From the NCBI GenBank assembly GCA_030682495.1, contig JAUXOC010000063.1, forward strand, positions 1 through 43,048: DNA of 43,048 bases. The letters run 5' to 3'. The notes below the pieces were generated by a model. The model had not been told where the DNA came from. It made no database searches and worked only from the letters and a program-made list of their open reading frames with translations. Numbering within the stretch: position 1 is the first letter of the stretch; the number at the start of each line of letters is the position of its first letter. Below, piece by piece: positions 1-43,048 of the stretch. Both the position numbers and the translations under genes were made by a program. The stretch comes from Alphaproteobacteria bacterium (GTDB lineage Bacteria; Pseudomonadota; Alphaproteobacteria; Micavibrionales; UBA2020).

Positions 1-899
1 GCACCCCAGCCGGTAACTTGTGACTGAAAAGCGGCTTTGTGCTTCCAGAAAACTTCGGGGCGCAGTTTTTTCATGGCAACTTCGATGTTTTCGCCGCGGT
101 CGCAGCGCGCGCGGGTGACGGACAGGCGGGTGAAATAATTCTGCAGCGTGCGCAAGACCGTCACGGCAGGCACGCCTTCGGACAGTACAAAGGTGAGGAT
201 GCGGTCAGCCTCGGCATAAAGACCGCTGGCAACGTGTTTGGAGAGATCATCCAGAGACAGCGCCGCGCTGGAGCCGACGCAGGCGGTCACATCGTCGATG
301 GTGACATTGCGGTTTGCGCCCATATAGGTGATGAGCTTTTCAATTTCCGATCTTGCCACACCGCGGTCGCCGACGACGTTTGCAGACATATAAACCAGCG
401 CGTCCGACGGCATGTTGTATCCGGCATCACGCAGCCCGTCTTTCAGGACGCGGGCGATATCGCGTTCGTCCTCGACATAGCAGGGCAGCGCGGCGGCATG
501 CGGCGATGCTTCAAACATCTGGCGCAGCGCCGATCGCGGCGGTAATTCTCCTGCGGAGACCAGCACAAGATTATCGCCGGGACGCAGGGATTCCAGCGCC
601 GATTTCACGGCATTGGCGGATTTATCATCGGCATCGCGCAGACGTACCACACGGCGGCCGCCCAGCATCGAAATAGACTGTGCCTCGTCCAAAAGCCGCG
701 CCGGATTATCGCCCAGCTCGCCCGCAGAAAACTCAACAACGCCAAACGGGTCATTGGCATCGGGCACAACATGGCGGGTTAAAAGGGTCATGCGCTCGCG
801 GATCAGGCCTTCGTCGGGGCCGTAGACCAGCACCGCCAGCATATCGGGCGGCGGGTTTTTGGCGAAACCGTCGATGGCTTTGAAGGCGAGCTTGACCAT
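1..899 (-). CDS. holA: DNA polymerase III delta subunit (3' end cut by window)
   Basis: Delta subunit of the clamp loader, which opens the beta sliding clamp and loads it on primed DNA. The minus-strand frame is open for 299 codons from the ATG at 899-897 to the window edge without a stop. The N-terminus reads MVKLAFKAIDGF and is soon followed by VYGPDEGLIRERM, the nucleotide-fold start typical of HolA. The last readable residues, around KKLRPEVFWKHKAAF, match the collar-domain end of the family, so only a short C-terminal piece is missing. The start codon directly follows the lptE stop (TAG then ATG with no gap), which implies translational coupling. The leuS-lptE-holA order is common in Alphaproteobacteria and supports the call. 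Confidence 0.93.
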   Translation of the reverse strand, partial: MVKLAFKAIDGFAKNPPPDMLAVLVYGPDEGLIRERMTLLTRHVVPDANDPFGVVEFSAGELGDNPARLLDEAQSISMLGGRRVVRLRDADDKSANAVKSALESLRPGDNLVLVSAGELPPRSALRQMFEASPHAAALPCYVEDERDIARVLKDGLRDAGYNMPSDALVYMSANVVGDRGVARSEIEKLITYMGANRNVTIDDVTACVGSSAALSLDDLSKHVASGLYAEADRILTFVLSEGVPAVTVLRTLQNYFTRLSVTRARCDRGENIEVAMKKLRPEVFWKHKAAFQSQVTGWG

Positions 900-1439
900 C
901 TAGCGTGCCTCGCTGGCTGTTTGCGCGGCGCGGAAGTGCAGCGCCAGTGTGGTCTGGATGCTATCGGCCAGCTCTTCGAGCAGGCGGTCGTTCAAGCTAT
1001 CACGCGAGGCAATGGTCGCGAACTGGTTGTCGAGCAGGTTATAACTACCCTGCGCCCGCAGCGGCCGGTCCAGCACCACGTCACCGCTTTGGCGGTCACG
1101 CAGGCGCAGGAGGGTTGAAATTTCCATCAGGGAGCGGGTATAGGTCGCATCCTTGCGTACCGCCTGATTTGTCGCTGTTGTTTGCAGCGGCGTGATTTCC
1201 AGCGCATAGCGCGCAGACGCAGGACGGCCCGCGACATAAAGCCTGTCGATCAGCGCATTGCGCAGATATTGCCCGTCGCGGTCGGGGATGTTGAGGATTT
1301 CAATATCGGCATAGTTGGCAGCGACGCTTTTATGTGCGGCGCTGTCCGGCACAGCATACATCGGCTGAAACCCGCAAGCGGCAGGCAGCACGCAGCAAAG
1401 CACTAATGCAAGGGTGCGCAGTCCGTTACCCGACCACAT
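900..1439 (-). CDS. lptE: LPS-assembly lipoprotein LptE
   Basis: Outer-membrane lipoprotein that plugs the LptD barrel and helps insert lipopolysaccharide into the outer leaflet. The 179-residue product starts with a short lipoprotein signal: a hydrophobic run ([13 protein letters not shown]) ending in a lipobox with the acylated Cys at residue 22, followed by GFQPMY, which is typical of this family. The rest is a mixed alpha/beta domain of normal length. It overlaps the end of leuS by 14 bases and its stop abuts the holA start, so the three genes are very likely one transcript. The position between leuS and holA is the usual one in Alphaproteobacteria. Family similarity is low in general, so the call rests on both the N-terminus and the context. 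Confidence 0.9.
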
Positions 1440-3990
1440 TGATGATCCTGTTCGGCACGACGATGACTTTTTTGGGCGCTTTCCCCTCCAGCGCCTTTTG
1501 TACGGCGGGGTCTTCCAGCGCCAGTTTTTCGGCGGCTTTCTGGTCGATGTCGCGGGGCAGCTGCACCGTGGCGCGCAATTTGCCGTTCACCTGAATGGCA
1601 ATGGTCACCGTATCGCTGCCGAGCAAGGCGGCATCGGCCACCGGCCATTTTTCATCGACGACAAGAGTTTTGTGACTCAGATGCGCCCAAAGCTCTTCGG
1701 CCAGATGCGGCATCATCGGTGCCATCAGGCGGATGGCTGTTTCGATACCTTCGCGGCGCACGGCGGCATCACCGCCGGCATTGGTGAAATCTTCCAGCGC
1801 GTTTGACAGCTCCCGCAGGCGGGCGACGGATTTGTTGAAATGGAACCGGTCAAGATCCTGCGTCATTTCGTGAATGGTTTTGTGGATCTTGCGGCGCATT
1901 GCATCGCTGTCAGCTTTACCGCTGCCCTTGGCATCGCCGCCCAGCTGCACGACAAGACGCCACAAGCGGTTCACGTATTTCCACGCGCCTTCGATACCGC
2001 TTTCCGTCCATTCCAGATCACGCTCCGGCGGGCTGTCGGACAGGATAAACAGGCGGGCGGCATCGGCACCATACGTCTCCAGAATTTCCACAGGATCGAC
2101 CGTGTTTTTCTTGGACTTGGACATTTTTTCGATGCGGCCGACGGTCACGGGCGATTTGTCGTCTTTTTTATAGACGGCATTGCCCGCAAATTCGATATCG
2201 GCGGGATAAAGCCACTTGCCGTTCTGGTCTTTATAGGTTTCGTGCGTGACCATGCCCTGCGTAAATAGCGCGGTAAACGGTTCGTCAAAATTCAGATAGC
2301 CGCATTTTTTCAGCGCACGGGTAAAAAACCGCGCATAGAGCAAATGCATCACGGCATGTTCGACACCGCCGATGTACTGGTCAACAGGTGCCCAATACTT
2401 GACTTTATCGGCATCAAATCCGCGCGCGTCGTTTTTGGGGTCGCAATAGCGGAACTGATACCACGAACTTTCAAAGAACGTGTCAAAGGTGTCGGTTTCA
2501 CGCTCCGCCGCCGCGCCGCAAGACGGACAGGTGGTGTTTTTCCATGTCGGATGGTGCGCAATCGGGTTGCCAGGCAAGTCAAAACTGACATCTTCGGGCA
2601 GCGTGACGGGCAGGTCTTTTTCCGGCACGGGCACAATGCCGCAAGCGGGGCAATGGATGATCGGCACGGGGCAGCCCCAAAAGCGCTGGCGGCTGATGCC
2701 CCAGTCGCGCAGGCGGTATTGCGTTGTGCCTTGGCCTTTGCCGAGTTTTTCCATGCGGGCGATGGCTTCGCGCTTGGCATCTTCCCACGCAAGGCCGTTC
2801 AGGAAGTCGGAATTGTACAGCTTGCCGGGGCCGGTATAAGGGCCATCGGTCGCCGCAAAAGATTTCGGATCTTCGCCGTCGGGAATAACCACGGGGATGA
2901 TGTTGAGGGCGTATTTGCGCGCAAATTCAAAATCGCGCTGGTCATGCGCGGGGCAGCCAAAAATCGCGCCCGTGCCGTATTCCATCAAAACGAAATTGGC
3001 AATAAAGACGCGCAGGCGCTTGTCCGGCGCAAAGGGGTGGATGACTTCAAGGCCGGTGTCAAAACCGATTTTCTCTGCCGTCTCCAACACCGCTTCGGAT
3101 GTGCCGAGGCGGCGGCATTCGGCGATAAATTCACCGGTGCCGGCATGTTTTTCGGCCAGCGCGGCGGCGATGGGGTGGTCAGGCGACAGCGCGACAAAAG
3201 ACGCGCCAAACAATGTATCGGGACGCGTGGTGAAAACTTCGATTTCGGATGCGCCCGCATCCTTGCTCATGTCGTTGTCGGCAATATCAAAGCGGAAGTT
3301 CAGGCCTTGCGATTTGCCGATCCAGTTTTCCTGCATGATGCGGACTTTTTCCGGCCAGCCGGGCAAAGTGTCCAGCCCCGCCAGCAGGTCATCGGCGAAA
3401 TCGGTGATTTTCAAAAACCACTGTTTCAGCTTGCGCCGTTCAACCGGCGCGCCGGATCGCCAGCCGCAGCCGTCCACAACTTGTTCGTTGGCCAGCACGG
3501 TGTTTTCGATCGGGTCCCAGTTGACGAAGCTTTCTTTTTGATACGCCAGACCTGCCTTGAGGAAGTCGAGAAAGAATTTTTGTTCGTGCTTGTAGTATTC
3601 GGGCGTGCAGGTTGCAATTTCGCGGTCCCAGTCAATCGCCAGACCCATCATGTCCATTTGCGATTTCATGACGGCAATGTTTTGCTGTGTCCATTTGGCG
3701 GGGTGGGTGTTGTTTTCAATCGCCGCGTTTTCGGCGGGCAGGCCAAAGGCATCCCAGCCCATCGGGTTCAAAACATTAAACCCCTGCGCGCGTTTAAAAC
3801 GCGCCACCACGTCCGACAGCGTATAGTTGCGCACATGTCCCATATGCAGCCGCCCCGACGGATAGGGGAACATCGCCAGCGCATAAAATTTCGGCTTGGC
3901 GGCGTCTTCGGATACGGCAAAGCAGCGCTTGTCGCGCCAGACCTGCTGCCAGCCGGCCTCGGCTTGCTTGATATTATATCTGTCTTGCAT
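1426..3990 (-). CDS. leuS: Leucyl-tRNA synthetase
   Basis: Class I aminoacyl-tRNA synthetase that charges tRNA-Leu in the cytoplasm. The 854-residue length is normal for bacterial LeuRS. The HIGH-type motif is GRLHMGH (His49 to His52), and the KMSKS loop is at residues 622-626. Between them lies the CP1 editing insertion, with the start of the editing region marked by [11 protein letters not shown]. Two CxxC pairs (CPACG and CPSCG) form the zinc-ribbon-like insert seen in many LeuRS. The C-terminus has the anticodon-binding and tRNA-contact region ending in [10 protein letters not shown], a common LeuRS ending. It lies 44 bases downstream of the DUF3576-type lipoprotein gene and overlaps lptE, so it is the second gene of a four-gene minus-strand operon. 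Confidence 0.98.
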
Positions 3991-4034
3991 GGGTTTATCC
4001 TTGGCTTGGCGGCATGGGGCTTGGCGGGCTTGGC

Positions 4035-4643
4035 TTAGTTCATACGGCCCATCTGTGCAACGCGCAGTTCACGCGCGCGCGACAAAATGGCGTTTTCAAT
4101 GCCCAGCGCCATGTCGGGCGCAACGGCGGCATCGCGCCAGTTACCGTTTGACTGCTTGTTTTGTTTGAAGACCGCAACGCGCACACCGTCCGAGCGCAGC
4201 TGACGGTCAAGGATAAAGACGTTCAGCTTGAAACGTTCGCCCGGCACGTCGGGGTTCTCGTACCAGTCGGTCAGAATGACGCCGCCAAAAGGGTCGGCCG
4301 ATGCCAGCGGCATAAAGGCGACGCTATCCAGCGATGCGCGCCACAGAAAACTGTTCACGCCGATGCCTGCGCTACCGGCGCCTTCTTCGGTGCCCGTGCC
4401 GAACAGGCGGTCGGTCAATGTGCGGCCTTCGCCCCAGATGGTATCGGCTTTCTGGTCGCTATAAACGATTTTGTCACTGCCCTTGGGGCGGGTCGGATAG
4501 CTGGCTTCGCGCTTGATACCCTCCCCGCAGCCGGAGAGCAGCAGCAAGACGCCCAGCGCTGCGGCAAAGCGCGGCAGCGGCGAGCGGCGCATACCGGTCA
4601 AGCGGGCAAAACGGTGCAGGGGGCGGCGGGCAGTATCGGTCAT
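4035..4643 (-). CDS. DUF3576-type lipoprotein
   Basis: Predicted lipoprotein of 202 residues and unknown function. The N-terminus is basic, then a hydrophobic run ([14 protein letters not shown]) ends in a lipobox with Cys39. The mature part includes [25 protein letters not shown] cut here as [11 protein letters not shown] and [13 protein letters not shown], features I associate with DUF3576 proteins encoded next to leuS in Alphaproteobacteria. The ATG at 4643 is preceded by AGGA and by a TATAAT box. An internal ATG at 4592 would give a more standard 22-residue signal peptide but has no visible ribosome-binding site. It heads the operon with leuS, lptE and holA, so an envelope role is plausible, but nothing in the sequence shows one. 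Confidence 0.8.
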
Positions 4644-4666
4644 GGGCAGTGTCCTATGTATGTATT

Positions 4667-4672
4667 ATTATA
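4667..4672 (-). promoter_or_regulatory. Probable -10 box of the DUF3576-leuS-lptE-holA operon
   Basis: On the minus strand this is a perfect TATAAT, about 24 bases upstream of the lipoprotein start codon. Transcription would start near 4660 and give a short leader containing AGGA. No good -35 hexamer is visible at 16-18 bases, so the promoter may be weak or may need an activator. Confidence 0.45.
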
Positions 4673-5202
4673 GAGCACATTAAATACCACGAACCGCCCG
4701 CGCCGTACAATAGAACGGGACATTTGACCGAAGCTGTGAAGACGGCTGCGTCCCATCGCGCGCCCCGTAAATCCATGTGGCGGCCTGCCCGCCTTCCGGT
4801 TGCCGGATTTAATCCGGCATGACGTGTGTTTTTAGCGGCTTCGGCAGAGAAAAAAGCGCCTGCGAGTCGCCCGCGCCGCAAGGGTTTTGCGCCGTAAAGG
4901 CAGGCTACCGTCCCTGCGTCCGAAATATGACAAAATTGCATCAAGCGCCGTAAAAAACGCTCAAACCCCGCGCAAAGGCTGGAAAAATTCAGGCTTATTT
5001 TACCTAAACCAAGCTATGCTGATGTTGCAGGGATGCCACACAACCGCCTGTATGTGCTTTGATACCTTTTGTTCAGGTTGACCATCTGCCGCCCGCTCGG
5101 ATATTCCTTTTTGTAATGGTGAAAAAGACTTTTCACGGTCTTATCTCACTCAAGTCAAAAACGCTCACGAAATTCTTCGGGGCACTTTGGAGGAAAAACA
5201 CG
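4673..5202. other. Non-coding stretch upstream of the porin
   Basis: About 530 bases between two divergent genes with no convincing gene: the short open frames have poor composition and no start signals. It holds a 17-base palindrome at 4802-4818 (GCCGGATT, one base, AATCCGGC) followed by ATGAC, which belongs to the same palindrome style as those at 6496-7687. Near 5118-5135 a small hairpin (GTGAAAA / TTTTCAC) lies in the presumed porin leader. A candidate porin promoter is listed separately. A small RNA cannot be excluded, but I see no specific signal for one. Confidence 0.4.
5078..5106 (+). promoter_or_regulatory. Candidate porin promoter
   Basis: TTGACC at 5078-5083, a 17-base spacer, then ATATTC at 5101-5106 (or TATTCC with an 18-base spacer). 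The -35 is close to consensus and the -10 is weak. It would give a leader of about 90 bases before the porin ATG at 5203. Confidence 0.35.
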
Positions 5203-6303
5203 ATGAAAAAAGTACTTCTCGCAGGTACGGCTATCGTAGGCGCTGCTTTCTTTGCAGCTCCCGCTCAAGCCGAACTGAAGCTCGGCCTCGGCGGCCATTT
5301 CTCTGGCTACGCCGTATACGTTGACGAAGATGAAGTTGCTGGCGCTGGCCAAGACAACTTCTTCTTCCGCCGCAACACCGAAATCCACTTCACCGGCGAA
5401 ACCACGCTGGACAACGGCCTGACCGTTGGTGTGCACGTTGAACAAGAAATCGAAAACGTCAACGTCAACAACGAATCCTACGCCTACTTCTCCGGCGGCT
5501 GGGGCCGCGTTAACTTCGGTAACGAAGATGGCGCTGCTTACCTGCTCCAAGTTGCTGCTCCTTCTGCTGACAGCAACGTAGACGGTCTGCGCTCCACGAT
5601 CCAGGGCTTCACCTATGATGGTGGTGTTTCTATTGCGACCAACACGTCGCTCGATTATGCACACTCGCATTTCGGCAACGGTCCGACCGACACGACGACC
5701 GCTCCGTCTGATCGCCTGACCTACCTGACGCCGAAATTCAACGGCTTCCAGGCTGGCGCTTCCTACGCTCCCCGCGCTGAACTCGCAACGGGCGTTCTGA
5801 ACGGTGCTCCGGTTGCGTTCGAAGACCTGTGGGAAGTTGCTGTTCGCTGGGATGGCCAGTTCGAAGGCGTTGGCATCAGCGTTGGCGCTGGTTACAGCAC
5901 CTCTGATAACGTTGCTGGCGGTGCTGGCGCTGCTGAGCCGGAAGGCTGGAACGTTGGTTTCAACCTCGCTTGGAACCAGTTCTCCTTCGGCGCAGTCTGG
6001 CTGGATGAAGAAGATCGCTACGGCACGGCTGGCGTTGACACCAAAACCTGGGTTGTCGGCGCTGCTTGGGATAACGGTCCTTGGCATGTTGGCGCGTCCT
6101 ACCTGGATCGTGAAGACGATACCAACGGTGGCACGTCTGAAGACAGCTACAAAGCAACCATCGGTGGCGGCTATGCTTTCGGCCCCGGCATGACTTTCCG
6201 CGGCGCGATCGCGTTCGGCGAAGCTGCTAACGGCGCTTCCGGTAACGCAAGCAACGAAGGCGACTTCACACAAGTCACCATCGGTACCGACATCCGCTTC
6301 TAA
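5203..6303 (+). CDS. Outer-membrane porin
   Basis: General diffusion-type porin forming a beta-barrel channel in the outer membrane. The 366-residue product starts with a clear Sec signal peptide (MKKVLLAGTAIVGAAFFAAPAQA, shown here in part as MKKVLLAG and APAQA) cleaved before ELKLGLGGHFSGY. The body has alternating aromatic and polar strands, including a segment with VNFGNEDGAAYL typical of Gram-negative porins, and it ends in DIRF with the terminal Phe used for barrel assembly. The ATG at 5203 is chosen over an in-frame upstream extension because GGAGG lies 7-12 bases upstream and the signal peptide begins there. Ala is mostly GCT here, while neighbours use GCC and GCG, which suggests a highly expressed gene. 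A strong terminator follows. Confidence 0.92.
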   Translation: MKKVLLAGTAIVGAAFFAAPAQAELKLGLGGHFSGYAVYVDEDEVAGAGQDNFFFRRNTEIHFTGETTLDNGLTVGVHVEQEIENVNVNNESYAYFSGGWGRVNFGNEDGAAYLLQVAAPSADSNVDGLRSTIQGFTYDGGVSIATNTSLDYAHSHFGNGPTDTTTAPSDRLTYLTPKFNGFQAGASYAPRAELATGVLNGAPVAFEDLWEVAVRWDGQFEGVGISVGAGYSTSDNVAGGAGAAEPEGWNVGFNLAWNQFSFGAVWLDEEDRYGTAGVDTKTWVVGAAWDNGPWHVGASYLDREDDTNGGTSEDSYKATIGGGYAFGPGMTFRGAIAFGEAANGASGNASNEGDFTQVTIGTDIRF

Positions 6304-6350
6304 TGATATGCAGGGTTAAACCTGCTCTATCATCAGAAAAAGATAAAGAG

Positions 6351-6383
6351 GGGCGGCCCCACAAGGGCCGCCCTTTCTTTTTT
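6351..6383 (+). terminator. Rho-independent terminator of the porin gene
   Basis: A 9-bp perfect GC stem (GGGCGGCCC at 6351-6359 and GGGCCGCCC at 6365-6373) with a 5-base loop is followed by a T-rich run with one C. It lies 48 bases after the porin stop codon. Confidence 0.93.
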
Positions 6384-6466
6384 GCCCCGCACACACGATC
6401 CGCGCCGCCGCGCCAGTGTTCCGGCGCAGGCCGCCACTTCCAAATTTTCTGCGTTATAAAACTTAA

Positions 6467-6558
6467 GACGATTATCCCCTTGAAGTACGTACCTCGTCAT
6501 ACCGGCTTGCGCCGGTATGACAAAAAGGAGGGATACGTGCTTCAAGGGGATAATCACC
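6467..6558. mobile_element. MITE-like 92-bp element with terminal inverted repeats
   Basis: Non-coding element with long terminal inverted repeats. The arms at 6470-6491 and 6534-6555 match at 21 of 22 positions when one is reverse-complemented. The interior holds a second perfect palindrome at 6496-6521 (GTCATACCGGC, four bases, GCCGGTATGAC). The 8-base sequence AAACTTAA occurs on both sides (6459-6466 and 6559-6566) in direct orientation, three bases outside each strong arm, as a target-site duplication would. It has no coding capacity. That this is a transposed miniature element is an inference from structure; the direct repeats are AT-rich and could be chance. Confidence 0.6.
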
Positions 6559-6579
6559 AAACTTAATATCTTGACCGTC

Positions 6580-6600
6580 ACCCCCGCCTTGCGCGGGGGT
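6580..6600. repeat. Short palindromic repeat
   Basis: Inverted repeat ACCCCCGC / GCGGGGGT with a 5-base loop, flanked by CGTC on the left and CTGG on the right. These asymmetric ends (GTCA to CTGG) match the palindromes at 7548 and 7661, so it appears to be one member of a dispersed family. Confidence 0.7.
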
Positions 6601-6654
6601 CTGGTCTGCGGCAAAAGCGCATCCTCTATAAAAATCCAGCGCCGCCGCGTCCGG

Positions 6655-6675
6655 ATGCCCGCGTAAAGCGGGCAT
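6655..6675. repeat. Short palindromic repeat, reverse orientation
   Basis: Inverted repeat ATGCCCGC / GCGGGCAT with a GTAAA loop, preceded by CCGG and followed by GACAG. It has the same layout as the neighbouring palindromes but points the other way. Confidence 0.7.
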
Positions 6676-6717
6676 GACAGCTATGTTTCTAGGTCGAGAC
6701 ACAACCGCCTAAAGGTC

Positions 6718-6745
6718 TTGACGTTTTTTCCCTTTGCTCTAATTT
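6718..6745 (+). promoter_or_regulatory. Promoter of the 6775 outer-membrane gene
   Basis: TTGACG at 6718-6723, a 16-base spacer and TAATTT at 6740-6745. It lies just upstream of the chosen start codon at 6775, giving a leader of about 20-25 bases. It also argues against using the TTG at 6718 as a start codon, since that TTG is then part of the -35 box. Confidence 0.55.
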
Positions 6746-6774
6746 CACCGGACGCAAAAAAGAAAGAAAACGCT

Positions 6775-7530
6775 TTGCATAAAATAACGTCCCGCACCCA
6801 GACAAATAGCGCCGCCACAGCTTTGCTGGCCGCGCTCTTTCTTTTTACGCCGGATGCGCGCGCCAATACAGGCTCCGCCGTGGGCGGGCCGAATGTCGAT
6901 GCAGGCAAGACAGCCATCGAATGGCGGTTGGCCGCATCCGAAGACGACAATGCCAGCCAAGACAAACGCGTACGTACGCGCGTACACATAGACCACGGTT
7001 TTTCAGGCCTTTACGCCGCACGTCTGGTTTATAATCTGGACCGGCGCAAAGGCGATAGCCTTGAATTTGACGGGCTCAGCTTTCAAAACCGCTTTCATAT
7101 TCTCAAAGCCAAAGACCACGGTTTCGATGGCGGCATCCGCCTGAATTATACTTTTGCCGATGGCGACAAAAAACCCGACGTCTTGTCGCTGCGCTTTTAC
7201 CAGCGTATCCCGCAGGACGCGTGGGAGCTGCGGTTCAACCAGATTTTTGAATCCGAAATCGGTGAAGACCGTGATGGCGGGGTGATCGCCGAATGGCGTA
7301 CGCAGGTGACCTATGGCGTGACAGACGATCTGCGCCTCGGCCTCGATTTCTTCCACGACTTCGGCAATCTTGAAGAACAATCAGGTTATAGCGGCCACGA
7401 ACATGCCGCCGGCCCCGTCCTCAAAGCCAGGTTCGGCGGCGGCTACAGCATCGAAGCCGCCTACCGCATCGGCCTGTCCGACGCCGCCCCCGACCAGTCC
7501 GGCACCTTCATTCTGACCCGCGGCTGGTAG
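6775..7530 (+). CDS. Predicted outer-membrane beta-barrel protein, unknown function
   Basis: Secreted protein of 251 residues that looks like a small outer-membrane barrel; I do not recognise a named family. From the TTG at 6775 it has a basic start (HKITSR), a hydrophobic run (ATALLAALFLF) and a likely signal cleavage after PDARA. The mature part alternates short amphipathic strands rich in Tyr, Phe and Arg (ARLVYNLDRR, LSLRFYQRI, WELRFNQIF) and ends in LTRGW, with a terminal aromatic residue as in barrel proteins. A longer frame from the TTG at 6718 is open, but that TTG fits a -35 box. The ribosome-binding site is weak (AGAAAGAAAA). Palindromic repeats flank the gene on both sides. The layout resembles small uncharacterised alphaproteobacterial surface proteins. 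Confidence 0.65.
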   Translation: MHKITSRTQTNSAATALLAALFLFTPDARANTGSAVGGPNVDAGKTAIEWRLAASEDDNASQDKRVRTRVHIDHGFSGLYAARLVYNLDRRKGDSLEFDGLSFQNRFHILKAKDHGFDGGIRLNYTFADGDKKPDVLSLRFYQRIPQDAWELRFNQIFESEIGEDRDGGVIAEWRTQVTYGVTDDLRLGLDFFHDFGNLEEQSGYSGHEHAAGPVLKARFGGGYSIEAAYRIGLSDAAPDQSGTFILTRGW

Positions 7531-7547
7531 CGGATTTCCTCGATTCC

Positions 7548-7687
7548 GTCATACCGGCGCAGGCCGGTATCCAGCGCGCGAAGCGCAATACATCCAGCGC
7601 GCGGAGCGCAATACATAACGTGCGTAGTATGCCTATTATACATCGGCCTTCCGGCCTTGACTGGATACCGGCCTGCGCCGGTATGAC
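7548..7687. repeat. Perfect 27-bp inverted repeat pair
   Basis: The 27 bases at 7548-7574 are the exact reverse complement of 7661-7687. Each copy is itself a palindrome around ACCGG, with GTCAT at its outer end and ATCCAG at its inner end, so the two face each other across 86 bases. Transcribed, the pair could fold as one long hairpin or as two small ones. It lies between the 6775 gene and the 7792 gene. Confidence 0.85.
7569..7614. repeat. Two tandem copies of a 23-bp unit
   Basis: Units at 7569-7591 and 7592-7614 differ at one base of 23 and begin ATCCAGCGCGCG. The first unit overlaps the end of the left palindrome, so the tandem probably arose by local duplication of the repeat edge. Confidence 0.8.
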
Positions 7688-7791
7688 AGATGGGGGTGTT
7701 TCATTCGAAGGAAGCGACGCAAGGCGCGGTATTTTGACTTTGCCGCCGATATTTCTCTATAATCGCGGCTGGGTTTCCAAAGGGGCGCGGC

Positions 7792-8496
7792 ATGCATCTG
7801 AAATATATTTCCATCACCGGCGCGGATGATGCGGTGGATCCGGCGGATCTTCTGGCTTTGTCGCGCGAATTTCCGGCGGCTGAATGGGCGATCTTGCTTC
7901 TGCCCGAGCGCGCGGGCACGCCGCGCTTTCCCAAGCTAGAGTGGATCAAATCTTTTGCCGCACAGGCGGCAGGTTTGAATACCGCCATGCATCTCTGCGG
8001 CAGCGCGCTGCTTGGCTTTATCAAGGGCGACGACGATATTTTCGCCGCCATGCAGGGGTTTTCGCGTATCCAGCTCAACCTCAAATTCGGTGACGTCGAA
8101 GGCGCATACGACCCCGCCGCGCTGCTGAAACGCGTGGCCGATAACCCGCGCTGGCAGTTCATCATCCAATACGCCAAGGACAAACAGGGGCTGTTGCCGC
8201 TGCTCAAGGACATTCCCAACCATGCCGTACTGTTTGACGAATCCGCCGGACGCGGCATTTCGCCGGACAGCTGGGATGCGCCGCTCGCCGGTCATTTTTG
8301 CGGCTATGCGGGCGGGCTCAGGCCGGACAACGTGGCGCAAAATCTCGACATTATCGCCAAAGTGGCGGCAGGGCATGAAACATGGATCGATATGGAAACC
8401 GGCGTGCGCAGCGACGATGTTTTCGACCTCGCCAAAGTGCGCCGCGTCCTTGAAATCGCCATCCCCTATACAGCTTTGGCGCGCGCCGCGGGCTAA
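7792..8496 (+). CDS. TrpF-like TIM-barrel protein
   Basis: Cytoplasmic protein of 234 residues resembling phosphoribosylanthranilate isomerase (TrpF). Eight likely beta strands follow in order: KYISITG, WAILLLP, TAMHLCG, RIQLNL, FIIQY, VLFDES, GYAGGL and WIDMETG. The later strands carry TrpF-like motifs: FDESAGRG with Asp149, GGLRPDNV for phosphate binding, and IDMETGVR in place of the usual VSSGVE. However, the position of the catalytic Cys (KICG in TrpF) reads SITG, with Thr9. It is therefore probably not a standard isomerase and may act on another sugar phosphate. The ATG at 7792 follows AAAGGGG by a few bases. It is followed by a separate thiolase gene, and no other tryptophan gene is nearby. 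Confidence 0.6.
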   Translation: MHLKYISITGADDAVDPADLLALSREFPAAEWAILLLPERAGTPRFPKLEWIKSFAAQAAGLNTAMHLCGSALLGFIKGDDDIFAAMQGFSRIQLNLKFGDVEGAYDPAALLKRVADNPRWQFIIQYAKDKQGLLPLLKDIPNHAVLFDESAGRGISPDSWDAPLAGHFCGYAGGLRPDNVAQNLDIIAKVAAGHETWIDMETGVRSDDVFDLAKVRRVLEIAIPYTALARAAG

Positions 8497-8630
8497 AGAG
8501 GTTGATTTCGCCGTGTGGCGTGGTTAAATCATCTCCATTGTGCGGTGCGGGATTGTGATTTGAGCAGTCTTTGCGCCGCCGCTTTGGCCATTTTGTTTTT
8601 TTGACCCTCTTTTGCAAAAGGATTCTTCGC

Positions 8631-9824
8631 ATGACACAAGCACAAGACCCCGTCGTTATCGTTGGTATGGCCCGCACGCCGATTGGCGCGTTCCAGGGTG
8701 ATTTTTCCGCGCTCAGCGCCTCCGACCTCGGCAAGATCGCGGTCGAGGCCGCCGTCAGCCGCGCCGGTATCAAACCCGCCGATGTCGAAGAAATTCTGAT
8801 GGGCTGCGTTTTGCAGGCAGGTCAAGGTCAGGCACCCGCGCGTCAGGCCGCGATCAAAGCCGGTCTGCCCGACAGCGTACCCGCCACGACCATCAATAAA
8901 ATGTGCGGCTCCGGCATGAAAGCCGCGATGCTGGCGCATGACAACCTGCTTGCCGGTGCGGCGCAGATCATGGTTGCAGGCGGCATGGAAAGCATGACGA
9001 ATGCGCCCTATCTGCTCGACAAGGCGCGCGGCGGTCTGCGCATGGGGCATGGTAAAATCTCCGACCATATGTTCCTCGACGGTCTTGAAGATGCCTACGA
9101 CAAAGGCCAGCTGATGGGCGTTTTTGCGGATGAAACCGCGCGCAGCTGCCAGATCACGCGCGAAGATCAGGATAACTTCGCGCTGCTCTCCCTCGCGCGC
9201 GCAAAAGAAGCCACCAGCACGGGCGCGTTCACGTCCGAAATCGTGCCGGTTGTGATGAAATCCAAAACCGGTGATGTGACCGTGACCGAAGACGAAAGCC
9301 CCAAGCGCGCCAAGCCGGAAAAAATTCCGACGCTGAAGCCTGCCTTTGGTGCAGACGGCACGGTGACAGCGGCCACCTCCAGCTCTATTTCCGACGGTGC
9401 GGCGGCGCTGGTGATGATGCGTAAATCCGAAGCGGACAAGCGCGGCCTCAAAATCATCGCCACCATCCGCGGCCATGCCAGCCACGCACAAAAACCCGCC
9501 GAATTCACCATCGCCCCCATCGGCGCGATGAAGAAACTCTTCGACAAAACGGGCTGGAGCGCGAAAGACGTTGATCTGTTTGAAATCAACGAAGCCTTTG
9601 CGGTTGTTACCCTCGCGGCGATCAAGGAAATGGGTCTGCCCGCCGACCGCGTCAACGTTAACGGCGGCGCCTGTGCCCTCGGCCACCCCATCGGGGCGAC
9701 CGGTGCGCGCATCATGGTCACGCTTTTGGCCGCGATGGAAAAACGCGGCGTCACACGCGGCGTCGCTGCCCTGTGCATCGGCGGCGGCGAAGGCACCGCC
9801 ATTGCGCTGGAGCGCGCGGCCTGA
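8631..9824 (+). CDS. Acetyl-CoA C-acetyltransferase (thiolase)
   Basis: Thiolase that condenses two acetyl-CoA to acetoacetyl-CoA, or cleaves it in degradation. The 397 residues are the usual length. The active-site Cys92 lies in NKMCGSGMKA, His352 in GHPIGATGAR, and the second Cys382 in CIGGGEGTA. An NEAFA motif precedes the C-terminal half. The ATG at 8631 is chosen because AAAGGA precedes it and the product then starts with the standard PVVIVGMARTPIGAF. An upstream in-frame extension of 20 codons looks untranslated. A candidate promoter (TTGATT, 17 bases, TAAATC at 8502-8530) precedes it. It could serve polyhydroxybutyrate synthesis or ketone-body and leucine catabolism; no phaB or phaC is in the window. 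Confidence 0.94.
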   Translation: MTQAQDPVVIVGMARTPIGAFQGDFSALSASDLGKIAVEAAVSRAGIKPADVEEILMGCVLQAGQGQAPARQAAIKAGLPDSVPATTINKMCGSGMKAAMLAHDNLLAGAAQIMVAGGMESMTNAPYLLDKARGGLRMGHGKISDHMFLDGLEDAYDKGQLMGVFADETARSCQITREDQDNFALLSLARAKEATSTGAFTSEIVPVVMKSKTGDVTVTEDESPKRAKPEKIPTLKPAFGADGTVTAATSSSISDGAAALVMMRKSEADKRGLKIIATIRGHASHAQKPAEFTIAPIGAMKKLFDKTGWSAKDVDLFEINEAFAVVTLAAIKEMGLPADRVNVNGGACALGHPIGATGARIMVTLLAAMEKRGVTRGVAALCIGGGEGTAIALERAA

Positions 9825-9852
9825 TGAGAAAGGGCTTCGCTGAAGGAAAACA

Positions 9853-11877
9853 GTGACACGCAAAACGTCTAAAAAGAAAAAAGGGCTGCGGGCTGCTCCC
9901 CGCAGCTCTTCTTCTTCCGCGCGGCGCAAACGCGGCGGCGGGGGTTTTTCGTGGTGGCGGTTTCTCTTTGCGGCGGGGCTTTTCTGTTTTGCGGCGGGGC
10001 TGCTGGTGCTCGTGTGGTTCGCCTATGACCTGCCCGATACGCGCAATGTCCAGCCTATCGACAAACGTCCCAGCATCACGGTGCTGGCGCATGACGGCAC
10101 GATGATTTCGCGCTACGGCGGGCTCGAAGGCGATCTCGTCAAGGTGCGCGATCTGCCGCCCTATGTCGCGGGCGCGGTCATGGCCATCGAAGACCGCCGG
10201 TTTTACAGTCATTTCGGCATCGACCCGCTCGGTCTTGCGCGGGCGATGTGGGTGAATATACGGCTTGGCCGCTTTGCGCAGGGTGGCTCTACCATCACGC
10301 AGCAGCTTGCGAAAAACCTGTTTCTGACGCCCGATAAAACCATCCGCCGCAAGGTGCAGGAGGCGATGCTTGCTCTCGTCATCGAATGGCGGCATGACAA
10401 GGATGAAATCCTCTCGGCCTATCTCAACCGCGTCTATTACGGCTCCGGCGCTTACGGCATCGACGGGGCGGCGCGCACCTATTTCGGCAAAACGGCGCAG
10501 CAGTTGACGCTGTGGGAAAGCGCCCTGCTGGCGGGTCTTTTGAAAGCGCCGTCACGCTATGCCCCTACCGCCAACCCCAAACTGGCGCGTGACCGCGCCC
10601 GTGTCGTGATCGGCGCGATGGCCGATGCCGGATTTATCGGCAAGGCCGAGCGCGATCAGGAAATCAAATCCGGTAAAATCGAACTGGCCGGTACATCCGA
10701 AGCGGGCGATCTCAACCGCTATTATGCCGACTGGATCATCAACCAGATCGACAGCTTTGTTGCCAATAACGACCGCGATATTGTGGTGCGCACGACGCTG
10801 GATGTGGGCTTGCAAAAACTGGCCGAAGAAAAAATCGACGCGCATATCGCTGCGCTCAAACCCGAACATAAAGGCATGCAGGCCGCTGTGGTGACGCTGG
10901 CCAAAGACGGCGCGGTGCTGGCCATGATCGGCGGGACGGATTACACCGAAAGCCAGTTTAACCGTGCAACACAGGCTTTTCGCCAGCCCGGCTCGGCTTT
11001 CAAGCCTGTGGTGTTTCTGGCCGCGCTTGAAACAGGCTTTGACCCCGATCACCTGATCGAGGATGCGCCGATTACCACGGGAAAGTACCGTCCTCAGAAC
11101 CACGACGGTAAATACTACGGCATGGTCACGCTCACCGATGCGCTGGCGCTGTCGATGAACACGGCGACGATACGGCTTTTGGAAAAAACGGGTGTCGCGC
11201 GCCTGATCGATGTGTCGCGCCGTCTGGGCTTTACGCAGAAGGTCGCGCCGGAGCTTGCTGCCGGCCTCGGTGCGAGCGAAGCGACATTGATTGAAATGAC
11301 AAACGCCTATGCCGTCATCGCCAACGGCGGCCATGCAATCTGGCCTTATGCGGTTCTGTCGGTTGAGGACACGTCGGGGAATATTCTGTACCGGCATACG
11401 CAGGTGAATGCCGCACGGCTTTTCGCGCCGCGCGATATCAAAAACCTCGATGCCATGCTGGTGCAGGTCGTCGCGCGCGGCACAGGGCAGGCCGCGCAGC
11501 TGAGCCATGGCCATGTTGCGGGCAAAACCGGCACATCGCAGAACTACCGCGATGCGTGGTTTGTCGGTTATACCGACAGACTGGTGACGGGTGTGTGGAT
11601 GGGGCGTGACGACAGTACAGCAATGGAACGGGTTTCAGGCGGCGGCTATCCGGCGCGTCTGTGGCGCGGCTATATGGAGCAGGCGATTGACCTGAGCGTC
11701 CCCGTCTTTTCACCCGAACTGCAACGCAGCGGACCGTCGGCGCAGGGCGGCGACAGTTTTTCGGACATGCTAAACAGGCTGTTTGGCAGCGGCGAGACCG
11801 TGACCCCTTCGGGTGCAGGGGGTAGCTTGCGCGAGAGATTCAGGGGTGACAGCAACCGCCCCAGCTATAACCGCTGA
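9853..11877 (+). CDS. mrcA: Class A penicillin-binding protein, PBP1A family
   Basis: Bifunctional peptidoglycan synthase: a glycosyltransferase (GT51) extends glycan strands and a transpeptidase crosslinks them in the periplasm. The 674 residues start with a basic cytoplasmic tail (KKKK and RRKR) and one membrane anchor at about 36-58. The GT51 domain has catalytic Glu113 in AIEDRRFYSH and the GGSTITQQ motif. The transpeptidase has Ser381 and Lys384 (SAFK), SMN at 434-436, and KTG at 558-560. The C-terminus is short and Ser/Gly-rich. It starts with GTG at 9853 behind AAGGA, 28 bases after the thiolase stop. It is shorter than E. coli PBP1a and lacks its long insert, as in many Alphaproteobacteria. 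Confidence 0.95.
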   Translation: MTRKTSKKKKGLRAAPRSSSSSARRKRGGGGFSWWRFLFAAGLFCFAAGLLVLVWFAYDLPDTRNVQPIDKRPSITVLAHDGTMISRYGGLEGDLVKVRDLPPYVAGAVMAIEDRRFYSHFGIDPLGLARAMWVNIRLGRFAQGGSTITQQLAKNLFLTPDKTIRRKVQEAMLALVIEWRHDKDEILSAYLNRVYYGSGAYGIDGAARTYFGKTAQQLTLWESALLAGLLKAPSRYAPTANPKLARDRARVVIGAMADAGFIGKAERDQEIKSGKIELAGTSEAGDLNRYYADWIINQIDSFVANNDRDIVVRTTLDVGLQKLAEEKIDAHIAALKPEHKGMQAAVVTLAKDGAVLAMIGGTDYTESQFNRATQAFRQPGSAFKPVVFLAALETGFDPDHLIEDAPITTGKYRPQNHDGKYYGMVTLTDALALSMNTATIRLLEKTGVARLIDVSRRLGFTQKVAPELAAGLGASEATLIEMTNAYAVIANGGHAIWPYAVLSVEDTSGNILYRHTQVNAARLFAPRDIKNLDAMLVQVVARGTGQAAQLSHGHVAGKTGTSQNYRDAWFVGYTDRLVTGVWMGRDDSTAMERVSGGGYPARLWRGYMEQAIDLSVPVFSPELQRSGPSAQGGDSFSDMLNRLFGSGETVTPSGAGGSLRERFRGDSNRPSYNR

Positions 11878-11886
11878 CTTCGGGGT

Positions 11887-12267
11887 TTATGATCGGCGGC
11901 GGCGATTGGCAGGGGCGTGACCCAGCAGCGGTTTGCGCCAGAAACTCAGCAGCTCGCGGTGGTTTTCACCGCTGACAGGAGCTGCCCAATGCGGCATGCG
12001 CGCGCCGCTTTCGATGGCCGTAACAAAACGACCCGGAAAAGATTCGCGCCCGGCGCGCAGCCCGTTTTCGACCAGTGTTTTTGCGACAAGCTCTGGCGCG
12101 TGACCTGATCGTGCGGCGGTTTTTTCAATCGCCAGATAAATGCGGTAATAATCGTCAGCGCCGCGCAGGGACTGAAATTCGTGCATAAATGTTTTGCAAA
12201 AATGAAGCGTGAGGGTATTCGCCCCTTCGGGCGGTGTGGGCAGGCTGTAGGAGCGTGATGACGTCAT
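11887..12267 (-). CDS. Hypothetical protein
   Basis: I do not recognise this protein of 126 residues. It is soluble, with no signal peptide or membrane segment, and rich in Arg near the end (ANRRRRS). The middle, with YYRIYLAIEKTAARSG and LVAKTLVENGL, looks helical. The ATG at 12267 is preferred because GGGAG sits six bases upstream; an ATG at 12315 would add 16 residues but has only a distant AGGA. It lies 88 bases downstream of rnhA on the same strand and may be cotranscribed with thrB and rnhA. Confidence 0.55.
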   Translation of the reverse strand: MTSSRSYSLPTPPEGANTLTLHFCKTFMHEFQSLRGADDYYRIYLAIEKTAARSGHAPELVAKTLVENGLRAGRESFPGRFVTAIESGARMPHWAAPVSGENHRELLSFWRKPLLGHAPANRRRRS

Positions 12268-12354
12268 GCAGATCTCCCTGTCAGAAAAGGAAAGCCCTGT
12301 TTCAGATTCCAGCATGCGCCCGACAATCCTAATAAACGGTTAAATATCAGTCGT

Positions 12355-12840
12355 TTAAGAATCTGCTGTGGCTTCGGGGTCGCAATCTGTACCCGCTTTT
12401 CGCGGGACATGGGCGCGCGCGATAGCGTCGACCCGCTCGTTTTCCACATGGCCTGCGTGGCCTTTGACCCAGACCCAGCGTACATCGTGGGTTTGCAGCA
12501 GCGCGTCGATACGCTCCCACAGGTCGCGGTTCTTCACTTCTTTTTTGTCGGCCGTGCGCCAGCCGTTGCGCTTCCAGTTCGTCATGTATTTTGTGACGCC
12601 ATCCATCACATATTTGCTGTCGGTATGCAGCGTGACATGACATTCACTGCTCAGGGCTGTCAGCCCCTCGATCACGGCCATCATTTCCATGCGGTTGTTG
12701 GTGGTGTTTTCTTCGCCGCCACCCAATTCTTTTTCATACGCGCCATAGCGCAGCAAGGCGCCCCAGCCGCCGGGCCCCGGGTTACCGCTGCACGCACCAT
12801 CGGTGAAAAGATCGACTTTTTTGGTCTTGCGTGCTGTCAC
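12355..12840 (-). CDS. rnhA: Ribonuclease HI
   Basis: Endonuclease that cuts RNA in RNA-DNA hybrids, removing primers and R-loops. The 161 residues carry all active-site residues of the E. coli enzyme with a constant offset of four: Asp14 ([16 protein letters not shown]), Glu52 (NRMEMMA), Asp74 (HTDSKYV), His128 (KGHAGH) and Asp138 (ERVDAIAR). A basic helix KRNGWR matches the substrate-handle region. The C-terminal tail is short and acidic ([10 protein letters not shown]). Its ATG overlaps the thrB stop by four bases, so the two are translationally coupled; thrB-rnhA adjacency is common in Alphaproteobacteria. Confidence 0.97.
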
Positions 12841-13802
12841 GGCGTGAACCCATAGACGGCGGCGCTGTCTGCCGACTGGTGAAACCGCAAAATGCGTACA
12901 TGTTCCAGCGGGTCTTTGGCGGTGACGACGGCATCTTTGGCGGGGTTGAACCAGTCGTAAAGGCGCGTGGCGATGATGCGCAGCGCCGCCGCGCGCCCCA
13001 GCAGCGGCAGCGCGGAAATTTCTGCGCCGGACAGAGGCCTCACGGCGTGATAGGCCTTCAGCAGCGCGGCAGATTTATCTGTATCAAGCGTACCCGATTT
13101 ATCAAAGCACCACGGGTTGAGCGTCAGCATCAGGTCATAGGCAAAAATTTCGGTGCAGGCGAAATAAAAGTCAATGATGCCGCTGAGCGCACCGTCTTTA
13201 AAAAAAACATTGTCGGGGAAAAGATCGGCATGCACGGCCCCTTGCGGCAGGCTGCGCGGCCATTTTTTTTCGGTATCGTCCAGCGCGCGCTCCAGCGTCT
13301 CGAACAGACCGTCTTCCAGTGTGTCTGCTTCCTGTGCGCAGGCGTGGATCAGGCTGCGCCATGCGGGCAGAGCCATGCTGTTGCGCCGCTTGGGCGCAAA
13401 GGTCTTGGCCGCCAGGTGCATCCGCGCCAGCACACCGCCGACCGCTGCGCAGTGTGCAGGCGTGATATCGCGCGGCCATGCGCCTTCCAGAAAAGTGGTG
13501 ATGATCGCGGGTTTGCCGGCCAGCGTGAAAAGCTCTGCGCCGCTTCGGGTTTTTTCGGCGGCGGGGCAGGTAATGCCGCTACCTTGCAGGTGACGCATAT
13601 AGGACAGGTAAAACGGCAGTTCTTCACGGTTCACGCGTTTTTCGAATAGGGTCAGGATATAGCGCCCCTGCGTGGTGTGCAGGTGATAGTTGCTGTTTTC
13701 AATGCCGTCAGCGATGCCTTCGGTGCGCTGAAACGTGCCGATGTTGAAATCGGCAAGGCGGCTTTCCAGTTCCTGTTCGGTGATGCGGGTGTAAACGGCC
13801 AT
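12837..13802 (-). CDS. thrB: Homoserine kinase (APH-like ThrB)
   Basis: Phosphorylates homoserine to O-phosphohomoserine in threonine synthesis. This is the ThrB type that shares the aminoglycoside phosphotransferase and choline kinase fold, not the GHMP type of E. coli. The 321 residues start MAVYTRIT, followed by [11 protein letters not shown], a hallmark of this type. The catalytic loop is HADLFPDN (His191, Asp193, Asn198) and the metal-binding motif is IIDFYFA with Asp211. Length is standard. It overlaps rnhA by four bases. A strong hairpin lies 26 bases upstream of its start, so its promoter must be very close, or transcription passes through the hairpin. Confidence 0.94.
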
Positions 13803-13827
13803 GTCGCCGAGATTACTGCCCCAAAGA

Positions 13828-13860
13828 CCGAAAGGGAATCATTTTATGATTCCCTTTCGG
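13828..13860 (-). terminator. Probable terminator behind the 13890 gene
   Basis: A perfect 14-bp stem (13828-13841 and 13847-13860, core AAAGGGAATCA) with a 5-base loop. On the minus strand it follows the stop of the 13890-14429 gene and is trailed by TCTTTGG, a short U-rich tail. On the plus strand it is trailed by TTTGT. The tail is weak, so it may act as an attenuator or mRNA-end stabiliser rather than a full stop. Confidence 0.6.
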
Positions 13861-13889
13861 TTTGTACGGGTAATGTAAGGCCTCGTCCC

Positions 13890-14429
13890 TCAGGGGCGCG
13901 GGTGTGCGCCAAAGTTGCGGCGCGGCGCGGGCGGCGCAATGCCGCTACCGTCTGTGGCGGCGGGGGCAAAGGGGAAGGCTGCTGTCTTGCTGTCCAGCAC
14001 GGCCATGCGGCCGTTTTCGCCGCCGCGGCCTTGCATGAACTGCGGGCTTTTCTTTTCGGCGACGTCGATCTGGCCGTCGTCACCCAAAAAGTTGATAAGA
14101 ATGGATTTGTCGTCCGGATGGCTGGATTGAACTTCGACCGCCGCGCGGCTGGCCGTGCCTTCGATCTTGAAAGGATGCGCGCTATTGATCTTTTCAATCT
14201 CGTACATCAGCTCGGCAATCGCGACTTTACGCGTATAGGGGTCGGGGTTGAACGGCTGGTCGCCCGCATCCAATACAGCGGTGCGTACAGCTTTTGACCA
14301 GGCGTCAAAGCCTTCGGCCTGTTCAGGGTTGGATTGACCGTCCGCAGTGCGGAAGGTGAGCATATAGCCAAGGCCGCCATCAATATGCGGGCTTTTGACG
14401 TCAATCGCCAGGCAGTAGGTCTTCGCCAT
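13890..14429 (-). CDS. Hypothetical protein
   Basis: Uncharacterised protein of 179 residues that I cannot assign. It has no signal peptide or membrane helix. The N-terminus (MAKTYCLAIDVKS) and GYMLTFRTADG suggest a beta-rich domain, followed by a helical segment (KVAIAELMYEIEKI) and a strand KSILINFLGDDG. The last 40 residues are Pro, Ala and Arg-rich and probably disordered. The ATG has a strong ribosome-binding site (GAGAGGA, five bases away). It appears monocistronic: a candidate promoter lies at 14461-14489 and a hairpin follows the stop. Confidence 0.7.
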   Translation of the reverse strand: MAKTYCLAIDVKSPHIDGGLGYMLTFRTADGQSNPEQAEGFDAWSKAVRTAVLDAGDQPFNPDPYTRKVAIAELMYEIEKINSAHPFKIEGTASRAAVEVQSSHPDDKSILINFLGDDGQIDVAEKKSPQFMQGRGGENGRMAVLDSKTAAFPFAPAATDGSGIAPPAPRRNFGAHPRP

Positions 14430-14460
14430 AACAGTCCTCTCGTTGTTCTGTGTCGATACC

Positions 14461-14489
14461 CTCTATCAGCACATCGTTAAAACGTACAA
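14461..14489 (-). promoter_or_regulatory. Candidate promoter of the 13890-14429 gene
   Basis: On the minus strand: TTGTAC (14489-14484), a 17-base spacer and ATAGAG (14466-14461). It is about 32 bases upstream of the start codon. Both hexamers deviate from consensus, so this is tentative. The remainder of 14490-14634 shows nothing else I can name. Confidence 0.35.
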
Positions 14490-14634
14490 ACGAATGACAG
14501 TCCGTGTCGGTAATGCGTCTTGCGAAATCGAGGATAACTATAGGGACGAAGGCTTCAAAATCAAGGCTTTAATTTTAAAACCCGATTTCAAGGCGTTACC
14601 CCGCCAGTGCTGCAATGCCGCACGGCAGAGGTGT

Positions 14635-15588
14635 TCAGGTGACGAGCACGCGCGGAATTTTAAACTGTACGTTTTCTTCGGCAACAACAGTGGTTTCAAC
14701 GGTGACGTCATAGTGCGCCCGTGCCGCTTCAATCACCCCCTGCACTAAGACCTCGGGCGCGCTGGCACCGGCCGTCAGCCCGAGTACGCGGATGTCGCCA
14801 AGGGCGTCCCAATCGATATCTTCGGCGCGGTCGGCCAGCACAGCGTGTTTTGCGCCATAGGCACGTGCCACTTCAACCAGCCGGTTGGAATTCGACGAAT
14901 TGCGCGATCCGACCACAATCACCGCATCGGCGCGCGGCGCGATATCTTTGATCGCCATCTGCCGGTTGGTGGTGGCATAGCAGATGTCTTCTTTCTTCGG
15001 TGGCGCAATGTCCGGATAGCGTGCTTGCAGCGTCGCCACAATCTCCGCAGTGTCATCAACGGAAAGTGTTGTCTGCGTGACGTAAGAAAGCTTTTCAGAC
15101 GCGCCAAAAGAGAGCGCAGCAACATCCGCGGACGTCTCCACCAGCGTGACCGCGCCTTCCGGCAGCTGCCCCATTGTGCCGATAACTTCGGGGTGGCCGG
15201 CATGGCCGATGAGAATGATGTGGCAGTTGTTTCTGTGGTGCAGTTCCGCTTCGCGGTGCACTTTGCTGACCAGCGGGCAGGTTGCGTCGACAAAAATCAT
15301 ATTGCGGCGCGCGGCTTCCGCGGGGACGCGTTTGGGTACGCCATGGGCGGAAAAAATAACCGGCGCGCCTTCGGGCACTTCGTCCAGTTCTTTGACAAAA
15401 ACGGCACCCTTGGCGCGCAGATCGTCGAGGACATGTTTGTTGTGCACAATTTCATGGCGCACATAGACCGGCGCGCCAAATTTTTGCAGCGATTTTTCGA
15501 CGATTTCAATCGCGCGTTCGACCCCCGCACAAAAGCCGCGCGGCTGGGCAAGCAGGATGGTCAAAGCTGGTTTCAGTGCAGTTTCCAT
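14635..15588 (-). CDS. ispH: 4-hydroxy-3-methylbut-2-enyl diphosphate reductase
   Basis: Last enzyme of the MEP isoprenoid pathway; it reduces HMBPP to IPP and DMAPP using a [4Fe-4S] cluster. The 317 residues have the three cluster cysteines at 20 (RGFCAGV), 104 (DATCPLV) and 203 ([10 protein letters not shown]), and the conserved HPEV motif with His132 and Glu134 followed by GTMGQ. The [10 protein letters not shown] motif binds the diphosphate. Length is typical. It is divergent from the lipoprotein gene at 15714 and appears to be transcribed alone. dxs and ispA, which act before and after it, lie further along the window but on the other strand. Confidence 0.97.
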
Positions 15589-15713
15589 GGCAGGAATATA
15601 GGCGCGGCGGCGCGCCCTGTCGAGTCTGCCGCGCCCGCGCTATCGGCCTTGCGAAGCACCCTGTAAGGGGGTTATCCTGTGCCGGTTCGGCCCGTGCGCC
15701 GCAGGAGGTTAAA

Positions 15714-16307
15714 ATGCTTTTTAAAAACAAGACACGCCGCATGACGGCACCCGTTGCCGCGCTGCTTTTTTCCCTTCTTCTGGCGGGTTGCGGCAGCATG
15801 GGGCAGAAAGTCGACAACTTGCCCTGCCCCGATACGGGGCTGATCCTGAGCGCCGCCAGTCTGACGTCTTTCAGCGGCGCAAGCACCGCCGAGGGGGAGA
15901 TGGTCATCGAAGCGACGCTGGCCAATTACCGTGGCGCCTGCCGCTGGCGGCAAGAGGTGCTGGAATTTATGCTCGAAGTCGATGTGGCGGCGCGCCGCGG
16001 TGCGGCAGGGCAAACGCTGAAGCGCGGAGAGTTTCCATATTTTATTGCTATCCTCGATCCGGAGGAGAACGTCTTGCAACGCCAGGGCTTTTCCACTACC
16101 GTTTCTTTCGATAATAATGGCAGCGGCATCAGCACGGAAAAGCACGTTTTGCGCGTGCCGCTGGAAGACAGAAAAAACGTTCGCCTGCATAAAGTGGTGA
16201 TCGGGTTTGAGCTGTCTTCCGAACAGCTGGCCTACAACCGCCGCCACGAAAAACCGGCAGCGCCCGCGCCTTCACCGGGCAAAAAAACCAAAGCCGTCAA
16301 GAGATAA
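15714..16307 (+). CDS. Predicted lipoprotein, unknown function
   Basis: Lipoprotein of 197 residues. It starts with basic residues (KNKTRR), then a hydrophobic run ending LLLAGCGS, a good lipobox. The mature part has Cys-containing segments (LPCPDTG and RGACRWR) and beta-type strands such as FPYFIAILDP, and ends in a Lys/Pro/Ala-rich tail. I recognise no named family, although the fold pattern resembles small beta-sandwich periplasmic proteins. The ATG at 15714 is chosen for its GGAGG seven bases upstream. A candidate promoter (TTGCGA, 17 bases, TTATCC at 15649-15677) precedes it. The gmhA-like gene follows after 41 bases, so they may form one transcript. Confidence 0.75.
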   Translation: MLFKNKTRRMTAPVAALLFSLLLAGCGSMGQKVDNLPCPDTGLILSAASLTSFSGASTAEGEMVIEATLANYRGACRWRQEVLEFMLEVDVAARRGAAGQTLKRGEFPYFIAILDPEENVLQRQGFSTTVSFDNNGSGISTEKHVLRVPLEDRKNVRLHKVVIGFELSSEQLAYNRRHEKPAAPAPSPGKKTKAVKR

Positions 16308-16348
16308 ACACTCCGCGACGCGCGCGCGGACATAAACAGGAAAAAAAC

Positions 16349-16975
16349 ATGTCTTTCGATACGCAAAATTTCTGGCAGTCCGAATTCGCCGAACACGCGC
16401 AGTGCATGCAGGCGACGCAGAAAAACCTGCAAGCGCCCTTCACCGCGCTGCTGCACGAAGCCGCAACGACGATTGAAAACGGTGGCAAAATTCTATTTTT
16501 CGGCAACGGCGGATCCGCCGCAGATGCGCAGCATCTCGCAACCGAACTGACCGTGCGTTACAAAACCGACCGTGCCCCGATTGCCGCCATTGCGCTGACA
16601 ACGGATACGTCGGCGCTATCGGCGATTGGCAATGATTTTGGCTTTGAATATCTGTTTTCGCGTCAGGTCGATGCGCTGGGGCGCAAGGGTGATCTGGCGA
16701 TTGGCATCTCGACTTCGGGCAATAGCGCGAATGTCATCAAGGCGCTGGAATCCTGCCGCGCCATCGGTATTACCACGGTGGGCTTTACGGGTGAAACCGG
16801 CGGCAAAATGCCTGCACTCTGCGATATTCTGCTGAACGTGCCGTGCAAAACCACCGCGCGCATTCAGGAAATGCATATCATGCTGGGTCAGATGCTCTGC
16901 GGTGCGCTGGAAATGAAACTCGGCCTCGTCTCTGCTGCGGCCTGTGCGGCAGACGTCCAGAAACGCGCCGTTTAA
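16349..16975 (+). CDS. gmhA: SIS-domain protein, GmhA-like phosphoheptose isomerase
   Basis: Probable sedoheptulose 7-phosphate isomerase, the first step to the heptose of the LPS core. The 208 residues form one SIS domain: FGNGGSAADAQH with zinc-ligand candidates His62 and Glu66, TDTSALSAIGND, GISTSGNSANV for phosphate binding, and RIQEMH with Gln173. One feature is odd. E. coli GmhA uses a second histidine (His180), and the aligned position here is Gln181 (MLGQML). This could mean altered metal binding or that the protein is the related DnaA-binding protein DiaA. The start has AGGAAAAAAAC upstream. xseB follows 27 bases later. Confidence 0.8.
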   Translation: MSFDTQNFWQSEFAEHAQCMQATQKNLQAPFTALLHEAATTIENGGKILFFGNGGSAADAQHLATELTVRYKTDRAPIAAIALTTDTSALSAIGNDFGFEYLFSRQVDALGRKGDLAIGISTSGNSANVIKALESCRAIGITTVGFTGETGGKMPALCDILLNVPCKTTARIQEMHIMLGQMLCGALEMKLGLVSAAACAADVQKRAV

Positions 16976-17002
16976 GCCGCCGTTAAACCAAGGAAGACCG
17001 CT

Positions 17003-17242
17003 ATGTCCAAAGAACTTGAAAAACTCAGTTTCGAAGACGCGCTGGGCGAGTTGGAAAAAATCGTCCGCACACTGGAATCCGGCGCAGACGACCTCAAGAC
17101 ATCGATTGACGCCTATGAACGCGGCATGACCCTCAAGAATTTCTGCGAGGCAAAGCTCAAAGAAGCACAGGGCCGCATCGAAAAAATCACCCTCGCCGCC
17201 GATGGCAGCGCCAAGGCCGAAGCTTTCTCGCTCGGCGAATAA
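17003..17242 (+). CDS. xseB: Exodeoxyribonuclease VII small subunit
   Basis: Small helical subunit that binds XseA to form exonuclease VII, which degrades single-stranded DNA to oligonucleotides. The 79 residues match the family length. The signature is LSFEDALGELEKIVRTLESG, followed by a second helix with YERGMTLKNFCEAKL. A ribosome-binding site AAGGAAG precedes the ATG. xseB followed by ispA is a conserved pair in many Proteobacteria. Between them at 17311-17330 lies an 8-bp perfect stem (GAAAAAAG / CTTTTTTC) that may slow or end transcription. Confidence 0.95.
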   Translation: MSKELEKLSFEDALGELEKIVRTLESGADDLKTSIDAYERGMTLKNFCEAKLKEAQGRIEKITLAADGSAKAEAFSLGE

Positions 17243-17384
17243 CCTTCTTTTCTGATATGTAAAGCCGCACTGCCCCTCTGCGCGGCGGGGTTATCTGTAT
17301 CGCAAGAATCGAAAAAAGATGACTTTTTTCTGTGGCTTGGGGTATAAAAAGAAGCCCTTTTAACCACCCGTCAGGAAACGTCAC

Positions 17385-18293
17385 ATGGCGCCATCTCTCA
17401 GAGAAGCCTCCCCCAAACTCAAGGATGCGATGGAGGATTGCCGCGAAAAGATGCAAAAAACCATTTCGAGCCTGCTGCCGCAGACCGATTTGGCCGAAGC
17501 GCCCCTGTTTGACGCCATGCGCTATGCTGCGCTCAGCGGCGGTAAACGCCTGCGCCCCTTTATGGTGCTTGAGGGCGCGCGTGTGTTTGGTGTCGACCAA
17601 GGCCGTGCCCGCCGCGTCGCCGCCGCTGCCGAATTCGTGCATTGCTATTCGCTGGTGCATGACGATCTACCGTCCATGGATAATGCCGATACCCGCCGCG
17701 GTAAACCTTCACTGCACAAAGCCTATGACGAGGCGACAGCGGTTCTTGCCGGTGACGCCCTGCTGACGCTGGCTTTTGAAACGCTGGCCGACCCCGAAAC
17801 CCACGAAGATCCGCGCGTGCGTATCGAACTGGTCGCTCTGCTGGCCGGTGCTATCGGCATGCATGGTATGGTCGGCGGGCAGATGCTCGACCTCATCGGT
17901 GAAAAACAGGAATTTGACGTCGGCACGATCAGCCGCCTGCAGCGCCTCAAAACCGGCAAGCTGATCGCTTTCTGCTGCGAAGCGGGTGCGATCCTTGGCA
18001 AAGCCAATCCGGCGCATCGCCAGTCCCTGCGCAACTACGCGCATGACCTTGGTCTCGCGTTTCAGGTAACCGATGATCTGCTTGACCTTGAAGGCAAAGC
18101 CGAAGAAATGGGCAAACCCGTCGGGCAAGACGCGAAAAAAGCGACCTTTGTTTCCACCATGGGCCCCGATCAGGCGCGCCAGCGCGCACAGATGCTGGTT
18201 GAGCAATCCGTATCGCACCTGCGCGTCTTTGACGGCGGACGCGTCGATCTACTGAAAGACCTCGCCTATTACGTGCTGGAGCGCCGCGTTTAA
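17385..18293 (+). CDS. ispA: Farnesyl diphosphate synthase (polyprenyl synthetase family)
   Basis: Condenses IPP with DMAPP and GPP to farnesyl diphosphate, the precursor of undecaprenol and quinone side chains. The 302 residues carry the first Asp-rich motif HDDLPSMDNAD (Asp93, Asp94, Asp99) followed by TRRG, and the second motif TDDLLDLEG (Asp230, Asp231, Asp234). GGKRLRP near residue 52-58 binds the diphosphate. The first motif has Asn and Ala where many homologues have Asp-Asp, a minor variation. The ATG has AGGAAA upstream, and TATAAA at 17343-17348 could be its own -10 box. Downstream is a DsbA-like gene instead of the expected dxs. Confidence 0.95.
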   Translation: MAPSLREASPKLKDAMEDCREKMQKTISSLLPQTDLAEAPLFDAMRYAALSGGKRLRPFMVLEGARVFGVDQGRARRVAAAAEFVHCYSLVHDDLPSMDNADTRRGKPSLHKAYDEATAVLAGDALLTLAFETLADPETHEDPRVRIELVALLAGAIGMHGMVGGQMLDLIGEKQEFDVGTISRLQRLKTGKLIAFCCEAGAILGKANPAHRQSLRNYAHDLGLAFQVTDDLLDLEGKAEEMGKPVGQDAKKATFVSTMGPDQARQRAQMLVEQSVSHLRVFDGGRVDLLKDLAYYVLERRV

Positions 18294-18319
18294 AGCGCCT
18301 TACCATCAGGAGAAACCCT

Positions 18320-18979
18320 ATGCGTCTTGCTGTTCTTTTTGTCGCCGCGGCTGTGGCGCTTGGTTTTGTCGTGAGCCCCGTTCTGGCACAGCGTATGGCA
18401 TTGGTCGCCCCGACACCGCCCGCCGCAGAAAAACCGGCGGACGAGATCGTCTGGGAAGAGCGTAGCCTGGGCGATGACGCCGCGCCGGTCACGATCTATG
18501 AATATGCCTCCATGACCTGCGGCCACTGTGCGGCCTTTCATGAGCTGGTATTGCCGCATGTCAAATCAGAACTGATCGATACCGGCAAGGCGCGCTTGGT
18601 GTATCGCGACTTTCCGCTGAACGCCGCTGCGGTCAAGGCCGCTACACTGGCGCGCTGCATGCCGGCAGGCCGTTTCTTCCCGTTCATTACCAGCGTATAT
18701 CAGGCACAGCAAAGCTGGGCACATGGCGAAGATGCCGAAGGCGGACTCGTGAAGCTTGCCGCCCTTGCGGGACTAGACGAAACACGCGCCCGTGCCTGCA
18801 TGAACCACGAAGCGCTGGAGCTGAAAACCATCGAACTGGTGCGCGAAGCGCAAATGAAATACCGCCTCAGCTCCACGCCGTCCTTTGTCTTTTACGACGA
18901 CAAAGGCGTGCAGATGAAGGACTATAAGCCCTTCACCGACCTGATGGAAAAACACTTCAAAGACCCGCACAAACACTAG
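18320..18979 (+). CDS. DsbA-family thiol:disulfide oxidoreductase
   Basis: Periplasmic thioredoxin-fold protein that probably forms or isomerises disulfides in exported proteins. The 219 residues start with a signal peptide (about 1-23, cleaved after PVLA). The active site is CGHC at 67-70, within YEYASMTCGHCAAFH. A helical insertion follows, and the cis-Pro loop is SSTPSFV. The CGHC tetrad and the length resemble the Thioredoxin_4 group rather than classic DsbA with CPHC. GGAG precedes the start and the gene follows ispA after 26 bases, so it is probably cotranscribed. An 18-bp perfect palindrome (18977-18994) overlaps its stop codon. Confidence 0.9.
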   Translation: MRLAVLFVAAAVALGFVVSPVLAQRMALVAPTPPAAEKPADEIVWEERSLGDDAAPVTIYEYASMTCGHCAAFHELVLPHVKSELIDTGKARLVYRDFPLNAAAVKAATLARCMPAGRFFPFITSVYQAQQSWAHGEDAEGGLVKLAALAGLDETRARACMNHEALELKTIELVREAQMKYRLSSTPSFVFYDDKGVQMKDYKPFTDLMEKHFKDPHKH

Positions 18980-18994
18980 AATCAATTGATTCTA
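18977..18994. repeat. 18-bp perfect palindrome between convergent genes
   Basis: TAGAATCAATTGATTCTA reads the same on both strands and includes the DsbA-like stop codon. It lies between convergent genes, 14 bases before the chemoreceptor stop. It could form a small stem on either transcript, but there is no U tract, so I do not call it a terminator. Confidence 0.5.
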
Positions 18995-19008
18995 AGGCGT
19001 GGTCAGGA

Positions 19009-20682
19009 TCAGGCGCGTCGCAAGTCGCCAAAAAACTGCTCCACTCTGCTTTTGAGGGTCTCCGATTCCCGTGACAATTCGCGCGCTGCCGACAGCACCT
19101 GCGCCGCTGCACTGTCGGTGCGCAGGGTGGCCGCACTGACATGCATGATATTGTCCGCCGCGCCTCGCGCCCCCATGGCGGCGCGTGCCACGTTCTGCGA
19201 AATTTCGCCGGTGGCAGCGGTTTGCTCGTCTACCGCTGCCGAAATCGTGCCGGTCGATACGTTGATGGAAGCAATGGTGCCGAGGATGCCGCGAATGGCC
19301 GCCGCCGCGCCCCGCGCGCTTTGCTGCATACTGCTGATCTGCTGCGAAATATCGCCTGTCGCCGCCGCGGTTTGACCGGCCAACGATTTGACCTCTGCTG
19401 CCACAACGGCAAAACCGCGCCCGGCCTCACCTGCCCGCGCCGCCTCGATGGTGGCGTTCAGCGCCAGCAGGTTGGTTTGCTCTGCGATATCGGTGATGAC
19501 TTTGACGATATCGCCGATTTTTTGCGCAGCGTCTTCCAGCCCGCGCACGATGTTATCGGTATCACGCGCCTGCCGTACGGCTTCGTCGCTGATTTGCGTT
19601 GCGCGCAGGATTTGCCGCGAAATTTCCCCAAGCGATGCGTTGATCTCTTCTGTCGCGGCGGCCACGGTTTCGATGTTCGATGATGTGCCGCGCGCAGCAT
19701 TTTCGGCGGCCTGCGCCTGATGTCCGGTGTCGCGCGCCACGCCGCCCATTTCACCGGCAGTGCTTTCAAGCTCTGTCGCGGCGGCGGCGACGGTTTTTAA
19801 AACGCCACTGACAGAGCTGTCAAAATCGCGCAGCAAGCCCTCCAGTGCTTCGGTACGGCGCTGTTTTTCCTGCGCCAGTCTGCGGGCCTCCAGACTGTTG
19901 CGTCTGAAAATATCCAGCGCCGTCGCCATGCGGCCAATCTCGTCGCGGCGCGACTGTGCGGGGATGGCGATATCCAAACGCCCCGCCGACATTTCAGCCA
20001 TCAGCTGGGTTATTTCCTGCACTGGCCTTGAAATGCTGCGCGCCACGGCAAAACATCCTGCAAATCCGAGCGCGATCAGCACAAACTGCGCCGTATAGAC
20101 CGCATGGCGCATGTGCGTCAGTGCTGCCGCAACGTTCTGTCCCGAAGCCTCCAGCTCCCGCAGTTGCAAGTCCTCCAGCGCCAGCGCGTTCTTTCTGAAA
20201 CGGCGGATAGTGTCTTCGTCCGCGCCGTGGTAGAGAGTCAGCGCTTCTGCGCGCGAACTTTCCCCTTCAGCAGCAGCGGCGATAACGGCATAGTTTTTTT
20301 GCATCTCGCGCCATGCGTTGGCGGCTTCGGCATAGATCCGCCGCTGTGAGCCTTCGGGCATTTGCGCCAGCAGGGTTTTTTCCAGTGCCGCATAAAGCGT
20401 GAAAATATCTGCAGCTTCGCTTCGCGCGCGCGCGCGGTCAGCCGCATCGTCAGACAGCAGGTTATGCCCCTTGATGGCATAGAGCTGTTCGGCCAGCGTT
20501 TGCATGTCGGCCAGCGCGTGGATGCCGACGTATTGGCGGCTACGCAAATCGCCAGAGATGTCTTCGAGCGCGTTTGCATGGTGGGCGACAAACCCCGTCA
20601 TCAGTCCTGTCAGCAGCACGATCAGGCCAAAAATCGTCACCACCCGTGCCGTCACCGGCATATCCTGCATCCAGCGCGCCAT
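19009..20682 (-). CDS. Methyl-accepting chemotaxis protein
   Basis: Membrane chemoreceptor that signals to CheA and CheW to steer flagellar movement. The 557 residues have a first membrane helix at about 12-33, a periplasmic helical sensor of about 155 residues, a second helix near 190-210, a HAMP domain ([19 protein letters not shown]) and a long coiled-coil signalling domain. The tip carries [20 protein letters not shown] and [15 protein letters not shown], nearly invariant in this family. No PAS or CACHE domain is visible; the sensor looks like a four-helix bundle. The start has a strong GAGGAGG. It interrupts the usual ispA-dxs neighbourhood on the opposite strand. No ligand can be inferred. 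Confidence 0.95.
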
Positions 20683-20695
20683 GTTTCCTCCTCGT

Positions 20696-20758
20696 TATAC
20701 AATCCTAAGCTGTATATAGTTAAGTTTTATTGAATTTCCTAAAACCACAGATTGTATA
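20696..20758. repeat. Spaced inverted repeat between divergent genes
   Basis: TATACAATC at 20696-20704 and GATTGTATA at 20750-20758 are exact reverse complements, 45 bases apart, in the AT-rich gap between the chemoreceptor and dxs. TATA-like boxes (CTGTATATAG) lie between them. It may be a regulator site pair for the chemoreceptor promoter; it could also be chance in AT-rich DNA. The rest of the 200-base gap shows nothing else clear. Confidence 0.4.
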
Positions 20759-20884
20759 CATACGCGGTAATGCAGCCTTGGCCGCAGGCGGGCGCGAAAG
20801 GCAGAAAATAGGCGTTTCTTCGCAGCGGCGGCGGGCTTATAACAAATCAGCGCCGGACAAGACCGGCGACTCAGAAAGATAAAA

Positions 20885-22801
20885 ATGACCAAAACCCCGC
20901 TCCTCGATTCCGTGCCGCTCCCCGCTGATTTGCGCAAGCTGGATAAAAAACAGCTGCCGCTGCTCGCCGAAGAATTGCGCGCGGAAATGATTGATGCGGT
21001 GTCTGTGACCGGCGGGCATCTGGGCGCAGGTCTGGGCGTGGTCGAATTGACCGCCGCCATTCATTATATTTTCAACACACCCGACGACCGTCTGATCTGG
21101 GATGTGGGGCATCAGGCCTATCCGCATAAAATTCTGACAGGGCGCAGAGACCGCATCCGTACCTTGCGTCAGGGCGGTGGGCTTTCCGGCTTTACCAAAA
21201 GATCCGAAAGCGCATATGACCCTTTTGGCGCGGCGCATAGCTCGACATCTATTTCCGCTGGCCTTGGCATGGCAGTTGCCAGCAATCTGGATGGCCGCGA
21301 CAACCGCGTGATCTGCGTCATCGGTGACGGCGCGATGAGCGCGGGTATGGCCTACGAAGCCATGAACAACGCCGGCAGCATGAAAAGCAAGCTGGTGGTT
21401 ATCCTGAATGACAACGACATGTCGATCGCCCCGCCCGTGGGCGCGATGAGCGCCTATCTGTCGCGCCTGATTTCATCCAAGCCTTATTTGGGCATGCGCG
21501 AGCTGGGCAAGAAAATCACCGGCAAGCTGCCCGGCCCGCTGAAACGCGCCGCCGCCCGCGCAGAAGAATATGCGCGCGGCATGGTGACAGGCGGCACGCT
21601 GTTTGAAGAGCTTGGTTTTTACTACGTCGGCCCCATCGACGGGCATAACTTTGACCATCTGCTGCCGGTGCTGGAAAACGTGCGCGATTCGATCTACGAG
21701 GGTCCGATCCTCGTGCATGTCGTCACGCAAAAAGGCCGCGGCTATGCGCCTGCCGAAAATGCGGCCGACAAAATGCATGGTGTCGCCAAATTCGACGTAC
21801 TGACCGGCGCGCAGGCCAAATCGCAAACGAACGCACCGACCTATACCCGCATCTTCGCCGATAGTCTGATCGCCGAGGCGCGCAAGGACGATAAAATCAT
21901 CGCGATTACGGCCGCGATGCCGTCCGGCACGGGTCTCGATCTCTTCGCCAAAGAATTTCCGGCGCGCACGTTTGATGTGGGTATTGCAGAACAGCATGCC
22001 GTGACTTTTGCGGCGGGGCTGGCGACCGAAGGCTATAAACCTTTCTGCGCGATTTATTCCACCTTTTTGCAGCGCGGCTATGACCAGCTCGTGCATGACG
22101 TGGCTTTGCAAAATCTGCCCGTCCGCTTCGCGCTTGACCGCGCGGGGCTGGTTGGCGCAGATGGCGCAACGCATGCGGGGTCTTTCGATACGGCCTATCT
22201 CGCCTGCCTGCCGAACATGATCCTGATGGCTGCCGCCGACGAGGCAGAGATGAAACATATGGTGACAACCATGGCGGCCTATGGCGAAGGGCCGATTGCC
22301 CTGCGTTATCCGCGCGGCGAAGGTCTTGGTGTTGAAATGCCGTCCGAAGGTGTGCCGCTCGAAATTGGCCGAGGGCGCATTCTGCGCGAAGGTACGGCGG
22401 TTGCACTGCTCAGCTATGGCACGCGCCTTGGCGAATGTTTGAAGGCGGCGGATCTGCTTGCCGCGCGCGGGCTTTCCGCCACGGTGGCCGATGCGCGTTT
22501 CGCCAAGCCCCTCGACCGTGATCTGATCCTGCGTCTTGCGCGCGAACATAGCGTTGTGCTGACCATCGAAGAAGGCAGCACAGGCGGTTTTGGCGCGATG
22601 GTGCTGCATCTGCTGGCGGCCGAGGGCGTGCTCGACCGCGGGCTTAAAATCCGCACCATGGTTTTGCCCGATGCTTATATCGACCACGACGCGCCGCTGC
22701 GCCAATATGATCTTGCCGGTCTGAACGCACCGCAGATTGCGCTGCAGGCGATGGATGCGCTTGGCATACCCGCGGATATGACCCTTGTCTGCCCCGCCTG
22801 A
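20885..22801 (+). CDS. dxs: 1-deoxy-D-xylulose-5-phosphate synthase
   Basis: Thiamine-diphosphate enzyme that condenses pyruvate and glyceraldehyde 3-phosphate, the first and flux-controlling step of the MEP pathway. The 638 residues are standard. The N-terminal half has [31 protein letters not shown], and the cofactor motif [18 protein letters not shown]. The transketolase-like centre has MPSGTGL and [17 protein letters not shown], and the C-terminal domain is complete. The ribosome-binding site is weak (AGAAAGA). The chromate-type transporter gene begins inside its last codons. dxs normally lies near xseB, ispA and tlyA in Alphaproteobacteria; here a DsbA-like gene and a chemoreceptor lie between ispA and dxs. 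Confidence 0.98.
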
Positions 22802-23996
22802 TCAAAAACAGCCGGAAAGCCGTGCCGCGTCTCTTGCCGCGTGCTTTCGCAGTTCTCTTTGGCTTGGGCTTACGTCTTTCGGCGGGCCGGTGGCGCATAT
22901 TGGCTATTTCGAGCGCGCCTATGTCCAGCGCCTGCGCTGGCTGGATGCCGCCGCCTTCGCCCAGATCGCGGCGCTCTGTCAGGTCTTGCCCGGGCCTGCC
23001 AGCAGCCAGATGAATTTTCTGATCGGCTGGCGGCGCGGCGGTGCGCTGGGCGCGTTGTTATCTTTTACTGCCTTTACTCTTCCTTCGGCGCTTTTGATGG
23101 TGGCCGCAGCGGCTTATGCGGGTGCATTGGGCGGCATGGATACGCTGGTGCAGGCACTTAAACTTGTCGCCGCCGTTATCGTCGCGCAGGCGGTTTTGTC
23201 GATGGCGCGGACGCTTTGCCCCGACCTTGCCCGCCGGATACTCGCCGCGATCTGCGCTGTTATCTGTGCGCTTTCCGGAGGGCTTTATATTCAACTTGGC
23301 GTTATTGCACTGGGCGGCGTTTTCGGTCTGTTGCGGCGGCCGCGCAGCGACGCAGTGCCGGAAACGGCGGGCAGCCTGCCGCCGATGATTGCGCAAAAAA
23401 CGGCTTGGCGCGCGCTGGTTCTCTTTGTCCTTCTGCTGGCGGCACTCCCTGCCTTTGCGGCGTTGACGGGACAGCAGGGCGTTTTACCGCTGGCCGAAGT
23501 CTTTTACCGCAGCGGGGCACTGGTTTTTGGCGGCGGACACGTGGTTTTGCCTTTGCTGTATGATGCGCTTCCCGCCGCGCGCGACAATATCGTGCTTTTC
23601 TACGGCCTGGCGCAGGCCTTGCCGGGACCCATGTTTGCGATTGCATCGGCGCTTGGCTATACGCTGTTTTCACCGGCGCCATGGGCGGGCGCTTTTGTAG
23701 CGCTCGGTTTTATTTTTCTGCCGGGGCTTTTGATCGCTGTGGCGGGGTATTACTTCTGGCAGAAAATGCTTGCCATGCCGCGGCTGCTTGCGGCGCTATC
23801 TGGTATTTCGGCGGCGGTGGTCGGCATTTTGGCGGGCGCCTTGATTGATCCCGTGCTCATCAGCGCCATTCGCACCTTGCCCGACGCGCTTTTTATTCTG
23901 GCCTGCTTTGCGCTGGCCGTCTGGAAAAAACTGCCCGCAGCGGCGGTGATTGTGCTTTGCGCCGCCTATGCGTTTTTGATGGGGGTTTGGGCATGA
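22785..23996 (+). CDS. chrA: Chromate transporter family protein (long form)
   Basis: Membrane protein of the CHR superfamily, whose known members export chromate. The 403 residues contain two homologous halves, as in long-chain ChrA: the first starts [13 protein letters not shown] with [12 protein letters not shown], and the second has [12 protein letters not shown] with [10 protein letters not shown]. About ten to twelve hydrophobic segments are visible. It starts with TTG at 22785, 17 bases inside dxs, and its stop overlaps the tlyA ATG by four bases, so the three genes are tightly coupled. A chromate transporter between dxs and tlyA is unusual and suggests insertion into an older operon. 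The true substrate cannot be told from sequence. Confidence 0.9.
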
Positions 23997-24730
23997 ACGC
24001 GCGCCTCGATCAATACCTTTGCGAAAAAGGGCTCGTTCCCAGCCGTGCGCGGGCGCAGGCCATGATCCGCGCAGGCCTCGTGACGATTGACGGCACTGTA
24101 CAGACCAAACCCGCCGCCACCGTCCGTGCGGATGCAGTGGTTGTCGTCACGGGCGATGTGCATCCATGGGTGTCGCGCGGCGGTGTCAAGCTTGACCATG
24201 CGCTCCGCCATTTCGGTATCGATGTGACGGGCGCTATCTGCCTTGATCTGGGCGCATCGACGGGCGGCTTTACCGAGGTGCTTTTGGCGCGGGGCGCGGC
24301 AAAAGTTTACGCTGTCGATGTAGGGCGCGACCAGCTGCATGACAAACTGCGCGGCGATGCGCGCGTGGCTAGTCTGGAATCGACCCATGCCAAAGACCTC
24401 GGCCGCGATCTGCTGCCCGAGGCACCGGAGATTCTTGTCGCGGACGTCAGCTTTATCAGCCTGACAAAGGTGCTGCCGTTTGTGCTGCCACTGCTGGCGG
24501 TATCCGCGCGGGCGCTGCTGCTTGTAAAGCCGCAGTTTGAATCCTCTCCTGCCGACATCGGCAAGGGCGGCATTGTCCGTGACGTGGCTATCCAGCAGGC
24601 CGCGGTCGAATCGGTTCTGACCTTCCTGCGAAATGCGGGCTGGCAGGGGGGTGCGGCTGAAGACAGCCCCCTCGATGGCAGCGACGGCAACCGCGAGATT
24701 TTTATTTATGCATATAAATCAGCCTCATAG
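23993..24730 (+). CDS. tlyA: TlyA family rRNA (cytidine-2'-O)-methyltransferase
   Basis: RNA methyltransferase of the hemolysin A (TlyA) family; characterised members methylate 16S and 23S rRNA. The 245 residues start with an S4 RNA-binding domain (RLDQYLCEKGLVPSRARAQ cut as RLDQYLCEKGL and AGLVTIDG), then the linker SRGGVKL, then an FtsJ-like fold with the SAM motif LDLGASTGGFT at 84-94, VDVG, and DVSFISL, and a late VKPQFE. The ATG at 23993 overlaps the chrA stop (ATGA) and gives the standard N-terminus; an in-frame upstream start would fall inside chrA. It ends the dxs-chrA-tlyA run. Confidence 0.94.
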   Translation: MNARLDQYLCEKGLVPSRARAQAMIRAGLVTIDGTVQTKPAATVRADAVVVVTGDVHPWVSRGGVKLDHALRHFGIDVTGAICLDLGASTGGFTEVLLARGAAKVYAVDVGRDQLHDKLRGDARVASLESTHAKDLGRDLLPEAPEILVADVSFISLTKVLPFVLPLLAVSARALLLVKPQFESSPADIGKGGIVRDVAIQQAAVESVLTFLRNAGWQGGAAEDSPLDGSDGNREIFIYAYKSAS

Positions 24731-24739
24731 CTGTACGTT

Positions 24740-24768
24740 TTGACATAAAAAATAGGGCGGTGTATAGT
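24740..24768 (+). promoter_or_regulatory. Near-consensus sigma70-type promoter of the HExxH gene pair
   Basis: TTGACA (24740-24745), exactly 17 bases, then TATAGT (24763-24768). This is the best promoter match in the window. Transcription would start near 24775 and give a leader of about 25 bases before the ATG at 24800. It separates the pair from the dxs-chrA-tlyA operon. Confidence 0.8.
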
Positions 24769-24799
24769 ATAGGCATCTTGGGGCAGAGCCGGACACGAC

Positions 24800-25837
24800 A
24801 TGGGATCCAATCAACCGAAAATGACAGAGGCGGAAACCGCCGCCGCGCGCAAACAGGTCTTGCAGACGGTGCGTCAGACGCGTCTAGGGCGTGCGCTGCT
24901 CTCTGCGCTGGGCAAAGCGCAGGTCAAGATTGTTTTCAGCGACGACGTTGCCGCTGCGGCAGATCTTGGTGACGAAAAAAATATCTATGGTCTGTTTGAC
25001 CTGCGCAACGACACGCTTTACGTCGATGCCCGCGCGCCGCTGCATGCACAGCTGCATTTTTTTGCGCACGAAGCGCGCCATGCACTGCAGATGCAGCAGG
25101 ATAGAAAAATCAACGGTGCCAGCGAAACGGCCAGTATCCATCTGATCTCGCCGGTGACGATGCTTTATCTGACGCGCCTGCGCGAAATTGATGCGGATGT
25201 TTTTGCGGTCTGCTTTGTTGCGCAAAACGACCTGCATACAGGCAGCAAACATTTTAGCGAGATGTGCAAACGTGGCGGGCTGTTTGCAAAGACCGACTCC
25301 TACAGCCGTGCTACGCTTTACGAGGCTTTTTTAGAGAACTGGCAAGCGCAGGAAGTTCCGCGCGATATGGCGCGGTCGGCGCGCGCTGTTTTGTCCGCCT
25401 TTGTGCAAAATACCGCGCTTTTGAACGCGTATAATAATTTTGCATTGCATGTATGGGAAAAAACGGCCTTTGCCGCCGCCGTTGAGCACGCACAAAAACC
25501 CTCCAGTGATTACTTTAAAAGCTTCCGCGCGGCTGCGCTTCAAAAAGACAAAGCCGAAACGCCGCGCCAGATTTTTAACAAGAGCGCCGAAGCCTACGGC
25601 AGGTTATTGGTCAAAAGTGGCGCGCCTGATTATCTCTCCGGCATCAAGACAGACGACCTGGCAAAATTTATCAGTGAAGAAAATGCGCAGGCGCATCCGG
25701 AACATACGACGAATTACGCCTACGAGCGCGCACTGGAAAACTTTGAAATGGCGATCAAGCATTATACCGCCGCGCCTGCTAACAGTAACGCGCCGGCCGC
25801 GCCACGGCGCGCAAAAAAGGCGGGGCCGAAGCCATGA
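24800..25837 (+). CDS. HExxH putative metallopeptidase, first of pair
   Basis: Uncharacterised protein of 345 residues with a probable zinc-peptidase site. HEARHALQMQQ holds His90, Glu91 and His94, and LREIDADVFA 35 residues later offers Glu129 as third ligand, the gluzincin pattern. Before the site is a short alpha/beta stretch (VKIVFSDDV and IYGLFDLRNDTLYVD). The C-terminal half is helical, ending in a Pro/Ala/Lys tail. No signal peptide or membrane helix is seen, so it is probably cytoplasmic. It resembles what I recall as the DUF6782 group of putative metallopeptidases. The ATG at 24800 lacks a good ribosome-binding site; Met8 is an alternative. Its stop overlaps the next start by four bases. 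Confidence 0.75.
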   Translation: MGSNQPKMTEAETAAARKQVLQTVRQTRLGRALLSALGKAQVKIVFSDDVAAAADLGDEKNIYGLFDLRNDTLYVDARAPLHAQLHFFAHEARHALQMQQDRKINGASETASIHLISPVTMLYLTRLREIDADVFAVCFVAQNDLHTGSKHFSEMCKRGGLFAKTDSYSRATLYEAFLENWQAQEVPRDMARSARAVLSAFVQNTALLNAYNNFALHVWEKTAFAAAVEHAQKPSSDYFKSFRAAALQKDKAETPRQIFNKSAEAYGRLLVKSGAPDYLSGIKTDDLAKFISEENAQAHPEHTTNYAYERALENFEMAIKHYTAAPANSNAPAAPRRAKKAGPKP

Positions 25838-26958
25838 TGTCTCCGGCAGCCGGAAAAAACAGCCTCAAGGCGCGCATGCGCGAAACCGTCGCCGGTTTTT
25901 GTCATGAGCTTTTGCACGGCAAAGACGCGGTGCGCCGCGATCAGGCGATGAGCCTTCTGTACGAAACACCGGAAGGCAAGGCGCTTTTGGATATCGCGGC
26001 CGAACATGGCGTCCCTATCCGCTTTATGCGTGCGGGCAAAGTTGGCGCGCTCGGCTCCCTCTCCAAAGATCCCGATGATGCGACGGTCGGTATTTCCGTT
26101 GCCAATACGGGCAATGTGCCGCAGATGGTGCTGACGCTCTATCACGAATTGCGCCACCTGCAGCAGCAGGACGAACAGGGCGATATCCGCAAGGGCGTTT
26201 TCCAGACGCTGAAAAACCCGCGCCGCTCGCACATGCTGTCGCTGATGCAGGAAGCCGATGCCTTTACCAGCGAAGCGATGTTTGCGCTGAACCGCAATGC
26301 GGCGGGCGACAAGAAATATCTGGACAGCATGCTGTCGCGCGGTGACGACGTGGCACGCGTGTCGGCACGTTATATTAAAAAAGCGCCGGTGTCTTACGAG
26401 CAAGACCGCGATGCTTTCCGGCGCGGGCTGTTCACCAATATCATGCTCGAAGGCCTCGCCGGATATTCGGCTTCTTACTTCATCGGTTATGCCGCCGTGT
26501 TCCGCAAGGCGGCCACCAGGCAGGAATTTGCGGATTTTGTCGAAAATCTCGGTGAACTGCGCAAACCCGACAGACAGGGGCCGCTGATATCGCCCTATGG
26601 CGAGAGCTATATGGCCCAAACAGCCATGACCGCCCTCCCCACGATCTTTTTCAAAGCGCTACCGCATCCGGAACAGGAAGCGCTCAGGCTGATTGACAAA
26701 ACCGTCCGCGCCCTGCCGCAAATGACCGAAGAACAATACCAAAAAACCCGCGAAGCGGCGACGGATGCGCTACTGGCGATTTACCGCACAGACCCCGAAG
26801 ATCTCGCCTATAGCTTCGAAGGCATCACCGCGCGCGAAATCGTCACCGAAGTCGCCACCGCCCAAACCCCCAACCTGCGCACCGCCTTCGCCAAAGTCGC
26901 CACGCGCAAATTGCAGCCTGTGCGCAGCATCGCTGTGCGCGCACCCGTGCCCAGATAG
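25834..26958 (+). CDS. HExxH putative metallopeptidase, second of pair
   Basis: Uncharacterised 374-residue protein, coupled to the previous gene through ATGA. It has the same site plan: YHELRHLQQQD with His104, Glu105 and His108, then MQEADAFTSEAMFAL with Glu140 32 residues on. Otherwise it shares little obvious sequence with its neighbour, so they may be distant paralogues or two members of one complex. A helical N-terminus (HELLHGKDAVRRDQAM), strands before the site (GISVANTG) and a helical C-terminal half with EQYQKTREAATDALL are visible. No signal peptide is seen. Its 3' end is convergent with the acyl-CoA dehydrogenase gene, 18 bases away. Substrate and role are unknown. Confidence 0.75.
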   Translation: MMSPAAGKNSLKARMRETVAGFCHELLHGKDAVRRDQAMSLLYETPEGKALLDIAAEHGVPIRFMRAGKVGALGSLSKDPDDATVGISVANTGNVPQMVLTLYHELRHLQQQDEQGDIRKGVFQTLKNPRRSHMLSLMQEADAFTSEAMFALNRNAAGDKKYLDSMLSRGDDVARVSARYIKKAPVSYEQDRDAFRRGLFTNIMLEGLAGYSASYFIGYAAVFRKAATRQEFADFVENLGELRKPDRQGPLISPYGESYMAQTAMTALPTIFFKALPHPEQEALRLIDKTVRALPQMTEEQYQKTREAATDALLAIYRTDPEDLAYSFEGITAREIVTEVATAQTPNLRTAFAKVATRKLQPVRSIAVRAPVPR

Positions 26959-26976
26959 AGCGAGTCTCTTGAAAGC

Positions 26977-28218
26977 CTAGGCCGTTTCTTTAAACAGTTC
27001 GCGGCCGATCAGCATGCGGCGGATTTCGGATGTGCCTGCGCCGATTTCATAGAGCTTTGCATCGCGCAGCAGGCGGCCGGTCGGGTAATCATTGATATAG
27101 CCGTTGCCGCCGAGGCACTGGATGGCCTCCAGCGCCATCCATGTCGCTTTTTCGGCGGCGTACAAAATCGCACCGGCTGCGTCTTTGCGGGTGACTTCTT
27201 TGCGGTCGCAGGCCTTGCCCACGGCATAGACATAGGCGCGGGCAGTATTCAGCGCGACATACATATCGGCGATCTTGCCCTGCATCAGCTGAAATTCGCC
27301 GATGCTCTGGCCGAATTGTTTGCGTTCGTGCACATAAGGCAGAACAATATCCATACAGGCCTGCATAATGCCGATAGGCCCCGCCGCCAGCACGGCGCGT
27401 TCGTAATCAAGCCCGCTCATCAAGACGTTCACACCCTTGCCGATCGTGCCCAGCACGTTTTCCTCAGGCACTTCGCAATCTTCAAAAACCAGCTCGCAGG
27501 TGTTTGACCCGCGCATGCCAAGCTTGTCGAGTTTCTGCGCCGTCGAAAAACCCTTGAAGGTGTTTTCGATGATAAAGGCTGTCATGCCTTTGGCGCCGGC
27601 GGCAGGGTCGGTCTTGGCATAGACGACCAGAGTGTCGGCATCGGGGCCGTTGGTGATCCACATCTTGTTGCCGTTCAGGATATAGCGGTCGCCTTTTTTC
27701 TCGGCGCGCAGTTTCATCGATACAACATCCGATCCCGCGCCCGGCTCGCTCATGGCGAGCGCGCCGATGGTGCGTCCGGCGCAAAGATCGGGCAGGTATT
27801 TCTTTTTCTGTGCTTCCGACCCGTTCAGGCGGATTTGATTCACGCAGAGGTTTGAAAACGCGCCATACGAAAGCCCGATGGAGGCAGAAGCGCGGGAGAT
27901 TTCTTCCATCGCAATAATATGTTCGCAATAGCCAAGGCCGGAGCCGCCGTATTCCTCTTCGACCGTGATGCCGAGCAGTCCCAGCTTGCCGAACTCAACC
28001 CAAAGGCCATTGGGGAATTCGTTGCTGCGGTCGACGGCGGCGGCGATGGGCGCGATATTGTCCTGTGAAAAAGCGCGCACGGTTTCGCGGATCATATCGG
28101 CGTTCTCGCCCATGTCAAATTTCAGCGACGGGTAATCCAGCGCCTTGGGCACATAGCTTTCGACATGCAGTTGATCGGCGGTATGGGCGTCTTTCTGGGT
28201 CATGGACTGTGCTTTCAT
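26977..28218 (-). CDS. ivd: Isovaleryl-CoA dehydrogenase
   Basis: FAD-dependent acyl-CoA dehydrogenase, third step of leucine breakdown, passing electrons to ETF. The 413 residues show [10 protein letters not shown] and [11 protein letters not shown] typical of the flavin domain, [22 protein letters not shown] in parts [10 protein letters not shown] and VPEENVLG, and the C-terminal [20 protein letters not shown]. The putative catalytic base is Glu273 in [14 protein letters not shown], the position that isovaleryl-CoA dehydrogenases use, rather than the later glutamate used by medium-chain enzymes. GGAGG precedes the ATG. No other leucine-degradation gene is next to it, so the name rests on the catalytic position and overall similarity. 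Confidence 0.9.
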
Positions 28219-28304
28219 CGGTTGCGGCCTCCGTTTTAAACGAAGACAAGCATAACCAAAACAAGGCCGTTTGGCGACAGGCAGGAAATATTATGAAAGC
28301 GTGC

Positions 28305-28835
28305 CTAATGCGGGCGGCGCAGGTCTTTGGAAATCTTGCAGCAGGTGATGGTAATGCTGCGCGGGAAACCTTCGGTAATCATGCGGATTTCGGCGCTCAG
28401 CTGCGCCCGATGTGCGGTGCGGACGGCGGCTTCTGCGGCGCCCGGTATCGGCACGATATGGGCGGCAATGCTGGCATAGCCCAACTGGCAGGCCAGATCG
28501 TGCGGGTTCTGCCCCTGATGGTTGCAGATATCGGGGTTGGCGCCGGTGTTCAGCAGCACATCGATGCAATCTTCGGCACACCAGCTGACAGCGACATGCA
28601 AGGCCGTCCAGCCGCTGTCGTCGCGCGCGTTGACAATATCGGGCAAAATTTCCGCATGCTGCGCCAGCGTTCTTTGCAGGGCTTCTGCATCGCCTTCACC
28701 GCAGGCCTGCAGCACTTCGTCGCAGGCGGCAGCCAGACGGCTTTTGCGCAGGCCACCAGCGCCGTATCCGGCCTTGGGGGCGCGGGCGGGTTTTCGGGCG
28801 AACGAATCGCTGGCGGATTGGCGAAGGGGCGGCAT
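28305..28835 (-). CDS. Ankyrin-repeat protein
   Basis: Small protein of 176 residues with ankyrin repeats, which usually bind other proteins. The clearest repeat is DSGWTALHVAVSWCAEDCIDVLLNTGANPDI, given here as DSGWTALHVAVSW and VLLNTGANPD, followed by a partial one (NHQGQNPHDLACQLGYASIA). A weaker helical pair precedes it (VLQACGEGDAEALQRTL). The N-terminus is basic and probably disordered (RKPARAPKAGYG), and there is no signal peptide. The start has no clear ribosome-binding site. It lies between ivd and mgtE on the same strand, 104 bases from mgtE; whether they are cotranscribed is unclear. Partner unknown. Confidence 0.82.
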   Translation of the reverse strand: MPPLRQSASDSFARKPARAPKAGYGAGGLRKSRLAAACDEVLQACGEGDAEALQRTLAQHAEILPDIVNARDDSGWTALHVAVSWCAEDCIDVLLNTGANPDICNHQGQNPHDLACQLGYASIAAHIVPIPGAAEAAVRTAHRAQLSAEIRMITEGFPRSITITCCKISKDLRRPH

Positions 28836-28939
28836 ATTCAGGGCTTTCGTAAAAACCCCTATAGCCTAACAGCAGGCCGGATTATGTCCAGAAAATTTTG
28901 CGCAGTGCCGCAAAAGAGGCTGTCCCGCAGGCAGATTCT

Positions 28940-30355
28940 CTATAGCAGAAAAACCGTGGCGAGGCCGAGGAAGGCGAAGAATCCGATCACGTCGGTCATC
29001 ATCGTCAGAAAAATACCGGCGGCGGGGGCGGGGTCGATGTTCAAACGCGTCAGCGTGATCGGCACAAAGGCGCCAAAAAATCCGGCGACCAGCAGGTTGA
29101 TGACCAGCGCGGTTGCAATGACCGCACCCAAAAGTGGGCTTGAAAACCACCACCACACAACAGCGCCGAGCAAGAGGGCAAAAAAGACACCGTTTAAAAT
29201 GCCGACCAGCGTTTCTTTGCCGATGACGCGCCAGGCGTTGGCGGCGGAAAGCTCTTTGGTGGCGAGCGCGCGCACGGCGACGGTCAAAGTCTGTGTGCCT
29301 GCGTTACCGCCCATCGATGCGACAATCGGCATCAGAACCGCCAGCGCGACAATTTTTTCAATCGAGGCTTCAAACAGGCTGATAACGCTGACGGCGATAA
29401 AGGCGGTGACAAGGTTGACCAGCAGCCATGTCGAGCGCGAGCGTGCGGTTGCAAAGGTAGAGCTGTAAATATCTGAATCGGTAACACCACCCATGCTCAG
29501 CAGATCTTCTTCCGCCTCCGCATCGATAACGTCGACGATGTCATCAACAGTGATAACGCCGATCAACCGCCCGACGTCATCAACGACAGGTGCGGACAAA
29601 AGGTCTTTGCGCCGAAAAATCTGCGCCACTTGTTCCTGATCCATCGTGACAGGAACTTTGACGCGGTTTTCATCGACAATCGATTCCATTTTCAGGTTGC
29701 GCTGCGTGCAAAGCACATCGCTAAGCGTGACAGAGCCGATATATTTGTGCATCGGATCGACGATGAAAATATCGTAGAACTTGTCCGGCAGCGATTCAGA
29801 TGCCGCGCGCAGGTAATCGGAGGTCTTGCCGACCGTCCAGAACTGCGGGATGGCGACAAATTCGCGCTGCATCAGACGACCAGCGGATTCTTCGGGGAAG
29901 TTCAGTCCTTCTTCGACCACCGCGCGCACTTTGCGCGACAGATGGCGCATAATTTCGCTGCGGCGCGTCTCGTCCAGCTCGTCGATCAGGTGAATGGCAT
30001 CGTCCGATTCCAGTTCCCCCACAATGGCGGCGATGTGCGGCCCCGACATATTGCTGAACAGGTCGTTGAGAATTTCATAGCTGAGGTAGGAAAAAGATTC
30101 CGGTGCCAGATCGTCTTCAAGGATATCGACAAGCCGGTGACGCAGCGGGCCGACCTTGGTCAAAAGCTCCGCGGCGTCAGGTGCGCTGAGCGCGGTGCAT
30201 TTTTCGCGGATGCCACTGGCGGCGTCTTCTTCAAGCAACAGGACGATTTCGCGGATAAACTCATCCGACAGGCCAAGCTGTTGCTCCGCCGCGATCTCGG
30301 CGGGGGCGGCATCAACGGTGTCGTCCGTTGTCAGCTCGGCATCTTTATCATCCAT
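28940..30355 (-). CDS. mgtE: Magnesium transporter MgtE
   Basis: Mg2+ channel gated by internal magnesium. The 471 residues follow the family plan: an N-terminal helical MgtE domain with superhelical repeats (about 35-145, including HIAAIVGELESDDAIHLIDE in part), two CBS domains (about 150-275, with DDVGRLIGVITVDDIVDVID in part), a plug helix, and five membrane helices from about 300 to the end. The pore region has MPIVASMGGNAGTQTL, a highly conserved motif of the ion path. Length is standard. It begins 20 bases after the maeB stop on the same strand, so the two are likely cotranscribed. Confidence 0.96.
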   Translation of the reverse strand: MDDKDAELTTDDTVDAAPAEIAAEQQLGLSDEFIREIVLLLEEDAASGIREKCTALSAPDAAELLTKVGPLRHRLVDILEDDLAPESFSYLSYEILNDLFSNMSGPHIAAIVGELESDDAIHLIDELDETRRSEIMRHLSRKVRAVVEEGLNFPEESAGRLMQREFVAIPQFWTVGKTSDYLRAASESLPDKFYDIFIVDPMHKYIGSVTLSDVLCTQRNLKMESIVDENRVKVPVTMDQEQVAQIFRRKDLLSAPVVDDVGRLIGVITVDDIVDVIDAEAEEDLLSMGGVTDSDIYSSTFATARSRSTWLLVNLVTAFIAVSVISLFEASIEKIVALAVLMPIVASMGGNAGTQTLTVAVRALATKELSAANAWRVIGKETLVGILNGVFFALLLGAVVWWWFSSPLLGAVIATALVINLLVAGFFGAFVPITLTRLNIDPAPAAGIFLTMMTDVIGFFAFLGLATVFLL

Positions 30356-30375
30356 TGTCCCGCTTTCCGGTTGCC

Positions 30376-32808
30376 TCAGGCACGTTTACGGCCGGCAGGT
30401 TTCGCCGCCTTTGCGGCTTTGCCAGCGGTGGTTTTTCCCTTCGCGGGTTTTGCGGATTTGGCTGTCTTGGCCGGTGTCTTTTTACCGGCGGGTTTCGGCA
30501 AGACGCGCTGCGGCGGATTCTTTTCTTTCTCCAGCAACTGCGCGCAGACAGAGGCATAAGCCGCCGCGTTGACAATGCCGCGCGAGGTGACGGACGGCAC
30601 CATGATATGCACCGGACGTGCCGCACCCAGCAGAAGCGGGCCAACGGTAATGCCATCACCCAGCGCACGCATGATATGAAAGGTGATATTGGCGGCATCA
30701 ATGTTCGGCATCACCAGCAGGTTCGCTTCCCCCTTCAGGCGGGAATTGGGGAACATCATCTGGCGCACGTCTTCCGACAGGGCGGCGGCGGCGGTCATTT
30801 CGCCTTCGACTTCCAGGTCGGGCGCACGGTCGCGGATCATCTCGACGGCGCGGCGCATCTTGATGGTGCTCTCGCGGTCGATGCTGCCGAAATCGGAATG
30901 CGACAACAGGGCGATTTTCGGCTCCACGCCAAAACGGCGAACCTCATGGGCAGCCATGATCGTCATGTCGCAGATTTGCTCTGCTGTCGGGTTCGGGTTC
31001 ACATAGGCATCGCAGATAAAATACGTGCCCTTGGCCAGAATCATCACGTTCATGGCGGCATAGGTTTCAATGTCGCAGGCATGGCCGATAATGTCGGTGA
31101 CGTATTTAAAATGGCGGTCGTAACGGCCGATGGTGCCGCAAATCAGCGCATCGGCATCGTCTTTATAAACCATCAGCGCGGCAATAACCGAATTGCGCGT
31201 CCGCACCGCCTGTTTGGCGATGGCGGGGGTGACGCCTTTGCGCTCCATCAGCGTGTGGTATGTCTGCCAGTAATCGGTATAGCGGTTGTCGCCTTCGGGG
31301 TTGACGAGATCGAAATCGATGCCTTTTTTCATGCGCAGACCCATGCGCTTGATGCGCGTCATGATGACTTCTTCGCGGCCGATCAAAATCGGGCGGGCGA
31401 TTTCATCGTCAATGATGGTCTGGGCGGCGTGCAGGACACGGGTTTCCTCGCCCTCGGCAAAGGCGATGCGTTTCGGATCGCCTGCGGCGCGGTCGAAAAT
31501 CGGGCGCATCAGCTGGCCGGATTTGAAGACGTATTTTTCAAGGCTGGCACGATACGCGTCAAAATCCTTGATCGGGCGCGTGGCGACGCCGGAATCCATC
31601 GCCGCCTTGGCGACGGCGGGCGGCAGCTCGAGAATAAGGCGCGTATCGAAAGGCTTCGGTATCAGATAATCCGCGCCAAAGCTCATCGGGTCTTCGCCGT
31701 ATACGGCGGCCATTTCGGCGCTGGTCTCTGCCATCGTCAGGCGCGCCAAGGCATGGACGCAGGCCAGTTTCATTTCTTCGTTGATCGTGGTCGCGCCGAC
31801 ATCCAGCGCGCCGCGGAACATAAAGGGGAAGCAAAGGACGTTATTGACCTGGTTCGGATAATCGCTGCGGCCGGTGCAGATAATCGCGTTAGGCTTCGCT
31901 GCGCGTGCTTCTTCGGGCATGATTTCAGGTGTCGGGTTGGCCAGCGCCATAATCAGCGGCGCATCCGCCATGGTTTTGACCATGTCGCCTTTGAGAACGC
32001 CGGGGCCGGACAGACCGAGGAACACGTTCGCGCCCTTGATCGCATCGGCCAGCGTGCGCGCCTTGGTGTTCTGCGCGAATTGTTCTTTTTCCGGATCCAT
32101 ACTTTCGTTGCGGCCCTTATACACAACACCGGCACGGTCGGTCAGCGTGATGTTCGATTTGGGCAGACCCAGCGCGACAAGCAGGTTGACGCAGGCCATC
32201 GCCGATGCACCCGCGCCCGAAGTCACAAGCTTGACGTCTTTCATCTTGCGACCGGAAAATTTCATCCAGTTGGTGAAGGCGGCGCCGACGATAATCGCTG
32301 TGCCATGCTGGTCGTCGTGGAACACGGGAATGTTCATGCGCTCTTTCAGGCGGCGTTCAATTTCGAAACATTCGGGTGCTTTGATATCTTCAAGGTTGAT
32401 GCCGCCAAAGCTGGGCTCCAGCGCGGCGACGATATCGACGATTTTGTCGATATTTTTTTCGTCAAGCTCCAGATCGATCGCATCGATACCGGCGAATTTT
32501 TTGAACAGAACGGCCTTGCCTTCCATCACGGGCTTCGCGGCCAAGGGGCCGATGTCGCCCAGACCCAGAACGGCGGTACCGTTGGTGATGACAGCGACAA
32601 GGTTGCCGCGCGCGGTGTACAGCGACGCCGTGCTCGGGTCTGCTGCAATCTCTTCGCAGGGTGCGGCCACGCCAGGAGAATAGGCAAGCGCGAGGTCGCG
32701 CTGTGTGCCAAGCGCCTTGGTCGGTGTGATGGCAATTTTGCCCGGCCCGCCCGGGCTTTTGTGATATTCAAGCGCCGCCTGATAGAGTGCGTCTTTTTTC
32801 AGTGCCAT
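30376..32808 (-). CDS. maeB: NADP-dependent malic enzyme with phosphotransacetylase-like domain and basic tail
   Basis: Converts malate to pyruvate and CO2 with NADPH. The 810 residues have the malic enzyme N-terminal domain (YSPGVAAPC), a Rossmann domain ([16 protein letters not shown]), and a C-terminal phosphotransacetylase-like domain (about 430-755) that in known MaeB proteins is regulatory. After it comes an unusual tail of about 51 residues with 14 Lys and 3 Arg, rich in Ala and Pro ([13 protein letters not shown]), resembling histone H1-like tails. Ordinary MaeB is about 760 residues and stops before this. The ATG at 32808 is chosen over an in-frame extension to 32910 because the product then starts [13 protein letters not shown], as expected. 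GGGAG lies 12 bases upstream. mgtE follows. Confidence 0.94.
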
Positions 32809-32926
32809 GTGCAAAAAACTCCCGATGAAGGGCGCGTCTGCAAAGCGCGAAAACGCTGTCGCCGCCCGTGCGCGAAGACTAGCATGAAACCCGTAAGTTT
32901 TGAAAATCAAAAGGAAAAAGAGAGAA

Positions 32927-33011
32927 TGGTGCGGTCAAGAAGACTCGAACTTCCACGGGTTGCCCCACAACGACCTCAACGTTGCGCGTCTACCAATTCC
33001 GCCATGACCGC
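32927..33011 (-). tRNA. tRNA-Leu (anticodon GAG)
   Basis: An 85-base cloverleaf including the encoded CCA. On the minus strand the acceptor is GCGGTCA paired with TGACCGC, then discriminator A and CCA. The D arm has TGGCGGAATTGGTAGACGC, the anticodon stem CAACG / CGTTG encloses TTGAGGT, giving GAG, which reads CUC and CUU. A long variable arm (class II) and the TTCGAGTC T loop fit tRNA-Leu. It lies 118 bases upstream of maeB on the same strand, followed by a U-rich stretch. Confidence 0.96.
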
Positions 33012-33045
33012 ACAAAAGGTAGGGCAGTAATTAAACTGCCGTATG

Positions 33046-33074
33046 GAAATATCAGATCGCATCCGGAGTCGCAA
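33046..33074 (-). promoter_or_regulatory. Candidate promoter of tRNA-Leu
   Basis: On the minus strand, TTGCGA, 17 bases and TATTTC, about 35 bases upstream of the mature tRNA end. A small stem (GGCAGT / ACTGCC at 33023-33040) lies in the 5' leader. Both hexamers are moderate matches. Confidence 0.4.
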
Positions 33075-33090
33075 GGAGATTCGCGGGGGC

Positions 33091-33108
33091 TTATATTACA
33101 TAATATAA
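33091..33108. promoter_or_regulatory. AT-rich palindrome upstream of the ZIP transporter, possible metal-regulator operator
   Basis: TTATATTA, CA, TAATATAA is a perfect 8-bp inverted repeat. It is enclosed by GGGGCT (33086-33091) and AGCCCC (33113-33118), so the whole can also form a hairpin followed by TGTTTT. Just downstream lies a promoter-like pair (TTTACT at 33122 and TAGACT at 33144, 16 bases apart) leading to the ZIP gene. The AT-rich dyad resembles operators of Fur/Zur-type repressors, but no regulator gene is nearby. Confidence 0.45.
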
Positions 33109-33192
33109 AAAGAGCCCCTGTTTTACTCGCGCCGTCTTTGCGCTAGACTTCTGGTGCGGCGATTCTCGACCGCTAGAAAGCAGACTTCTCTC

Positions 33193-33999
33193 ATGGACAT
33201 CACAACAACGCAGCTTCTTGTCGCCTTTGGCGCGACGGCCGCCGCCGGTCTCGCGACCGCGCTCGGCAGCTTTCTCGTTTTCGCCTCCAAAGCTCCCAGC
33301 CCTCGTATGCTTGCCTTCGGCCTTGCCTTTGCAGGCGGCGCGATGGTTTTTGTGTCACTGTCGGAGATTCTCAACAAATCCGTATCGTCCTTCACCACGG
33401 CCTATGGCGACAAGGTGGGATTTACCTACGGCACACTTGCTTTTCTGGCAGGGGTTTTGCTGATTGCGGTGATCGACCGGCTGGTGCCGAACCCGCACGA
33501 AACGCTGGAGGCGGATAACCCGCACTTCAAAGAACAAAACCGTGCCTATGTCCGGCGCGTCGGGCTGATGACGGCGGTTGCCATTACCGCGCATAACTTC
33601 CCCGAAGGTCTCGCAACGTTTTTTGCGATGCTGGATGATCCCGTTGTCGGTGTACCGCTTGCTCTCGCCATCGCCATTCACAATATTCCTGAGGGCATTG
33701 CGATTGCCGTTCCGGTTTATTATGCGACGGGCAGTAAGAAATACGCTTTTATGGCCAGCTTGCTGTCGGGCCTTGCCGAGCCTGTCGGCGCGGCGATCGG
33801 CTATCTGCTGCTTGCCCCGTATCTGTCCGATGCTGTCTTCGGCGCGGTCTTTGGCGTGATTGCGGGGGTGATGGTCTTCCTCGCCCTGGACGAACTGTTA
33901 CCTGCGGCGAAACGCTATGCCAAGGGACACGAAACGGTCTATGGCCTTGTCAGCGGTATGGCCGTGCTAGCGGTCAGCCTCGTCCTGTTTAAATGGTAG
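33193..33999 (+). CDS. zupT: ZIP family metal transporter (ZupT-like)
   Basis: Inner-membrane importer of zinc and other divalent metals. The 268 residues have about eight membrane segments. The two signature helices are TAHNFPEGLATF (His134, Glu138) and IHNIPEGIAIAVP (His163, Glu167), with SGLAEPVGA (Glu196) in the next helix, as in ZupT. The cytoplasmic loop between helices 3 and 4 is short and has few His residues. The ATG at 33193 gives the normal N-terminus (MDITTTQLL), although no strong ribosome-binding site is visible. It is divergent from tRNA-Leu, with the AT-rich palindrome at 33091 between them. Confidence 0.93.
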   Translation: MDITTTQLLVAFGATAAAGLATALGSFLVFASKAPSPRMLAFGLAFAGGAMVFVSLSEILNKSVSSFTTAYGDKVGFTYGTLAFLAGVLLIAVIDRLVPNPHETLEADNPHFKEQNRAYVRRVGLMTAVAITAHNFPEGLATFFAMLDDPVVGVPLALAIAIHNIPEGIAIAVPVYYATGSKKYAFMASLLSGLAEPVGAAIGYLLLAPYLSDAVFGAVFGVIAGVMVFLALDELLPAAKRYAKGHETVYGLVSGMAVLAVSLVLFKW

Positions 34000-34003
34000 C
34001 GGC

Positions 34004-34448
34004 CTAGCGCGCGGGCGTACGGTAACTCGCGCGTGCAATACCATCGTTGGCAGAACATCCGCGGTCGTGCGTTATTGATTCGACATTATCGTCGGCCAGA
34101 ATTTTTTCGAACTTGTCTTTGTGCATGTTGAAACACACATTGGCTTCGGCGAAACGCGCAAGGCGTTCTTCGGTCGGTGTCAGCGGACCGTTGGTGCTTT
34201 TGGTATAAGACGCGCCGCCGGTGTTTTCAGTGACGGTCAGTGTGTCGGCTTTAAAATCAAAAACGACGGTATGGCGGCTGTCGGTCATTTTATGGCTGAG
34301 CCCGTCCGTTTCGAAAACTGAAGGTAGACGGAAAGATGTCTGCAGCAGGGTCCGTTTTGGCGGCACCCGCCGCCCCCGGATCGCCACAACCGGCAACGGT
34401 GATAAAAGCGGTCAGCAAAGCGGCCTTCGCCGCAGCGAATCTGGACAT
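34004..34448 (-). pseudogene. Lipoprotein gene split by a frameshift
   Basis: Two overlapping frames look like one broken gene. From the ATG at 34448, behind GGGGGAAAT, a 52-codon frame encodes a clear lipoprotein signal (MSRFAAAKAALLTAF then ITVAGCGDP) but stops at 34292-34290. The next frame, open to the TAG at 34004, encodes a coherent domain with no start signal of its own: HTVVFDFKADTLTVTEN and ARFAEANVCFNMHKDKF, with two Cys. Skipping one base joins them. Candidate slip sites are a five-G run (34373-34377) and a four-A run (34355-34358), read on the minus strand. It may be a sequencing error, a recent pseudogene or, less likely, programmed. The domain family is not recognised. Confidence 0.6.
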
Positions 34449-34509
34449 ATTTCCCCCATCCACGTATTCAAACGTAGAGTTATGTTACCAGATGCAGGTT
34501 AACTTTCGC

Positions 34510-35343
34510 TTAGGGGCGAGAAGTCGTCGGTTTCTTCTGGATTCTGTCGATCACAAGCAGCGCGGCTGCGTATAAAGCCATGAAACTTAAGGGGCTGAAA
34601 AAGAAGTCCACTTGACCGAGGGGGGTTCGCGTTCCGGACACAATGAGGGGACCGTGTACGCTAGGCGAGCCAGCGATCCCTTGGGCGGCATAGCGTGCCA
34701 TCAAGAAAGTGACGGCAATGACAAAAAGGGACAGTAACAAGAAAAGTGCGGGGGACTGTTTAGTGCGCATTGCATAGCGATAAACCCAAGTGCAAACGAG
34801 CGCTTGTGTAAAGACGACAGGCGCGGCGAATTCGGCATATCTCAGTAAAGGCCATTGTTTTAGCCAGACGGCGCGTTGGAAAACAAAATATCCATCGAAC
34901 ATCTCAAACGCGAAGCACAGTAGCAGGATCACGCTGAAATCGCGGAGAAAGAGGGGCATCGCTGGCGGTTGTTGCGGATTCTCCAAAGAGCAACTCTCCT
35001 GCGTTGGCAGCAGCGGCTTCGAGCCGTCCGGCGTAGCCGTCTTCTCGCGGCTCCTCACGAGCAGCAGACGGTAGCCATCGAAGTGCTGGCCGATAACTCT
35101 TTTTATCGCGAGGTAGGTCGCGGCAAAGATCGCAACTAGGCACAAAGGATAGGACGCCACAGTGAGAGCCTGCAACCCCGGCTCTTTGTCCATCTCAAAG
35201 ACAACCTGAAGAAAGACGGTAAGGACGAACAGGCAAAAGGCGACAACCACCAAAAATAAGGCCGACCACAAAATCATGAGCAACATGACTGTCCATGATA
35301 TGCGGACGATGACTCCGCGTGGTGGTTGTTGCGGATTTTCCAA
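34510..35343 (-). CDS. Predicted multi-pass membrane protein, unknown function
   Basis: Membrane protein of 277 residues with about six helices (near 17-46, 58-82, 134-155, 170-190, 198-220, 248-266). I recognise no family. The N-terminal ENPQQPP recurs at residues 121-127, just before the third helix, and the DNA there is a near-exact 26-bp direct repeat. Thus each half starts with the same short motif, which suggests a duplication or a fusion of two smaller proteins. The start is TTG at 35343 with AGGGGG seven bases upstream; an ATG at codon 20 is an alternative. A TTG in the second copy could also start a shorter product. It lies 22 bases downstream of the next minus-strand gene and is probably cotranscribed. 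Confidence 0.65.
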   Translation of the reverse strand: MENPQQPPRGVIVRISWTVMLLMILWSALFLVVVAFCLFVLTVFLQVVFEMDKEPGLQALTVASYPLCLVAIFAATYLAIKRVIGQHFDGYRLLLVRSREKTATPDGSKPLLPTQESCSLENPQQPPAMPLFLRDFSVILLLCFAFEMFDGYFVFQRAVWLKQWPLLRYAEFAAPVVFTQALVCTWVYRYAMRTKQSPALFLLLSLFVIAVTFLMARYAAQGIAGSPSVHGPLIVSGTRTPLGQVDFFFSPLSFMALYAAALLVIDRIQKKPTTSRP

Positions 35344-35346
35344 AGA
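34964..35346. repeat. Direct repeat of 26 bp, 357 bases apart
   Basis: Copies at 34964-34989 and 35321-35346 match at 24 of 26 positions (shared core GTTGTTGCGGATT). Both are in the same frame of the membrane-protein gene and encode ENPQQPP on the minus strand. The rest of the two halves is not obviously similar. Confidence 0.8.
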
Positions 35347-35365
35347 TCAGCCCCCTGGTTTAGTC

Positions 35366-35899
35366 TCAGTTCGGGCGATTGCCGCCGTTTTTCGGCGTGT
35401 TCGGTTTGGCTGCTGCGGGGGCTGCCTTGGGCTTGGGCGGCAGGATACCGCCGCGCTCTGCGTGCTTTTCAAAGAACAGCTCGTCCATTTGTTCGCGGAA
35501 GGCTTGCGGCAGCAGGCGATAGGCGGCCATGTAATGAAAATCCGGCTCCGGCGAGGGGGCGGTTTCTTTGTATTTCATCAAAGATTCTTCCATGTCACGC
35601 AAGATCAGAAAAGCCGCATCAAAGTTCATGCGGAATTCATCCGTGTTGCTGCTGATGCGGCGGCCGGTGTATTTGGTGATGGCGTCGCGGTACGCGCGGC
35701 TGACTTCCTGCACGCCGTTGGTCACGGTCTTGATGTTGTTCTGGATCGAAATTGTCCAGTAACCTTCTTTGGTGCGCTTGGCGGTCAGCTGCACAAATTT
35801 GTCGGTGCCGTCCAAGTCGGGCACAGGCAGCTTGCGGGTGGTCATCTGTTTGACGTCGTCGAAGGAGTTTGCCGCCTTGTTGAACCAGCCTTTAAACAT
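35366..35899 (-). CDS. Hypothetical protein
   Basis: Uncharacterised soluble protein of 177 residues. It starts MFKGWFNKAANSF, followed by a beta-type region (KFVQLTAKRTKEGYWTISI, TVTNGVQEVSRAY), a helical part (FDAAFLILRDMEESLMKYK), and a Pro/Ala/Lys-rich, probably disordered tail ending in KNGGNRPN. There is no signal peptide or membrane helix. The ribosome-binding site is strong (GAAGGAGA). A promoter-like TTGACA lies about 90 bases upstream. The membrane-protein gene follows after 22 bases. I cannot name a function. Confidence 0.72.
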   Translation of the reverse strand: MFKGWFNKAANSFDDVKQMTTRKLPVPDLDGTDKFVQLTAKRTKEGYWTISIQNNIKTVTNGVQEVSRAYRDAITKYTGRRISSNTDEFRMNFDAAFLILRDMEESLMKYKETAPSPEPDFHYMAAYRLLPQAFREQMDELFFEKHAERGGILPPKPKAAPAAAKPNTPKNGGNRPN

Positions 35900-35966
35900 G
35901 TGAACGGTCTCCTTCTTTTTACAGAATGATATAATTTTCTAAAAATATATGGCTTGTACTGGAATT

Positions 35967-35995
35967 TTTCTAAAGACCATGGCCGGATATGTCAA
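35967..35995 (-). promoter_or_regulatory. Candidate promoter of the 35899 gene
   Basis: On the minus strand: consensus TTGACA (35995-35990), a 17-base spacer and TAGAAA (35972-35967). It gives a leader of about 60 bases, AT-rich, ending in the GAAGGAGA ribosome-binding site. Confidence 0.55.
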
Positions 35996-36060
35996 GGGGG
36001 GCTTTTCAACCGCCGCGCGAAGGATTATGTTCATAACATTCCAGAGACTTGATTTTTAAA

Positions 36061-36066
36061 TATAAT
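36061..36066 (+). promoter_or_regulatory. Probable -10 box of lipB
   Basis: A perfect TATAAT ends 15 bases before the lipB ATG, so transcription would begin only about 8-10 bases upstream of the start codon. No ribosome-binding site fits in that space. The -35 region is weak (TTCCAG, 16 bases away). Confidence 0.5.
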
Positions 36067-36081
36067 GAAAGCGATTTTTGA

Positions 36082-36801
36082 ATGGCTGTCGCCCAAAAAA
36101 TGCCCGCCCCTTCCAAGCCTGCGCCCGCAAAGCCCCGTGCTGCCGCCAAAAAAATCCCCGTGCAGTGGCAAAGCGAAGAGCGTCCTGTGCCCTATGACCG
36201 CGCCCTTGCTTTTATGGAGGCGAAGGTCGCCCTGATCCGCGAAAAAGCGGAACGCGATATGGTCTGGCTGCTGGAACACCCGCCGGTCTATACAGCGGGC
36301 ACCAGCGCAGACCCGAAAGACCTGCTCAATGCGCGCTTTCCGGTCTATACGGCGGGGCGCGGCGGGCAATATACCTATCATGGCCCCGGCCAGCGTGTGG
36401 CCTATGTGATGCTTGATCTTCAGCGCCGCATGGAGAGCGCGCCGGATTTGCGCGCCTATATCACCGACCTTGAAGAATGGATCATCCAAACGCTGTCAGG
36501 TTTCGACGTCAAGGGTGAACGCCGTTCAGATCGCGTCGGTATCTGGGTCGATATGAAGCCCTACGGCAAGCCCAAAGGCACCGAAGCCAAGATTGCCGCG
36601 ATCGGCGTGCGCGTGCGCAAATGGGTTGCTTTTCATGGCGTATCGGTCAACATCAACCCTGACCTGTCGCATTTTGACGGTATCGTCCCTTGCGGCATTT
36701 CGCAGCACGGCGTCACCTCGCTTGCCGCACTTGGTATCAAGGTCACGATGCCGGAATTCGACCGCGCCCTGCAGGCCGGCTGGCAGAAAGTTTTCGGCTA
36801 A
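36082..36801 (+). CDS. lipB: Octanoyltransferase LipB
   Basis: Moves octanoyl groups from acyl carrier protein to lipoyl domains of 2-oxoacid dehydrogenases and the glycine cleavage system, the first step of lipoate synthesis. The 239 residues carry [17 protein letters not shown], the family signature, catalytic Lys170 ([10 protein letters not shown]) and Cys204 (DGIVPCGI). A Pro/Ala/Lys-rich N-terminal extension of about 25 residues precedes the domain, as in some Alphaproteobacteria. A second Met at residue 7 is a possible start. A small ORF follows two bases after the stop. lipA is not in the window. Confidence 0.96.
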
Positions 36802-36803
36802 TC

Positions 36804-37034
36804 ATGTCGATCATTCCTGCTTTTCGTGCCGTTTTGCAGCCCGATGTCACTGACGAGCAGCGTCAGACACTGGAAAAAGACGTCCGTGCGCTCAAAGGCG
36901 TGGTGCAGGTTATTTTTAACCGTAATGCGGACGGCGAAAAATATCTGCATGTAAACTACATGCCCGGCAACGGTGTCGAGCGGCGCGTTGCCGCCATGGA
37001 CGGCGTCCTGCGCACCCATTACACAATGTCCTGA
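36804..37034 (+). CDS. Small protein coupled to lipB
   Basis: Protein of 76 residues whose ATG begins two bases after the lipB stop. I do not recognise it. The predicted order is strand (IIPAFRAVL), helix (TDEQRQTLEKDVRAL), strand (GVVQVIFNR), strand (KYLHVNYMP), helix (VERRVAAMDG), strand (LRTHYTMS). This beta-alpha-beta-beta-alpha-beta plan matches the ferredoxin-like fold of heavy-metal-associated domains, but the CxxC metal motif is absent. The tight spacing implies co-expression with lipB; a role in lipoylation is only an inference. It could be a small regulatory domain. Confidence 0.6.
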   Translation: MSIIPAFRAVLQPDVTDEQRQTLEKDVRALKGVVQVIFNRNADGEKYLHVNYMPGNGVERRVAAMDGVLRTHYTMS

Positions 37035-37329
37035 CTCTCTTATCCATAAAGAGCCTGCGAGCACCACCACGACGCGCGTTTTTTGTCCCGCCGGCGGGGC
37101 TCATTTGTTTTTTAACAGTTGATTCGCAGCTGCTGCACCGCAACAGGTACATATGTACCTTTGTGAGCAGGGTTCTGAAATATAGTGTTAAATTCTGATT
37201 TCATTGATTAATTTAATTACAATAAAAGGCGATTGATTTTAATAATATTTTCGCCTAACAATAGGACACCTTAACGATACTCAGATACCGGCTACCAAAA
37301 ACTGCACCGCTTAAACGACGGAGGCACTG
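37035..37329. other. AT-rich intergenic stretch with promoter-like signals
   Basis: No gene is seen in these 295 bases. The left part has a GC palindrome (CCCGCCGGCGGG at 37087-37098) followed by T runs, a weak terminator for lipB. The right part is strongly AT-rich. A pair TTGATT (37233-37238), 17 bases, TAACAA (37256-37261) could be the promoter of the 37330 gene, and an AGGCGA / TCGCCT stem (37227-37256) spans it. Confidence 0.4.
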
Positions 37330-38808
37330 TTGGCACAAAGGGTTTCGGCCGAAACGATCACTGAGATTACATCCTCCCCGGGGTTTGTACCGCCGGGCAA
37401 GGTTTCGACCCCGCCATCCCCCGAAGACATCATCCAGACAGCGCGCAAAGAACTGGACGAACGGATTGCAAAATTCACCCGTATCCTTGCTGGCAACCCG
37501 ACAGAAGAAGACGGCCGCCGCGCCCGCGAATCTCTCGACAAGGCACGTTTCCAGCGCAAACAATTCGACCAGCTGCTGAACGAAGTGCCCGAAGGCTTCA
37601 AGCTGGTGCCGGTTTATTACTCCAAAATCACGCAAGACCAGAATGGCGCGGTTCACGAAGAATATCTGTCCAACGTCCGCACCCGCTTTTTGAAATTCAT
37701 TGGCGAAAATCACGCCGATGCCGCCCGCGCTCTCGGCGTCTGTGAACATGGCATCGAGCGGATGAAGATGGGCCTCGACCCTGCTGATAAAGAGGGTCGC
37801 CAATATGAAATGAATATCGATCATATTATCGAGCGCGCCGGCAGCGGTCTTTGGGCAGTGGGTAAAGAAAAAGATCCCGATCAAAAACCCGAAGTCGAAG
37901 ACAAATTCCGCCAGAACCATTTCGGCAATCTCATTCTGATCCCGACCAAAATCCACGATTATAAAAACACGCTGAACGGCCTGCAGAAAATCGGCACGTT
38001 GCAACCGGGCGAAGGCCGCTGGATTTTGATGATGACGCCGGAGCGGAGCGAGCAAAACCCCGCTTTCATCTGCCCGCCGCAAACACCGGGCAGCCGCTGG
38101 GATATCTTGTCGGTTAAAGAAAAAGATCCGTTCAACGAAATCCACCATGCCGACTTTACGGTCAAACAGGCCGCTGACCGTCTCCGCGAATTCCGCACCA
38201 ATCCTGTCGTCGACAAGGCTCTGCAGGCGATTGAAGAAGTCGCCCGCACATATAAGCGCGACGTTGCGCAGATGGCGAATGACAACATCAAAGGCCGCCG
38301 CAGCCTTTCCAAAATTTTCAATGACGTGCTGGAACATGACGAAGCTGCACGCGAAGCCGAAAAACTTCTCGCGCCTGCGCTCAAAGAAGTCGCCAATAAC
38401 CTGACCAAATGCTTCGATGGCGTCGCCGACAATCTGGGCGGCGACAAAGGCAACAAACTGCTGCATAACTTCAATGGATTTTTCCGCAGCAACGCCATGC
38501 GCACCCTGCGTGAAAACACCGCCAAACTGCCGATGCCGGAAGCAAAAGAAATCGCAGATATTTGCAAAACCATTGAAGCCGATCTGAATATGCTGATTCC
38601 GCCCAAACCGCGCAGTGAAGAACGCAGCGCCGAAGGAAAGCCCAAAGGCGATGCGCGTAAAAACTTTAACGGCCAAAGCGCCCGCAAACCGCGCAACGAC
38701 AATGCCGCCGCGCCCAAACAAGGCGGCTGGAAAAAGAAAAAAAAGAACAAAGATAAAAACAAAAGCAACGACCGCGGCAGCGCGCGCAAGGGCGGCTGGC
38801 ACGGCTGA
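37330..38808 (+). CDS. HNH-like domain protein with basic C-terminal tail
   Basis: Protein of 492 residues that I cannot name. Residues about 160-215 look like an HNH nuclease site: MNIDHIIERAG (Asp164, His165), then HFGNLILIPTKIHDYKN (Asn200, His209, Lys212, Asn213). Before it are helical, charged segments (DGRRARESLDKARFQRKQF); after it a long helical region (DRLREFRTNPVVDKALQAI in part, EHDEAAREAEKLL). The last 60 residues are disordered and highly basic, with KKKKKNKDKNK and two GGW motifs, suited to binding nucleic acid or membranes. The start is TTG at 37330 with GGAGG six bases upstream. No methylase or immunity-like gene is adjacent, so a restriction or toxin role is not supported by context. 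Confidence 0.65.
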   Translation: MAQRVSAETITEITSSPGFVPPGKVSTPPSPEDIIQTARKELDERIAKFTRILAGNPTEEDGRRARESLDKARFQRKQFDQLLNEVPEGFKLVPVYYSKITQDQNGAVHEEYLSNVRTRFLKFIGENHADAARALGVCEHGIERMKMGLDPADKEGRQYEMNIDHIIERAGSGLWAVGKEKDPDQKPEVEDKFRQNHFGNLILIPTKIHDYKNTLNGLQKIGTLQPGEGRWILMMTPERSEQNPAFICPPQTPGSRWDILSVKEKDPFNEIHHADFTVKQAADRLREFRTNPVVDKALQAIEEVARTYKRDVAQMANDNIKGRRSLSKIFNDVLEHDEAAREAEKLLAPALKEVANNLTKCFDGVADNLGGDKGNKLLHNFNGFFRSNAMRTLRENTAKLPMPEAKEIADICKTIEADLNMLIPPKPRSEERSAEGKPKGDARKNFNGQSARKPRNDNAAAPKQGGWKKKKKNKDKNKSNDRGSARKGGWHG

Positions 38809-38858
38809 TCTTTTTTGCGGCGAAACCCTGCCAGCGCGGCACAATAGCCGAGACCTCC

Positions 38859-39494
38859 ATGTCCGAAATTCTGAATGTTTTTGATGCCGGCGGCGCGGCG
38901 CTTGACCCGCCAGTGGCCTCGATAGATGATGTGCATCGCCTCGGGCTATGGCACGTCACGTTCGCCTGCTGGCTTGTGAGCCCGCGCGGGACAGTGCTGA
39001 TACAAAAGCGCGGGGCGCGTAACCGTATCGATCCCGGCAGCTATGACGCCTCCGCCTCCGGCCACTTGTCGGCGGGCGAAACGCCGGAGGACGGGTGGCG
39101 CGAGTGCCGGGAAGAGCTGGGCGTGGTTTTACCTGCCGAAGATCGTTTTCCGATAGGCGTTCTTCGCAATCAGGCCGTTCGCGGCGACTATATCAATAAC
39201 GAATTTTGTCATGTCTTTTTGGCGCGCTGGCAAGGCACGGGGCAAGACCTGACACTTCAGGCAGGCGAGGTTGCAGGCTGTGCCGAAATGTCTGTCGCAG
39301 ACGGTTTGGCGCTGTTTGGGGGGCATCGGCTTGAAATTTCCGCACAGACAACAGACGGCGACATAACACTGTGCGCTACTGACATGTGCAACGCTGCGCA
39401 GCGTACAGGGAAAAATGGCTATTATCTCAAGGTTATGGAGGCAGCAGCGGATTTGCTCGCGGGTCGCCCGCTGCGCACGCTGCCCCCGCTCTAG
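38859..39494 (+). CDS. Nudix hydrolase (isopentenyl-diphosphate-isomerase-like type)
   Basis: Nudix-fold protein of 211 residues that may hydrolyse a nucleoside diphosphate derivative. LWHVTFACWLVSPRGTVLIQ followed by RIDPGSYDASASGHL resembles the YfcD and IPP-isomerase-like branch. The Nudix box is GHLSAGETPEDGWRECREELGV in two parts: GHLSAGE then RECREELGV. Only six residues separate them instead of the seven in the consensus, so the box is one residue short. The key glutamates are kept. The rest is a normal-length domain with C-terminal helices (MEAAADLLAGRP). Ribosome-binding signal is weak. It lies 50 bases downstream of the HNH-like gene. Confidence 0.85.
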   Translation: MSEILNVFDAGGAALDPPVASIDDVHRLGLWHVTFACWLVSPRGTVLIQKRGARNRIDPGSYDASASGHLSAGETPEDGWRECREELGVVLPAEDRFPIGVLRNQAVRGDYINNEFCHVFLARWQGTGQDLTLQAGEVAGCAEMSVADGLALFGGHRLEISAQTTDGDITLCATDMCNAAQRTGKNGYYLKVMEAAADLLAGRPLRTLPPL

Positions 39495-39587
39495 CTTTTC
39501 CTGTACTGTCCAAAAGCTTTGCAAAACAAGGCCGATATGTTAAAAATCGGGCGATTTTAATATTTTGTGCCGCCGGAGGCCTTTGTC

Positions 39588-40964
39588 ATGTCCACCCCCT
39601 CGCCCAGCCTGAAGCCTGTCTCTGCAACCGCAGATCTCGGTATCGATGCGCTTTGCGCCCGCTTTGTAAACCGTGATGCGGTGATCGGGGTTGTCGGGCT
39701 TGGCTATGTCGGTCTGCCGCTGGTCTGCGCGATCTGTGCGAAAGGCTTCAAGTCGATCGGCTTTGATATCGACGCGCAAAAAATTGACCGCCTGAGCAAA
39801 GGCCAGTCTTATATCGGCAACATCCACAACGACAAAATATCCGCGCTGGTCCAGGACGGCGCTTTCGTGCCGACGGCCGATTTCAGCCGCCTTGGCGACG
39901 TAGATGCGATTTTGATGTGCGTGCCGACGCCGCTCAACAAAAACCGCGAGCCGGACATGAGCTACGTCGAGGAAACGTCGAGAACCATCGCCAAAACCCT
40001 GCGCCGCGGGCAGCTGGTGGTGCTGGAATCAACAACATGGCCGGGCACAACGCGCGAATTGGTGCGCCCGATTTTAGAGGCCGGCAGCGGTCTTAAGGCC
40101 AGTGTTGATTTCTACCTCGCCTTCTCGCCGGAGCGGGAAGACCCCGGCAATGCGAATTTCCACACAGCGATTATTCCCAAAGTGGTTGGCGGTGACGGCG
40201 CCGATGCCCTGAAACTGGCGCAGACCATGTATGACCAGTTTCTGGCCAAAACCGTCGCAGTTTCTTCTGCTGACACGGCCGAAGCCGTCAAGCTGACCGA
40301 GAACATCTTTCGCGCGGTGAATATCGCCCTCGTCAACGAGCTCAAGGTTATTTATGACGCCATGGGCATCGACATCTGGGAAGTGATCGAAGCCGCCAAA
40401 ACCAAGCCTTTCGGTTACATGCCGTTTTACCCCGGCCCCGGTCTTGGCGGGCATTGCATCCCGATTGACCCGTTTTACCTGACGTGGAAGGCGCGCGAGC
40501 ACAATATTTCCACGCGCTTTATCGAACTGGCGGGCGAGATCAATGTTCTGATGCCGCGCTTTGTCGTGACCCGCCTTGCCGAAACGCTGGATACCCGCTT
40601 CACCCGCTCGCTCAATGGCGCGAAAATCCTGCTGCTGGGTATGGCCTATAAGAAAAACGTCTCCGACATTCGCGAAAGCCCTGCCTTTGCGATTATGGAG
40701 ATTTTGCAGAAACGCGGCGCCGACCTGTCTTATCACGACCCCTTCGTCGATGTTGTGCCGCCAACGCGCGAGCATGCAGCCTTTACCGGCATGGCATCCA
40801 TTCCCCTGACGCCCGAGATGATCGCGGGGGTAGATGCGGTGGTGGTTGTTACCGACCATACAGATGTGGATTATGACATGGTCGCACAACATGCAAAGCT
40901 GGTCGTCGATACGCGCAATGTCTATGCTGCCCTGACCAACCGCGAAAATATCGTCAAGGCTTAG
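39588..40964 (+). CDS. wbpA: Nucleotide-sugar dehydrogenase (UDP-GlcNAc 6-dehydrogenase type)
   Basis: NAD-dependent enzyme that oxidises a UDP-sugar at C6 to the uronic acid used in surface polysaccharide. The 458 residues have the Rossmann motif GVVGLGYVGLPL (from about residue 34), SPEREDPGN, TENIFRAVNIALVNEL, the catalytic GPGLGGHCIPIDP with Cys290, and a C-terminal UDP-binding domain. The pattern fits WbpA-type enzymes acting on UDP-GlcNAc more than UDP-glucose dehydrogenases, but substrate is inferred. The ATG at 39588 follows GGAGG; a GTG at 39567 would add seven residues. No glycosyltransferase cluster is nearby. Its stop codon is the first base of a long inverted-repeat element. Confidence 0.9.
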   Translation: MSTPSPSLKPVSATADLGIDALCARFVNRDAVIGVVGLGYVGLPLVCAICAKGFKSIGFDIDAQKIDRLSKGQSYIGNIHNDKISALVQDGAFVPTADFSRLGDVDAILMCVPTPLNKNREPDMSYVEETSRTIAKTLRRGQLVVLESTTWPGTTRELVRPILEAGSGLKASVDFYLAFSPEREDPGNANFHTAIIPKVVGGDGADALKLAQTMYDQFLAKTVAVSSADTAEAVKLTENIFRAVNIALVNELKVIYDAMGIDIWEVIEAAKTKPFGYMPFYPGPGLGGHCIPIDPFYLTWKAREHNISTRFIELAGEINVLMPRFVVTRLAETLDTRFTRSLNGAKILLLGMAYKKNVSDIRESPAFAIMEILQKRGADLSYHDPFVDVVPPTREHAAFTGMASIPLTPEMIAGVDAVVVVTDHTDVDYDMVAQHAKLVVDTRNVYAALTNRENIVKA

Positions 40965-41109
40965 GGTCAATCGACATTCACTAACTGTACCTTGCAAAAT
41001 CAGCGGCATTTCTGTGCTTCCGGTGCTCACGTACCTTGGGGTACGCTGCGCGCCGGTTCTCGAAAAACCGCTGTTTTGCCGACGGCACAGCGTAAATGTC
41101 GATTGACCC
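40964..41109. repeat. 146-bp nested inverted-repeat element
   Basis: The outer arms (40964-40978 and 41095-41109, GGGTCAATCGACATT and its exact complement) are 15 bp and perfect. Inside are a second imperfect pair (GCAAAATCAGCGG at 40994-41006 against CCGCTGTTTTGC at 41068-41079) and a central stem CGTACC / GGTACG (41030-41045) with a four-base loop. The whole could fold as one long hairpin. It has no coding capacity and starts within the stop codon of the preceding gene. It looks like a MITE or large palindromic repeat; whether it also ends transcription is not known. Confidence 0.75.
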
Positions 41110-41188
41110 CAAGACGCGTCACCAGACTTGTTGATTAAAAACCGGCAAGCCCCTAGACTTGGCTTGTTCACGGGAGGAATATTCTGAC

Positions 41189-41695
41189 ATGTTCGGTTTC
41201 GGTAAAAAAGAAGAGGTAAAACTCGTCGGCGCAAAGGCAAAGATAGAACACGCCAAGAAGTTCGGTAAAAATTTCCAGGTCAAATCCAAGCGAGAGGGCA
41301 AAGAGCCTAATCCCACACTGGCGATTGTCATCGTCTGGGGTCTGGCGGTTGGTCTCGCCACGCTTTTGACCGAGGGTGTTTTGAAAACCGGCGCGGGAAT
41401 CAGTACCGGCAATGGCAGCTTCGACAAGTTGATGTTCGGTCCGGGTGAACCGGCACTGATGGGCTCCTCCGAAATCGATTATCTTTTGGTGCTGCTCATC
41501 CGCGGTACGGGCATCTTTCTGGTCGCAGGCATTGTTCCCGGCTGCACTGTTTTGTGGCAACGCCTACTCGATAAAAACCAGATGAACGTCTATATCTCTT
41601 TCTGGGGTGTCAGCATCGGCCTTGCGGTTCTTTACTACCTCGCCAAAGACATTCTGGCTGATATCTTCAAGGAAGTTCTGGCCGTCTTTATGTGA
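41189..41695 (+). CDS. Small membrane protein, unknown function
   Basis: Protein of 168 residues with a charged, Lys-rich N-terminal cytoplasmic part (KKEEVKLVGAKAK and FQVKSKREGKE) and three likely membrane helices (about 44-62, 97-118, 134-152). It has no recognised family. The loop between helices 1 and 2 is Gly-rich and may be exposed. GGGAGG lies about 11 bases upstream of the ATG at 41189. The TerC gene starts 64 bases after its stop, so cotranscription is plausible. Confidence 0.7.
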   Translation: MFGFGKKEEVKLVGAKAKIEHAKKFGKNFQVKSKREGKEPNPTLAIVIVWGLAVGLATLLTEGVLKTGAGISTGNGSFDKLMFGPGEPALMGSSEIDYLLVLLIRGTGIFLVAGIVPGCTVLWQRLLDKNQMNVYISFWGVSIGLAVLYYLAKDILADIFKEVLAVFM

Positions 41696-41759
41696 CGCGC
41701 GCCGCGACGCCTTGCCCGCTTTCTTTCTATCCCCCTCTTTTTGATACCGGAGAAAATCT

Positions 41760-42722
41760 GTGGATAAACCTTTGTGGATGTGGGCGGTCTTTTTTGGCGT
41801 CGTCTTTCTGCTGCTTTTCCTTGACCTCGGTGTTTTTCAAAAGAAAAGCCATGAAATCGGTATGCGCGAAAGCCTGAAGATGAGCGGCTTTTACATCGGT
41901 GTCGGCCTGCTTTACGGCGCATGGCTCTGGTTTGAACTCGGCGCCGCGCAGGGCAGTCTGTATCTGACCGGCTTCCTTGTCGAAAAATCATTGTCGCTTG
42001 ATAATATTTTTGTGATCTCTCTCGTCTTCGGCTATTTCAAAATTCCGCGCCAGTACCAGCACCGTGTTTTGTTCTGGGGAATCCTGGGTGTGATTGTTCT
42101 GCGCGGCACGACGATTTTGCTGGGCGCGACGATCATCCACAAATTTGAATGGGTGCTATATATCTTCGCGGCCTTCCTGATTTTCAGTGGCATTAAAATG
42201 CTGTTTATGAAAGATGACGAAGACGAGGATATCGGCAATAATCCGGTGCTGAAATTTTTCAAAAAACATCTGCGCGTCACAGATGAAATACACGGCGATA
42301 AATTCTGGGTGCGTAAGCCCTCCGGCCAGACCGGCCAGATGATGCTCTATGCAACGCCGCTGTTTCTGGCGCTGATCGTGATCGAATTTGTCGATCTCAT
42401 TTTTGCGGTCGATAGTATCCCCGCTATTTTTGCACTGACAACCGACCCCTATATTATTTTCACCAGCAACGTCTTCGCCATTCTGGGCTTGCGCGCGCTC
42501 TACTTCGCCCTTGCGGTCATTCTGGTGCGTTTCAAGTATCTGAAATATGCGCTGGCGCTGGTGCTGGTCTTTATCGGGGCCAAGGTTTTTGTGGCGGGGC
42601 TTTTGGATCTTGAAAAGATTCCGGCCGTGGTTTCGCTGGGCGTCACGTTGTCACTGTTGAGCGGGGGCGTGCTTTATTCGCTCTATAAAACGCGGCAGGA
42701 AAGCGGCGCGGCGGCATCCTGA
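41760..42722 (+). CDS. terC: TerC family membrane protein
   Basis: Inner-membrane protein of the TerC/Alx family. Characterised members are linked to manganese export, tellurite resistance and metal supply to exported enzymes. The 320 residues have about nine hydrophobic segments. Signatures are the acidic helix LFLDLGVF, SLSLDNIFVISLVFGYF, and IVIEFVDLIFAVDSIPAIFA, all with conserved Asp or Glu residues. The loop after helix 4 is acidic (KDDEDEDIG). The start is GTG at 41760 with GGAG eight bases upstream. I looked for a yybP-ykoY manganese riboswitch in the 64-base gap and see none. Tellurite genes are absent, so a manganese role is the better guess. Confidence 0.93.
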   Translation: MDKPLWMWAVFFGVVFLLLFLDLGVFQKKSHEIGMRESLKMSGFYIGVGLLYGAWLWFELGAAQGSLYLTGFLVEKSLSLDNIFVISLVFGYFKIPRQYQHRVLFWGILGVIVLRGTTILLGATIIHKFEWVLYIFAAFLIFSGIKMLFMKDDEDEDIGNNPVLKFFKKHLRVTDEIHGDKFWVRKPSGQTGQMMLYATPLFLALIVIEFVDLIFAVDSIPAIFALTTDPYIIFTSNVFAILGLRALYFALAVILVRFKYLKYALALVLVFIGAKVFVAGLLDLEKIPAVVSLGVTLSLLSGGVLYSLYKTRQESGAAAS

Positions 42723-42793
42723 ACCGTTCGCCATAAAGCTTGAAAGATTCATGCAAGGCTATGACAAATTACGGGGCTATGTTATTGGCCGCG

Positions 42794-42823
42794 AATGATT
42801 TTCTTTGCGGAAAAAAAATCATT
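42794..42823. terminator. AT-rich hairpin after terC
   Basis: AATGATTTT (42794-42802) pairs with AAAATCATT (42815-42823) around a 12-base loop. The downstream U run is short. It may end or slow the terC transcript. The surrounding 42723-43000 has no gene. Confidence 0.4.
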
Positions 42824-42910
42824 TTCCGACTTTACGTAGCGTTATTCATGTTCCATACTCCTTCGAAATAAAAAAACAGCGCGCAGCTTTATAAAAAGAA
42901 CGCGACTCGT

Positions 42911-42949
42911 GGTTTTGCAAAAAGCCGTTAAACGGCCTTTGCAAAAACC
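42911..42949. promoter_or_regulatory. Long imperfect dyad upstream of the last gene
   Basis: GGTTTTGCAAAAAGCCGTT and its imperfect complement surround a single A, with the central GCCGTT / AACGGC exact. It ends 51 bases before the ATG at 43001. It may be an operator for a dimeric regulator or a leader hairpin. No sequence-specific regulator can be named. Confidence 0.4.
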
Positions 42950-43000
42950 GGTAAACCAGGGTGTGGCCGAAATTCAACTTTCTCAAACGAGAGGCCTCAT

Positions 43001-43048
43001 ATGTCTGAACCCAAAAAAGTCGTCATCGCCGGATACGTCCGCTCCCCC
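43001..43048 (+). CDS. Probable thiolase (acetyl-CoA acyltransferase), 5' end only
   Basis: Only 16 codons are in the window: MSEPKKVVIAGYVRSP. The VVIAGYVRSP stretch resembles the start of FadA/FadI-type thiolases, which begin with a strand and an RSP or RTP motif. GAGAGG precedes the ATG at 43001. The evidence is short; another Rossmann-like start is possible. Confidence 0.5.
   Translation, partial: MSEPKKVVIAGYVRSP

Follow-up and report, generated by a model that had tools for sequence, protein, structure and literature searches.

The locus described here raises the question of whether a short non-coding unit between a porin gene and its downstream neighbor arrived by transposition, and if so what moved and what has happened to it since. 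The unit lies in a window of 43,048 nucleotides, which is contig C86 of a 2.52-Mb draft genome (109 contigs, 99% complete; G000 below) of an alphaproteobacterium of the order Micavibrionales. The 92-bp unit occupies positions 6467-6558 and is bounded by terminal inverted repeats (TIRs) of about 26 bp. The left 8-bp direct repeat AAACTTAA (6459-6466, plus strand) is flush with the left tip and is followed by the S arm (GACGATTATCCCCTTGAAGTACGTAC, 6467-6492, plus strand), a 3-bp spacer CTC (6493-6495), a 26-bp core palindrome (6496-6521), an asymmetric spacer of 11 bp, AAAAAGGAGGG, by which the L side is recognized (6522-6532), the L arm (reverse complement GGTGATTATCCCCTTGAAGCACGTAT, 6533-6558, minus strand), and the right repeat AAACTTAA (6559-6566, plus strand), again flush.

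The original prediction described a 92-bp non-coding unit with terminal arms matching at 21 of 22 positions, and the inverted-repeat comparison of 6470-6491 with 6534-6555 bears this out (21/22 equal). The arms are real, but the extent given to them was too short, as the terminal repeats run past the 22-bp block to GRYGATTATCC and reach about 26 bp each, with three differences in the first 24 positions. The second perfect palindrome said to lie inside the unit is present as GTCATACCGGC-TTGC-GCCGGTATGAC, and the 8-base direct repeat was likewise found on both sides. In the window AAACTTAA occurs four times (0.61 expected), the two flush copies included; a 16-mer taken from the arm has two matches there at up to three mismatches (0.21 expected), a number reached in 1 of 100 shuffles. 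The unit is predicted to fold at -62.3 kcal/mol on the plus strand and -58.9 kcal/mol on the minus strand (z of -12.1 and -10.9), and none of 200 shuffles equaled this stability on either strand. The open reading frames that cross it (87 and 93 aa) are mechanical and extend past the unit. A search of Rfam with window positions 6300-7800 gave nothing above the gathering score, only sub-threshold matches.

A genome-wide search for the arm, named in the original prediction as its check, with the lack of both a second copy and an empty site in any close relative counting against it, returned 30 matches to the 16-mer at up to two mismatches, and the reversed control pattern returned none. By manual count these fall into 18 loci. 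The contig-end overlaps C12/C52 and C34/C74 look like the same copies and were counted once each, leaving about 28 of the 30 matches as distinct arms. A nineteenth locus (C11) was found with a longer pattern, decayed copies were detected on C80 and C27 (68 kb), where 0 and 1 of 4000 shuffles were as good, and a further decayed copy on C81 was recognized by eye. Over the 15 copies with two ends the unit length ranges from 86 to 186 bp, so that even the longest is too short to encode a transposase. The mean pairwise arm difference within the family is 23%.

Several observations on single copies may be recorded at this point. In L010 (contig C45, 78009-78099) both arms share a three-base change, TTT at arm positions 19-21, a pattern that would fit the copying of one arm from its partner by way of the hairpin. 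In L119 (contig C3, 402-447) the element is cut in the core and the L arm alone remains, joined to AT-rich sequence absent from the other copies. At least seven contigs (C12, C34, C38, C52, C74, C81, and C109) start or end within or near copies, and the family has therefore probably helped to break the assembly.

The flanks of the copies bear on how the family spread. The 15 copies with both ends readable were compared; tips were placed by hand in C8, C79, and C37, and the left flank of C12 was taken from C52. Over these copies 100 of 120 positions are equal between the left and right 8-bp flanks, compared to 65.5 ± 4.7 when left and right flanks are re-paired at random, and none of 200,000 re-pairings did as well. 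Perfect 8-bp duplications are found in six copies (AAACTTAA, TATATTTA, AACGGTTA, TTATTTTA, TAAAAGAA, and AAAATTTA), a number reached in 3 of 200,000 shuffles. A strict set of 11, from which the three hand-placed tips and one joined contig end were removed, gives 72/88 equal positions (0/200,000 shuffles), and removal of the window copy from the strict set gives 64/80 (1/200,000). Exact flush repeats occur solely at a length of 8 (6/15, with 0/15 at lengths 4-7 and 9-12). Per-position identity is 10-14 of 15 within the 8 bp and 0/15 at both adjoining outside positions. The duplicated target is AT-rich (106 of 120 positions, compared to 42.6% AT in the window; consensus TAAATTTA). These family-wide flank repeats argue that arms and core inserted as units into AT-rich sites and duplicated 8 bp. 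Nine of the 15 target-site duplications (TSDs) are imperfect, the worst being C105 (3/8) and C45c (4/8); together with the arm divergence, this suggests that the family is old and probably inactive at present.

An autonomous partner with matching ends is unnecessary for designation as a MITE. Elements of this kind have been defined by a size of 70-300 bp and terminal inverted repeats of 15-30 bp (PMC3733652), and the family described here shows the size, the arm length, the lack of its own transposase gene, an 8-bp TSD, and dispersed copies. Its hallmarks are the tip GRYGATTATCCC, the flush AT-rich 8-bp duplication throughout the family, many copies, and a CGTC-type core. The original prediction had also read the unit as a MITE, and the multiple copies, the group-wide 8-bp duplications, and the TIRs all support that reading. 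The unit very likely represents one copy, 92 bp long, of a DNA transposon that is non-autonomous, a reading that takes in the transposition in trans and the core collapse proposed below. The family is a new one of a known kind of element.

The core is a constant part of the family. The GTCATACCGGC palindrome is present at a fixed distance in 30 of 30 arm matches, with no more than one mismatch in ten. The arms are non-equivalent in that the core starts exactly 10 bp past the 16-mer on the S side (16/30 matches) and 17 or 18 bp past it on the L side (14/30). The original prediction left it undecided whether the element had received the repeat or carries it; it carries the repeat, which is no late arrival in the window copy. 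The core occurs in several classes. The longest, of 96-98 bp, comprises a spacer and two palindromes, and reaches 119-120 bp in a variant in which one of the palindromes is long-looped; a second class has a single long-looped palindrome in 48-49 bp (the C79 core was placed at 48 bp by eye), and a third has 26 bp as in the window. Judged by eye, the long core can face either way with respect to the S arm. The usual sequence of a long-core unit is (C/T)GTC-ATACCGGC-GCAG-GCCGGTAT-CCAG. REPs of type CGTC-1 have been defined by a CGTC or TGTC start, an 8-bp stem with AT pairs first and second, a 4-nt loop, and a CCA tail (PMC3733652), and the long-core units agree with this definition.

The fit of the core to a REP superfamily brings in a different mode of movement, in which a tyrosine transposase (RAYT, IS200/IS605-like) would mobilize the unit as a REP/REPIN-type element. 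The 8-bp stem starting with AT pairs, the 4-nt loop, and the CCA tail of the long forms all fit such an origin. To our knowledge RAYT-type transposition makes no target duplication, but the copies described here have one of 8 bp. Additionally, CGTC repeats have been described as not associated with transposase genes (PMC3733652). Movement by a RAYT-type enzyme is consequently regarded as extremely improbable.

Palindrome pairs of the same kind also occur outside the arms. At 7548-7687 of the window there is an armless pair of the GTCATACCGGC repeat, 140 bp in length, with a 23-bp tandem repeat of 2.1 copies inside it (7569-7616). Its flanks are clearly unlike the arms, as 2638 of 4000 shuffles resembled the arms just as closely. 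Two further dimers of the same genome are less clear-cut, with 316/4000 for C48 and a borderline 56/4000 for C103, which may be a decayed family copy. Similar pairs without arms are present in both genomes of the same genus, G015 and G016, with a length of 96-106 bp in six loci. From these two genomes 13 loci were taken, of which 10 had a readable pair and three were dropped; the ten tests of 4000 shuffles each gave no support for arm-like flanks, the best being L198 (88/4000).

Such dimers, with flanks unlike the arms in the window and in both same-genus genomes, would be expected if the arms were a fixed genomic palindrome that serves as a target for insertion of the CGTC-REP dimer and never moved themselves. 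There is a precedent for this, as CGTC-1 dimers inside 41-bp palindromes have been described as insertions into targets (PMC3733652). Against it, the 8-bp duplications stand outside the arms, which argues that arms and core moved as one unit, and none of the 30 arm matches lacks the core, so no empty target palindrome was found. An arrangement of immobile arms is thus very unlikely, and the transposition of arms and core together is preferred.

The long and short cores are related in a simple way. The long core of copy C10, a copy of 163 bp, contains ATACCGGC twice at a distance of 71 bp, and when one ATACCGGC and the intervening stretch (71 bp) are removed the product is the window core exactly (26/26; 163 - 71 = 92). 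The two same-genus genomes provide orthologous sites with different core lengths. At the first site both flanks align, and a dimer of 106 bp in G015 stands against 26 bp in G016. At the second site the lengths are 26 bp in G015 and 98 bp in G016; alignment is close on the left, and on the right it is regained beyond about 35 poorly aligned bases. The long form sits in opposite species at these two sites. L194 and L206 (G015 and G016) differ by the same event as the window copy and C10, and L200 and L202 differ by a similar event. On this comparison of sequences we infer that the window core is a collapsed CGTC-REP dimer and that the change ran from long to short; the missing CCA tail of the window core would then be a result of the collapse.

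The reverse direction, in which the family began with a short core and long forms arose as REP dimers were gained within the arms, has some support in the exchange of long and short forms between the species at the two orthologous sites and in the occurrence of long cores in both orientations relative to the arms. However, dimers of the same layout outside the family (the six loci with flanks unlike the arms) indicate that the long form exists independently of the arms, the window core is what a simple deletion between direct repeats yields from an actual long core, and a single type of event accounts for both pairs of sister sites. Growth of the core is considered unlikely, and collapse from the long form remains the favored direction.

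The upstream neighbor of the unit is a porin gene (PF13609) and the downstream neighbor is a predicted gene on the same strand. A survey of neighbors by longest ORFs covered 13 of the 15 copies, with C74 and C12 (contig starts) left out, and all 13 lie between ORFs: eight between convergent, four between tandem, and one between divergent ORFs. The placement holds apart from a mechanical ORF of 93 aa that spans the window copy and, at four other copies, overlaps of no more than 17 bp. REPs have been found mostly between unidirectional and convergent ORFs (PMC3733652). In the intergenic region of the porin locus of G015 and in the non-N part of that of G016 the element was not seen; the flanks align up to about 6410, approximately 50 bp short of the insertion point, and then diverge, and no exact empty site emerged from this comparison.

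This placement also touches on a functional origin, in which the unit is a static regulatory hairpin of the porin transcript (a terminator, an mRNA stabilizer, or an anti-terminator) repeated for its usefulness. The very stable fold predicted for both strands and the eight of 13 copies between convergent ORFs are consistent with such a hairpin, and so is the agreement of the two arms within an element. Across 13 elements (C27 and C37 excluded) the arms of one element differ by 69 mismatches, compared to 82.1 ± 4.8 when paired between elements, and 148 of 20,000 shuffles were as low. Yet common descent, hairpin-templated repair, or selection on the hairpin could each cause this concordance. A regulatory hairpin leaves the 8-bp direct repeats, which differ from site to site, unexplained, and a terminator-like hairpin for the porin is already present at 6348-6376, ahead of the unit. 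The TSDs contradict a regulatory hairpin as the source of the repeat, and such an origin is judged highly improbable, but a secondary regulatory role would be compatible with transposition.

We turn to the enzyme that would have moved the family. G000 has no matches to the profiles of IS1, IS1595, ISL3, IS256, and DDE_Tnp_1 (PF03400, PF12762, PF01610, PF00872, and PF01609), which were matched in 3, 3, 1, 2, and 5 of 17 family genomes, respectively. The profile search covered these five transposase families. A draft assembly can lose insertion sequences that are present in multiple copies. The genome contains 27 GRYGATTATCC sites, of which 18 are in family copies and the other nine fall inside frames of 100 aa or more, taken from stop to stop and not as called genes. 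No full element with matching ends was found among these sites of the draft assembly, and the complete insertion sequence with matching ends that the original prediction looked to did not appear there. The IS1595 copies of G013 and G001 end differently, for example in GGGGCTGTCCTAGC and GGCTCTATATGG, and no arm-like pair was among the inverted repeats listed for the surroundings of the IS1-like proteins in G013, G009, and G017; in G017 the contig ends at that place. Derivation from IS1595, IS1, ISL3, IS256, or DDE_Tnp_1 elements is not supported by the zero transposase matches in G000 or by the different IS1595 ends in relatives.

The arms have no match in the two same-genus genomes, an absence that is not complete because these are drafts of 93 and 79% completeness and G016 has N stretches among its repeats. 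Arm matches at up to two mismatches occur in 10 of 18 family genomes, 13 of them outside G000, and no core follows the arm-like sequence in the 11 of these 13 that were examined (those in G003 and G009 were left out). At up to one mismatch, 3 of 142 genomes of the order have matches, namely G000 and single ones without a core in G011 and G059. An exact scan of wider genome contigs gave 23 single matches in unrelated organisms, with a chance estimate of about 15. Of two plasmid searches for the element, one was without a match and the other gave six weak, chance-like matches.

A tip-like sequence was observed in G013, which belongs to another genus. It contains two copies of a 25-bp near-tip sequence TTTAGGTGATTATCCC[A/T]TTGATGTA with a TTTA flank, at position 2014 of L109 and position 1954 of L110; no second end and no core were found with them. 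The copy in L109 is 6 bp before the start of one ORF, within a 1.36-kb stretch that includes a HEAT-like ORF of 315 aa (below the Pfam cut-off) and ends at an ABC-ATPase gene.

The following sequence of events would account for the window copy. A transposase supplied in trans by a putative insertion sequence that has since been lost or is missing from the assembly would have recognized the GRYGATTATCCC tips, bound both arms, and freed the ends. Joining of the freed ends to the two target strands with an 8-bp stagger would have followed, and repair by the host would then have doubled AAACTTAA. The inserting copy or its parent may have been a longer form of about 163 bp with a two-palindrome core, from which slippage or recombination between the two 8-bp stem repeats ATACCGGC would have removed 71 bp and left a single palindrome. 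Any present effect on the surroundings would probably be exerted through the predicted very stable hairpin, in DNA or RNA, between the porin and the next gene.

Among described elements, the TIRs and the TSD lengths of NEMIS/Correia, RUP, ERIC, and Nezha, as generally described, differ from those of the family described here. These four are listed as MITEs and share with it a size of 70-300 bp, TIRs of 15-30 bp, a non-coding nature, a frequent position adjoining genes, and a robust secondary structure (PMC3733652). The nearest published architecture among the accounts consulted is that of QMITE2 from Coxiella burnetii, which measures about 190 bp and has TIRs, repeats of 7-9 bp at its flanks, and an inner REP palindrome (PMC5896051); the likeness meant here is one of architecture. 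The QMITE2 REP is of the GTAG type (PMC10969869), whereas that of the present family is of the CGTC type. Smaller copies of QMITE2 resemble bare REPs, without TIRs or discernible direct repeats (PMC5896051), whereas the small copy in the window keeps both ends and the TSD.

CGTC-1 REPs occur in alpha-Proteobacteria including Micavibrio, mostly as dimers, and the core unit described here fits their description (PMC3733652). It differs from them in that the dimer lies inside TIRs with 8-bp TSDs, while the passages of that study on these dimers mention no target duplication. In Halothiobacillus neapolitanus, CGTC-1 dimers are found inside the 41-bp palindromes mentioned above, which were interpreted as targets, and REP-free palindromes were not found (PMC3733652). 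A CGTC-REP dimer enclosed by palindromic arms is common to both cases, but the arm sequence differs and no flanking duplication is named in that account. Among the papers listed in our literature searches, no publication on the arm sequence or on a CGTC-REP MITE with TSDs was recognized.

The most interesting aspect of the family is the CGTC-REP dimer as the core of a transposing unit, although its bearing on how CGTC repeats travel is modest; in other respects this is an ordinary MITE family and probably an inactive one. How CGTC repeats move was left open because no associated or dedicated transposase gene has been linked to them (PMC3733652). We suggest tentatively that CGTC-type REP dimers might spread as passengers within the TIRs of a target-duplicating transposon, in which case the lineage of the window would have caught a genus-wide dimer and spread it, and many copies would then have shrunk by stem slippage. 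If this is true, palindromes around CGTC dimers in other bacteria would be transposon ends and not targets. For some CGTC repeats the family itself shows a concrete route of movement, namely a dimer within a transposing unit that leaves a measurable 8-bp footprint. The family also supplies pairs of long and short forms that illustrate how REP dimers probably collapse into single hairpins.

A different palindrome pair, GTCACCCCCGC...GCGGGCATGAC, occupies 6577-6679 of the window and starts about 10 bp past the right target duplication. Pairs like it are also present at 3775-3878 of contig C51 and on C109.

Follow-up and report, generated by a model that had tools for sequence, protein, structure and literature searches.

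Two adjacent genes on an alphaproteobacterial contig each encode a protein with an HExxH motif and a downstream Glu, and the question raised by this locus is whether the two constitute a new two-protein system or a local pair of related peptidases that act separately. We examined the genes, here called A and B, within the whole stretch of DNA in which they lie (the window, 43,048 nucleotides), together with their relatives in other genomes. The relevant features of the window are as follows.

24800-25837, + strand: gene A, 345 aa, DUF6782 putative gluzincin metallopeptidase
25834-26958, + strand: gene B, 374 aa, DUF6782 putative gluzincin metallopeptidase
25834-25837, + strand: ATGA stop/start overlap of A and B, retained in three genomes of the genus
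24740-24768, + strand: sigma-70-like promoter TTGACA-17-TATAGT, score 11/12; of its two boxes only the -35 is conserved in the genus
25067-25081, + strand: HEARH of gene A, residues 90-94, putative zinc site
25184-25186, + strand: Glu129 of gene A (EIDAD), putative third zinc ligand, 35 residues beyond the second His
26143-26157, + strand: HELRH of gene B, residues 104-108, putative zinc site
26251-26253, + strand: Glu140 of gene B (EADAF), putative third zinc ligand, 32 residues beyond the second His

The gene pair and its protein family

Both open reading frames and their four-base overlap are present as an earlier note on this DNA had described them, and in both proteins the HExxH motif and the Glu 32-35 residues further on, within an E-x-D-A motif, lie where that note had placed them. 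The observed occurrence of HExxH is far above the approximately 0.02 motifs expected by chance for A and B together, and the longer motif HExRHxxQ is present in A and B alike. We also considered HELLH at residues 24-28 of B as a second site, and reject it as a chance occurrence because it is not conserved outside the genus. The product of gene A is 38.3 kDa, and the pair is flanked by genes that we take, by recognition, to be tlyA and a minus-strand acyl-CoA dehydrogenase gene.

The promoter upstream of A is borne out, but not its ranking as the best in the window, as two further sites, at 7734 (+) and 28118 (-), also score 11/12. In both same-genus relatives the -35 box is conserved, unlike the -10 box. 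Together with its flank (24738-24749, TTTTGACATAAA) the -35 box is identical across the three genomes of the genus and, given that the -10 box is not conserved, this block may serve as a conserved operator in addition to being part of a promoter.

Both proteins match the Pfam family PF20573 (DUF6782, 'putative metallopeptidase') above its curated cut-off of 27 bits, A with 29.7 bits over positions 22-211 of the 241 in the profile and B with 48.2 bits over positions 32-169. The Pfam search that had been proposed as a check thus puts both in a metallopeptidase-like family, with which they have in common the HExxH motif and the downstream Glu in E-x-D-A, and of which they are divergent members. 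Direct comparison of A with B by BLASTP is marginal (E 0.05), but profile-profile comparison aligns them over 132 columns with an E-value of 5e-8, so that the two are distant homologues; the remainder of the proteins had been thought clearly different, as would befit unrelated partners, and this reading is not supported. Searches of PHROGs and NCBIfam, and of PDB sequences with the B profile, gave no significant match. We found no mention of DUF6782 or PF20573 in the literature searched, and no recorded function or structure for the family in the sources searched. The description of the pair as an undescribed system is nonetheless too strong, because the family is already in Pfam and has 14 matches in this genome. 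Two other candidate roles were rejected: carriage as phage or plasmid cargo, as no B relatives were found in viral contigs or plasmids and no A relatives in phage records, and anti-phage defence, for which there was no real PADLOC match.

Conservation and position of A and B in related genomes

In a tree of the family, the A proteins (8 rows) and the B proteins (15 rows) fall into separate groups, each set apart by a supported branch (99/98 and 100/99, respectively). The HExRHxxQ and E-x-D-A motifs are invariant in 8/8 members of the A clade and 15/15 of the B clade, even though identity to the window proteins is as low as 24% (24-51% for A orthologues, 27-68% for B orthologues). Per site, amino acid-changing substitutions are far rarer than silent ones (0.43/2.5 for A and 0.25/1.4 for B), with silent sites near saturation. 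By these sequence comparisons A and B represent two old, separate DUF6782 clades in each of which the metal-site motif does not vary, and they are therefore not recent duplicates; a recent tandem duplication is ruled out by the well supported separation of the two groups in the tree.

Orthologous loci are present in the same genus in 'Micavibrio sp. UBA2020' and 'Rhodospirillaceae bacterium UBA8982', and further out in metagenome-assembled genomes (MAGs) named 'Alphaproteobacteria bacterium' or 'Micavibrio sp.' From these relatives we place the window genome in the order Micavibrionales, although NCBI gives the name Micavibrio a different lineage. Adjacency of A and B and the ATGA overlap are found in 3/3 genomes of the genus, in keeping with the earlier suggestion that the genes are translationally coupled. 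The gene order common to these three genomes is dxs - transporter - tlyA - A - B - acyl-CoA dehydrogenase - ankyrin-like - mgtE, where the genes outside DUF6782 carry names that we presume from recognition.

Outside the genus the arrangement varies. Genome G006, of a sister genus, has the order B-A-B in the same place, without the overlap; near tlyA there are two B genes in G005 and a single one in G013 (L091). In G003, of a sister genus, A is on the same contig as both B genes but hundreds of kilobases away, and in G008 and G011 A lies on short contigs, of which the part read contains no B. Three members of the family (G005, G013 and G014) have B but not A, and a B-type gene is present in every genome where A was seen (7/7). 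The answer to whether the pair is always adjacent is thus no, given the separation in G003 and the three genomes with B alone. From the two tree groups and the scattered positions of A and B in relatives, we conclude that on sequence grounds the pair consists of old paralogues that have stayed neighbours in one lineage, and is neither a fresh duplicate nor an obligate unit.

Predicted structures and what the pair may do

AlphaFold models were built from shallow alignments (12 rows for A, 10 for B), with pLDDT 77.5 and pTM 0.80 for A, and pLDDT 80.7 and pTM 0.83 for B. Both have the zincin order of elements, with helices followed by three short strands, the HExxH helix (residues 81-105 in A, 95-115 in B), a long Glu helix (118-147 in A, 129-156 in B) and a helical C-terminus. 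Foldseek comparison of both models with the PDB, and of the A model with a viral structure library, gave no match at E 0.001 or better. With VIA-align, most rows for A are zinc peptidases or related zincins with Z from 6.6 to about 4, and the top rows for B are mostly zinc peptidases with Z of 5.0 or less, followed by helical bundles, values below 8 being ones that can reflect merely a common arrangement. Among the rows for A are gluzincins and other zincins of clan MA (PprI/IrrE, PPEP-2/3, MATCAP, aminopeptidase N, and lethal-factor-type catalytic domains), which resemble A in motif plan and secondary-structure order, but with Z at most 6.6, identity mostly 7-17% and the helical C-terminal part barely covered. 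Structure comparison thus weakly favours the zincin class for A and B; taken together, the motifs in the sequence and the zincin-like predicted fold agree with the gluzincin metal-site plan first proposed, and a peptidase reading of A and B is likely.

Neither A nor B has an apparent signal peptide or membrane segment (the top 19-residue hydropathy is about 1.0 for each, on hydropathy only), as had been noted from the sequence for signal peptides, and the genome, which is 99% complete, has no match to VirB4 or TssC as markers of type IV and type VI secretion. The simplest reading, given both observations, is that A and B act in the cytoplasm.

With gene structure, family membership, the conserved motif, clade history and the lack of export signals as observations, the explanation that we favour, with modest confidence, is that A and B are two co-expressed cytoplasmic gluzincin-type single-domain peptidases from anciently separated DUF6782 clades, each active alone on its own intracellular targets, and not an obligate machine. 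The two genes are probably co-transcribed, and the gene overlap in the genus probably couples their translation such that both proteins are made together. Each protein would fold its own catalytic domain, comprising N-terminal helices, a small sheet, the HExxH helix, the long glutamate helix and the helical C-terminal part. We infer zinc binding, catalysis and independent action, and each protein would then probably make limited cuts in its own, putative, intracellular protein targets. The pair would be one local instance within an expanded set of paralogues.

Against this reading, the ATGA overlap conserved in the genus could mean a stoichiometric complex. One form of this, which we regard as unlikely, is that A and B are an obligate heterodimer with the overlap fixing a 1:1 ratio, for which the bacterial two-gene heterosubunit M16B peptidases provide a precedent, in which the two peptidase genes of an operon are likewise homologous (PMC11266112). 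The retention of the overlap in all three genomes of the genus, the restriction of A to genomes with a B-type gene and the tandem of A, B and a second B in G006 are consistent with such a dimer. M16B enzymes, however, have an inverted HxxEH motif where A and B carry HExxH, and one of their subunits is without a zinc site, whereas A and B both have an intact metal motif, unlike the usual active/inactive pair. A and B can also occur apart, unlike the M16B two-gene operons, and it is their distance in G003 together with the occurrence of B without A that makes an obligate heterodimer unlikely; the earlier proposal of a heterodimer, or of one protein processing the other, is weakened on the same grounds.

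We think it quite improbable that A and B are effectors delivered outside of the cell, for example into prey. Some observations point that way: DUF6782 domains elsewhere are built into giant proteins alongside Sel1 repeats and an acetyltransferase domain, two members match Peptidase_M91 ('Effector protein') below threshold, and the named relatives belong to Micavibrio, a genus that includes known predators (PMC3189940); the C-terminal tails of A and B, which are basic and rich in proline, are at most suggestive. Yet neither protein has a signal peptide, the VirB4 and TssC searches were negative, no secretion gene was recognised next to the pair, and predatory behaviour of the source organism is a supposition from relatives that are MAGs. 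Micavibrio admirandus has a 39-kDa lytic proteinase, and a link to A was considered and set aside, as it would be one of size only and the same paper directs attention, for M. aeruginosavorus, to an M23 protein (PMC3189940). That A and B keep the zincin fold without peptidase activity, as binding or scaffold proteins, is very unlikely since every metal-site residue is invariant in both clades, although an order-wide conserved DUF6782 protein without the first metal His suggests that the fold can be used without the metal site.

DUF6782 in the order Micavibrionales

By genome search, DUF6782 is found above cut-off in 52/55 genomes sampled from the order, in 20/385 from the class (a count that takes in the window genome and others of the order) and in 3/398 from the phylum (the window genome among them). 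The window genome has 14 matches, 13 of them above cut-off, and some genomes of the order have up to about twenty paralogues. The profile of one subgroup matches 50/55 genomes of the order, nearly always in single copy, and outside of the order finds only weaker matches of the general family. The corresponding gene of the window genome is given below.

L095:5587-7580 (G000:C12:47586-49579): order-wide zinc-site-less DUF6782 gene; also in L096, L097, L098, L100, L101 and L103

The first metal His is replaced in this protein in 50/50 genomes (by R in 32, K in 10 and others in 8), the second His is retained in only 2/50 and the Glu in 8/50, and the motif Arg and Asp are invariant (50/50). In most of the 50 genomes it is followed on the same strand by a second DUF6782-like gene, whose product lacks HExxH at the site; the sole HExxH string in that neighbour, in L166, is located elsewhere. 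Where the surroundings were read, the two genes are near what we presume from recognition to be heme genes and ppsR-maf-aroE-coaE. By their residues this pair look like pseudopeptidases, with intact paralogues of the A and B types as lineage-specific relatives.

The family takes several other forms. A DUF6782 protein of the window genome (L108:186-1157, - strand; G000:C70) has EESRH replacing HExRH and is without the first metal His. The giant proteins encoded at L115:2835-11246 (-) and L116:4403-10942 (+), of 2804 and 2180 aa, contain Sel1 repeats and one or two DUF6782 domains, with the acetyltransferase domain in L116, an effector-like make-up. In other alphaproteobacterial families five to eight DUF6782 genes are clustered (L104:5018-11052, L122:172-7628 and L105:2870-17797), and several of the copies in L105 have EExRH replacing HExRH and hydrophobic, signal-like N-termini.

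A new two-protein system finds no support here, since the family is a known and expanded one and A and B can occur unpaired; the pair is real, and is one small example of the DUF6782 expansion. The order Micavibrionales is known for epibiotic bacterial predators. It is conceivable, although we hold it doubtful, that DUF6782 constitutes an order-specific kit for regulatory proteolysis. In it the zinc-site-less single-copy protein and its neighbour would serve as scaffold or regulator, and lineage-specific active paralogues, A and B among them, would provide a changing set of peptidases, perhaps connected with the predatory life cycle. For asking whether DUF6782 is catalytic, A and B make a convenient test case, being small and probably soluble. 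An unstudied Pfam family now has a clear distribution, and with it comes a testable question, namely why an order known for such predators has, in some genomes, so many DUF6782 paralogues together with a strongly conserved member that has lost the metal site.
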